From IMG/VR virus record IMGVR_UViG_3300035670_000659, positions 1 through 37,302 of that record: DNA of 37,302 nt. One strand, written 5' to 3'. The stretch's first letter is position 1. Each line of letters opens with the position of its first letter. The DNA is from a virus. Both the position numbers and the translations under genes were made by a program. Of this stretch, positions 1 through 37,302 are shown in pieces. The notes under the pieces are model-generated. The model had not been told where the DNA came from, ran no database searches, and was given only the letters and a program-made list of their open reading frames with translations.

Positions 1-87
1 TTCTACCTGATTAAATGTGAAGACAGTTACTACGAGCGCATGGAAGACGAAGTTTACATTTTACAGGACGACAACAATGAAACCTGA
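1..87 (+). CDS. 3' end of the small hypothetical gene that wraps around the contig ends
   Basis: These are the last 28 codons and stop of the gene seen whole at 36993-37250. The two copies are identical because the contig ends overlap. The reading frame ends in DDNNET and overlaps the start of the next gene (ATG at 77). It should not be counted as a separate gene once the contig is circularised. Confidence 0.85.
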   Translation, partial: FYLIKCEDSYYERMEDEVYILQDDNNET

Positions 88-126
88 ACACGAACAATTT
101 AAAAAGAACCTAGACGGCTCGACTAA
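1..126. repeat. Left copy of the terminal direct overlap (circular or permuted genome)
   Basis: Bases 1-126 are identical to 37164-37289. Beyond that, bases 127-134 differ at six of eight positions from 37290-37297, and bases 135-139 match 37298-37302 again. Such an overlap is what an assembler leaves when reading round a circular or circularly permuted genome. A true short terminal repeat is the alternative. Confidence 0.9.
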
Positions 127-328
127 GCGAGTGATAATCGGCTACATTCAAGAGCACCGTGCGAATGAGGACATGAGGTTTGGTGAGTGGTTGTACCTAG
201 TGTTATCAAGGGCCTTGTTTGCCGATAATAAAGAGACCATCCCAAGTCCTGAACAAATTGGGATGAAGCTGTATAAGATTGATGACTACGAATTGTCTCA
301 GCTTATTAAACAGGAGATTGAACAATGA
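77..328 (+). CDS. Hypothetical protein, 83 aa
   Basis: I do not recognise this family. The start ATG at 77 overlaps the end of the upstream gene; an in-frame ATG at 17 lies inside that gene's coding sequence and is rejected. The protein is charged and predicted mostly helical (KPEHEQFKKNLDG at the start, QLIKQEIEQ at the end), with no membrane segment. Its TGA overlaps the ATG of the next gene, so it belongs to the same transcript as the following accessory genes. A variant of this gene's 5' part appears at 37240-37302, with residues V-I replaced by H-L while the preceding Lys-Arg is kept through synonymous codons. Confidence 0.75.
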   Translation: MKPEHEQFKKNLDGSTKRVIIGYIQEHRANEDMRFGEWLYLVLSRALFADNKETIPSPEQIGMKLYKIDDYELSQLIKQEIEQ

Positions 329-1029
329 CCAAAAAACGCTATAAGTTCATGTACGAGGACGGCAAGAAACTTAAGTCAAAACATGGTGATGAGAGGTTTG
401 ATATTGGCAAGTGGTATCACCTCGACAAGGAAAGAGACGTCAAGTTGTGTTCCTACGGTTTTCACTGTTCAAAACAGATCAATCAAGCATTCTCATATAT
501 ACCGGGTGATGTATTGGCTGTTGTTGAAGTTAATGGTGATCACGATGATTCCGACGACAAGGAGTGCTACCGCTCAATGAAAATCATTAAGGCATATAAG
601 TGGACAGAGTTAGACAGCGTTGCGCTTGCGGTGTTTGCAGCCGAACAGGTTATCGGTATTTTTGAGAAAGAATACCGCGATGATGATCGCCCACGAAAGG
701 CTATAGAAGCCGCCAAAAGGTACTTAGAAAACCCAACCGATAGAAACGCCGTCGATGCCGCCCATGCCGCCGCCGATGCCGCCGATGCCGTCGATGCCGC
801 CGATGCCGCCGCCCGTGCCGTCGCCCGTGCCGCCCATGCCGCCTATGCCGCCGATGCCGCCTATGCCGCCGCCGATGCCGTCGATGCCGCCGATGCCGCC
901 TATGCCGCCGTCGATGCCGTCGATGCCGCCGATGCCGCCTATGCCGCCGATGCCGCCCATGCCGCCCTAGTCAAGATAATAGAAAAGTGGATGGTCGAAA
1001 GAGTAGGGAGCCTTGAGGAAATAACATGA
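325..1029 (+). CDS. DUF7666-like protein with a C-terminal Ala-Asp/Tyr/His repeat tail
   Basis: The N-terminal about 115 residues (YKFMYEDGKKLKS, GFHCSKQINQAF, GDVLAVVEVNG) resemble the phage-associated DUF7666 domain of unknown function. Residues 142-213 are a low-complexity tail of alternating Ala and Asp, Tyr, His or Val, written almost entirely as GCC-NAT hexamers. A short charged helix (KIIEKWMVERVGSLEEIT) closes the protein. Related phage proteins also tend to end in Ala-rich AAYAA/AADAA repeats, which probably form a long helix; that is recall, not a search. SD CAGGAG lies upstream of ATG 325, and the stop overlaps the next ATG. Tract length could vary in frame by 6-bp steps. Function unknown. 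Confidence 0.75.
   Translation: MTKKRYKFMYEDGKKLKSKHGDERFDIGKWYHLDKERDVKLCSYGFHCSKQINQAFSYIPGDVLAVVEVNGDHDDSDDKECYRSMKIIKAYKWTELDSVALAVFAAEQVIGIFEKEYRDDDRPRKAIEAAKRYLENPTDRNAVDAAHAAADAADAVDAADAAARAVARAAHAAYAADAAYAAADAVDAADAAYAAVDAVDAADAAYAADAAHAALVKIIEKWMVERVGSLEEIT
748..966 (+). repeat. Tandem 6-bp repeat (GCC-NAT) inside the DUF7666-like gene
   Basis: About 219 bp consist of GCC alternating with GAT, TAT, CAT, GTC or CGT. The period is 6 bp, with higher-order units such as GCCGATGCCGCCTATGCC. Reading it on the other strand or in other frames gives long spurious Gly/Ile or Pro/Met ORFs. Confidence 0.95.
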
Positions 1030-1385
1030 TTACTCCACTTGAACCCCATCAAATTTTCGTTTTCGGCTCTAACAGTGACGGCATTCATGCTGGCGGAGCC
1101 GCTAGACAAGCCCTAGAGTGGGGCGCGGTCATCGGCATAGGTCATGGGCTTATGGGTCAAACCTACGCCATAGATACCATGAGTGGCCTGCACGCTATTT
1201 ACTTGCAGGCGCTGCAATTCAAACAGGTAGCTGAGTTGTTGCCAGACAAAGAGTTCCTGCTCACGCCAGTTGGCACAGGTATAGCTGGCTACACCGAAGG
1301 CCGTATCGCACCTTTTTTTGAGAGTTTACCAAGTAATGTAACTAAAGTAGGATGGAGTAAACAGAAAATGAGTAACGGCAAGTGA
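1026..1385 (+). CDS. Macro-domain-like phage protein (A1S_2505-type)
   Basis: This 119-aa protein begins with IFVFGSNSDGIHAGGAARQA followed by GIGHGLMGQTYAI. That pattern (FGSN..G.HGGGAA....GA..G.G.GL.G.SYAI) is typical of the small phage A1S_2505-like family, which has a macro-like ADP-ribose-binding fold. TPVGTGIAGY later supplies the second phosphate-binding loop. By family it may bind or process an ADP-ribose-type ligand; its role in this phage is unknown, and counter-defence is one inference. It overlaps the preceding stop (ATGA), so it is translationally coupled. No signal peptide or membrane segment. Confidence 0.75.
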   Translation: MITPLEPHQIFVFGSNSDGIHAGGAARQALEWGAVIGIGHGLMGQTYAIDTMSGLHAIYLQALQFKQVAELLPDKEFLLTPVGTGIAGYTEGRIAPFFESLPSNVTKVGWSKQKMSNGK

Positions 1386-1474
1386 GTAGAGCTTCAACTA
1401 GACCGTATAAACGAGGAGGACAGACAATGATTAAACCCACAACAGGTCAAAATAACTTAAACAAGGAGGCTAAC

Positions 1475-1801
1475 ATGGCCAAAGAGAATACAATAGAACT
1501 AAACGGTAAAAAGTACATCGAATACGATGAGTATAAAAAAGGCTTAAAGCCAGCCGTAGAAACAGACCACGTCATTGTGATAGCGCAGCGTGGCTGGATA
1601 TTTGAGGGCTACAAGGACAAATCAGTTAAAGACAAAATCCAGCTACTAAATGCCAATGTCGTACGTTCATGGTCAAACGGTAGGGGTATCGGTGGGCTGA
1701 CGCTCTACGCACATAAAGGTGATTACAAGCTTGACACAGTAGGTACAGTTTCGTTCCCGAACGAAGGGGTAATCTGCACTATCGACATAGTAGAGTGGTA
1801 A
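1475..1801 (+). CDS. Hypothetical protein with compact beta-rich domain
   Basis: I chose ATG 1475 (MAKENTIELNGKKYIEY) because AAGGAGG ends six bases before it. A second in-frame ATG at 1427 also has a strong SD (GAGGAGGA) and would add 16 residues (MIKPTTGQNNLNKEAN), so two isoforms are possible. A GTG at 1382 is further upstream and less likely. The protein has alternating strands (HVIVIAQRGWIFEGY, GGLTLYAHKGDY, VICTIDIVEW) and resembles small phage hypotheticals. No known motif is recognised. It ends just before the Gly/Tyr repeat gene, in the same operon. Confidence 0.7.
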   Translation: MAKENTIELNGKKYIEYDEYKKGLKPAVETDHVIVIAQRGWIFEGYKDKSVKDKIQLLNANVVRSWSNGRGIGGLTLYAHKGDYKLDTVGTVSFPNEGVICTIDIVEW

Positions 1802-1803
1802 TC

Positions 1804-2097
1804 ATGGGTTACGTCAGAAATCCTAATAGTGCGGATGAAGTTCAGCCAATGGTATTGCAAGACACGTCGTACGGCTACGGCGACGGCGACGGCTACGGCT
1901 ACGGCTACGGCTACGGCAACGGCTACGGCTACGGCAACGGCTACGGCTACGGCTACGGCAACGGCGACGGCGACGGCTACGGCTACGGCTACGGCAACGG
2001 CTACGGCTACGGCAACGGCTACGGCTACGGCTACGGCTACGGCTACGGCGACGGCTACGGCGACGGCAACGGCAACGGCTACGGCGGTATCCTATGA
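1804..2097 (+). CDS. Gly-Tyr/Asn/Asp low-complexity repeat protein
   Basis: A 22-residue leader (MGYVRNPNSADEVQPMVLQ) is followed by about 72 residues of strict Gly-X alternation with X = Tyr, Asn or Asp, ending GGIL. The DNA is GGC-TAC, GGC-AAC or GGC-GAC. The fixed reading frame with a sensible unique N terminus and C terminus supports this frame over the Thr/Ala and Arg/Ser shadow frames. The start follows the preceding stop by two bases, with no good SD, which suggests coupling. Gly/Tyr repeats tend to be disordered or self-associating; the function here is unknown. Confidence 0.65.
   Translation: MGYVRNPNSADEVQPMVLQDTSYGYGDGDGYGYGYGYGNGYGYGNGYGYGYGNGDGDGYGYGYGNGYGYGNGYGYGYGYGYGDGYGDGNGNGYGGIL
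1872..2085 (+). repeat. Tandem 6-bp repeat (GGC-NAC) inside the Gly/Tyr gene
   Basis: About 214 bp of GGC alternating with TAC, AAC or GAC, period 6 bp. Only the first base of the second codon varies. It parallels the GCC-NAT repeat 0.9 kb upstream but has a different unit and encodes a different dipeptide. Confidence 0.95.
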
Positions 2098-2181
2098 CAA
2101 AGCAGCCAAGCACAATACTACTAAGCGAGCGTTCTTTGTAGGGCTTGGGGCTTAATTTAGATAATAACGAAAGGTGAGCAG

Positions 2182-2442
2182 ATGGCTTTAGCAAGAAAAG
2201 TACAACTAACTGCGTTTCAAGGTCAGCTTGTAGGTAAGGCTATGGATTGGCCAGCTGAGATGATCGGTCAAGACATCTACCTTGTAATGGATATGGAAAT
2301 GCCTAGCTACGAAACGGAAAAGGCTAGCAGCATCAAAGTGTACGAGTCTACCCCTAAAAAGTGTAGATTCCAATTCACCGGCGGCTACTCAATGGCCGGT
2401 GACATGCCCGCAATCTACAAACTTGTTGAGGTGTCGTCGTGA
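2182..2442 (+). CDS. Hypothetical protein, 86 aa
   Basis: Start ATG 2182 is preceded by GAAAGGTGAGCAG. Sequence features: VQLTAFQGQLVGKAMDWPAE, DIYLVMDMEMPSY, KKCRFQFTGGYSMAG. It is predicted to be mixed alpha/beta and soluble. No family is recognised. The same GAAAGGTGAGCA leader precedes the next small gene at 2474, suggesting that the two translation starts are related by duplication or share an mRNA element. Confidence 0.7.
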   Translation: MALARKVQLTAFQGQLVGKAMDWPAEMIGQDIYLVMDMEMPSYETEKASSIKVYESTPKKCRFQFTGGYSMAGDMPAIYKLVEVSS

Positions 2443-2473
2443 AAATTATATACAGGAAAGGTGAGCAAGAATC

Positions 2474-2602
2474 ATGGCGGACTTAAAAACTCTAAGATTA
2501 ACAGCAAAAGATTTTAAAAAAGGCAATAGCTACTGGTCTGTCTACATAGGTAAGACTGACGTATCTGATTACGATGGTGAACATGTTGCAAAAGATAGCT
2601 AA
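2474..2602 (+). CDS. Small hypothetical protein, 42 aa
   Basis: ATG 2474 follows GGAAAGGTGAGCAAGAATC and encodes MADLKTLRLTAKDFKKG followed by SYWSVYIGKTDVSDYDGEHV and a stop. Codon use matches its neighbours, and the SD is the same as that of the gene at 2182. It overlaps the next gene in another frame. Function unknown. Confidence 0.55.
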   Translation: MADLKTLRLTAKDFKKGNSYWSVYIGKTDVSDYDGEHVAKDS

Positions 2603-2831
2603 CGACATTCGACATTGGATCTTAGGCTCACCGAGGATAGACCCGACAAGCTGGAAGCAGATTGATGTTATACAGTATAATGATATTTACATAGAAATAA
2701 TGCAAGATATGGACGATCCTAATAACTACTCTGTTTCATGGATGCAGTGGATGCCTAACGGTTTTCCAGTAAGGGAGGTCAAACAGATACATGGGAATGA
2801 CAAGCGAACAAGCAAAAGAAGTAGCACGTAA
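2583..2831 (+). CDS. Hypothetical protein, about 82 aa
   Basis: An open frame runs to 2831. I favour ATG 2583 (MLQKIANDIRHWILG), with GGTGA just upstream; ATG 2574 is the alternative. Trp-rich C-terminal segments (YSVSWMQWMPNGFPVREV) suggest a small folded domain. It overlaps the 42-aa gene by 20 bp and the 58-aa gene by 41 bp, so these genes are likely co-translated. No family is recognised. Confidence 0.55.
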   Translation: MLQKIANDIRHWILGSPRIDPTSWKQIDVIQYNDIYIEIMQDMDDPNNYSVSWMQWMPNGFPVREVKQIHGNDKRTSKRSST

Positions 2832-2967
2832 GCTTCGTGAGAAGTTTGGTGATGATTATTACAGCAAAATAAGTAAAGGCCAGAAACGCAATACGGTCGG
2901 CTTTGCGCATGGTAAAGTTGACCCTCGCGTAGCTGGCGCTAAGGGTGGTAAGTCTAAGAAAAAATAG
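2791..2967 (+). CDS. Small basic hypothetical protein, 58 aa
   Basis: ATG 2791 is preceded by AAGGGAGGTC with 13-bp spacing. The product starts MGMTSEQAKEVARKLREKFG and ends in a Lys/Gly-rich tail (AKGGKSKKK). Such tails are common in small nucleic-acid-binding proteins, but no fold is recognised. It is the last gene before the promoter at 2969-2997. Confidence 0.6.
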   Translation: MGMTSEQAKEVARKLREKFGDDYYSKISKGQKRNTVGFAHGKVDPRVAGAKGGKSKKK

Positions 2968-2968
2968 T

Positions 2969-2997
2969 TTGCATAAGCATGAACACTAATGTATAAT
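2969..2997 (+). promoter_or_regulatory. Sigma-70 promoter of the recombination operon
   Basis: TTGCAT at 2969-2974, a 17-bp spacer and a perfect TATAAT at 2992-2997 in the context AATGTATAATC. Transcription would start near 3004, about 18 bases before the Zn-finger gene. It shares the G-TATAAT form with three other promoters in the window. Confidence 0.8.
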
Positions 2998-3021
2998 CAG
3001 TAGTGTTAAAAAGGAACAACT

Positions 3022-3222
3022 ATGGATAAAGTAAAAAACCCGACTACGACGTTGGGCAAGAAGTTCAACGATATGGTTGACAGCTTAGAAGAATGCCCAC
3101 ATCCAGAGCTAGTAAGCCGAACGGTGTCTATGACAATGTATAACCTAGTAAAGGTTGAATTGTGTCTTGCTTGCGGTGACGTGACCACAACACACATGCG
3201 GAGGGAACATGTCTCTGAATAG
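3022..3222 (+). CDS. Small putative zinc-binding protein, 66 aa
   Basis: The first gene of the recombination operon, with SD AAAAAGGAACAAC and ATG 3022. The motifs C-P-H-P-E and LCLACGDVTTTHMRRE give Cys/His pairs (CxH and CxxC) that could hold one zinc ion. The middle part (VSMTMYNLVKVEL) forms strands. It overlaps the ERF gene by 14 bp. By position it may assist single-strand annealing or be a small regulator; no specific family is recognised. Confidence 0.7.
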   Translation: MDKVKNPTTTLGKKFNDMVDSLEECPHPELVSRTVSMTMYNLVKVELCLACGDVTTTHMRREHVSE

Positions 3223-3826
3223 CAAACTGCTCAACATCCAGCAAGAGTTGAAGGCTGAGAAGTCTCTGCATAATAAGTTTGGTGGATTCAACTATAGAAG
3301 CGCTGAAACAATACTCGAAGCACTTAAGCAACACCTAAAGAAGCACGAGCTGATCCTGACTATGAGCGACGAAGTAATCGCGATCGGTGATCGTGTGTAT
3401 GTACGCTCAACTGCACGATTGGTAACTACAGGTGAAGAAGCTGAACAGGTCGGCGAAGTGCACGGTTGGGCTCGAGAGCAGTTAGAGAAGAAAGGTATGG
3501 ACGCCTCGCAGATTACTGGCGCAGCATCGTCATACGCTCGTAAGTACGCTCTGTGCGGTCTTTTTGCCATAGACGATGGAAGAGACGCGGATAGTCAAGA
3601 TAACAGCACACAGGCCTCAGAAACGGCTCAGGAGCAAAGTATGGGTAGTCAGGACTTTCCAGCTACCACAAAGCAAAAAGCTTTTATGCTGAAACTATGG
3701 GCTGAGATCACCGAAGATGACGACTTCCAGCAGTGGTATAAAGCTGAGTACAATGAAGAAGCCAGCGCCATGACAAGCGAACGCGCGTCAGAGGTCATCG
3801 ACCGCCTAAAGGAGAAAAACGTATGA
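3209..3826 (+). CDS. erf: ERF-family single-strand annealing protein
   Basis: This 205-aa protein matches the ERF superfamily: N-terminal helix LLNIQQELKAEKSLHNKFG, then GFNYRSAETILEALKQHL, a beta sheet (VYVRSTARLVTT) and the hallmark segment QITGAASSYARKYALCGLFA. Family members form rings on single-stranded DNA and anneal complementary strands in phage recombination and genome circularisation. The C terminus (residues about 150-205) carries an acidic linker and a helical domain. SD GGAGGG precedes ATG 3209. It is followed with an ATGA overlap by a small HTH gene and then a resolvase-like nuclease, a coherent recombination operon. Confidence 0.9.
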   Translation: MSLNSKLLNIQQELKAEKSLHNKFGGFNYRSAETILEALKQHLKKHELILTMSDEVIAIGDRVYVRSTARLVTTGEEAEQVGEVHGWAREQLEKKGMDASQITGAASSYARKYALCGLFAIDDGRDADSQDNSTQASETAQEQSMGSQDFPATTKQKAFMLKLWAEITEDDDFQQWYKAEYNEEASAMTSERASEVIDRLKEKNV

Positions 3827-3951
3827 GCATGTCTAAGAAGATCGGAATACTGCGTCGACAAGGTAAAACCAACGCTCAGATAGCACGCCACCTAAAGGTC
3901 AGTGTTGAAACGATTGAGGCTATCATGCAGATAGAGAGCTTTGCGAAGTGA
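3823..3951 (+). CDS. Small helix-turn-helix protein, 42 aa
   Basis: MSMSKKIGILRRQGKTNAQI followed by ARHLKVSVETIEAIM is a textbook resolvase/LuxR-like HTH of about 35 residues with almost nothing else. The start overlaps the ERF stop (ATGA; SD AAAGGAG) and the stop overlaps the GTG of the next gene, so it is firmly embedded in the operon. It may bind DNA as an autoregulator or an accessory to recombination; the role is inferred. Confidence 0.75.
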   Translation: MSMSKKIGILRRQGKTNAQIARHLKVSVETIEAIMQIESFAK

Positions 3952-4337
3952 AAGCAAACACCCACTCATCTAAAAAGGCAAAGGGCAAGCGTCTCGAACA
4001 AGCCGTTGCAAAGGCCTACAGACAGTACGAAGTAGACGAGACAGCACGCCCGATGCCTATGAGTGGAGCTATGACACACTTTAAGGGTGACGTATTCAAG
4101 CAGAACGATTACATGTTTGTCGATGAGTGCAAAAACACTGAACGTATCAAGTTTTGGGATTTTTGGGAACAGGCTGTTAGCCAAGCGTCAAACGGCAGAA
4201 AGCCTGTACTTCACGTATCCGCTAACCATCGGCCGATAGTAACGTGCATAAGCCTTGAGGATTATATGGATATGAGAAAATCTGTATTAGACTTAGAGAA
4301 CTACGTCAATGAGTTAGAAAGACGACTCGATGCCTAA
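3948..4337 (+). CDS. Holliday-junction-resolvase-like PD-(D/E)XK nuclease
   Basis: 129 aa from GTG 3948, overlapping the preceding TGA. The order KGKRLEQAVAKAYRQ (N-terminal Glu helix), PMPMSGAMTHFKGDVF (Asp) and YMFVDECKNTE (E-x-K) fits the PD-(D/E)XK core of small Hjc-like or phage resolvases. The C-terminal helix (LENYVNELERRLDA) may be a dimer coiled coil. Placed after ERF, it probably trims or resolves recombination intermediates; a general nuclease is the alternative. Confidence 0.75.
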   Translation: MKANTHSSKKAKGKRLEQAVAKAYRQYEVDETARPMPMSGAMTHFKGDVFKQNDYMFVDECKNTERIKFWDFWEQAVSQASNGRKPVLHVSANHRPIVTCISLEDYMDMRKSVLDLENYVNELERRLDA

Positions 4338-4425
4338 ATCGTTTGCTGCACGCAGCCTGGACCTTCTATTACCCATAGTCATAGTTGTTCCTTCCAGGCT
4401 GCGTAGAGTAAAGGAGACACTATGA
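4330..4425 (+). CDS. Possible 31-aa leader ORF ahead of the glycan island
   Basis: ATG 4330 opens a 31-codon frame (starting MPKSFAARSLDLLLPIVIVV) whose TGA overlaps the ATG of the glycosyltransferase at 4422. It has a short hydrophobic stretch and a basic end. The same bases form the 12-bp inverted repeat at 4350-4404, so the open frame may be incidental. Coupling to the downstream start is the main argument for translation. Confidence 0.3.
   Translation: MPKSFAARSLDLLLPIVIVVPSRLRRVKETL
4350..4404 (+). promoter_or_regulatory. Large hairpin upstream of the glycosyltransferase cluster
   Basis: ACGCAGCCTGGA (4350-4361) pairs perfectly with TCCAGGCTGCGT (4393-4404) across a 31-nt loop. No U-tract follows, so it is not a simple intrinsic terminator. 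It lies immediately before the SD (AAAGGAG) of the first glycosyltransferase and may be a processing site, mRNA stabiliser or protein-binding element. Confidence 0.6.
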
Positions 4426-5369
4426 GAATAATATTTGTCGGCAATTTTACCGTTAATTACAGCTCAGAGAATCACCATAAGCAATCATTAGAAGCACTCG
4501 GCCATACCGTCGTACCACTACAGGAAGGCACCGCTAGCACTAAGCAGATATTCAAGGCCGCTATAGGCGCCGACGCACTTGTGTGGGTACATACGCATGG
4601 CTGGATGACGGACCAGAGGTATATCACAACTGAGAAGCTATTCCAGAACCTTAAACATATCGGCATACCAACACTTACTTATCATCTCGATCTGTGGAGA
4701 GGCTTAGCAAGGGAAAAAGATCTAGCAGAGGATCCGTTTTACTCGCACATTGAGCACTTTTTCACAGTCGACAAGCTTATGGCTGATTGGTTTAACGACA
4801 ACACAGATGTCAAAGGTCACTTTATGCCACCAGGAGTATTACACACCGAATGTGTCATCAGAGAACCGCAAGAAGTAGAGTACGAGGTCATCTTTGTGGG
4901 GTCTAAGGGCTACCATCCGGAGTGGCCATACCGACCACAGCTTATTGACTGGTTACGCGAGACGTATGGCAGCAAGTTCTTACATGTTGGTGGTGATGGC
5001 GATACTGGTACAGTCAGAGGATTAGGACTAAACCAGATATACGCAAATGCGAAAGTAGCCGTTGGTGATACGTTAAACATCGGTTTCAACTATCCTTACT
5101 ACACCAGTGATAGGCTGATGGAGTCTACTGGTAGAGGCGGTTTTACTATTTACCCTCGGATTAAGGGACTAGATGATCTGTATGAAGATGGCAAGGAAGT
5201 AGTCTACTACAAGCATGGTGACTTCGATGATTTAAAAGAGAAGATTGACTATTACCTCACACATGACGAAGAGCGACAGCGCATCAGGCTGCTTGGCCAC
5301 AAACGAGCCATGATTGATCACACCTACATGCATAGATGGTCGAGCATACTGGAGGTCATAAATGGATGA
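4422..5369 (+). CDS. GT-B glycosyltransferase, CgeB-like
   Basis: 315 aa. The N terminus IIFVGNFTVNYSSENH starts a Rossmann fold. The middle holds HFFTVDKLMADWF and VIFVGSKGYH, and the C-terminal domain holds NQIYANAKVAVGD, RLMESTGRGGFTIYP and a KRAMIDHTYMHRW tail. This matches CgeB/DUF3880-type glycosyltransferases, which move a sugar from a nucleotide donor to a protein or glycan. First of the island; SD AAAGGAG. The acceptor cannot be told from sequence; virion protein, DNA and host surface are all possible. Confidence 0.8.
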   Translation: MRIIFVGNFTVNYSSENHHKQSLEALGHTVVPLQEGTASTKQIFKAAIGADALVWVHTHGWMTDQRYITTEKLFQNLKHIGIPTLTYHLDLWRGLAREKDLAEDPFYSHIEHFFTVDKLMADWFNDNTDVKGHFMPPGVLHTECVIREPQEVEYEVIFVGSKGYHPEWPYRPQLIDWLRETYGSKFLHVGGDGDTGTVRGLGLNQIYANAKVAVGDTLNIGFNYPYYTSDRLMESTGRGGFTIYPRIKGLDDLYEDGKEVVYYKHGDFDDLKEKIDYYLTHDEERQRIRLLGHKRAMIDHTYMHRWSSILEVING

Positions 5370-6084
5370 CATGGTAAAAACTCATATTAATGGCAAGTGG
5401 GATCTTTGGCTAACCAAGCCGCGGTCAATGCGCGAGCAATGGGATATAGATAACGGTGGTTGGGAAGTCAAGCGTATGGAAGCCTTGCACGATGTTATTG
5501 CCACCGACGACGTTGTGTATTACGTTGGCTCAGAGGTAGGAGACTTAGCAGCGTTGTGCCAAACGTGGGGCGCTGGAATGGTTTTATTCGAGCCAAACCC
5601 AAAGGTGTGGAGTGGCACGCGCGCAATATGGGAAGCTAACAATTTGAAAACGCCTATATGCATTGAAGGCTTTGCAAGCGATCAGACAACGACATGGGAC
5701 AGCGATTATATATACGTTGGCAAATGGCCAGAGAACGCGTCTAGGCCGATTGAAGGTGCACACGGCTTTAAAGAGTTGGATAAGGAAGGCCAATCGTATC
5801 CACAGATACGGATAGATGATGTATATGCTAATAAGCGGATACCGCCGCCTACGATAATCGCCTTAGATGTTGAAGGCTCTGAGGGTAGGGTACTACGAGG
5901 CGCTGAGCAGACGTTGGCTAAACACCGTCCAACTATCTTTCTGTCCTTGCATCCAGAGTTCTTACACGAACAGTATGGGGAGTGGGGCGCTGAGCTAAGA
6001 AAATGGATCATAGATATTGGCTATGAGGAAACACTGCTCGAGTACCCGATGCATGAAGTTCATTTAATGTACACAGGTAAATAA
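5362..6084 (+). CDS. FkbM-family SAM-dependent methyltransferase
   Basis: 240 aa. The SAM-binding loop is YYVGSEVGDLAALCQTWG followed by VLFEPNPKVW, and the FkbM signature IALDVEGSEGRVLRGAE lies at residues about 172-188. FkbM enzymes methylate hydroxyls, often on sugars. Among glycosyltransferases it most likely O-methylates the glycan they build. It overlaps the upstream gene by 8 bp, with SD GGAGG. C-terminal LHPEFL and LEYPMHEVHLM are also typical of the family. Confidence 0.85.
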   Translation: MDDMVKTHINGKWDLWLTKPRSMREQWDIDNGGWEVKRMEALHDVIATDDVVYYVGSEVGDLAALCQTWGAGMVLFEPNPKVWSGTRAIWEANNLKTPICIEGFASDQTTTWDSDYIYVGKWPENASRPIEGAHGFKELDKEGQSYPQIRIDDVYANKRIPPPTIIALDVEGSEGRVLRGAEQTLAKHRPTIFLSLHPEFLHEQYGEWGAELRKWIIDIGYEETLLEYPMHEVHLMYTGK

Positions 6085-6093
6085 GGAGGCATT

Positions 6094-6321
6094 ATGTCAA
6101 ACAATATTAAACCTATCCAATATCGTAGAGTCTACAACGAGAAAGGCGACTTTGAGCAGCTTGAGCTGAGTCAGGATGGAAACGTTATCCAAATCAGTCT
6201 TGCGCATCCGACTCCACACTATAGTGGTTATCGTTGGGATGAGGTCAAAGACATCATTGACAAGCACCAAAAAGCAGTTACATCTGAGACGAGTAAGAAC
6301 ATAGAGGAATCATACAAGTAG
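6094..6321 (+). CDS. Hypothetical protein, 75 aa
   Basis: ATG 6094, SD AAGGAGG. It is a charged soluble protein (QYRRVYNEKGDFEQLELSQD, DEVKDIIDKHQK) with no recognised family. It sits between the methyltransferase and the second glycosyltransferase, with one base between its stop and the next ATG. Confidence 0.7.
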   Translation: MSNNIKPIQYRRVYNEKGDFEQLELSQDGNVIQISLAHPTPHYSGYRWDEVKDIIDKHQKAVTSETSKNIEESYK

Positions 6322-7206
6322 ATGATCGCGTATTTCTACTCACCAAATATAGAAGCCAATGTTATGCACCAGTGGGACGCAGGATTGTTGACAGACTTCC
6401 TAATGGGTGAGTTGTGGCGTCCACCTAACTTTGAGACGTTTGCCATAAAAGAAGTACGTAAACTCTCAAAATGCGATCGTGCCCTTGTAGCGATACCTGC
6501 AGCACACAACTATGAATACGTTGATGAGATAAACAAAGAGCTGAACAAGATCGACCGTGTTGTCTTATTCCTGAATGGCGACGAAGAGAATAAGTTTGAC
6601 GTCGATGCTATTGATCACCCAAACATTGAGATATGGGTACAGTACGCACATCCAGACAAGCACAATGAATACAACCGCTACGGCACAGGCTATCCTGCTC
6701 ATATGTCAGAACACATGAAGGAGATGCCGTACTATAAAGTGATAGACGTATTCTTCTCTGGTCAGTTAGTTCATAAGCGCCGAATGCAGATGTGGGATAA
6801 GATGAAACGCTACGAGATTGGACACGAGTGTAAGCTCGAGGGCTCAAAGGGTTTCGCCCAAGGTCTAGAGCATGGGGAATACTACCGTTGGATGTCTAAA
6901 GCTAAGTTTGCGCCGGCACCATCGGGCACTGTTCATCCAGATAGTTTTCGATTCTTTGAGGCGCTTGAGTGTATGGCGCTAGTGTTAGCTGATGAGGAAA
7001 GCCCATCAGGTCATATTAAGAGCTATTGGGAATGGATGTTTAAACAGGTACTACCAGTCATAAGAGTTCATAATTGGGAAAGCAGCATAGGCTACATGAA
7101 TGACGCCTACGACGAATGGGACCAGCGTATACAAGCGCAAACTGTCTGGTGGATAAACTGGAAGCGTAACTTTTCATACACGGTTATGGAGCAACTACTA
7201 GCATGA
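6322..7206 (+). CDS. Putative glycosyltransferase (exostosin/GT-B-like)
   Basis: 294 aa. The C-terminal block FAPAPSGTVHPDSFRFFEAL followed by ECMALVLADE reproduces the P.G....SFR.FEAL..G..PV pattern of nucleotide-sugar-binding domains in exostosin-like and GT1/4-like enzymes. The N-terminal half is less recognisable (YVDEINKELNKIDRVVLFL). A DVFFSGQLVHKRR segment marks the start of the second Rossmann domain. Its stop overlaps the next gene's ATG. Acceptor unknown. Confidence 0.7.
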   Translation: MIAYFYSPNIEANVMHQWDAGLLTDFLMGELWRPPNFETFAIKEVRKLSKCDRALVAIPAAHNYEYVDEINKELNKIDRVVLFLNGDEENKFDVDAIDHPNIEIWVQYAHPDKHNEYNRYGTGYPAHMSEHMKEMPYYKVIDVFFSGQLVHKRRMQMWDKMKRYEIGHECKLEGSKGFAQGLEHGEYYRWMSKAKFAPAPSGTVHPDSFRFFEALECMALVLADEESPSGHIKSYWEWMFKQVLPVIRVHNWESSIGYMNDAYDEWDQRIQAQTVWWINWKRNFSYTVMEQLLA

Positions 7207-7934
7207 TCACTGTTATAATCCCAACAAGTCCCATTAAGTCGCATCCAGATACAAGTTTTATAGAAGAAACCATTGCGTCTGTGCGGCACCACCTTCCAGA
7301 CGCCGAAATAATCATAACGTTTGACGGCGTAAGAGAAGAACAGGCCGACTATACCGATAGGTATAACGAATATAAGAATAAGATGCTGTGGAAGTGCTTG
7401 CATCAGTATGAGAATGTACTACCTATAGTATTTGATGAGCACAAGCATCAGAGTGGGATGATCAAGGAAGCCATTAACGAGGTACGAACGCCCCTTATGC
7501 TTTATGTAGAACATGACACCCCTTTAGTGACAGACCGTAAGATAGATTGGGAAGAATTAACGAGTTTTATTACAGATGGTCACGCGTATACAATAAGGTT
7601 GCACCACGAATCGAAGATACTTGATGTGCATCAGTACCTCACAATTGGCTACAATGGCAACTTTGCCAAGACGTATCAGTGGAGCCAGAGGCCGGCTTTG
7701 TCATCAGTCTTATATTACAAAGAAGTGGTACTGCCGAACATACCTGATAATAACTTCATAGAAGACCAATTTTATGGCAAGGTAGCCAACGATTATTTAG
7801 AGAACGGTGAGCAAGGTTGGTTTATGCATCGACTCTGGATATACCATCCTAAGGGCAATATACAGCGAAGTTACCATCTAGATGGAAGGCAAGGTGAGAG
7901 AAAGTTTACCTCTGACGATGAGGTATGGCAATGA
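7203..7934 (+). CDS. GT-A (family 2-like) glycosyltransferase
   Basis: 243 aa. It starts ITVIIPTSPIKSHPD with IEETIASVRHHLPDAEII, the donor-binding start of GT2 folds. LMLYVEHDTPLV supplies a DxD-like acidic motif (EHD). FIEDQFYGKVAND later resembles the catalytic ED of the family. No membrane segment, so a soluble cytoplasmic enzyme. Overlaps on both sides place it in one transcript. The downstream HNH gene interrupts the run of sugar genes. Confidence 0.75.
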   Translation: MITVIIPTSPIKSHPDTSFIEETIASVRHHLPDAEIIITFDGVREEQADYTDRYNEYKNKMLWKCLHQYENVLPIVFDEHKHQSGMIKEAINEVRTPLMLYVEHDTPLVTDRKIDWEELTSFITDGHAYTIRLHHESKILDVHQYLTIGYNGNFAKTYQWSQRPALSSVLYYKEVVLPNIPDNNFIEDQFYGKVANDYLENGEQGWFMHRLWIYHPKGNIQRSYHLDGRQGERKFTSDDEVWQ

Positions 7935-8377
7935 CTCGAACTACACTGTCACCAATATTTAGATTCTCTAAAAGTTTTGTAATTGAATCTGACGGCTGTT
8001 GGGTGTGGCAGCGTTATACGAACAGAGGTTATGCTAGATTTAATAGCGGATCAAAAATCGTCGATGCACACCGCTGGCTATACCAGCAGGTATTTGGCCC
8101 TCTGACCAACAGACAACATCTAGATCATTTGTGTAGGAATAGGGCTTGTGTTAATCCGCGACACTTGGAGATAGTTGATAATTACACGAATTGGTCTAGA
8201 GGCAATTCTTTGACTAGGAAGAAGTCAAAACAAACACACTGTATACGAGGACACGAGTTATTTGGTGATAACTTGTCTATCCTGCAGAAGAGTGGTAGAG
8301 CTCAACGGCGGTGTAAAAAGTGCCATGCAATGTACGAGAGCAAGTATAGAAAGGCAAAAAATGGTGAAGGATTTTAG
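7931..8377 (+). CDS. HNH (His-Me finger) endonuclease in the glycan island
   Basis: 148 aa from ATG 7931, which overlaps the upstream TGA; GAGG lies nine bases before. An in-frame ATG at 7925 is an alternative. The core is GCWVWQRYTNRGYARF, AHRWLYQQVFGPLTNRQHL, DHLCRNRACVNPRHLEIV, an HNH_3-type fold. A second Cys/His cluster (HCIRGHELFG, CKKCHAMYESKYR) forms a C-terminal zinc knuckle. Such free-standing nucleases behave as homing elements in phages. It separates two glycosyltransferases without breaking either. Confidence 0.9.
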   Translation: MTRTTLSPIFRFSKSFVIESDGCWVWQRYTNRGYARFNSGSKIVDAHRWLYQQVFGPLTNRQHLDHLCRNRACVNPRHLEIVDNYTNWSRGNSLTRKKSKQTHCIRGHELFGDNLSILQKSGRAQRRCKKCHAMYESKYRKAKNGEGF

Positions 8378-9380
8378 ACTCGGCCTAATTGTACGGGCCG
8401 ACAAAACCGGACTCGGCTACCAAAGCCGTTCATATTACAAGCACCTCAATCCCGACAAAGTGCTATTAGTAGACATCTCAAAATACAACCAGCAACCGCA
8501 ATACTATGGGTGGTACCAGAACTACCAACTGTCTAAAGGCTTTCCAGACGAACGACTAATGCGTGGCTTTTTAAAAGACCTCGACATCGTCCTAACTGCC
8601 GAGACGCCATACAACTACAGTTTCTACGCCATCGCTAAGGAAATGGGAGTGAAGTTCGTGGTGGCCCCAAACTATGAGTTCTTTGACCACTTCGACAAAC
8701 CACAATTACCAATACCAGACGCTCTATTTGTTCCAAGCATGTGGCACTATAAAGAGTTAGCCCAATGGGCGAAAGAGCATAATGTGTTCTGCAAATATAT
8801 GCATCATCCAGTAGACCTCGAAGAAGTACCATTTAAACAGCGCACAACTACGTTCCACTATCATGTAGCCGGCAAGATAGCAGCCAACGATAGAAACGGC
8901 ACTGAGATCTATCTACAGGCTTTTCCAAATGGCCGCATAACAACACAGACAGACGACACAGCAAGAAGAATCCAGCGTCGCTACCACCAAGTAAGAATTA
9001 AACAAAACCTTACGCACAACTACGAGCTATATGACACTGGCGATATACTGATCTACCCAAGGCGCTACGGTGGCAACTCACTTGTGCTGAATGAAGCTCT
9101 GGCGGCTGGATGTCCAGTTATCATGCCAAACACCTCGCCAAACGATGTCCTACTACCACAGGAATGGCTTGTTAAAACTCATACACAAAACAGATTTACT
9201 CCAAGAACGGTTGTCGATTTATATACAGTTAATCCACAAGACCTCATCTATACATACGAGCAAGTAGCAGGTAATATAGAAGCATATAGCAGACAAGCAT
9301 ATGAAATCGCGCAAACAATTAGTTGGCAACAAAGGAAGCAGGAATGGGTGGACACACTGGTAGACGTTCTACAATCTTAG
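8361..9380 (+). CDS. GT-B glycosyltransferase (group 1/4-like)
   Basis: 339 aa from ATG 8361 (MVKDFRLGLIVRADKTGLG). An upstream in-frame start at 8262 lies within the HNH coding sequence and is rejected. The N-terminal domain ends with ALFVPSMWHYKEL. The C-terminal domain carries DILIYPRRYGGNSLVLNEAL followed by AAGCPVIMP, the classic E-x7-E donor site of group 1/4 enzymes. It overlaps the HNH gene by 17 bp and the next gene by 37 bp. Confidence 0.85.
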   Translation: MVKDFRLGLIVRADKTGLGYQSRSYYKHLNPDKVLLVDISKYNQQPQYYGWYQNYQLSKGFPDERLMRGFLKDLDIVLTAETPYNYSFYAIAKEMGVKFVVAPNYEFFDHFDKPQLPIPDALFVPSMWHYKELAQWAKEHNVFCKYMHHPVDLEEVPFKQRTTTFHYHVAGKIAANDRNGTEIYLQAFPNGRITTQTDDTARRIQRRYHQVRIKQNLTHNYELYDTGDILIYPRRYGGNSLVLNEALAAGCPVIMPNTSPNDVLLPQEWLVKTHTQNRFTPRTVVDLYTVNPQDLIYTYEQVAGNIEAYSRQAYEIAQTISWQQRKQEWVDTLVDVLQS

Positions 9381-10039
9381 TAATCGCACAAGTAGAAGAT
9401 CCGTATCACATTGAGCGCGAGATAGAGAAACAAACAGTTCAGCCTGATTACATGTATATCTACCATGATAAGCATCCCGCAAAAGGTATAAATAACCGCC
9501 GTAAGCGTATAGCCAGAAACCACAAAATACTGAAAGACGCTGTAGCCTCTATACAGTGCGATTATGTCTGGCAGGTAGAAGGAGACTGCATACTACCAGA
9601 AAACGCCTTAGAACGCCTGATAATAGGCTTAGACGAGCTTCGAGAAGAAAGGGTAGGCTTCCTATCGGCCGCACAAGTAGGCAGACATGGCGTGTATGCA
9701 ATTGGTGGTTGGATATTTGAAGACGATGAACATTTTCATTCAGTTGATTACAAGGTAAAGGATATACAGGAAGTACACGGCGCCGGCTTCTATTGTTTAC
9801 TTAGCAAGAAAGACGTATGGCTTAAGGGAAACGCTTCATGGAATGGTGAACGATGGGGTCCAGATGTAAACTTTGGCTTATCGTTGACTAATAAAGGCTA
9901 TAGAAACTTCCTTGATACACGCATAGAGATCGGTCATGCTACGTCTAGGGGAATGATCAGTGTATCCGACCCAAGCACATGTAACGTTAAGTTCTTCAAG
10001 AAGGACGGAATATGGAAGTATGAAGTTTATGACATTTGA
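9344..10039 (+). CDS. GT2-like glycosyltransferase
   Basis: 231 aa. ATG 9344 is chosen because AAAGGAAGCAGGA precedes it; a TTG at 9323 is the longer option. It begins TILVIAQVEDPYHIEREI, with the donor-site acid motif WQVEGDCILPENALERLI and the later EVHGAGFYCLLSKKDVW. This is the arrangement of GT-A enzymes of the GT2 kind. It is the last enzyme of the island; its end overlaps the small gene before TerS. Confidence 0.75.
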   Translation: MGGHTGRRSTILVIAQVEDPYHIEREIEKQTVQPDYMYIYHDKHPAKGINNRRKRIARNHKILKDAVASIQCDYVWQVEGDCILPENALERLIIGLDELREERVGFLSAAQVGRHGVYAIGGWIFEDDEHFHSVDYKVKDIQEVHGAGFYCLLSKKDVWLKGNASWNGERWGPDVNFGLSLTNKGYRNFLDTRIEIGHATSRGMISVSDPSTCNVKFFKKDGIWKYEVYDI

Positions 10040-10223
10040 AGCAGAGATAATTAGAACCAGCCAGAGAAAGCTTGTCAGTAGTGATAACCAATATGAACTT
10101 TTATTGAGAACTGATAACCCAATGATACTCGACCTAGGTAAACTACCATCTGATACAATAGTAGTGGTCATGGTTGAATTAAAGGAAGATAATGGTAAAA
10201 CACAGACTAAGCGATACGATTGA
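10020..10223 (+). CDS. Small beta-rich hypothetical protein, 67 aa
   Basis: ATG 10020 (MKFMTFEAEIIRTSQRKL) has AAGGA upstream; ATG 10029 is also possible. Alternating strands (YELLLRTD, TIVVVMVELKED) suggest a small barrel or sheet protein. It overlaps the glycosyltransferase and the TerS gene, so it bridges the glycan island and the packaging operon. No family is recognised. Confidence 0.65.
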   Translation: MKFMTFEAEIIRTSQRKLVSSDNQYELLLRTDNPMILDLGKLPSDTIVVVMVELKEDNGKTQTKRYD

Positions 10224-10638
10224 TCCAACCTACAACTGGAAGTGGCATCACTTCATGTTAGGCATAATGAATGGCGAGAACCGTTACCTAGCTTACTGTA
10301 AGGCTTTCGGCATTGATCCAGATGATAAGAGCAAGTACGCGACTGCATGCGTTAGTGCTTCACAGCTTTTAAGAAAACCTAAGTTCCAGACTTTCTGGAC
10401 TGAGTACCTTGAAGCCAATGGCTTCAATGACGCGGAAGTTGACCAAAAGCTATTAGAGCTAATGGACGCCGAAGAAAAGAACGTGGCGCTTGGAGCTATC
10501 AAGCATTATAACGAGCTACGAGGTCGTGTTATTAAGAGGCTCGATCATACGAACAAGGGCGAAAAGTTTGAAACTCCCCAAGTCATAGATATGGGTGGTG
10601 AGGGGTTTGTTGATGAAGATAAGCAAGAAGCAGAATGA
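10192..10638 (+). CDS. terS: Terminase small subunit
   Basis: 148 aa, directly before TerL. The N-terminal half (HFMLGIMNGENRYLAYCKAF, ASQLLRKPKFQTFW) is the helical DNA-binding part that resembles terminase_2-type small subunits. The central NDAEVDQKLLELMDAEEKNV and AIKHYNELRGRVIKR are the oligomerisation helices commonly seen in this family. The acidic C terminus would contact TerL. SD AAAGGA; overlaps both neighbours. It recognises the packaging site and starts DNA packaging. Confidence 0.85.
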   Translation: MVKHRLSDTIDPTYNWKWHHFMLGIMNGENRYLAYCKAFGIDPDDKSKYATACVSASQLLRKPKFQTFWTEYLEANGFNDAEVDQKLLELMDAEEKNVALGAIKHYNELRGRVIKRLDHTNKGEKFETPQVIDMGGEGFVDEDKQEAE

Positions 10639-11986
10639 AGTAGTAGAGCTAATCAACTCTAGGCAGAAAGATATTATCCTTTTGATTGGAGTGCTCGGAA
10701 GTTCAAAGACTTTTTTACAGTCACTGATAGCACACAGTATAAACATGCAGTACCCTAACTCGGTCGGTGGATTCGCAAAGAAGAACATGACTGACATCAA
10801 CACGGGCACAATATTCGATATTCTAGAGGCCGCGAATACAATGGGAATAGACAGCATCCGTCAGTATGGGCAACCACTAAACTATCTTGTATATAAAAAC
10901 AATAACTCGCGCCTACAATTCCACGAACTCGATCACACTAAAGATAGAAACTTTAACAAGACAAAAAAATTACAGCTTACCTATAACATGATTGACGAGC
11001 TCGACTCTATCACTCGAGAGGCGTTTTGGGCGGCTCATGGGCGTGTTGGCCGTCGTAATAACTGTGTCGTTTGTGGAGCAACACCTAGAGACATAGAGCA
11101 AGGCAAGGCATGCACTACGACTAGCCACATGTGCCCGCCAGCGTTCAGTCTAGCATCTTGTAATCCAAACAACGCTTGGGTCAAAGAAGACTTTTATGAT
11201 CCTTGGAAAAGAGGGGAATTACCAGATAATGTGGCAGTTATCGAGTTCACGCAGGATGATAGCTTTTTAGGCCGTTCTTACTATGAGAAGTATAAAAACT
11301 CACCACCTAACTATCGTAAAAGGTATCTTGAGAATAATTGGGACTACAGCGATGATGAACAATCGTTGTTCAAGTATATATACATGGACGCTGCAGGAAG
11401 GGATAATAGAGACCGCAACAATGACAGGATTGCTTCACTTGACGTCGCGCTTAGTGGAGTAGATAGGGCAGTCGCCACACTTTGGGAAGGTCGCATGATC
11501 GTTGATATCGAGATATTGAAAGACAAAGACGAGAAGATCAAGACTGAGAAGCTTGGCGAAAAGTTTAAGCAATGGTGCATTGATAGGGGCGTTGGTTACG
11601 AGAACACGGACGTTGATGGTGTCGGTAATGGGGAAGGTGTCTGCGACTGGCTCGATGATAATTGGGGCCAGGTCAACAGATTTAAAGCGGGATCTTCTGT
11701 AGATGGCAACTACGATAATCTAAGATCTATGGTGTCACATAAGTTGGCTCTTGGGTTTGAGAATGGTTTAGTTACATATCTCAACAGTTGCCCACACATA
11801 TCGGACTTCAAGAAAGAGGCTACCAGCATAGCCTACGAGGAAACTGCATCTAACCTAAAATTGGAACGAAAAGAAAAAGCAAAATCCAGGATTGGTTCGT
11901 CTCCTGACGTATTCGACTCGGTGATGATGGGCTATCGCAGGTTAGCTTCAAGTGATGAGCTTACATTAGACGATATATTCATGTAG
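10613..11986 (+). CDS. terL: Terminase large subunit (packaging ATPase/nuclease)
   Basis: 457 aa from ATG 10613 (GAGGGG eight bases upstream). The ATPase domain has a Walker-A-like GVLGSSKT (residues 26-33) and Walker B NMIDELD. The nuclease domain shows IASLDVALSGVDRAV, then NTDVDGVGNGEGVCDWL and a C-terminal PDVFDSVMMGYR, supplying the metal-binding aspartates. A Cys-rich insertion (CVVCG ... ACTTTSHMC) sits between the two domains, unusual for the family. It drives DNA into the prohead through the portal encoded next. Confidence 0.93.
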   Translation: MKISKKQNEVVELINSRQKDIILLIGVLGSSKTFLQSLIAHSINMQYPNSVGGFAKKNMTDINTGTIFDILEAANTMGIDSIRQYGQPLNYLVYKNNNSRLQFHELDHTKDRNFNKTKKLQLTYNMIDELDSITREAFWAAHGRVGRRNNCVVCGATPRDIEQGKACTTTSHMCPPAFSLASCNPNNAWVKEDFYDPWKRGELPDNVAVIEFTQDDSFLGRSYYEKYKNSPPNYRKRYLENNWDYSDDEQSLFKYIYMDAAGRDNRDRNNDRIASLDVALSGVDRAVATLWEGRMIVDIEILKDKDEKIKTEKLGEKFKQWCIDRGVGYENTDVDGVGNGEGVCDWLDDNWGQVNRFKAGSSVDGNYDNLRSMVSHKLALGFENGLVTYLNSCPHISDFKKEATSIAYEETASNLKLERKEKAKSRIGSSPDVFDSVMMGYRRLASSDELTLDDIFM

Positions 11987-12038
11987 TTTATGCTATATTA
12001 TCCACAGAGCGTCCTGAACGCCGTAAAGTGGAGATCAT

Positions 12039-14012
12039 ATGGGTCTACTGGATAGGTTGAACCTTAAGCGCGTGTTCGGTGGGGAACCTTATAATTCATC
12101 GGGTATAGTTATACCAAACCTCGGATCAGATAGTAGATTTGCGCCTAACAAGCAAGTCAGAGGCATCACTTATAAAGCCATAGATAAGATTGGCCAGACA
12201 TTAAGCGTCTACAAGCCAATCGTTTATAACGCACGCAACCAAGCGCTTGATCAGCACCCAATCTACGAGCTTTACTCACGGCCTAATCCTGATACACGTG
12301 GGCCAGACTTCATACATTTAGCCGGTATGCTCTATGAGATATACGGTGAGACTTTTTGGTATCTCGCACGAGGTGAGCGAACGAACAAGGTCAAAGAGAT
12401 CTACCTACTCAACCCATCACAGGTTGAACTTAGATTAGAAGATGGTGAACTCGTTGGCTATGTACTGCACAAGACGAACGGTACACAAGTACCACTTACA
12501 CTCGATGAAGTCGTACACGACAAGCGTCCCAACCCATTCAACAGTTGGCGTGGCCTGTCTGTACTTGAGCGTGCAAGCGAATACGTCGATATAGAACTAA
12601 TTACCACACAGTTCACGCTTAACTACATGAGGAACAATGCCAGCCCATCAGGTATCGTTTCACTACCGAAGATGAATGGTGACACGTTTAAACAGTTTGC
12701 CCTACAATGGCGGGAGAATTACGAAGGTCCACAAAACGCGGGCAAGACAGCCTTTATACGAGGCGAGGAGGCGAAGTTCCAAGCAGTTGGCGCTACACTC
12801 AAAGACATTGACGCAAAGCTTATACGTGAGATGAGCAAAGATGATGTGTTGATGATGCTGGATATGCCGAAAGCGCTACTTGGTATATCTGAGGGTGAGG
12901 GGCTCGGTAGGGCGTCTATTGAAACACATAAGTACATATACGCAGAGTCCAAGCTCGAACCAATGATGAACCGGCTGGATAGTATCTTTGAAAAGATTGC
13001 TAATATGTCGGATAAGTCACGTAAAGTATTTATCGACCACGAATCGCCCATACCAGAAGACAGAGAGTTTGAGCAGAAGCAAATTAAAGAGCTCACAAAC
13101 GTTGCTATCACGGTGAATGAAGCGCGTGCACGGCTAGGCCTAGAACCACTACCAGATCCTGAGTTTGACACAGTAAAGCCTCACACCCTAGCGCAGACAA
13201 CGCCAACTGAGAAGAAGCTGAGGATCGTTAAGAAAGTTGAACTAACCAAATCACAACAGATCGCAAAACAGCAATCAGAGCAAGAAGCCTTTCGATCTAA
13301 GCTGATGTCAGTCTCTGATATTTACTCGAAGAAGATCAAACGCAGCATTTCACAGTTTGCCTCTGGCCAAGAGGAATATGTCATACAGAAGATGAACGCC
13401 ACTATGAAGGCATACGAAGAGCTAGTGCCGAGCGTCAAAGAACAGAGTCAAGAGCTCGCTTTACTAATTACACCGATACTGATTGATCTGATGGAGGAAC
13501 AGAGTACAGACGTAGCCAACTTCATTACTGGTGAGCCCATAGCTATAACGCCTGAACTAACCAAAGAAGTGACAGCCAGCATTACACAGATAGCCGGTAT
13601 ATTTAACGCTGATACGTACTCTGCTTTAGAGCGAGCCATATCTGAGGGTGTTAAGAATGGTGAAAGCCTACAGAAGCTTAAGAAGCGAGTTGAGGGCGTG
13701 TATTCAGATGCTAAGGGCTATCGAGCTGAGCGTATCGCACGTACTGAATCATCACGCTTTAGCAATAAGAGCGCTGAGTTAGTCTATAAGCAGAGTGGCT
13801 ATAGCAAAGTAGAGTGGTTTATCAATCCAGGAGCATGTGAGTTCTGTCGTACATATGCTGGCAGACAGAAGAACATCGGTAGTAAGTTCAACAATATTGG
13901 TGATGTCATAACTGGTGATGAGGGTGGTCAGCTACGAATCGACTACACAGATATAGATGCACCTCCATTACACCCTTCGTGCACATGTAGCCTTGTACCA
14001 GTAGTGGAGTAG
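12039..14012 (+). CDS. Portal protein fused to a MuF (SPP1 gp7-like) head domain
   Basis: 657 aa, longer than the usual 400-500 aa portal. The first about 400 residues are portal-like (YKAIDKIGQTLSVYKPIVY, RPNPDTRGPDFIHLAGM, FNSWRGLSVLERASEYVD, DMPKALLGISEG). The C-terminal about 120 residues are the minor-head MuF domain: RAERIARTESSRFSN, VEWFINPGACEFCRTYAG, PPLHPSCTCSLVPV, with the HPSCTC cysteines. The portal forms the 12-mer DNA entry ring; MuF domains sit inside the head and can be ejected. SD GTGGAG. Confidence 0.92.
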   Translation: MGLLDRLNLKRVFGGEPYNSSGIVIPNLGSDSRFAPNKQVRGITYKAIDKIGQTLSVYKPIVYNARNQALDQHPIYELYSRPNPDTRGPDFIHLAGMLYEIYGETFWYLARGERTNKVKEIYLLNPSQVELRLEDGELVGYVLHKTNGTQVPLTLDEVVHDKRPNPFNSWRGLSVLERASEYVDIELITTQFTLNYMRNNASPSGIVSLPKMNGDTFKQFALQWRENYEGPQNAGKTAFIRGEEAKFQAVGATLKDIDAKLIREMSKDDVLMMLDMPKALLGISEGEGLGRASIETHKYIYAESKLEPMMNRLDSIFEKIANMSDKSRKVFIDHESPIPEDREFEQKQIKELTNVAITVNEARARLGLEPLPDPEFDTVKPHTLAQTTPTEKKLRIVKKVELTKSQQIAKQQSEQEAFRSKLMSVSDIYSKKIKRSISQFASGQEEYVIQKMNATMKAYEELVPSVKEQSQELALLITPILIDLMEEQSTDVANFITGEPIAITPELTKEVTASITQIAGIFNADTYSALERAISEGVKNGESLQKLKKRVEGVYSDAKGYRAERIARTESSRFSNKSAELVYKQSGYSKVEWFINPGACEFCRTYAGRQKNIGSKFNNIGDVITGDEGGQLRIDYTDIDAPPLHPSCTCSLVPVVE

Positions 14013-14014
14013 GC

Positions 14015-14230
14015 ATGGATTTACGCTGTAAGAACTGCAACCGAAAACTCGCCGTAGTTGAAGTTATAGTCGCCGCCATTAAGTGCCCAAGCTGTAAGAT
14101 GATATTCGAGTACAAGGTTATGTCGAACTCTTTGTATATATCCTCAGACTATGATAAAAATAATAGTAGAACCCAAGAGGTCGAAGAAGTAGTGCCCACC
14201 CCTACTTCTAGATCTATGGGTTCTTTTTAA
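14015..14230 (+). CDS. Com-like zinc-finger protein
   Basis: 71 aa. LRCKNCNRKLAVVEV and IKCPSCKMIFEYKV give two CxxC pairs about 20 residues apart, the zinc knuckle of Mu Com-type proteins. In Mu, Com binds mom mRNA and activates its translation. Many siphophages encode a Com-like finger next to head genes without a mom gene, as here. It starts two bases after the portal stop, with SD GGAG. An RNA-binding role is inferred only from the family. Confidence 0.8.
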   Translation: MDLRCKNCNRKLAVVEVIVAAIKCPSCKMIFEYKVMSNSLYISSDYDKNNSRTQEVEEVVPTPTSRSMGSF

Positions 14231-14242
14231 TAAGGAGAAGTG

Positions 14243-14593
14243 ATGGCAGACATTGAGATTAACAGAGAGACTGACCACAGTATCACTTTTCAATACTACG
14301 AAGATAGCGATGGGGCCACGAAGCGTGCGCTGACTGGTGCTACTGTCTACTTCACCGTTAAACCGAATAAGTGGGACATTGACGACGACGACTCAGAAGC
14401 GTTAATTACGAAGAATGTTACGAGTCACACCGACGCCGCTACTGGACTTACCGCTATAGCGCTCACTGATACACAAACTAACGTGCAACCTGGTAAGTAT
14501 TGGTACGACATCGTAGTAGTCGAAAGCGATGGTAGCAGATTTAAAGCAACAGAGGGCAGGTGTACAGTGAAGCCTGGCCCAACTAACAGATAG
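14243..14593 (+). CDS. Beta-sandwich structural protein (BppU-N-like)
   Basis: 116 aa from ATG 14243 (AAGGAG eight bases upstream; a GTG at 14240 is less likely). It reads as one Ig-like or BppU N-terminal-like domain: EINRETDHSITFQYYEDSDG, TGATVYFTVKPNKW, PGKYWYDIVVVESDGSRF, GRCTVKPGP. This domain type attaches upper-baseplate or decoration proteins to phage particles. Here it lies between portal and protease, so it is more likely a head or fibre anchor; the exact location is inferred. Confidence 0.65.
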   Translation: MADIEINRETDHSITFQYYEDSDGATKRALTGATVYFTVKPNKWDIDDDDSEALITKNVTSHTDAATGLTAIALTDTQTNVQPGKYWYDIVVVESDGSRFKATEGRCTVKPGPTNR

Positions 14594-14601
14594 GAGCAAT
14601 C

Positions 14602-14676
14602 ATGTCAGACGTAGTAAATATAGAAGTCGATAACGTCACTGTATCAACTAACGTAGAACAGAAAGGTAGGGAATAA
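14602..14676 (+). CDS. Tiny ORF, 24 aa
   Basis: ATG 14602 with AGGAGCAATC upstream encodes MSDVVNIEVDNVTVSTNVEQ and four more residues. Its TAA shares a base with the next ATG (TAATG). Good SD, tight spacing and valine-rich strand-like composition suggest that it is translated, but no homologue is known to me. Confidence 0.5.
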   Translation: MSDVVNIEVDNVTVSTNVEQKGRE

Positions 14677-15041
14677 TGGGTAAAGTAATTCACAATGACG
14701 TGTTTGACGCTGCACTGAGCGAGGTGGCAACCTCTACAAAGATTTATCTCTGTACATCAGAGCCAGCAAACGACACCGCAGCAGATGCAGCAAGTCTCAT
14801 TCCAGCACACACAATGACTGGCGGTGACTTCACAAACGCTGACGGTGACGTATCAGGCCGCAAGGTGACTGTCGCCGCTCAGAATGGATTAACAGCCGAT
14901 GTAAGCGGTACCGCCACTCATGTGGTCTTAACTGATGGCACAAGCGTGCTATTAGCCACAACATGTACATCACAGGCGATAACCTCTGGTAACACCGTTA
15001 ATATCGGTTCATTCGACTTTGAAATAACAGATCCAAGCTAG
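14676..15041 (+). CDS. Beta-rich virion-associated hypothetical protein
   Basis: 121 aa, KVIHNDVFDAALSEVATSTK then IYLCTSEPAND and repeated Thr/Ala/Asp-rich strands ending FDFEITDPS. The style matches small phage decoration or head-fibre proteins encoded next to capsid genes. No signal peptide. The start overlaps the 24-aa gene and a GTG-start fibre-like gene follows. Confidence 0.6.
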   Translation: MGKVIHNDVFDAALSEVATSTKIYLCTSEPANDTAADAASLIPAHTMTGGDFTNADGDVSGRKVTVAAQNGLTADVSGTATHVVLTDGTSVLLATTCTSQAITSGNTVNIGSFDFEITDPS

Positions 15042-15052
15042 GAGTAAATTAA

Positions 15053-15529
15053 GTGCCAGTTAACATCTCGCTAACCGGTCATAAAACGGAGAATAGCAGT
15101 CTAACTGGACTTGGCGGTCTTGGTATTAAAGATGTCGTAACTGATAGCCTCACTTCTACGACTGTGCTTGATCAGCCGACGATAGTAGCCACGAAGTCTA
15201 TAACTACAGATGACCTGACTTCTGGATCAAGCATCGATCAGCCTACCATAACGATCGAGCATAACGTCGTAGTGAACGATCTTACTTCGTCAACCTCAAT
15301 TGACCAGCCTACAATCGATCAAATCTTCACAATATCAGCCAATGACCTTACAAGCGCTTCAACTATAGATAGCGCAACTATCACACAGACTCACCAAGTA
15401 TCGAGCAACGATATGACGTCAGGATCTACCATAGACAATGTAAGCGTTGGTAACTCGGTATTCACCGATCAAGCGGGTAGCACATTCACCGATCAAGCAG
15501 GCGTCAGCTTTGAACCACAGGACGCATAA
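15053..15529 (+). CDS. Repeat-containing fibre or decoration protein
   Basis: 158 aa from GTG 15053 (SD TAGGAG). Five approximate 22-residue repeats are visible, each with a D-[L/M]-T-S-x-[S/T]-x-[I/L]-D core, such as DLTSGSSIDQPTI and DLTSSTSIDQPTI. A double FTDQAG element (FTDQAGSTFTDQAG) closes the protein. The repeats would form a beta-solenoid or a stack of small strands. No catalytic residues. It is probably a surface protein of the particle. Confidence 0.65.
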   Translation: MPVNISLTGHKTENSSLTGLGGLGIKDVVTDSLTSTTVLDQPTIVATKSITTDDLTSGSSIDQPTITIEHNVVVNDLTSSTSIDQPTIDQIFTISANDLTSASTIDSATITQTHQVSSNDMTSGSTIDNVSVGNSVFTDQAGSTFTDQAGVSFEPQDA

Positions 15530-15547
15530 TGAAAGAAAGGATAACAC

Positions 15548-16831
15548 ATGGTAAAGTTTACCGATGACGCAGCGCCAACTGGTGGGCCAACTACAAGTGA
15601 TAAGATCCCACTCGTAGACGTATCAGACACGACCGATGACGCGGCAGGATCGAGCAAGACCGACACAATCGGTAACATTCTTGCGCTTACAACGCTTCAA
15701 GTAGCGTTCAACGGTGGTCAGTCTATAACGATTGCGGACACGGCCAACAAGTCTATAACACTCACTCAGAACGATACGACAAATAATCCCGACCTGCTGA
15801 AACTAGTTAACACCGCCACTGGTAATAGTCTCCAGATCGATACAGACGGCAACGCACGCTCTATATTCATCGACAGCGCAGCGACGACTAACACCGTAGT
15901 AGATATTGACGCTAACAATACAAGCGGAACAGTGATGTCGATTAGAAACGCAGCGGTTCAGACCACTGGAATCTTACTCGAGCTCTACTCACAAGAAACA
16001 ACATCTGCGAACACCACCCTAGACATCAAAGACTACGGTACTGGTGACACAATGTTTATCAGAAAGTACGGCAGTAGTGGTAGAGCATTATATTTCGAAA
16101 ACAGTTCAACTACATCTGGTGCGTTTACATTTGCCCAACAGACTGTACTTGGCGCTAACAACCACTCAGTAATATTAGGAAGCGGTGCCGCGCAAACTGG
16201 TGGTGCTGTTCACTTAGTATCAATTGAGCTTACAAATGCGGCCTCAACTGCTGGAGCACTTGAAGTCGTCAACTCGGGTACAGGCACTGGCTTATATGTA
16301 CGTGGTGGTAACATGGCGAGGGCGATTTATGTGGAGACGACCAGCTTAACTACAGGAAAAGGTTTAGACATCACTGTAAGTGGCTTGACAACTGGCTACG
16401 GTGCGTATGTCTATTCAAACAGTTCTGGATTCACAAGTAGCAACGGTCTTGCAAGGGTGTATGTCGATCACGCTTCAGCAACAGGTATCGCACTGGTCGT
16501 GACTCAAGATGGTACAGGCACGGCCGTAAACATAGATGCGAACGGAACGGGCAAGGGTATGTTTGTCGATCACGATGACACTGGAACGAATCCAAGTGTG
16601 CATATCGACAGAGACGGAAACAACGCTGCTGCAGTGTCAGGCCTAAAGGTTGACGTAGACAACGCAGGCGCAGGCGGTGTGGTCGGTATAGACCTTAGCT
16701 CGATGTCTACTGGCGAAGCAAACTTTAAGTTTGTAGCTGATGCGACTGATCCGACTGGTGGAGGTGGCGCGGCAACAGGTAGGATAGCGATAGACATTGG
16801 TGGGTCAGTAAAATACCTTGCATACTACTAA
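15548..16831 (+). CDS. Large beta-solenoid fibre-like protein
   Basis: 427 aa, SD AAAGGA. An N-terminal adaptor (VKFTDDAAPTGGPTTSDKIP) is followed by many Gly/Thr/Asn-rich turns such as TGTGLYVRGGNMARAIYVET, TGYGAYVYSNSSG, GTAVNIDANGTGKGMFVDHD. This is the pattern of parallel beta-structure in phage fibres and appendages. The C-terminal KFVADATDPTGGGGAATGRI and VKYLAYY resemble the ends of phage structural proteins. It lies between portal and protease rather than after the tail genes. No enzyme motif is seen. Confidence 0.7.
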   Translation: MVKFTDDAAPTGGPTTSDKIPLVDVSDTTDDAAGSSKTDTIGNILALTTLQVAFNGGQSITIADTANKSITLTQNDTTNNPDLLKLVNTATGNSLQIDTDGNARSIFIDSAATTNTVVDIDANNTSGTVMSIRNAAVQTTGILLELYSQETTSANTTLDIKDYGTGDTMFIRKYGSSGRALYFENSSTTSGAFTFAQQTVLGANNHSVILGSGAAQTGGAVHLVSIELTNAASTAGALEVVNSGTGTGLYVRGGNMARAIYVETTSLTTGKGLDITVSGLTTGYGAYVYSNSSGFTSSNGLARVYVDHASATGIALVVTQDGTGTAVNIDANGTGKGMFVDHDDTGTNPSVHIDRDGNNAAAVSGLKVDVDNAGAGGVVGIDLSSMSTGEANFKFVADATDPTGGGGAATGRIAIDIGGSVKYLAYY

Positions 16832-16846
16832 AATTAAGGAGCACAC

Positions 16847-17140
16847 ATGGAAATTGAACAAATACAAGAGTTTGTAGCATCTAAAGAGGAAGGACGTGTG
16901 GCAGTCACTAAAGACCAAAACGATGGCGACGTTGTCGAAGTCAGCCGTAAGCAGTTCGACGTCAACACCGGTCAACCAGTAGACCCGAAGGTAACACGCC
17001 TTGTTCGCCGCGAACTACGCGACTATAAGTCACGACTGAACGCCGAGATTGCACGCTTACGCGCACTCAAGCAAGATGTAATCTCAGTACTAGCAGAGTT
17101 CGCACCAGATGAAGAATCAGCCAACGACTCGAAAGGCTAG
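16847..17140 (+). CDS. Coiled-coil hypothetical protein, 97 aa
   Basis: ATG 16847, SD AAGGAG. The C-terminal half (RRELRDYKSRLNAEIARLRA followed by LKQDVISVLAEF) is a strong amphipathic helix and the tail is acidic. It may be an assembly partner of the fibre-like proteins before it, but no family is recognised. Confidence 0.65.
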   Translation: MEIEQIQEFVASKEEGRVAVTKDQNDGDVVEVSRKQFDVNTGQPVDPKVTRLVRRELRDYKSRLNAEIARLRALKQDVISVLAEFAPDEESANDSKG

Positions 17141-17150
17141 CACATTGAAA

Positions 17151-17180
17151 TTACTAGCTAGTAATGCTATATATACAGAT
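17151..17180 (+). promoter_or_regulatory. Possible promoter
   Basis: TTGAAA, a 17-bp spacer that includes the palindromic ACTAGCTAGT, then TATATA, about 25 bases before ATG 17201. Both boxes are imperfect, so this is a weak call; it would serve the small gene at 17201 and perhaps the protease-capsid genes. Confidence 0.4.
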
Positions 17181-17200
17181 ATAACTGTATAGGAGTGGGT

Positions 17201-17497
17201 ATGAAACAATTCGACAACAAATCCGTAACAATAACGCTCAATAACGGTGACACGATCGACACTACATATGCCGATCTTTCATTACAGGCCATTAACAGCC
17301 CTCCTGAAAAGGGTTTCGACCTTGAGACGTATCAGACGCTGTTAAACGTTAGATCAGCTCTTAAACAGGCTAAGGAAACGGTAAAACTGGAAGATGCCGA
17401 GCACCAAGCATTGGTTACTGCTCTCGCTAACTTCAAACCAGCTATTCTCGATGAAAATATTATGGCTTGGATCAATGCCGTCCGAGAAGCCAAGTAG
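17201..17497 (+). CDS. Hypothetical protein, 98 aa
   Basis: ATG 17201 with AGGAGTGGGT upstream. A beta start (NKSVTITLNNGDTIDTTYAD) is followed by helices (YQTLLNVRSALKQAKETVKL, AEHQALVTALANF). It precedes the protease leader. It is possibly a head-assembly accessory by position; no family is recognised. Confidence 0.65.
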   Translation: MKQFDNKSVTITLNNGDTIDTTYADLSLQAINSPPEKGFDLETYQTLLNVRSALKQAKETVKLEDAEHQALVTALANFKPAILDENIMAWINAVREAK

Positions 17498-17503
17498 TTG
17501 ACA
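17498..17503 (+). promoter_or_regulatory. Orphan -35-like TTGACA ahead of the protease leader
   Basis: A perfect TTGACA follows the stop of the 98-aa gene. The best -10-like run (TATATAA) begins 20 bases downstream, longer than the usual 16-18, so the promoter is uncertain. It would drive the hairpin leader at 17536-17599. Confidence 0.35.
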
Positions 17504-17535
17504 CCATAAGTACGATCTGACACTATATAAGGAGA

Positions 17536-17600
17536 ACCAAGAGTTCAATGCCCACAGAGGCAAAGCCACTCGGCTTATTTGAACATCTTGGTCTTTTTTA
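17536..17600 (+). terminator. Intrinsic terminator or attenuator before the protease gene
   Basis: ACCAAGA-GTTCAA (17536-17548) pairs with TTGAAC-A-TCTTGGT (17579-17592), with one bulged A, and an inner AAGCC/GGCTT hairpin. It is followed by CTTTTTT. This is a good intrinsic terminator in the 5' leader of the protease-capsid operon. It contains the 17-codon ORF at 17548, so translation could control the fold. Confidence 0.75.
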
Positions 17601-17601
17601 A
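17548..17601 (+). CDS. Possible 17-aa leader peptide within the attenuator
   Basis: ATG 17548 encodes MPTEAKPLGLFEHLGLF and stops with TAA inside the U-tract of the hairpin. AAGGAG lies 13 bases before, slightly far. A ribosome on this frame would melt the terminator stem, as in translational attenuation. It could also be a real tiny protein or chance. Confidence 0.35.
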   Translation: MPTEAKPLGLFEHLGLF

Positions 17602-17615
17602 TATAGGGAGAAAAT

Positions 17616-18302
17616 ATGCACATTAGAGAAGAAGCATATATCGAGAAGGCTGCAAAGCTTGCTGACGATGAGATAGAGTTTGTTGTATCTACAAACGCTG
17701 TTGATAGCTATGGTGAAAGAATTGATGTAGATGGTATTAACCTAAAGGACTTCATGAAGAATCCAGTTGTTCTATGGGGACACGACGGTTTCAGCCTACC
17801 GATCGCCAATGCGACTAAGGTATGGAAAGAAGGCCAGAAACTAATGGCACGCGCCAAGTTCTTCATCGATGATGAGTTTCCACGCAAAGTCCACGACTAT
17901 CTCGTTAAAGGTCGCCTCAAAGCTGTATCGATTGGTGGCATAGTAGACGAATGGTCAGAGGATGGCCTAACAATTAAGAAGATGACAATGAAAGAGTTCT
18001 CAGTGGTCTCTATACCTGCCAATCCCGAAGCGCTGGCAATTGCACGCGACTGGACTGATAAAGAGAAAGTCAGTTTTGATAACCTCGCTAAAGCTTATGC
18101 GGTTAAGCAGTTGAATGTGAATGCTGATATACAAAAGCAAGTTGAAGTATTAGAGAAACTAGTTGCCTCACTTACGGAAGTAGCCAAAAGTGAAACCAAT
18201 AGTGATAAGGCTACTACACGGGTTGTTCTGCGCCAAGCGCAGGCGGTCGACAAACAAGCCGAAACTATCATACGTACAATTAAACTTGAAGGAGATCAAT
18301 AG
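17616..18302 (+). CDS. HK97-type prohead protease
   Basis: 228 aa, SD AGGGAG. Residues 20-150 contain the U35 peptidase core: VVSTNAVDSYGERIDVDG, VVLWGHDG with catalytic His56, then RLKAVSIGG with Ser105 and the following KEFSVVSIPANPEAL. These enzymes cut the capsid delta domain and themselves during head maturation. The C-terminal coiled-coil-like part (VEVLEKLVASL) is probably the removed tail. It overlaps the capsid gene's GTG by one base. Confidence 0.93.
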   Translation: MHIREEAYIEKAAKLADDEIEFVVSTNAVDSYGERIDVDGINLKDFMKNPVVLWGHDGFSLPIANATKVWKEGQKLMARAKFFIDDEFPRKVHDYLVKGRLKAVSIGGIVDEWSEDGLTIKKMTMKEFSVVSIPANPEALAIARDWTDKEKVSFDNLAKAYAVKQLNVNADIQKQVEVLEKLVASLTEVAKSETNSDKATTRVVLRQAQAVDKQAETIIRTIKLEGDQ

Positions 18303-19588
18303 TGAGTAAACAAGATACTATTGAAATCGATGACGCTGTTATTGATGCAGTGTCAAAGAAAACTCTCGAATCTGTAGAAAAGACACTTGAGGAAAAATTT
18401 AAGATGCCAACTGCGGATGAGATTGCAGAAGCCTTTGCTGCAAAGACTGAGAAGACTGTTAAAAAAGCTATCTCAGACGAAGGCGACGGTGGCGAAGAAG
18501 GTACGGCCAAATCTGGCGCAACCAAAGATCGCCATCTAGACAAGGGTATTGGCGCACTACCTAAAGAAATGCGCTTTGCACAAGCTGTCCGTGCTATGAA
18601 GTCGGGCGACGCTTCGAAGGTTCTTGAATATAACAGCTTCTCAGTTAAAGAGTGGAGCGAAAAAGCTAACTACCAGAACGTCACTACGACTGCTGATGGT
18701 GGTGCTCTAGTTCCTGATCCTGAGTTCATGGCAGAAGTCGAGCGATTGACTAATGACTATGGTGTTGTTGCACGACTAGCAGACATCCGTAGCACTGATC
18801 GTGACTCAGTCACTATGCTTAAGGGTACAAACGAGATTTCGTTTACTGCTACCTCAGAAGCAACTGCTCAGAACGCTCAAAAGCTGACATTCAGCGCTGA
18901 GACTGTAACATTGCAGAAGTACATTGCTACGCTTGTAATGACAAGTGAAATCCTTGAGGATTCAGCAATTGACATCTTCCAAGATGCTACAAACGAAATC
19001 GCACGCGCACGTGCTAAGCTGTTTGATCAGTTGGTGTTTACCGACTCTACTTACGGCTTTTTGGCTGCTGACTCTGGTGATACATATAAGACTCGCAGCG
19101 TTGGTGCTGCTTTGACTAACTTAGACTTTGACGACTTGCTACCTGCACAATACGACGTTGTAGGCTCAGCTCGCCGTAATGGTCGGTTCTTCATGCACCC
19201 AACCGTTTGGAACCACCTACGAACTCGTCGTATTGACAACGGTGGTGGTGCTGGTACTGGCGTATATATCGCTGGTGATCCAATCGGCACAATAACGCCT
19301 ACTATCGATGGTATTCCTGTCGAACTAGTAGATGTGTTGCCTGACACAGGTGACATCACCTCTAACGAGACATTTGCCGTGTTTGGTGACTTGAGCAGAA
19401 TCAAGATGCACGTTAAGCGTATACTTGAGACTAAGGTATTCGACGCTGGTGTTGTAAAAGACGCTGGTGGTTCAGACATCAACCTGATCACTCAGGATGC
19501 ATGGGCTATGCGCGCCACAATGCGTGTTGTACCTCAGACTCGCTTCCAAGGCGCCTTTGTTCTTTTGGGCACCGGTACTGTATCCTAA
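18302..19588 (+). CDS. Major capsid protein, HK97 fold
   Basis: 428 aa from GTG 18302 (SD GGAG). The first about 105 residues are acidic and helical (KTLESVEKTLEEKFKMP), the scaffold-like delta domain for the upstream protease. The mature shell part has GGALVPDPEFMAEVERL (about residue 133), SVTMLKGTNEISFTATSE, MTSEILEDSAIDIF, FFMHPTVWNHLRTRR and DAWAMRATMRVVPQTRFQGA, all typical of HK97-fold capsids. It is probably the most highly expressed gene of the phage. Its terminal segment FVLLGTGTVS is followed by the inserted HNH gene. Confidence 0.93.
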   Translation: MSKQDTIEIDDAVIDAVSKKTLESVEKTLEEKFKMPTADEIAEAFAAKTEKTVKKAISDEGDGGEEGTAKSGATKDRHLDKGIGALPKEMRFAQAVRAMKSGDASKVLEYNSFSVKEWSEKANYQNVTTTADGGALVPDPEFMAEVERLTNDYGVVARLADIRSTDRDSVTMLKGTNEISFTATSEATAQNAQKLTFSAETVTLQKYIATLVMTSEILEDSAIDIFQDATNEIARARAKLFDQLVFTDSTYGFLAADSGDTYKTRSVGAALTNLDFDDLLPAQYDVVGSARRNGRFFMHPTVWNHLRTRRIDNGGGAGTGVYIAGDPIGTITPTIDGIPVELVDVLPDTGDITSNETFAVFGDLSRIKMHVKRILETKVFDAGVVKDAGGSDINLITQDAWAMRATMRVVPQTRFQGAFVLLGTGTVS

Positions 19589-19600
19589 GTAAACAAATGC

Positions 19601-19629
19601 TTGCACTTTAACAACTTGGTAGTTATAGT
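19601..19629 (+). promoter_or_regulatory. Promoter of the HNH gene after the capsid gene
   Basis: TTGCAC at 19601-19606, a 17-bp spacer and TATAGT at 19624-19629, 24 bases before the HNH ATG. The -35 is poor, the -10 good. The spacer contains TTAACAACTT, a decamer also found in the leaders at 30981 and 34718. Confidence 0.5.
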
Positions 19630-19652
19630 TAGTCCTGTAAAAGGAGATAACT

Positions 19653-20225
19653 ATGAAATGCAAATCTTGCGGTGTGTCGTATAAACCAAGGGCACACAAC
19701 AAAGGTGGTTTCTGCTCGCGATCGTGCTACAACAAATGGCGTAAGGGCAAAATCACTAACAGCGGACAGTTTAAGCCTGGCGATAACGTAGGGCACAAAA
19801 ATGTCAACTGGAAAGGTGACGATGTCGGCTACTATGCGGTGCACGACTGGATGTATAAAGAATATGGACAGCCACAGATATGTGAGCACTGTGACTCTAA
19901 GAACCTCGGCAGTCGCAAACACCAGTGGGCAAACATATCAGGCGAGTACAAACGTGAACGCTCTGACTGGTTGAGACTATGTGCACGCTGTCACTTCGCG
20001 TATGACGGACACGATAAGGTATTAGAGAAATATCAGAAGTTACCTATCAAGAATGGCCGGCCTAATAAGACTGGCTACAAGAATGTCAGGTGTACACGAC
20101 ATGGTACGTATCAGAGCTATCTAAAGGTAGATGGTAAGACTAAGTACCTTGGTTCATATAGCACGCCGCAAGAAGCGTACCAAGTATATAAAGAAAAAGC
20201 TTTGGAGCTTTACGGAACCTATTAA
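19653..20225 (+). CDS. HNH homing endonuclease with AP2-like C-terminal domain
   Basis: 190 aa, SD AAAAGGAG. The N-terminal zinc finger is MKCKSCGVSYKPR plus GGFCSRSCYNKW. The HNH core is CEHCDSKN, then HQWANISGEYKRERSDWLRL and CARCHFAYDGHD. The C-terminal about 50 residues (GYKNVRCTRHGTYQSYLKVD, KYLGSYSTPQEAYQVY) are an AP2-type DNA-binding domain. It is a free-standing mobile nuclease placed between capsid and tail-tube genes, where homing endonucleases often spread. It has its own promoter. Confidence 0.92.
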   Translation: MKCKSCGVSYKPRAHNKGGFCSRSCYNKWRKGKITNSGQFKPGDNVGHKNVNWKGDDVGYYAVHDWMYKEYGQPQICEHCDSKNLGSRKHQWANISGEYKRERSDWLRLCARCHFAYDGHDKVLEKYQKLPIKNGRPNKTGYKNVRCTRHGTYQSYLKVDGKTKYLGSYSTPQEAYQVYKEKALELYGTY

Positions 20226-20243
20226 GCCTAAGAAAGGAATCAC

Positions 20244-20771
20244 ATGGCGAACTTGAACAATCTACGAGTAGCGGCTGGATCTGTCATCACCTTTGGTGGT
20301 GTAGATTTAGGCCATACTGTTGATGGTGCAGAGTTCGAGTTTGAGCGTGAACTAACAGAAGTTAAGACTGACATTTACGGCAATACTCCAGTTGACTACG
20401 TTGTCACTGGACAAAAGCTAACCGTTAGTCTAAAGCTTGCTGAGATCACACCTAACATCCTGTCCTACGCATTACCAGAATCAGACTATGACATTGGCTC
20501 TGCCGATGATCATGTGCACTTTGGTGCGAAGGCTGGATATAGCCTAAGAAACGACGCATACGCACTGGTTATCACCCCACAAGGTCATAACGCAGACGGT
20601 AACTTGACGATTACGGTCTTCAAGGCGGTTTCTACAGGTAATGTACGACTCGCATACAAGATTGATGAACAATCAGTCTACGAAGTACAATTTACTTCGC
20701 TTGTTGATGAGTCACGCTCAGCAACTGATGGCCGACTGCTCGCACGAGTTGGTCCTGCAGCTATCTCGTAG
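20244..20771 (+). CDS. Major tail tube protein
   Basis: 175 aa, SD AAAGGA. It is beta-rich with tube-protein features: NLRVAAGSVITFGGVDLGHT, FEFERELTEVKTDIYGNTPV, TGQKLTVSLKLAEITPN and YEVQFTSLVDESRSATDGRL. The position is odd: it precedes the head-tail connectors instead of following them, but it is directly linked to the capsid gene apart from the HNH insertion, and both end at a strong terminator. That grouping fits joint high-level expression of the two main virion proteins. Confidence 0.75.
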   Translation: MANLNNLRVAAGSVITFGGVDLGHTVDGAEFEFERELTEVKTDIYGNTPVDYVVTGQKLTVSLKLAEITPNILSYALPESDYDIGSADDHVHFGAKAGYSLRNDAYALVITPQGHNADGNLTITVFKAVSTGNVRLAYKIDEQSVYEVQFTSLVDESRSATDGRLLARVGPAAIS

Positions 20772-20778
20772 TAGATAC

Positions 20779-20813
20779 AAAAAAAGAGCAGACTATCATA
20801 TCTGCTCTTTTTT
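20779..20813 (+). terminator. Intrinsic terminator after the tail tube gene
   Basis: AAAAAGAGCAGA (20781-20792) and TCTGCTCTTTTT (20801-20812) pair perfectly over an 8-nt loop and end in a T-run. The A-tract makes it potentially bidirectional. It closes the capsid and tail-tube unit. Confidence 0.9.
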
Positions 20814-20881
20814 GTTGTATAATTCAAATGTTATGTTAAGAGATTACATGGACAAAGCCATTAATTTAGATGAGGTAGACG

Positions 20882-21439
20882 ATGGCGCTGATAACACAAG
20901 CCGACGTAGAATCAAGGATAGGGCGCGAATTAAACGACGAAGAGATATACGCCTTCAAGATAGTGAACGAAGCCGCCCAAGCGAGAGTCGAAAACTCAAT
21001 CGGCTCAAGCCTCGAAGCAACGACTGAGTCAACACGCTATTATGACGGTGGTGTTCGCAACCTCGCTATTGACCCATGCACCGATATATCTGCAGTCAAA
21101 TATTATGATGAATATGAGAACGTAAATTATACCTTCCTGGCTACAGACATCATCTACCACCCCCAAGAGAGAACACTTAAGACAATGCTACGATACCGAC
21201 ATGGTCGCTTTGATAGTGGTATGTCGAATATCGGCGTGACTGCTAAGTTCTCTATTAACGCCGACACAGAGATGCTGAGAATCGTTAAAGACGCACTGCT
21301 AGAAGTCATTGAGGCAGAAGTCAAAAACAGCTCAAACATTAAACGTGAGAGTATCGAAGGGTACTCAGTTGAGTGGTTTACCGCCGATAGCCAAGCTGCA
21401 TTCGCGCGTGTGGATAACCTCTTTCAGAATATTATATGA
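20882..21439 (+). CDS. Head-tail connector protein (gp6-like)
   Basis: 185 aa, SD GAGGT. ALITQADVESRIGRELNDEE and VNEAAQARVENSIGSSLEA form the helices, and DPCTDISAVKYYDEYENVNY the beta insertion. The end, RIVKDALLEVIEAEVKNSSN, is helical. This is the pattern of gp6/gp15-like adaptors that sit below the portal. It begins the connector block and its stop overlaps the next ATG. Confidence 0.75.
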   Translation: MALITQADVESRIGRELNDEEIYAFKIVNEAAQARVENSIGSSLEATTESTRYYDGGVRNLAIDPCTDISAVKYYDEYENVNYTFLATDIIYHPQERTLKTMLRYRHGRFDSGMSNIGVTAKFSINADTEMLRIVKDALLEVIEAEVKNSSNIKRESIEGYSVEWFTADSQAAFARVDNLFQNII

Positions 21440-21753
21440 TCCCTCCACTCAATCTTACTGCGTATAAGCTTACAACTACACGTAACGCTTACGGCGACTA
21501 TACACGGTCATCACGTGCTGCGCTTAAGTGTCATTTCCGCTACATAGTAGAACAAGTTACAGCGAATAATGAGACAACACAGTCTGACGCTATGGCATGG
21601 TTTGAGCCAGATAGTGGCGTTGATCGCAAAGACATCATCGAGTTTGACGGCGAATACTTTATTGTTGAACGAGTGATTAAAGCAGTCGGTTTGAGAAGTC
21701 CAGATGTTAAGTTTATAAAGGTTGAACTACTACGCTATGGCACTATTAGTTAA
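21436..21753 (+). CDS. Head closure (stopper) protein
   Basis: 105 aa. LTAYKLTTTRNAYGDYTRSS and AWFEPDSGVDRKDIIEFDGE, then YFIVERVIKAVGLRSPDVKF, form the small beta barrel of SPP1 gp16/HK97 gp7-like stoppers. There is no SD, but the ATGA overlap with the connector gene implies translational coupling. Confidence 0.7.
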   Translation: MIPPLNLTAYKLTTTRNAYGDYTRSSRAALKCHFRYIVEQVTANNETTQSDAMAWFEPDSGVDRKDIIEFDGEYFIVERVIKAVGLRSPDVKFIKVELLRYGTIS

Positions 21754-22102
21754 CAACAAACTACCAGCCTTCGGTAGAACAGCCGTTAACCTAGCTGACG
21801 ACGCCCTAGCTGAGCTTGCGTCTGATGCTTTGAGGGGCGCACGAGAACGAGCACCATTCCAAAAGGGTGCGCTTCGTCGTGAGAGCCATGCAAAGAAGAT
21901 CAAGCAAGGCCACTTCCAAGTATCGTTCTGGATGGAGTACGCACGGTTTCAGGAGTTTGGTGGCAATGCAGCAAAACGAGTCCGTCAATACTCTGCTACT
22001 GGTACTGGAGCCCACTACTTGCGCAATGCTGGCGACGCTCAGTTAAAGCGCTTTGGCTACGTTATGAAGAAGCACTTAGGGAGGTTCGGCAGATGGATAT
22101 AG
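21737..22102 (+). CDS. Tail completion protein (HK97 gp10-like)
   Basis: 121 aa from ATG 21737; a TTG at 21722 would add five residues and is less likely. LADDALAELASDALRGARER then APFQKGALRRESHAKK and FWMEYARFQEFGGNAAKRV are typical of the HK97 gp10/HNH-neighbour joining family, with the APFQKGALR motif highly characteristic. It joins head to tail. Confidence 0.8.
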   Translation: MALLVNNKLPAFGRTAVNLADDALAELASDALRGARERAPFQKGALRRESHAKKIKQGHFQVSFWMEYARFQEFGGNAAKRVRQYSATGTGAHYLRNAGDAQLKRFGYVMKKHLGRFGRWI

Positions 22103-22479
22103 GCTACGAACTATGCCAGTTACTACAGACATTTGGGTTCGGTACTGTTGGTGCTGATATTTTCATTGGTCAGATACCAGATAATACCAACGGTATATAC
22201 ATCATAAGGACCGGCGGCAGCTTGAATATGTACAATTCACTACAAGAAACTGTACTCGATATATACGTGAAAGACATACGTGCCGATACGGCCATAGACA
22301 AGCTTGAGAGGATCAAATCTGCTATACATCGCCACCACAGTGCTGAGTCAAACAACGCTTACATATATTCGATATTAGTCATTGGTGACGTAGAAGACGT
22401 AGATAGAGACCTTGAGCACACTAAGATATTTAAAATAACGGTTAGCGTAATCAACAGAGATGTTGCTATTATAAGTTAA
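22093..22479 (+). CDS. Tail terminator protein
   Basis: 128 aa, SD GGGAGG. LCQLLQTFGFGTVGADIFIG and GIYIIRTGG, then ETVLDIYVKDIRADTAIDKL and FKITVSVINRD, fit the alpha/beta terminator fold (gpU/gp17-like) that caps the tail tube. It is the last connector gene before the chaperones. Confidence 0.7.
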   Translation: MDIGYELCQLLQTFGFGTVGADIFIGQIPDNTNGIYIIRTGGSLNMYNSLQETVLDIYVKDIRADTAIDKLERIKSAIHRHHSAESNNAYIYSILVIGDVEDVDRDLEHTKIFKITVSVINRDVAIIS

Positions 22480-22496
22480 TAAAAGGAGATCACGAG

Positions 22497-22844
22497 ATGA
22501 CCTTGGAAGATTTACAACCCAAGCCTTTCGCCATAACAGTTAAGGGGCACGAGTTCGAGTGTAAGCCACTCCGACTATCGCACGCAATGATTGTAAGCAA
22601 GATCGGCACTATTTTTAACGATCCTGCATCTGCTACTAAACAACAGATAAAGCAGGCTGAGGCCGACCTAGACGAGTTAATCGCAGAGCTGATACCAGAT
22701 CTTAAAGATATTCAGTTGGACGTCAGCAGTATTACCGAAGCAATATCAGGTATGATGCAAGGCATCCAACCAACAGAGCAGCAAGAGCTTGAGGAGCATA
22801 ACATTGAGTTTGACTCGGAAAAAAAAGTGGAGAGGGATGGCTAA
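22497..22844 (+). CDS. Tail assembly chaperone, short form (G-like)
   Basis: 115 aa, SD AAAAGGAG. It is a helical acidic protein (KQQIKQAEADLDELIAELIP, FDSEKKVERDG). Just before the end the codons GAA AAA AAA GTG contain A-AAA-AAA, a canonical -1 slip site. The following ORF is in the -1 frame and open through the site, so a minor share of ribosomes would make a 201-aa fusion, as in lambda G/GT. It acts on the tape measure encoded next. Confidence 0.85.
   Translation: MTLEDLQPKPFAITVKGHEFECKPLRLSHAMIVSKIGTIFNDPASATKQQIKQAEADLDELIAELIPDLKDIQLDVSSITEAISGMMQGIQPTEQQELEEHNIEFDSEKKVERDG
22820..22827 (+). promoter_or_regulatory. -1 programmed frameshift site of the tail chaperone
   Basis: A-AAA-AAA at 22820-22826, in the correct phase with the upstream frame (GAA AAA AAA G), within a run of eight As. 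After slipping back one base the codons read AGT GGA GAG GGA TGG CTA ATG CTT without a stop and enter the next ORF. Confidence 0.85.
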
Positions 22845-23101
22845 TGCTTATCCCGCAATTCTTACGATTCTATAGCGGGTATACAATGGGTACCGCTTTT
22901 GATGAGTATGCGCGGGTCTTTTTCTCACTCGTTAATGAGATGTACCGACTAAAGGCTAAAGAAAGCCTTAACCACATCAGCGAATACGCAGCCGCTAACG
23001 GTGGAGCTGATATAGTCGACCAGTACAAGCGACAAGCTGAGGGCAACACTAAGATTATTGAACAAGCCAAATTGCTGAGAGAGATACGCAATGGCAAATA
23101 G
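22844..23101 (+). CDS. Tail assembly chaperone, frameshift extension (T-like)
   Basis: 85 aa if started at ATG 22844, but probably mainly translated as the C-terminal part of the -1 frameshift product starting at 22497. FLRFYSGYTMGTAFDEYARV and NEMYRLKAKESLNHISEY are helical; the tail is YKRQAEGNTKIIEQAKLLRE. Both the position before the tape measure and the -1 frame relation fit the GT pair. It overlaps the tape measure ATG by 11 bp. Confidence 0.8.
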   Translation: MLIPQFLRFYSGYTMGTAFDEYARVFFSLVNEMYRLKAKESLNHISEYAAANGGADIVDQYKRQAEGNTKIIEQAKLLREIRNGK

Positions 23102-25109
23102 TACGAATGTCGGCTCGATCTACTACGACCTAAAGCTTGACACTGGTGACTTTGACAGAGCTACTTCTAGTGTAGGTAGAAAACTCGGTTGGTTGTCAGG
23201 CACGTTTAAAACAGCGGCTAAAGGTGTAGCCGTTGCTGGCGCTGCGTTTACCGCATTTGCAGCGAAATCAGTAAGCACTGCAGCCGCTTTTGAATCTCAG
23301 ATGTCAGATATAGCTACTCTGATGTCAGGTGATTCGACTGACGCTATCAACAAGATGAAGGATGGCATCCTTGGTTTAACAAGCGTGATACCGAAAAGCG
23401 CTGATGACCTTGGCGCCAGTGCCTACCAGATTGTATCGGCTGGCATCACTGACACAGCTGAGGCCTTGAACGTGCTCGAGCAGTCTGGCCGCCTTGCCGT
23501 CGCTGGTTTATCCACAACCGAAGAGGCCACCGACATTCTTACATCGGCTATAAATGCTTTTGGTTATGAAGCCAGTGAGGCTGACATGGTCGCTGACATA
23601 CTCTTTAAAACGGTTAAGAGTGGTAAAACCACAATCGCCGACATGTCGCAAGCTTTTGGTGCTGCAGCGCCTGTCATGGCTGAGGCTAATGTTGAATTGT
23701 CTGAGTTCAGCGCTGCTACAGCTGCCTTGACTACTTCTGGTCTACCTGCCTCACAAGCGCAGAACAGTCTACGCCAAGCTGTGGTCTCGCTCATAAAGCC
23801 AACTGAGGACATGAAGAAGTTAATGGACGAGTTAGGCTTTGAAAGTGCTAAGACCGCCATAAGCCAGCATGGACTAGTTGAGGTCATGCGTATGGTATCT
23901 AACGCTGCTGACGGCAATGATGAGATGTTAGCAAAGGCTTGGGGGTCAGTTGAGGCGATTGGAGTAGCAGCGTCGCTTACAGGACAACAGTATGAAACAT
24001 TTGTTAAAACACTCGATGACATGGAAGTTGGCGCAGCGTCACTCGATGAAGCCTTTATGAAACAACAGCAGACATTTGAGTCAACCTTCCAGCTGTTAAA
24101 GAATAAGCTCAACACCAAGATGATTGAGCTCGGTAGTATCATTCTGCCGAAGCTCATAACCGTCATGCAGTACCTTTCATCTGAGGTGTTACCAGCAATC
24201 GTGTCGTGGTTCCAGCGAGTGTGGCCGGCAGTACAAGACGTTGCTAGATCAGTGGCTGAGTATCTTGCGCCGAAGCTACAAGGTCTGTTTGAAGCCATCC
24301 AGAATAACCTTATACCAGCACTGAAACAGCTTTGGGGAACTGAGCTTGCGCAGGTCGCTAAAGCGCTTGGGGTGACACTCGTAGTTAGTGTTGGCGCTGC
24401 GACTGATGCTCTAGCGTTCCTCATTAGCAATATTCAGACGATTATTAACCTATCTAACAACCCACTGACTGGCGCACTCATGGGCACCACAAGCACGGTT
24501 ATACGCACGGCACAGGCCATATCTTGGATGGTTAGCGTCGTCTCTAACGCTATTGGCCGTATACAACAGTTCATATCTTGGTTGAGGAATGCACCAAGTG
24601 GCCTCAACATAGTCACAGCTGCGATTGCAGTTACCACTCCAGCATTCAGAGGACTGGCTACGATCATAAACCTTGTAGTGAGTAACCTACAGAAACTGAT
24701 AAACATAGCGGGCAAGGTTAAGAACGCCGCTAAAGAGATAACAGACTCTATGCCGACACAAGTTGGTGGTGGAGGTGGTATCGGTGGGTTCGCTAAAAAC
24801 TTTAGCCCTATAGGTCAGATTGAAAACTTAACAGGTTGGAACGTGTCGCCATTCGCTGAGGGTGTTAGAAACTTTAGGGGTGGTATGGCTTTGGTTGGTG
24901 AAGAGGGGCCAGAACTTGTGAACCTGCCAAAGGGTAGTGACGTTATGACAAACAGTGAGAGCTTTGACTTCCTTAATAATGGTTCACGAAAAGTCAGCCA
25001 GACCAACTTCAACGGGTCAATAACGATCAATGACCGAAGTGACGCGATGAGGATCATGAGTATACTAAGCCAGAATCAAGAACTGGCAGGCAAAGGATTT
25101 AGCGTGTAA
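23091..25109 (+). CDS. Tape measure protein
   Basis: 672 aa. The N terminus has the TP901-type core: SIYYDLKLDTGDFDRATSSV, SQMSDIATLMSGDSTDAINK, then YQIVSAGITDTAEALNVLEQ and GLPASQAQNSLRQAVVSLIK. The middle has hydrophobic helices (VAKALGVTLVVSVGAATDAL) and the C terminus the FAEGVRNFRGGMALVGEEGP segment with NLPKGSDVMTN common to tape measures. Length sets the tail; by the usual 0.15 nm per residue the tail is about 100 nm. Followed by TAATG overlap with the distal tail gene. Confidence 0.93.
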   Translation: MANSTNVGSIYYDLKLDTGDFDRATSSVGRKLGWLSGTFKTAAKGVAVAGAAFTAFAAKSVSTAAAFESQMSDIATLMSGDSTDAINKMKDGILGLTSVIPKSADDLGASAYQIVSAGITDTAEALNVLEQSGRLAVAGLSTTEEATDILTSAINAFGYEASEADMVADILFKTVKSGKTTIADMSQAFGAAAPVMAEANVELSEFSAATAALTTSGLPASQAQNSLRQAVVSLIKPTEDMKKLMDELGFESAKTAISQHGLVEVMRMVSNAADGNDEMLAKAWGSVEAIGVAASLTGQQYETFVKTLDDMEVGAASLDEAFMKQQQTFESTFQLLKNKLNTKMIELGSIILPKLITVMQYLSSEVLPAIVSWFQRVWPAVQDVARSVAEYLAPKLQGLFEAIQNNLIPALKQLWGTELAQVAKALGVTLVVSVGAATDALAFLISNIQTIINLSNNPLTGALMGTTSTVIRTAQAISWMVSVVSNAIGRIQQFISWLRNAPSGLNIVTAAIAVTTPAFRGLATIINLVVSNLQKLINIAGKVKNAAKEITDSMPTQVGGGGGIGGFAKNFSPIGQIENLTGWNVSPFAEGVRNFRGGMALVGEEGPELVNLPKGSDVMTNSESFDFLNNGSRKVSQTNFNGSITINDRSDAMRIMSILSQNQELAGKGFSV

Positions 25110-25867
25110 TGGAACGTGAGTTTTGGATAGACAACTTCAACATGGACACGATAGATTACTTCTTTGTTCGTGGCATTGACGTCACCCCAATACCACGAGA
25201 GACGCTACAGTCAGATAGAGGTGGTGATGATGGTGCTGTTGTTTCATCTCAGTATATGCGTACTCGAAAGATCATTGCACGGTGTGAGATTGTCGCGCCA
25301 GGCTACGTGCCAGGACAAATAGCTCATGACAACGTCATAGAGCGCCTGTACGGCACCAATAAGCTATTGAGCTTCATATATGCAGGTGACGACAGACACT
25401 TCACAGGCACGCCCTCAGAGCCTGTAGAGAGCGAATGGATTGGTGGGTTTAAACGTATGAGCCTCATCTTTGACTGCCATGACCCATTCGGCTATAGCCC
25501 GAACTACACGACATCATCAGTATCGGCTCAAACAGCGTCGTCTATATCGACCTCGCCAAGTTGGAACGGCACGTACTCAGCACTTCCAATCATTACGATA
25601 GATATTAACTCGCTAACAGTGTCTAATCCTGGAACTATAACGGTTCAATCTGGTAGTGGTACGGTTGCTATTACGCGCACATGGACCGCAGGTGAATTGC
25701 TTATTGTTAACTCGGAGACTGGAAAGATAACTGTTGATGGTGTAGAGGTGCCGTACTCTGGCATCCTGCCACGCTTTACTGAAACGCAAAAGTCTACGAC
25801 ATACACAGATAACTTTACCGCACGCAATATTGATCTGGAGGTCAAGTATAAGGCGAGGTACGTCTAA
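25109..25867 (+). CDS. Distal tail protein (Dit-like)
   Basis: 252 aa. The N-terminal part (FFVRGIDVTPIPRETLQSDR, RTRKIIARCEIV, NKLLSFIYAGDDRHFTGTPS, GGFKRMSLIFDCHDPFGYSP) is the ring-forming domain of Dit/siphovirus tail proteins, and the C-terminal part (YSALPIITIDINSLTVSNPG) a galectin-like beta domain. It makes the hub ring between tube and tail tip. TAATG overlaps link it to both neighbours. Confidence 0.85.
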   Translation: MEREFWIDNFNMDTIDYFFVRGIDVTPIPRETLQSDRGGDDGAVVSSQYMRTRKIIARCEIVAPGYVPGQIAHDNVIERLYGTNKLLSFIYAGDDRHFTGTPSEPVESEWIGGFKRMSLIFDCHDPFGYSPNYTTSSVSAQTASSISTSPSWNGTYSALPIITIDINSLTVSNPGTITVQSGSGTVAITRTWTAGELLIVNSETGKITVDGVEVPYSGILPRFTETQKSTTYTDNFTARNIDLEVKYKARYV

Positions 25868-28761
25868 TGGCACAGCGCTTTTGGGTTCCTGGTGGTGGTA
25901 GCGGGAGTGGCACGTGGGATCACACTACAACGACAAACTGGTCTGCCACAAGTGGCGGTGCTGGTGGTGCATCAGTACCAACCTCTGACGATGATGTATT
26001 CTTTGATGCTAACTCGATAACTGCAGGAAGCCAGACTGTAGACATAGGTGGCTCTGGTGTAGACCTCGCATGTCGAAACATAGATTTTACTGGCGTGTTG
26101 AATACACCAACCCTTGATTGGGTTGGTACTGACGACACACTGGCGGTATACGGTGACTTTACACTTGGTACGAATGATGTAGTTTTCGCACAAACAGGAT
26201 CTGGCGGTGGCATTGCAATGACCGGTGGCGCGACACACGAGTTAGATACTGGTGGAACAACCTTTGGATTGATAGACCTCTATTTAGATGGTGGAACAGT
26301 AAACTTGCGCAACTCTTTCAACGGATCAGTTATAACCGATATAGCTGCTACCACGTTCAATACTAATGGGTATGATATAGATGTTGTTGACCTATTTGAC
26401 TTCGATAACTCTGGCAGTATATTAAACGGATCATCGAGTACTATATATGCCCAAGATGCTGATCTTGATGGGGCTCTGGCTACATTCAATATTACAAATA
26501 CGACATTCTTTATTTACACAGAGTTTTCAGGACTATTCGCGGATAACATCGTAATGGGCACTGTTCACATATATACCGGCCTGGCTGGAAATGCCGTACT
26601 TGATGGAAACAACGTTAGCATTAAAGAGCTGAACGTTATTCTAACTACTGCAACGACTAAGGATAAACTAGAAATAACAGCTTCTAATATCTACATTGGC
26701 CAGCTCAACCAAGCGGACGACACCGAGGTATACATCATAGGTAGTGATGTTGGTGTTGAAAACTATTACATGAACGGTGGTAATGCGGAGTTACTCATAC
26801 AGGACAATATGGCAATTGGTAACTTGTATGTGCTGGAAGGGCCAACTATAACATTTTCAGCTAATAAATCTCTGACTGTCGATAACATACAGCGCAACGA
26901 TCAAAACAGCAACGTCATCACATTCACCTGCGCATCATCTGACGGTGCGTATATACAGCTGCTGCGGAAATCAATAGAGCTAGTCAATGCTGACTTCACA
27001 AATATCACAGCAAGCGGTGAGGGATTCATATACACAGACGGTGGTAGCATATCTGGAACAAAGAGTATAATTGCATCAGCGCAACAGGCTCACTACGGTG
27101 CGAAGCGTGTTGAGGTAGTCATATACACCGCTGATGGCACAAGTTTCATAATTGATGATGGGTTTATAAAAGACTACTTAATCACAAACTCAACTGACTC
27201 ACCACCTGGACCGATGGACTTTACCATTAAAAGGAACATTAACGACTTCGATCAGTCTACATATTTAGTATTTGACAATCGTGTTAACTTCTACGTGATC
27301 GACCGACAATCACCAACGAAAGAACTTGTCTATACAGGCAAGATAAAAGAAGTAGTGACTGACTACGATAACGACGAGTTTAGGGTACTGCTTTACAACG
27401 ACGGCGCTGATCTGAGTGAACACATATACAGAAAGAATGACACGTTAGATGTGGATAACTCCGCTGGTGGCGTAAATGGTTTGTACGAAGCAGCAGCAGG
27501 TGAGACCTTTAGAGTCATAGATAGTTTTACTACAGGCGGCTCTGTAACTGACGTATCGAGTATCTCGGCTAAGCTTGACCCGTATATCGAGTATGCGACT
27601 GGAAACCTAGTTGCAACGATGAAGCTGTTCTCTACTCTAGTTGATGCGCAAGACGTCAACGCCGATGCCTCACTTGCATCTGTTAGCAAAACTATACCGA
27701 GGGTTAATCCAGGCTTCACAAAGTTCAAGTTCGTTGAACCTGCTGCTGTAGCTTCGTCGACTGTTTACTATGTACGAATCGATATATACACGCCAGCAGC
27801 TGCTGACATAGTCATACAGTATGAATCAAGCGGTAGCAGTTTTTACTACTCTAGTTCTACATGGGCGTCATTCGCTCATGATATAAGCCTAAAGACATTC
27901 ACTAATACTGAGGACACCAGTATCACGCAGACTAATGCCGATGTAGCGGACGTCATAAAAGACATTATCAATAGCTCATCAGCGCAAGGTGGTTTCGTAT
28001 CGTATAACACGCTGTCAGTTAAGCCTACAGGCATACTGATGACATATGACTTCAATGCTCAGCTATGTGATAAAGCGATACAAAAAGCCATGGGGTTCCT
28101 TGATTCCTCATACTACTCATACGTTGACCATGCTACTAACTTGTTCTACCTTGGCCAGTACAATGACGATCAGGACTTTGCTGTCACTAAGGGTCACGAG
28201 ATAGTATCTTTGTCGAGTGAGAGATCTGCTGAGGACGTCAAAACAGTCGTCTATTTTAAAGGTGGTGATACCGGTTCAGGCTTCCTCTACAAGAAGTACA
28301 TCGATACCAACGCGATTGATGCGTATGGCGTTCGAGTACTACAACTTAGTGACGGCCGTGTAACTCTCGAGGCAAGCGCTGACGACTACGTAGAGAAACG
28401 TTTTGACGGTCAGACTGTACCAACCAATAGAACTATGCTGACGATTGTTGACGATAACGGCTTATTCGACGGTTACGACATAGAAAAAGTACGGCTTGGA
28501 CAGACTGTGCGAGTTAATGGCTACGACGATGGTAAGATTCCACGCTTTGACCAAGCGCTGTTCGACGATGCGGTGTTTGACTACGACCTATATAAGATCG
28601 GCTCTTTTCTGCACAAGATAGTCAGGCTATCACTGAAAAGAGACACCATATCACTGGTACTCAATGCCCAACCAGCGCTCATCAACAAAGCCATTGCTAA
28701 CACTTATAATGCCCTAATAGATTCTGAGCTCGATGATACGCCAGACACACCATTAACGTGA
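25867..28761 (+). CDS. Tail-tip protein: beta-helix fused to tail hub domain
   Basis: 964 aa. Residues 1 to about 440 begin FWVPGGGSGSGTWDHTTTTN and continue as a pectate-lyase-like beta-helix with many GTVNL/NLYVLEG turns. Residues about 450-560 (FTIKRNINDFDQSTYLVFDN, ELVYTGKIKEVVTDYDNDEF) and 690-964 (VTKGHEIVSLSSERSAEDVK, TMLTIVDDNGLFDGYDIEKV) look like the phage hub/Tal domains. A jelly-roll-like insert lies between (PRVNPGFTKFKF ... YYVRIDIYTP). No lytic motif is seen. It is a candidate for receptor binding or glycan cleavage at the tail tip. Confidence 0.75.
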   Translation: MAQRFWVPGGGSGSGTWDHTTTTNWSATSGGAGGASVPTSDDDVFFDANSITAGSQTVDIGGSGVDLACRNIDFTGVLNTPTLDWVGTDDTLAVYGDFTLGTNDVVFAQTGSGGGIAMTGGATHELDTGGTTFGLIDLYLDGGTVNLRNSFNGSVITDIAATTFNTNGYDIDVVDLFDFDNSGSILNGSSSTIYAQDADLDGALATFNITNTTFFIYTEFSGLFADNIVMGTVHIYTGLAGNAVLDGNNVSIKELNVILTTATTKDKLEITASNIYIGQLNQADDTEVYIIGSDVGVENYYMNGGNAELLIQDNMAIGNLYVLEGPTITFSANKSLTVDNIQRNDQNSNVITFTCASSDGAYIQLLRKSIELVNADFTNITASGEGFIYTDGGSISGTKSIIASAQQAHYGAKRVEVVIYTADGTSFIIDDGFIKDYLITNSTDSPPGPMDFTIKRNINDFDQSTYLVFDNRVNFYVIDRQSPTKELVYTGKIKEVVTDYDNDEFRVLLYNDGADLSEHIYRKNDTLDVDNSAGGVNGLYEAAAGETFRVIDSFTTGGSVTDVSSISAKLDPYIEYATGNLVATMKLFSTLVDAQDVNADASLASVSKTIPRVNPGFTKFKFVEPAAVASSTVYYVRIDIYTPAAADIVIQYESSGSSFYYSSSTWASFAHDISLKTFTNTEDTSITQTNADVADVIKDIINSSSAQGGFVSYNTLSVKPTGILMTYDFNAQLCDKAIQKAMGFLDSSYYSYVDHATNLFYLGQYNDDQDFAVTKGHEIVSLSSERSAEDVKTVVYFKGGDTGSGFLYKKYIDTNAIDAYGVRVLQLSDGRVTLEASADDYVEKRFDGQTVPTNRTMLTIVDDNGLFDGYDIEKVRLGQTVRVNGYDDGKIPRFDQALFDDAVFDYDLYKIGSFLHKIVRLSLKRDTISLVLNAQPALINKAIANTYNALIDSELDDTPDTPLT

Positions 28762-28790
28762 TATAGTAAGAAAGGAGTGTAATTTTAACA

Positions 28791-29297
28791 ATGCCACTAA
28801 ACTCATTCGCACCAGGTGAAATAATCCAATCAGCCCTAATAAACGAAAACTTTGAGGGCTTAGCTGACGGTACACTGATACAAAACGGATCACTAACGCC
28901 AGACAAACTTATATCGGGCGCAGGCTCTACATGGGTATCACAGACGTGGGTGCCGACCATCACTGGTTTCTCATCAGCACCAACTGGTGGGCTATACTAT
29001 TATCAACAGTTTGGTAAGTGGGTCACACTCATAATTAGACAACCAAATAACGGTACGTCAAACGCAACGAGCTTTACTATTTCTCTACCATTGAATGCGC
29101 GTACCGTGACTAACATGGTATGGCCAGGATTAGGTCGTGCTGTAGATGGTGGTAGTTCTCAGACTACACCAGCAGGCCTTAGCGTTGACAGTGGTGCTTC
29201 TGTGTTAAATATATATCCTACCTACTCATTCGGTAACTGGACAGCATCGAGCGGTAAACGCCTGATCTTCGGGACAATAACATATGAGGTTGCTTAA
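28791..29297 (+). CDS. Tail fibre or receptor-binding tip protein
   Basis: 168 aa. The N-terminal FAPGEIIQSALINENFEGLA and NGSLTPDKL are typical adaptor segments of tail fibres and upper baseplate proteins. The rest is a beta-sandwich tip (TWVPTITGFSSAPTGGLYYY, QQFGKWVTLIIRQ, SSGKRLIFGTITYEV). SD AAAGGAG lies 13 bases before ATG. The order after the hub supports a receptor-binding role; host receptor unknown. Confidence 0.7.
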   Translation: MPLNSFAPGEIIQSALINENFEGLADGTLIQNGSLTPDKLISGAGSTWVSQTWVPTITGFSSAPTGGLYYYQQFGKWVTLIIRQPNNGTSNATSFTISLPLNARTVTNMVWPGLGRAVDGGSSQTTPAGLSVDSGASVLNIYPTYSFGNWTASSGKRLIFGTITYEVA

Positions 29298-29298
29298 G

Positions 29299-29610
29299 AT
29301 GCATTGGTTTGAGAATAACCTTTCATCTCTCATACCATCATTCTTCGGCTCAGTCGTTGCGCTCACAAGATCGCAAGACAGTCTTACCCCAACTCAAGCA
29401 GCAATCCGTATCATCGTCGGCACTGTCACATCGTTCTACATCACGCCGGTCATAGCCGATGTATTCGAAGTTAGCTCGAGACCACAACACTGGCTATCCG
29501 CGCTCGCGTTCCTCATAGGTATGACGGGCTATGCACTCGTACCGACGCTCACAAAGCTTGTCATGATAGTTGCTAACAACTACTTGCGAGACAACGATGA
29601 AAAACGTTAG
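29299..29610 (+). CDS. Putative holin or membrane protein, about 103 aa
   Basis: ATG 29299 is chosen with GAGG eight bases upstream; ATG 29284 would overlap the fibre gene by 14 bp. At least two hydrophobic segments are seen (AAIRIIVGTVTSFYITPVIA, WLSALAFLIGMTGYALV), then a charged end DNDEKR. Position before an endopeptidase and the hydrophobic profile suggest a holin-type protein. The actual holin cannot be chosen among four such proteins in this region. Confidence 0.6.
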   Translation: MHWFENNLSSLIPSFFGSVVALTRSQDSLTPTQAAIRIIVGTVTSFYITPVIADVFEVSSRPQHWLSALAFLIGMTGYALVPTLTKLVMIVANNYLRDNDEKR

Positions 29611-29863
29611 AGAAGCTATAGTGTGGATCGTGCTTGCGTTCTTAATATTCTTCATTCCCGTGTACACATCAATGTTCATAATGACAGCAGTGATGCTCTA
29701 TGTCCGATGGCGCTTTGACTCGCTCAAGGCGTTTGTCATAGTCGGCATACCGCTTACCGTTGTACTACTGGACAACTTTGTATCTGGTAGGCAGGACCTT
29801 ATACGATCAAACCTATTTGCGTTTCAGAGTGTACTGATGTTCTATATCTATAGGGATAAGTGA
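29597..29863 (+). CDS. Membrane protein, about 88 aa
   Basis: ATG 29597 overlaps the upstream gene by 14 bp. Segments AIVWIVLAFLIFFIPVYTSM, FIMTAVMLYV and FVIVGIPLTVVLL are transmembrane. The end YIYRDK is cytoplasmic-like. It is a second lysis-cluster membrane protein; with its neighbour it could form a holin/antiholin pair, but that is inference. Confidence 0.6.
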   Translation: MKNVREAIVWIVLAFLIFFIPVYTSMFIMTAVMLYVRWRFDSLKAFVIVGIPLTVVLLDNFVSGRQDLIRSNLFAFQSVLMFYIYRDK

Positions 29864-30654
29864 TGGATGCGCTACGTTTTGACTTCCCAATGGACTTTAC
29901 TGGTGATTATTACGGTAATACATGGGCAGGCTATAAGTTTCGTGATGAGCTCGGCTACACCACTGGCAAGCATCCAGGTGTTGACTTCAACTATGGTGCA
30001 GGCAACGAAGACCTAGGCTTACCAGCTCGTTCAATAGCTAACGGTAAGGTAGTGAAAGTTGGGCGTTATCTAGATAAAGGGTTTGGGCGAACTGTAATAA
30101 TCGAACACACCCTACATCCTCGCCTTGTAAAAATATACGGCGTAAAAGTTATGTGGTCACGCCAGATGCACCTTGAGTCTGTTGGTGTAGTTGAAGGCCA
30201 ATATGTAAAAGTCGCACAGAGGATTGGCGCTGTCGGAAACGATGGCACCACGTGGGCACACGACCATATAGAACTGTGGAAAAACCTCGGCTCACATTTG
30301 AATTATGACAAAGACGATACATCGAATTACTACGATGTATATAAGTTTATTGAAAGACATAAGAACGAAACGGAGGAAGATATGGTTACTAAGTATATGG
30401 TTAATGTTCTGTTCAAGTTTTATTATGGAGCCTCTAAGAAGCCAACACAGGCTGACTACGATCGATACGTCGGCAAGATAACTGCTGATGACCTTGGGGC
30501 CCGCATACGTGCAGGTAAGCCATATAAGATCCTGGTACAGCGTGCTAAGACTGGTGGCATAGATCCAGTAACACATATGCCATCTGAGCTTTCTACGGCT
30601 TACAAGCCAGCGAATAGTACCGTGTTAGATACTGGCAACTACAAAGTGCTATAA
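29863..30654 (+). CDS. M23-family (LytM) endopeptidase, endolysin
   Basis: 263 aa, ATG 29863 overlapping the upstream TGA. The zinc-binding motif is seen as KHPGVDFNYG and THWAHDHIELW-like (WAHDHIELW), the HxxxD and HxH of M23 enzymes, which cut peptide cross-links in cell walls. A C-terminal about 90-residue part (KFYYGASKKPTQADYDRYVG) may bind the wall. There is no signal peptide, so a holin would be needed for release. Confidence 0.88.
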   Translation: MDALRFDFPMDFTGDYYGNTWAGYKFRDELGYTTGKHPGVDFNYGAGNEDLGLPARSIANGKVVKVGRYLDKGFGRTVIIEHTLHPRLVKIYGVKVMWSRQMHLESVGVVEGQYVKVAQRIGAVGNDGTTWAHDHIELWKNLGSHLNYDKDDTSNYYDVYKFIERHKNETEEDMVTKYMVNVLFKFYYGASKKPTQADYDRYVGKITADDLGARIRAGKPYKILVQRAKTGGIDPVTHMPSELSTAYKPANSTVLDTGNYKVL

Positions 30655-30676
30655 TAGCATTACAAAAGGAGTCATC

Positions 30677-30862
30677 ATGGAAAGACTTATTAGGTTCTAT
30701 AACTACGCGAAGAAAGCTATCATTGCAGCCGCTAACGCGGTTCTATTAACTGCTGCGGTATTCGAGGACGGTACACTTACACCAGAGGAACGAGTAGCCA
30801 TTGTTGCTGCTTGGTTAGCTGTATTCGGTGTATACCAAGTCACTAATAGTAAGAAGTTGTGA
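30677..30862 (+). CDS. Small membrane protein (holin-like), 61 aa
   Basis: SD AAAAGGAG, ATG 30677. It has two hydrophobic helices, AIIAAANAVLLTAAVF and VAIVAAWLAVFGVYQV, with a short polar link containing TLTPEERV, resembling the small holin-like proteins of phages of Actinobacteria. It directly follows the endopeptidase gene and ends before a perfect palindrome and the noncoding region. Confidence 0.65.
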   Translation: MERLIRFYNYAKKAIIAAANAVLLTAAVFEDGTLTPEERVAIVAAWLAVFGVYQVTNSKKL

Positions 30863-30872
30863 TCTAGATCAC
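30859..30872 (+). promoter_or_regulatory. Perfect palindrome GTGATCTAGATCAC, candidate operator
   Basis: A 14-bp uninterrupted palindrome overlaps the end of the 61-aa gene. TCACTAATA occurs in direct orientation on both sides (30840 and 30869). The symmetric site is typical of dimeric repressor operators; no T-run follows it, so a terminator is unlikely. It lies about 50 bp upstream of the -35 of the strong promoter at 30920. Confidence 0.5.
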
Positions 30873-30919
30873 TAATACCCCCCTTACAACTTAGTATATA
30901 AGATAATATAAAAAAACTA

Positions 30920-30948
30920 TTGACAACCATGAACGCTTGGTGTATAAT
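30920..30948 (+). promoter_or_regulatory. Consensus sigma-70 promoter of RNA-1
   Basis: TTGACA (30920-30925), 17-bp spacer, TATAAT (30943-30948) in the context GGTGTATAATG. Both boxes are perfect. The start site is expected at about 30955, at the base of the GAAA-capped hairpin. Confidence 0.93.
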
Positions 30949-30954
30949 GAGTGC

Positions 30955-31150
30955 ATACTAGAAATAGTATAAAACACACATTAACAACTTAACTCTATAC
31001 ACCCGCACCATAGGCAACTTGGTTTACTCCAAGTAGATGGGCGACTAGGACGGTTAGCCGTAGTAAGCTATCCCATCCTAGAACCGACCTGCATCTTTCA
31101 ACGGCAATCGGTGTGGATGCATAGAGTTAAGGATAGCTACCACAACGGTG
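30955..31150 (+). ncRNA. Structured RNA-1, leader or free RNA of an unrecognised family
   Basis: A 5' hairpin ATACTA-GAAA-TAGTAT (30955-30970) is followed by TTAACAA. An 11-bp closing helix pairs 30988-30998 (CTTAACTCTAT) with 31121-31131. Inside are CATAGGCAA (31009), a hairpin ACTTGG/CCAAGT (31017-31034), a stem CTAGGA/TCCTAG (31045-31081), TAGAACCGA (31079) and a possible pseudoknot: ACCGA 31083-31087 with TCGGT 31108-31112, crossing GCATC 31091-31095 with GATGC 31116-31120. The blocks recur in RNA-2. No terminator follows, so the transcript reads into the membrane gene at 31169. The region holds no plausible protein. Confidence 0.8.
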
Positions 31151-31168
31151 GCAAAGAAAGGAACAACT

Positions 31169-31399
31169 ATGAGCAAGAAACAAGCTCGCAACACAATTAA
31201 ATCACTAAATATGGCGATAACACGTATCGGCGAAACTATCCTAGTATATGCCGCTGTAGATTACCTACTACGTGTCAGTAACGAAGTAGAAATGTATATC
31301 ATAGCCTTTGGCCTATTTTGGGTCATGACTGACCTTGCATTGTTCTACTACCACTACTTCATCGTACCAGCAGCTAAGACTATCAGCGACGATAAATAG
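31169..31399 (+). CDS. Small membrane protein, 76 aa
   Basis: ATG 31169 with AAAGGAAC upstream; the longer frame from 31148 extends into the leader and is rejected. A basic N terminus (MSKKQARNTIKSL) precedes two transmembrane helices (ETILVYAAVDYLL and YIIAFGLFWVMTDLALFYYH). It is transcribed from the strong promoter through RNA-1. It may affect host membrane or superinfection exclusion; unknown. Confidence 0.65.
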   Translation: MSKKQARNTIKSLNMAITRIGETILVYAAVDYLLRVSNEVEMYIIAFGLFWVMTDLALFYYHYFIVPAAKTISDDK

Positions 31400-31433
31400 T
31401 ATGTTACTATGTCATGGCCGTTAAGGAGCACTA

Positions 31434-31460
31434 GCACCTTTCTGCCACTGACTGAGGTGC
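31434..31460 (+). promoter_or_regulatory. Hairpin covering the ribosome binding site of the transglycosylase
   Basis: GCACCT (31434-31439) pairs with AGGTGC (31455-31460), which contains the GAGGTG Shine-Dalgarno of the gene starting at 31465. A 19-codon frame from ATG 31409 runs through the hairpin and ends with TGA overlapping that start, so its translation could open the site. It is a reasonable case for delayed lysis-enzyme synthesis, inferred only. Confidence 0.45.
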
Positions 31461-31464
31461 GATC

Positions 31465-32106
31465 ATGATTAGAATAATTACCACAGCGCTTGCTACATTC
31501 TTGTTTGCTTCAAGCTTACAAGTTTTAGCAGCCAGTAACCTACAGAAGCCGCCTGTAGCTGCAGAACCAGCTCAGGTAGTAGAGATACCATCACAACCTA
31601 TAATTGCCCATACAGAGCCTGTAAAGCAGCCTGAGAGCCCACGTGAAGAGCCGAAGCAGCCTGAACCTGCTGAGGTAGTGGATCCTCAGAACTGTGAGCC
31701 GGATCAGTATTGGGATAGGGAACCACCGTACAACTGTATAGACAAACCGGAGCCTGTCGTCTCGGTTGCGAGAAGTGAGGCGACACCGGTTTCGTCTGGA
31801 GTTGAACAGTGGCGACACTTAGTTGAGCAGTACAAGTGGGATGTTGATATTGCGATGGCAGTCATGTCAGCGGAAAGTGGAGGCAACCCAAATGCAGAGA
31901 ACCTAAGCGACGTCCACAGAGATATGTACGGCAACGTTATATGCTATGGATCGTTTGGCTTGTTCCAGATAAGCTGTCACGGTGGTCAGATATTTGACCC
32001 AACGGCTAACGTCCAAGCTGCATGGATAAAGTACATCAACGCTGGAAATAGTTGGTCGCCTTGGGGTGCATATACCTCGGGTGCGTACTACAAGTATTTA
32101 CAATAA
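31465..32106 (+). CDS. Secreted lytic transglycosylase (SLT/lysozyme-like)
   Basis: 213 aa with a signal peptide (MIRIITTALATFLFASSLQV, LAAS cleavage). Residues 25-100 are a Pro/Glu-rich linker with two Cys (NCEPDQYWD, YNCIDKPE). The enzyme domain starts WRHLVEQYKWDVDIAMAVMS and has catalytic Glu in SAESGGNPN, then YGSFGLFQISCHGGQIFDP and YINAGNSWSPWGAYTSGAYY. It would cut the glycan strands outside the membrane, independent of a holin. Its Cys pair may form a disulfide. Confidence 0.85.
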   Translation: MIRIITTALATFLFASSLQVLAASNLQKPPVAAEPAQVVEIPSQPIIAHTEPVKQPESPREEPKQPEPAEVVDPQNCEPDQYWDREPPYNCIDKPEPVVSVARSEATPVSSGVEQWRHLVEQYKWDVDIAMAVMSAESGGNPNAENLSDVHRDMYGNVICYGSFGLFQISCHGGQIFDPTANVQAAWIKYINAGNSWSPWGAYTSGAYYKYLQ

Positions 32107-32278
32107 GACAAAGGAAGAAGCAGCCCAAGCTCTCCGTGCGAGCCAACATGCTATTAATATGCTAAACTAAAAACATACTGCAAACATTGCGGCTGCAGTC
32201 GTACCTACTATTCATTCTTTAAGTTATACGTGAGGTGTAATTTAAAGAGGTGTATTACGCCCTATATAGGCGTGCCTA
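32107..32278 (+). other. Intergenic stretch with a possible decayed Zn-ribbon coding remnant
   Basis: No intact gene. Two out-of-phase coding-like pieces are visible: TKEEAAQALRASQHAINMLN ending in a stop, then, in another frame with no start, KTYCKHCGCSRTYYSFFKLY with further Cys residues ending RKRP-stop. GAGGTGTA occurs twice 16 bp apart and ACGCC-7-GGCGT is a small hairpin. This could be a frameshifted former small gene. Confidence 0.35.
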
Positions 32279-32339
32279 GAAAAAGACCGTAACTATTAAC
32301 TTTGTTAGTGAATGATGCTTATCGGTCTTTTTCTTTTTT
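32279..32339 (+). terminator. Intrinsic terminator after the lysis region
   Basis: GAAAAAGACCG (32279-32289) pairs perfectly with CGGTCTTTTTC (32323-32333), with an inner weak hairpin in the 33-nt loop, and a TTTTTT run follows. It closes the lysis operon. Confidence 0.8.
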
Positions 32340-32355
32340 ATGATAGAATGTGTTC

Positions 32356-32739
32356 ATGGTTAAAGAGCGGGTGAGGAACGAAGAATATAATTGGTTCTCT
32401 AATTGGCATCGTAAGCGCCTGAGTGATGGTTGCTTTATGATGGACATTGATTGCGTAGAGATTCGCTTTGACGGCGCTACAGGCCGTGTGGCGGGCCTTT
32501 TTGAAATTAAGAGTAAGAATGCACAAATGAATGAAATACAGCGCAGAACGCTCCTATGGATGTCTAGAAAGCTGTCTGTACCTGCATACATGGTGAAGTA
32601 CCACGCTGGTGGCTTTTCTAACCGGCAGAACTACCTAGATTCCTCTACCAAGTTTGAGGTGTGGCGCATTGATAGAGATATGGATTACCTTGGTATGTTG
32701 GATGAGAAAGCGTTTATTCACCTTATGGAGAATCTATAG
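32356..32739 (+). CDS. Restriction-like nuclease domain protein (VRR/PD-(D/E)XK-like)
   Basis: 127 aa from ATG 32356 (GTG 32350 possible). DIDCVEIRF, then GLFEIKSKNAQMNEIQRRTL, gives D...ExK, the active-site order of PD-(D/E)XK nucleases. Later strands are AYMVKYHAGGF and FEVWRIDRD. There is no SD; a TATGAT sits about 10 bases upstream, so the mRNA may be almost leaderless. It stands apart from the recombination operon and may be a small host-DNA or defence-related nuclease, inferred. Confidence 0.65.
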   Translation: MVKERVRNEEYNWFSNWHRKRLSDGCFMMDIDCVEIRFDGATGRVAGLFEIKSKNAQMNEIQRRTLLWMSRKLSVPAYMVKYHAGGFSNRQNYLDSSTKFEVWRIDRDMDYLGMLDEKAFIHLMENL

Positions 32740-32756
32740 CGTCTTATAAATAGAAT

Positions 32757-32791
32757 TAAAAACAGCCCTAGTTTTTTGTGGGCTGTTTTTA
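32757..32791. terminator. Bidirectional terminator between convergent genes
   Basis: AAAAACAGCCC (32758-32768) and GGGCTGTTTTT (32780-32790) pair over an 11-nt loop, with A- and T-runs on each side. It serves the + strand nuclease gene and the - strand gene ending at 32801. Confidence 0.9.
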
Positions 32792-32800
32792 GGTTGAATC

Positions 32801-33016
32801 TTATTCGCTATCGGCTTCTGGTTCAGACGCAACGTGTGCAACTGCACCGACCAAGGCCATAACTTCAGCTTTAGCCTGATCGAACTCGACTCGACGATCT
32901 GGATCAGTTGCTAGTTCGTCGTCCATGCGTGCCGACAATTCTTGGAACTGTTTAACTGCGTAGTTACGCAAGCGCATTCTTAGGCGCTGTTGTTCGAGTG
33001 CTACATTATATGCCAT
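32801..33016 (-). CDS. Hypothetical helical protein, 71 aa
   Basis: Minus-strand gene with AGGGGC SD. It is mostly one long helix rich in Arg and Glu (NVALEQQRLRMRLRNYAVKQ, then ARMDDELATDP), with an acidic end (ASEPEADSE). No known family. One of only two minus-strand genes; its promoter is the extended -10 at 33045-33053. It may be an early regulator or host-takeover protein by position. Confidence 0.6.
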   Translation of the reverse strand: MAYNVALEQQRLRMRLRNYAVKQFQELSARMDDELATDPDRRVEFDQAKAEVMALVGAVAHVASEPEADSE

Positions 33017-33044
33017 ATCTTGCCCCTTGATTAGTTGTAGCCCT

Positions 33045-33053
33045 ATTATAGCA
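33045..33053 (-). promoter_or_regulatory. Extended -10 promoter, minus strand
   Basis: Read on the minus strand it is TGC-TATAAT, an extended -10 element, 28 bases before the ATG of the 71-aa gene. There is no matching -35 box. Confidence 0.6.
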
Positions 33054-33108
33054 GGCTGTATTTTGTTCGTATTTTGTACTATTTACTATTATTGAAGAAA
33101 GTTAAAAA

Positions 33109-33121
33109 AGTATTGACAAAA
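33109..33121 (+). repeat. Direct repeat AGTATTGACAAAA, left copy
   Basis: Thirteen bases identical to 33590-33602 on the other side of the HNH gene. The left copy has TTGACA but no -10 at 17 bp, so it is an orphan -35. It may mark the edge of an inserted cassette. Confidence 0.6.
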
Positions 33122-33135
33122 CGTAAGCATCCAAG

Positions 33136-33543
33136 TCAAGGTTTCGTACTCTTTTTGGAGTGTCTACCTGTTTTGTTGTACCTTCTCCGCTCAACTTTGT
33201 CCTCCTTGGGTCGCTTTCGGTCTAGATTATTGTGTCTGTTCTTGAGGTTTTCCGACCGGGTCACAACTCTTAGGTTGCAACGCCTGTTGTCCAAACCATT
33301 GCCGTTAATATGGTCAACTACCATGCCTTTAGGAGCGCCTGTTATCAGCCTATGCAAGTACCCTCTTTCAAGTGAACTAGTGAAGTCATGTGGGTCGGGT
33401 ATTGAATACTGAACGTACTTTTGGGTGTAGCCGTCTCGCTTTCCACGTATGATGTGCCATCTGTAATCTTTGACCAGATTGTAATCCTCGCTATCTATTA
33501 GAACTTCCTCACCTGTGCGTGCTGTCTTTACTTCTAATCTCAC
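33136..33543 (-). CDS. HNH (homing-type) endonuclease, minus strand
   Basis: 135 aa. DYRWHIIRGKRDGYTQKYVQ, LHRLITGAPKGMVVDHINGN and GLDNRRCNLRVVTRSENLKN form the HNH_3 core with the DH...N residues. The C-terminal part is very basic (DRKRPKED, RRRYNKTGRHSKKS). SD AAAAGGAG. It is flanked by a 13-bp direct repeat and oriented against the phage's main direction, so it is probably a recent insertion. No intron is visible. Confidence 0.9.
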   Translation of the reverse strand: MRLEVKTARTGEEVLIDSEDYNLVKDYRWHIIRGKRDGYTQKYVQYSIPDPHDFTSSLERGYLHRLITGAPKGMVVDHINGNGLDNRRCNLRVVTRSENLKNRHNNLDRKRPKEDKVERRRYNKTGRHSKKSTKP

Positions 33544-33570
33544 CTTATACTCCTTTTGCTATATGAGCAT

Positions 33571-33600
33571 ATTATATATAATACATAAGAGTATTGACAA
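33571..33600 (-). promoter_or_regulatory. Promoter of the minus-strand HNH gene
   Basis: On the minus strand TTGTCA (33600-33595), 18-bp spacer, TATAAT (33576-33571). Its -35 occupies the same bases as the -35 of the + strand RNA-2 promoter, so the two promoters exclude each other. Confidence 0.7.
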
Positions 33601-33602
33601 AA
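33590..33602 (+). repeat. Direct repeat AGTATTGACAAAA, right copy
   Basis: Identical to 33109-33121. Here the TTGACA belongs to the complete promoter of RNA-2. Confidence 0.6.
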
Positions 33603-33622
33603 TTAAATATATAGCGTATAAT
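33594..33622 (+). promoter_or_regulatory. Consensus sigma-70 promoter of RNA-2
   Basis: TTGACA (33594-33599), 17-bp spacer, TATAAT (33617-33622) in the context AGCGTATAATG. Expected start is about 33629, at the 5' hairpin. Confidence 0.93.
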
Positions 33623-33628
33623 GTACCT

Positions 33629-33860
33629 ATGATCAGAAATGATCAATTACCTTAACAAATCAATCGTGTATATCACACCGTCAGCATAGGCAATTGCATC
33701 GGCGATACAGACTTATAACCTGTAGAACCGAAGCAGTAGGTTGGTCAAACCTGAACCTTGAAACAGCAATCGCTGGCGATGTAATGTACATGATAGTACA
33801 ACATCTTCCCCTCTTACTAGCACTTAACCAAGCTCAAGATTTATTCTTGAGCTTTTTCTT
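33629..33860 (+). ncRNA. Structured RNA-2, paralogue of RNA-1 with its own terminator
   Basis: The 5' hairpin is TGATCA-GAAA-TGATCA (33630-33645). TTAACAA (33652), CATAGGCAA (33685), TAGAACCGA (33723) and GCAATCG..TG..GATG (33766-33781) occur in the same order as in RNA-1. A closing helix pairs TGTATATCA (33667-33675) with TGATAgTACA (33791-33800). Inside, CATCG-GCGAT (33697-33706) pairs with ATCGC/CGATG (33769-33781), and AGGTT/AACCT (33738-33752) forms an extra hairpin. A terminator ends it, giving about 230 nt. No protein-coding frame is plausible. Confidence 0.82.
33830..33860 (+). terminator. Intrinsic terminator of RNA-2
   Basis: AAGCTCAAGA (33830-33839) pairs with TCTTGAGCTT (33845-33854) over a 5-nt loop and is followed by TTTCTTTT. 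It makes RNA-2 a free-standing transcript. Confidence 0.9.
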
Positions 33861-33888
33861 TTATACTAAGGATGTCTAGGGCACTTTT

Positions 33889-33916
33889 TTGTATAGCGTT
33901 GATGTTAGTGTATAAT
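33889..33916 (+). promoter_or_regulatory. Promoter of the winged-helix gene
   Basis: TTGTAT (33889-33894), 16-bp spacer, TATAAT (33911-33916) in the context TAGTGTATAATG. The -10 context matches the RNA-1 and RNA-2 promoters. About 110 bases of leader follow. Confidence 0.75.
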
Positions 33917-33975
33917 GCTTATCGTAACCAGTAGTAGCGGTTTACATAATACGAGTTACTAAGATAAAATTTATG

Positions 33976-34022
33976 TGCAAAATCCAGCTACCAGCTACTA
34001 CGGTGGCTGGATTTTGCATTTT
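33976..34022 (+). promoter_or_regulatory. 17-bp leader hairpin (attenuator-like) before the winged-helix gene
   Basis: TGCAAAATCCAGCTACC (33976-33992) pairs along its whole length with GGTGGCTGGATTTTGCA (34002-34018), with one G-U pair and a 9-nt loop. Four Ts follow, then AGGAGGG, the SD of the gene at 34033. It could end transcription weakly or control ribosome access. An in-frame ATG at 33973 lies at the base of the stem. Confidence 0.75.
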
Positions 34023-34032
34023 AGGAGGGTTT

Positions 34033-34407
34033 ATGGAAGAAGACATGTTCCATATAACACAAAAAAGACAGGTTGTTGACCCTAGGGTTGACATCATAAA
34101 TAAAAGTACAGTACCACTTCTTAAGGTAGCAATGCATGAAATGGGCTTTGAGATACCACTTGAGTTTGCACTGTACAACCAAATACGTTTCTATGAGGAA
34201 TTCGGCAAACTGAACCTTGGATACAACGTAGCCTCAGCGGAGACTCTAGCAGACCAGTTTGGCGTAACTAAGAAGCAAATACTCAAAGCATACGACAACC
34301 TAACTAACAAACGTGGGCTTGGAAAATGGATTACTAGCCAGCAACCAATATGCCGAAATGTACGTCGAACTTGGGTGTCCAATGCACGCCTGAACCGTAA
34401 GGGTTGA
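34033..34407 (+). CDS. Winged-helix DNA-binding protein, 124 aa
   Basis: ATG 34033 with AGGAGGG; the upstream in-frame ATG at 33973 lies in the hairpin and is less likely. The HTH is ASAETLADQFGVTKKQILKA followed by YDNLTNKRGLGKWI, as in replication-initiator or GntR-like winged helices. The N-terminal part (HITQKRQVVDPRVD) and C terminus (CRNVRRTWVSNARLNRKG) are basic. With its own promoter, hairpin leader and terminator it is the best candidate for the phage's main regulator or a replication initiator. Confidence 0.7.
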   Translation: MEEDMFHITQKRQVVDPRVDIINKSTVPLLKVAMHEMGFEIPLEFALYNQIRFYEEFGKLNLGYNVASAETLADQFGVTKKQILKAYDNLTNKRGLGKWITSQQPICRNVRRTWVSNARLNRKG

Positions 34408-34420
34408 TGGCTTTGTTTGT

Positions 34421-34460
34421 AAGACGCCCGACCAGACTTTATAGGTCGGGCGTCTTTTTT
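34421..34460 (+). terminator. Strong intrinsic terminator after the winged-helix gene
   Basis: AAGACGCCCGACC (34421-34433) pairs perfectly with GGTCGGGCGTCTT (34444-34456), followed by a T-run. Confidence 0.93.
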
Positions 34461-34491
34461 AAATAGCGTTAAAATTGTAGTAATAAAAGAG

Positions 34492-34518
34492 AATCCCCAC
34501 CTGTTACAGTGGGGTTTT
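34492..34518. terminator. Second, weaker terminator hairpin
   Basis: CCCCAC (34495-34500) and GTGGGG (34509-34514) with an 8-nt loop, TTTT on one side and an A-rich stretch on the other. Possibly bidirectional; it insulates the next leader. Confidence 0.6.
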
Positions 34519-34589
34519 GCGTAGTCACTCTTGTAGCCTTTGCAAGCTACATTAACTATGCTATCATACCTAAGACTATTTGCGTAGTC
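34516..34589 (+). repeat. 11-bp direct repeat TTTGCGTAGTC around a promoter
   Basis: TTTGCGTAGTC occurs at 34516-34526 and 34579-34589, on either side of the promoter at 34540-34567. It may be an operator pair; the right copy also forms the loop and 3' arm of a GACTA/TAGTC hairpin. Confidence 0.5.
34540..34567 (+). promoter_or_regulatory. Probable promoter of the third structured leader
   Basis: TTGCAA, a 16-bp spacer and TATCAT, so the -10 is good and the -35 moderate. It lies between the two 11-bp repeats. Expected start about 34573. Confidence 0.5.
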
Positions 34590-34809
34590 GCCAACTGTGA
34601 GGGTAATCACTGTAAGAGGCGATAACCACACGGATACCTTAACCATACCGAACCAAAGAACGACGCATGAACCGATGACCTAGGCAGCATCCTAGGAGTA
34701 GGGGACTAGCACTGGATTAACAACTTTGGGACGGGAGGGAAGGACAACGGCTGGAAGCGTGGGGCCTCTCTATACCACACTCGTCAAGTATTTATCCACA
34801 AGGGGGATT
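34573..34809 (+). ncRNA. Long structured leader before the small HNH gene
   Basis: About 235 nt without a convincing gene. Hairpins seen: GACTA/TAGTC at 34574-34589 at the very 5' end, GTGA/TCAC inside the next segment, CCTAGG-CAGCAT-CCTAGG near 34679-34696, and TGCG..TCG with CGACGCA as a possible longer stem. It contains TTAACAACTT, AACCGA and TAGGCA, which also occur in RNA-1/RNA-2 but in another order, so I do not call it the same family. No terminator; it should read into the HNH gene. Confidence 0.45.
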
Positions 34810-35244
34810 ATGACAACTCTAGACACAAGCAAAGACCCATACGGCCGTAGTTATTACGCCAGCAAAAAGCGCAGGCAGTTCGATAAGCTGAAACAAACAC
34901 CTGAGTTTCAGGCTTGGCGCAAAAGACAGTTTCGTATTCAGCAAGGCAAGTGTGCGTACTGTAAGATACGTTTATACAAGAACAACATCGTCACTCACGT
35001 TGATCACATCGACCCGCTTTACTACGAGGGCACAAACGACTATGACAACCTTCTACTAGCTTGTCGTCGGTGCAACACTAAGAAATGGGTTAACGACCGT
35101 TACGTTAAGCCCGACTGGATCAAAAAGCGTGAGGCGAAGCTAGAACTTAAAACTGCTCGTTACCATCAGCGCAAGCAAATGCAAGAGTTAGTAGCGCAAG
35201 AACTCGATGAACGCATAGCACATGAAATTAGGGGGTGGGCGTAA
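34810..35244 (+). CDS. Compact HNH endonuclease, 144 aa
   Basis: ATG 34810 with AGGGGG; a TTG at 34726 lies in the leader and is rejected. The core is QGKCAYCKIRLYKNNIVTHV, then DHIDPLYYEGTNDYDNLLLA and CRRCNTKKW: two CxxC pairs around the H-D-H-I-D-P motif, a classical McrA/HNH nuclease. The C terminus is a charged helix (LKTARYHQRKQMQELVAQEL). Classical HNH proteins beside terminase assist packaging, but this one is far from it and more likely mobile or regulatory. Confidence 0.88.
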   Translation: MTTLDTSKDPYGRSYYASKKRRQFDKLKQTPEFQAWRKRQFRIQQGKCAYCKIRLYKNNIVTHVDHIDPLYYEGTNDYDNLLLACRRCNTKKWVNDRYVKPDWIKKREAKLELKTARYHQRKQMQELVAQELDERIAHEIRGWA

Positions 35245-35445
35245 ATGAAAGAAAAGAAACCAAAAACACACAAGCATCAATACACTCGCAAATACATGCC
35301 AGAACAGGTTGATCATATTTGGTTAGGTGACAACAACCTATCTTTTAATAGAGAGCGAATGCAGTTCGTATTAGATGTCTGCAAGTGTGGTAAGACCCAA
35401 GCAGCCGACCTTATACCAATAAACCGTGATAAACTAAAAGCATAA
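35245..35445 (+). CDS. Hypothetical protein, 66 aa
   Basis: ATG 35245, immediately after the HNH stop, with GGGGG upstream. It is basic at the N terminus (KEKKPKTHKHQYTRKY) and has VLDVCKCGKTQAADLI with CxC, a possible half zinc site. The C terminus repeats Lys. Unknown function; probably co-transcribed with HNH and GH5. Confidence 0.6.
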   Translation: MKEKKPKTHKHQYTRKYMPEQVDHIWLGDNNLSFNRERMQFVLDVCKCGKTQAADLIPINRDKLKA

Positions 35446-35455
35446 AGGAGCTACT

Positions 35456-36481
35456 ATGCCACAATCACCCTTACGAGAAACAGTAACAGAAGACAAATGG
35501 CTGGATTACCTCTCAGCTACTGGTACAACCGAAGAAGCAAAAGAAGCAATCGAAGCTTACCTAAACGATGACATTATCGTGAATGAAGCTACACAACCAA
35601 CACCAGAACCAACGCCAACTGAACCTACCAACCCAACACCCACACCACCAGTTCCGACAACTATTGATATGGCTGTTGCTGGCCTCGAATACGCAGAGAA
35701 CACAATTCCTGGCACTGAGGGCACAAACTACTTTGTTAACTCGCTTGATCTTTACAAGTCACTCGCTGCTGACGGCTTTAAGCGCATTAGATTACCCTTT
35801 ATCACTGAACGTCTAAGCAAAATCTACAAGTCACAAATCGACCTAAGCATTGGACGCGCTGAGTCTTCTGGCTTGAAAGTATGGCTAGACTTTCACGACT
35901 ATGGCCGATCAATTGACCTACAGTCACGTGTAGACATGGCTATGGCCTACAAGGGCGTCGACTCGGTTGAAGCTATCGAGATAGATAACGAACCACATGA
36001 AGGCAACGTCAGCGAGCGTGACTGGTACGCACACGCTAAACGGATTACCGAAGCTATGCAGTCGGCAGGATGGAACAAGATTATCGGTGTACCAATCTAC
36101 CATTGGTCATCAATGGATAACTTCGCTGACAAAAAGCTTGATCTAGATCCACCAGTTAAGGGCGACAACATCCGCTACATCTTCCACAACTACTTTAATG
36201 CTGGCAATACAGGCTTTAATCATCCAGCACAACCGAACGAACCAGCCGATTTACACGTTCAACGACTTAACTACGTAGAAGAATGGGCCCGTAGACGCGG
36301 TGTAAAGCTCGCTGTGACCGAATTTGGTGTTCCTGCGACTCAGGAGTGGATAGACAACGCAAAGCCCTTTGTAGAGGCTTTAAAAGCGTCAGACGTGGTA
36401 ACGCACGCTTTCTATTGGGCGACAGGCCGAGGCTATACATCACAGACAGCCTACAAGGCTATCCACAAACAACTATTCTAG
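35456..36481 (+). CDS. GH5-type glycoside hydrolase (cellulase superfamily)
   Basis: 341 aa, SD AAAGGAG, no signal peptide. Residues 1-42 form a small N-terminal helical part and about 43-70 a Pro/Thr linker (PTPEPTPTEPTNPTPTPP). The catalytic TIM barrel follows: KRIRLPFITERL, VWLDFHDYG, IEIDNEPHEG with acid/base Glu, YIFHNYFNAGNTGF, LAVTEFGVPATQEW with nucleophile Glu, and HAFYWATG. All key GH5 residues are present. It would cut a beta-glucan-, mannan- or EPS-like glycan. The acidic linker suggests attachment to the virion, or release at lysis. Confidence 0.85.
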   Translation: MPQSPLRETVTEDKWLDYLSATGTTEEAKEAIEAYLNDDIIVNEATQPTPEPTPTEPTNPTPTPPVPTTIDMAVAGLEYAENTIPGTEGTNYFVNSLDLYKSLAADGFKRIRLPFITERLSKIYKSQIDLSIGRAESSGLKVWLDFHDYGRSIDLQSRVDMAMAYKGVDSVEAIEIDNEPHEGNVSERDWYAHAKRITEAMQSAGWNKIIGVPIYHWSSMDNFADKKLDLDPPVKGDNIRYIFHNYFNAGNTGFNHPAQPNEPADLHVQRLNYVEEWARRRGVKLAVTEFGVPATQEWIDNAKPFVEALKASDVVTHAFYWATGRGYTSQTAYKAIHKQLF

Positions 36482-36482
36482 C

Positions 36483-36512
36483 TTGACACATACAAAGCGT
36501 TCATGCTAAGAT
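36483..36512 (+). promoter_or_regulatory. Promoter of the small membrane-gene operon
   Basis: TTGACA (36483-36488), 18-bp spacer, TAAGAT (36507-36512) with an extended TGC before it. It starts the last operon, which wraps round to position 1. Confidence 0.7.
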
Positions 36513-36540
36513 ACAAGCATCAACAAAGGAACAACGCTTG

Positions 36541-36675
36541 ATGGTTATCGAAATCAAACAGAAGAAAACGAGGGCTAAAAGGATTAGCGTCTCAGTGAAT
36601 AAGCCGTATTGGTTTCGATACCTCGAGCTAGAAGGTAATAGCAATGATCGTCTCAGCAGGAAAACTAGTAGTTAA
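36541..36675 (+). CDS. Small basic protein, 44 aa
   Basis: ATG 36541 with AAAGGAAC 14 bases upstream. MVIEIKQKKTRAKRISVSVN is strongly basic, then KPYWFRYLELEG. It overlaps the next gene by 32 bp. It resembles short host-takeover or nucleic-acid-binding peptides in character only. Confidence 0.6.
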   Translation: MVIEIKQKKTRAKRISVSVNKPYWFRYLELEGNSNDRLSRKTSS

Positions 36676-36895
36676 CTTAGCAGTGTTATGGTTTGGTGCA
36701 TTTACCATATCCTACCTTGCTTGTTGTTTAATATTTGGCTTTCCGAATAGGCACCGTAGTGTCATAGCGCAACCAAGACCTAGTCTATATACGCAGTGTT
36801 ACGTGGTCGAGGCGTATAGGGTATGCCAGCCGTTGCGTGTCAAGCAGTCAGACACGGCAGAGCCAATCAGAGGTTACCAGGAGGAACTTTTATGA
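36644..36895 (+). CDS. Single-pass membrane protein, 83 aa
   Basis: ATG 36644. A transmembrane helix LVVNLAVLWFGAFTISYLAC precedes a basic segment (FPNRHRSVIAQPR) and a Cys-containing C-terminal part (YTQCYVVEAYRVCQPLRV). The Cys pair may form a disulfide if the C terminus is outside. Function unknown. Confidence 0.6.
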   Translation: MIVSAGKLVVNLAVLWFGAFTISYLACCLIFGFPNRHRSVIAQPRPSLYTQCYVVEAYRVCQPLRVKQSDTAEPIRGYQEELL

Positions 36896-36996
36896 AAAGT
36901 GTTTACGAAACTATAGTAGCAATCGCAATATCAGTCGTAATTGGAACAGTCATAGCAGTTTGTATAGTGCTTGGGCTGTTAAAGGTTGGATCATGA
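36892..36996 (+). CDS. Tiny membrane peptide, 34 aa
   Basis: ATG 36892 overlaps the preceding TGA; SD AGGAGG. MKSVYETIVAIAISVVIGTV followed by IAVCIVLGLL is almost wholly one transmembrane helix. It overlaps the next gene by 4 bp. Such peptides are often phage inhibitors or exclusion factors, but nothing specific is recognised. Confidence 0.65.
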   Translation: MKSVYETIVAIAISVVIGTVIAVCIVLGLLKVGS

Positions 36997-37250
36997 TAGG
37001 ACAAACCGTTGCTTTCTCAAAACAGGTAAACCTGCTAGTACATCCGTCAGGTGTCATCTGGCAAAAAGGCGAAATCATGGCGTCAAAATTGCGGGAGGTT
37101 GTTGTAAACGAACCTAGTAAGCCTACGTTCAACTCAGTTGCACAGGCCACTAGGTTTAAATATTTCTACCTGATTAAATGTGAAGACAGTTACTACGAGC
37201 GCATGGAAGACGAAGTTTACATTTTACAGGACGACAACAATGAAACCTGA
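36993..37250 (+). CDS. Hypothetical protein, 85 aa (wraps to positions 1-87)
   Basis: ATG 36993 overlaps the upstream TGA; AAAGG lies upstream. VAFSKQVNLLVHPSGVIWQK, KLREVVVNEPSKPTF and YFYLIKCEDSYYERMEDEVY suggest a small beta-rich soluble domain. The longer open frame from 36837 lies within the membrane genes and is rejected. Its 3' end is the left terminal repeat copy. Confidence 0.7.
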   Translation: MIGQTVAFSKQVNLLVHPSGVIWQKGEIMASKLREVVVNEPSKPTFNSVAQATRFKYFYLIKCEDSYYERMEDEVYILQDDNNET

Positions 37251-37302
37251 ACACGAACAATTTAAAAAGAACCTAGACGGCTCGACTAAAAGACATCTAA
37301 TC
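37164..37302. repeat. Right copy of the terminal overlap, with a diverged end
   Basis: 37164-37289 equals 1-126 exactly; 37290-37297 differs at six of eight bases and 37298-37302 matches 135-139. In the reading frame of the 83-aa gene the differences change two codons synonymously (Lys, Arg) and two non-synonymously (Val-Ile to His-Leu). Confidence 0.9.
37240..37302 (+). CDS. 5' part of the 83-aa hypothetical gene, variant copy
   Basis: The same gene as at 77-328, truncated by the contig end after 21 codons. Codons 17-18 are AAA AGA instead of AAG CGA (both Lys-Arg) and codons 19-20 encode His-Leu instead of Val-Ile. It is a strain variant or an assembly artefact, not a second gene. Confidence 0.7.
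   Translation, partial: MKPEHEQFKKNLDGSTKRHLI

Follow-up and report, generated by a model that had tools for sequence, protein, structure and literature searches.

Two paralogous structured RNAs, RNA1 (30955–31131) and RNA2 (33630–33794), are encoded on the plus strand of a phage sequence of 37,302 nt (37 kb; the window, meaning the whole stretch of DNA analysed here). Judged from their sequences, they represent a new RNA family of ~170 nt, so far seen in one phage only. The host is probably one of the Saccharibacteria, tiny Patescibacteria. A sequence-only reading had proposed two paralogues of a family absent from Rfam, and this proposal is supported by compensatory changes, a covariance match and the lack of any credible match in four Rfam scans. 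The favoured reading, with a probability of roughly 0.4, is that the phage carries a new structured leader in two copies, RNA1 and RNA2, each acting in cis and working as folded nascent RNA by analogy with HK022 put.

The two RNAs share four sequence blocks, in the order and at the places first claimed: TTAACAA (30981 in RNA1 and 33653 in RNA2), CATAGGCAA (31009 and 33685), TAGAACCGA (31079 and 33723), and GCAATCGNTGNNGATG (31104 and 33766), the last being identical between the copies at 13 of 16 nucleotides. Both CATAGGCAA and TAGAACCGA occur exactly twice within the window. Conservation extends further than described before, over ACCTGnAnCTTnnAACnGCAATCGnTGnnGATG, with 25/33 nucleotides identical as counted by hand. 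The swap of hairpins is genuine: of the two junction hairpins, it is the second that carries the shared 9-mer in RNA1, but the first in RNA2. The closing helix also differs in sequence, as had been noticed, and is 11 bp in both. Four common features had escaped that reading: a 6-bp GAAA hairpin at +1, a linker of exactly equal length, the lengths of helices and junction joints, and a hairpin downstream.

RNA1 and RNA2 were folded separately, and the same architecture is predicted from each. At the predicted transcription start is P0, a 6-bp hairpin with a GAAA loop (30955–30970 in RNA1 and 33630–33645 in RNA2). It is followed by a 17-nt linker containing UUAACAA (30971–30987, single-stranded, in RNA1 and 33646–33662 in RNA2). 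The core (30988–31131 in RNA1 and 33663–33794 in RNA2) contains a long predicted helix of 11 bp (P1), a mismatch, 2 bp in RNA1 or 3 bp in RNA2 (P2), a C·A mismatch, and 7 bp (P3). Above this helix, the constant AUAG/AAUC internal loop is followed in both copies by a GC/GC pair and then by a three-way junction, which has joints of 1, 0 and 7 nt and bears hairpins H1 and H2; each core also includes P4. The z-scores of the folds are −6.0 (RNA1) and −6.6 (RNA2), and the predicted pairing probability of P1 and P3 is ~0.98 or more. The P0 GAAA hairpin possibly docks into the AUAG/AAUC loop, which is just an idea since the classic 11-nt GAAA receptor sequence is not present.

Comparison of the two copies shows extensive compensatory changes. 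Among 40 homologous base pairs, 21 are unchanged, 16 are changed on both sides, 3 are changed on one side, and no pair is lost. AUAG, AAUC and a UG bulge are identical in RNA1 and RNA2, and so is the linker length (17 nt in each). With two copies, rewritten helices and constant loops, one genome serves as its own covariation test. Because the copies have diverged in sequence while keeping one shape, it seems that the shape itself must be needed. A covariance model built from RNA2 alone recovers RNA1 with 54.6 bits (E = 1.5e-10). With no mismatched pair allowed, the architecture has two occurrences in the window, and a search of both strands of 4.87 Mb of other loci gave none.

The sequence-only reading had staked its claim on further copies and on covariation; no further copies were found, whereas RNA1 and RNA2 covary strongly. 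Rfam 15 at the gathering threshold gave no match in the whole window. At E up to 10, RNA1 matched nothing and RNA2 gave only sub-threshold chance matches. The tRNA/tmRNA model of ARAGORN gave no match either. Pattern scans of IMG/VR yielded 5 matches to TTAACAA-ATAGGCAA-GCAATCG, all by chance, 112 matches to TTAACAA-ATAGGC-GCAATC, none with the P3 helix, 100 matches to ATAGGC-GAACCGA-GCAATC, none of which fits, and 30 matches to contiguous CCTGNNNCTNNNAACNGCAATC, none of which fits; for the promoter followed by TAACAA, none fits among the matches listed. Contiguous CCTGNNNCTNNNAACNGCAATC is also absent from 393 Saccharimonadia genomes. Covariance searches, for which the window itself served as a working positive control, were empty in the TM7 phage, in 80 loci with related transglycosylases, in 20 whole related-phage records, and in 393 Saccharimonadia plus 380 phylum genomes (773 Patescibacteria genome draws). 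Blastn against 50,697 phage records returned only chance matches. No kin were found by the M23 peptidase search of viral contigs or by the search of genome contigs with the transglycosylase alone. Among the ~25 proteins scanned, there is no reverse transcriptase or IscB/TnpB, as would neighbour a retron or omega RNA.

As first described, both RNAs lie directly 3′ of a consensus promoter. Each is a perfect TTGACA-N17-TATAAT (30920–30948 for RNA1 and 33594–33622 for RNA2), and these are the only two perfect promoters in the whole window. The −35 of the RNA2 promoter overlaps a divergent minus-strand promoter (33600–33571). Other promoter-like sites are seen at 33911, 34567, 36512 and 2997; after the one at 34567 there is again a 6-bp hairpin with a tetraloop, at 34574.

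The sequences immediately downstream differ: RNA1 is followed by a reading frame and RNA2 by a terminator. Both units have a GCUACC/GGUGGC hairpin ahead of the first Shine-Dalgarno sequence. Between RNA1 and its first gene it is GCUACC-ACAAC-GGUGGC (31136–31152); in the RNA2 unit the second GCUACC...GGUGGC (33987–34007) is part of an extended, terminator-like hairpin (33981–34013), 5′ of the Shine-Dalgarno sequence of the ORF at 34033. This hairpin occurs only twice in the genome, and 1/500 shuffles was as good. The first gene after RNA1 (31169–31399) encodes a membrane-like protein of 76 aa, without a protein family match, which is possibly a holin or antiholin. The second (31465–32106) encodes a lytic transglycosylase (SLT_3), and a predicted intrinsic terminator (32284–32328) comes after the transcription unit. 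The first gene after RNA2 (34033–34407) encodes a 124-aa protein that appears winged-helix-like by eye; its matches to MocR/PdxR regulators are weak (E = 0.007–0.01), far below the cut-off.

The RNA1 unit meets predicted hairpin terminators at 32328 and 32787, and RNA2 is followed by four on the same strand (33854, 34013, 34456 and 34514), all from simple pattern scans, which overcall terminators. The terminator 35 nt 3′ of RNA2 (33830–33862) has a 10-bp stem and a T-rich tail. A strong one follows the ORF at 34033 (34421–34456, −24.8 kcal/mol), with a further one at 34495–34514.

The sequence-only reading had listed a regulator among its guesses. The anatomy points instead to a cis-acting leader: each RNA starts at +1 of one of the two perfect promoters. 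Transcripts from these promoters are predicted to begin with the GAAA hairpin, and their first ~170 nt to fold into a compact three-way-junction domain. This domain would fold while leaving RNA polymerase. The constant loops (GAAA, UUAACAA, AUAG/AAUC and the 7-nt joint) may then contact a partner that sits at the transcription complex or close to it, and the binding would alter the fate of the same transcript. By analogy with putL and putR of HK022, the likeliest effect would be read-through of downstream terminators by the polymerase, although cis action appears better supported than this antitermination step. Each copy would be needed in its own unit, with lysis genes after RNA1 and, after RNA2, a regulator-like gene and possibly the early region. 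That both copies have stayed intact despite diverging so deeply suggests that neither is redundant, which would fit action in cis. Also in favour of this reading are the compensatory changes, the GCUACC/GGUGGC hairpin common to both units although the sequences next to the RNAs differ, the terminators lying ahead in each unit, and the precedent of put. RNA2 alone resembles a complete small-RNA gene (promoter, RNA, and terminator), which speaks against a cis-acting leader; so do the four other promoter-like sites, which could drive downstream genes without antitermination.

The RNAs could instead be stable and act in trans, which is considered somewhat unlikely. RNA2, ~230 nt long including a terminator of its own, and RNA1, released from its mRNA by cleavage, would build up and bind to a protein of the host or to another target, for example as decoy, defence inhibitor or ribonucleoprotein scaffold. 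The strong dedicated promoters, the stable 5′-terminal hairpin, the closed and very stable fold and the terminator directly 3′ of RNA2 are all typical of abundant small RNAs. However, RNA1 lacks a dedicated terminator and continues into a gene whose Shine-Dalgarno sequence is free, and one diffusible product poorly explains two strongly diverged copies. The single-stranded tail of RNA2 finds no base-pairing target above shuffled controls, and antisense targeting by this tail was rejected on that basis.

A leader sensing a ligand or protein is quite improbable. Here the conserved loops would form a pocket, and binding would alter termination (RNA2) or translation (RNA1) downstream. In riboswitches and protein-binding leaders, a terminator or Shine-Dalgarno sequence usually comes after a closed P1-junction domain. 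That layout is present here, and variable helices with constant loops fit an aptamer. Against this, duplex energies between the domain and the terminator or Shine-Dalgarno sequence are no better than those of shuffled controls, so the mutually exclusive pairing of a classical riboswitch or attenuator is not seen; anti-terminator pairing inside the leader was likewise not above shuffles. No segment of RNA2 pairs with its own terminator better than shuffles, and P1, 11 bp long, is almost fully formed, as is P3; a strand-swapping switch is thus not apparent. Rfam riboswitch or ribosomal-protein leaders do not match, and the other phages and host-like genomes searched contain no copies, unlike the case of most riboswitches.

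More doubtful still is that the 5′ hairpin and fold only shield the transcript from ribonucleases or provide a processing site for RNase III/E. The 6-bp hairpin is exactly at the predicted 5′ end, and the hairpin following the third promoter-like site (34567) is in keeping with this; protection alone, however, would not require that internal loops and bulges be identical, nor that the linker length and the junction joints be the same.

Two earlier suggestions are disfavoured: mimicry of a known host RNA, since no Rfam family matches even weakly, and a phi29-type packaging RNA, since the phage has an ordinary large terminase (10613–11986, matching annotated terminases). One architecture-only match was found in the V2 extension of a Saccharibacteria 16S gene and was rejected as chance, as there are five such matches in 4.9 Mb and the AUAG/AAUC loop is not in place.

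Few small phages have large RNAs conserved with such precision, and those known usually have central roles (put, pRNA, nut). If cis-antitermination is true, a phage of Patescibacteria, themselves little studied, would have an antiterminator that needs no protein and is unrelated in fold to put. Action in trans would instead make the RNAs a new phage tool, directed against the machinery of the host or serving it. It can be tentatively speculated that they are a new RNA class with a nucleotide-exact tertiary architecture, by which a Saccharibacteria phage controls its own transcripts or the gene-expression machinery of its host through a mechanism unlike that of any known RNA family. Whether they act in cis or in trans, RNA1 and RNA2 amount to a well-defined molecule open to synthesis, probing and structure determination.

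Among known systems, phi29 pRNA is likewise made by a phage, and RNA1 and RNA2 resemble it in length, in their long closing helix and in their three-way junction. They differ in having two diverged copies, a 5′ hairpin outside the closing helix, and an ordinary terminase in the same phage. EAR of the Bacillus eps operon is a structured leader RNA near the transcript 5′ end, responsible for processive antitermination. The location and the proposed cis action are similar here; if EAR is in Rfam, RNA1 and RNA2 differ from it, as no Rfam family gives a credible match at E up to 10. For orphan structured RNAs derived from metagenomes, many homologues stand behind each discovery (PMC2864571). RNA1 and RNA2 were likewise recognised by structure and covariation, but from two copies in a single phage. 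HK022 put consists of two related RNAs per phage, 3′ of early promoters, which act without a phage protein; they are ~70 nt with two stem-loops and bind the β′ zinc-binding domain (PMC9378689). RNA1 and RNA2 do not have this predicted fold: at ~170 nt they are longer, and they combine a GAAA hairpin at the 5′ end with a long helix and a predicted three-way junction. The resemblance to put seen here is of layout and copy number, not of sequence or fold, and antitermination by RNA1 and RNA2 is putative. In both cases, two related structured RNAs of one phage head units with terminators downstream, each copy being 3′ of a promoter and 5′ of terminators, and for RNA1 and RNA2, too, no dedicated phage protein is apparent.

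The RNA family represented by RNA1 (30955-31131) and RNA2 (33630-33794), each at the head of a transcription unit, is genuine, under selection, and previously unrecognised, with two members in one phage. The two RNAs were folded separately, and their minimum-energy structures have the same plan. In the predicted folds, the 5' part of both is a 6-bp hairpin with a GAAA loop, followed by a 17-nt linker containing UUAACAA. In the long helix, a 1x1 mismatch separates P1 (11 bp) from P2 (2 or 3 bp), and a C·A mismatch separates P2 from P3 (7 bp). Beyond P3 lie a 4x4 loop, AUAG/AAUC, and P4 (GC/GC). The junction then runs in the order P4, one A, hairpin H1, a 0-nt linker, hairpin H2, a 7-nt joint, and P4 again. 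H2 is a 5-bp stem followed by GG/CC, with UG bulged out of its 3' strand in between. Both folds greatly exceed shuffled sequences in stability, with z-scores of -6.0 (RNA1) and -6.6 (RNA2). P1 and P3 have pairing probabilities of ~0.98 or more within the full leaders, where the least certain part is H2 of RNA2 (0.5-0.6).

Comparison between the two sequences, with the homology of H1 and H2 assigned from the predicted folds, covers 40 homologous base pairs. None is broken; 21 are the same, in 16 both bases have changed to give a different standard pair, and in 3 one base has changed. Between the copies, no base differs in the unpaired parts GAAA, AUAG, AAUC, the junction A, the UG bulge, and UAGAACCGA. 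This pattern is opposite to that of the helices: unpaired segments are constant, whereas paired ones are rewritten. A covariance model built from RNA2 alone matches RNA1 with 54.6 bits (E=1.5e-10, a rough value due to the short calibration). The pairing plan without sequence, with no mismatched pairs, occurs twice in the window and nowhere on either strand of 4.87 Mb of other loci, where allowing up to two mismatches yields 5 occurrences.

In RNA1 the conserved 9-mer UAGAACCGA is on the 3' side of H2, and in RNA2 on that of H1. The copies thus differ in the junction arm bearing this module, and the hairpin swap proposed in the sequence-only reading is borne out. The same reading could not place the RNAs in a known class, and indeed Rfam 15 gave no match above threshold and no credible one below it. 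ARAGORN gave no match. No further copy was found in IMG/VR with five DNA patterns demanding exact motifs (for one pattern, none among the matches listed), by covariance search under stricter filters in 773 genome draws (one set from Saccharimonadia and one from the phylum, possibly overlapping), in 20 records of phages whose transglycosylases are related, or by blastn over phage records; records very close to the window may have been masked from these searches.

Perfect TTGACA-N17-TATAAT sites are seen only twice in the genome, ending at 30948 and 33622, and at both RNAs 6-7 nt separate the promoter end from the GAAA hairpin. The -35 box of RNA2 overlaps the divergent promoter of a minus-strand HNH gene. 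Downstream of RNA1 come ORF 31169, which encodes a membrane-like protein of 76 aa, and then a transglycosylase gene. An intrinsic terminator is located 35 nt downstream of RNA2. Another hairpin, GCUACC...ACGGUGGC, lies 5 nt past RNA1 and ~190 nt past RNA2, in both units just upstream of the Shine-Dalgarno of the first gene. An equally good alignment was obtained in 1 of 500 shuffles. Because this hairpin is common to both leaders and occurs nowhere else in the genome, the sequences suggest that relatedness covers the whole leaders, beyond the RNA domains.

Other features are found in this region. The leader of ORF 31169 (31132-31176, hairpin and Shine-Dalgarno) is strongly complementary to the transglycosylase leader (31413-31461), with a duplex of -33 kcal/mol; for a shorter piece, none of 60 shuffles was as good. 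This complementarity may couple or time translation of both lysis genes. At 33886-34033, a TATAAT box (33911) precedes a leader of ~100 nt containing a terminator-like hairpin ahead of ORF 34033, the first gene after RNA2; this stretch is possibly an attenuator or a second small RNA. In the interval 34540-34809, another 6-bp tetraloop hairpin (UUGC), at 34574, and ~230 nt of non-coding DNA come after a third promoter-like site; the non-coding DNA contains AUUAACAACUU and GAACCGA, motifs in common with RNA1. No stable overall fold was found there (z -0.8).

The IMG/VR record is 37,302 bases long, and its ends (1-139 and 37164-37302) share 126 identical bases, the final 13 being diverged. Owing to this repeat, the genome looks complete, at ~37.2 kb, and circular or terminally repeated. 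It encodes a portal, capsid, tape measure, and ERF recombinase, with a lysis region near 29-32 kb. Distant relatives of its large terminase are those of Bacteroidetes phages. The transglycosylase (31465-32106) has one match among 50,697 phage records, TM7 phage DolZOral124_53_65, and relatives in 3 of 147 Saccharimonadia genomes, one near an ERF-like gene. From these relatives, Saccharibacteria are the likely, not proven, host. At 4422-9380, this 37-kb phage carries glycosyltransferases grouped with an FkbM methyltransferase and an HNH gene, perhaps for sugar modification of a surface or of the virion. At 35456-36481, the phage encodes a cellulase-like protein of glycosyl hydrolase family 5. 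Long runs of GGCTAC/GGCAAC/GGCGAC hexamer-like repeats (1823-2097) and of GCCGATGCCGCC-like repeats (724-970) within reading frames would encode low-complexity proteins. A nearly perfect bidirectional terminator, AAAAAGAGCAGA...TCTGCTCTTTTT, is seen at 20781-20812 within the structural gene block.

As for the mechanism, there is no sign of a classical strand-swapping switch, since alternative pairing of the leaders with a terminator or Shine-Dalgarno is not beyond chance. The RNA domain ends at P1, and the following sequence differs between the two units. A single diffusible product would account less easily for two copies that have diverged yet both retained the fold than would cis action of each copy on its own transcript. 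Control by a cis-acting leader is the best bet, and the nascent RNA domain probably acts via a bound partner.

The nearest working precedent is the put RNAs of HK022. There, too, two related RNAs are present per phage, downstream of early promoters, and they suppress termination by binding RNA polymerase (PMC9378689). By analogy, such suppression would serve the terminators of the RNA2 unit at 33854, 34013, 34456, and 34514. The fold of RNA1 and RNA2 differs from that of put, and membership in the put family is not claimed.
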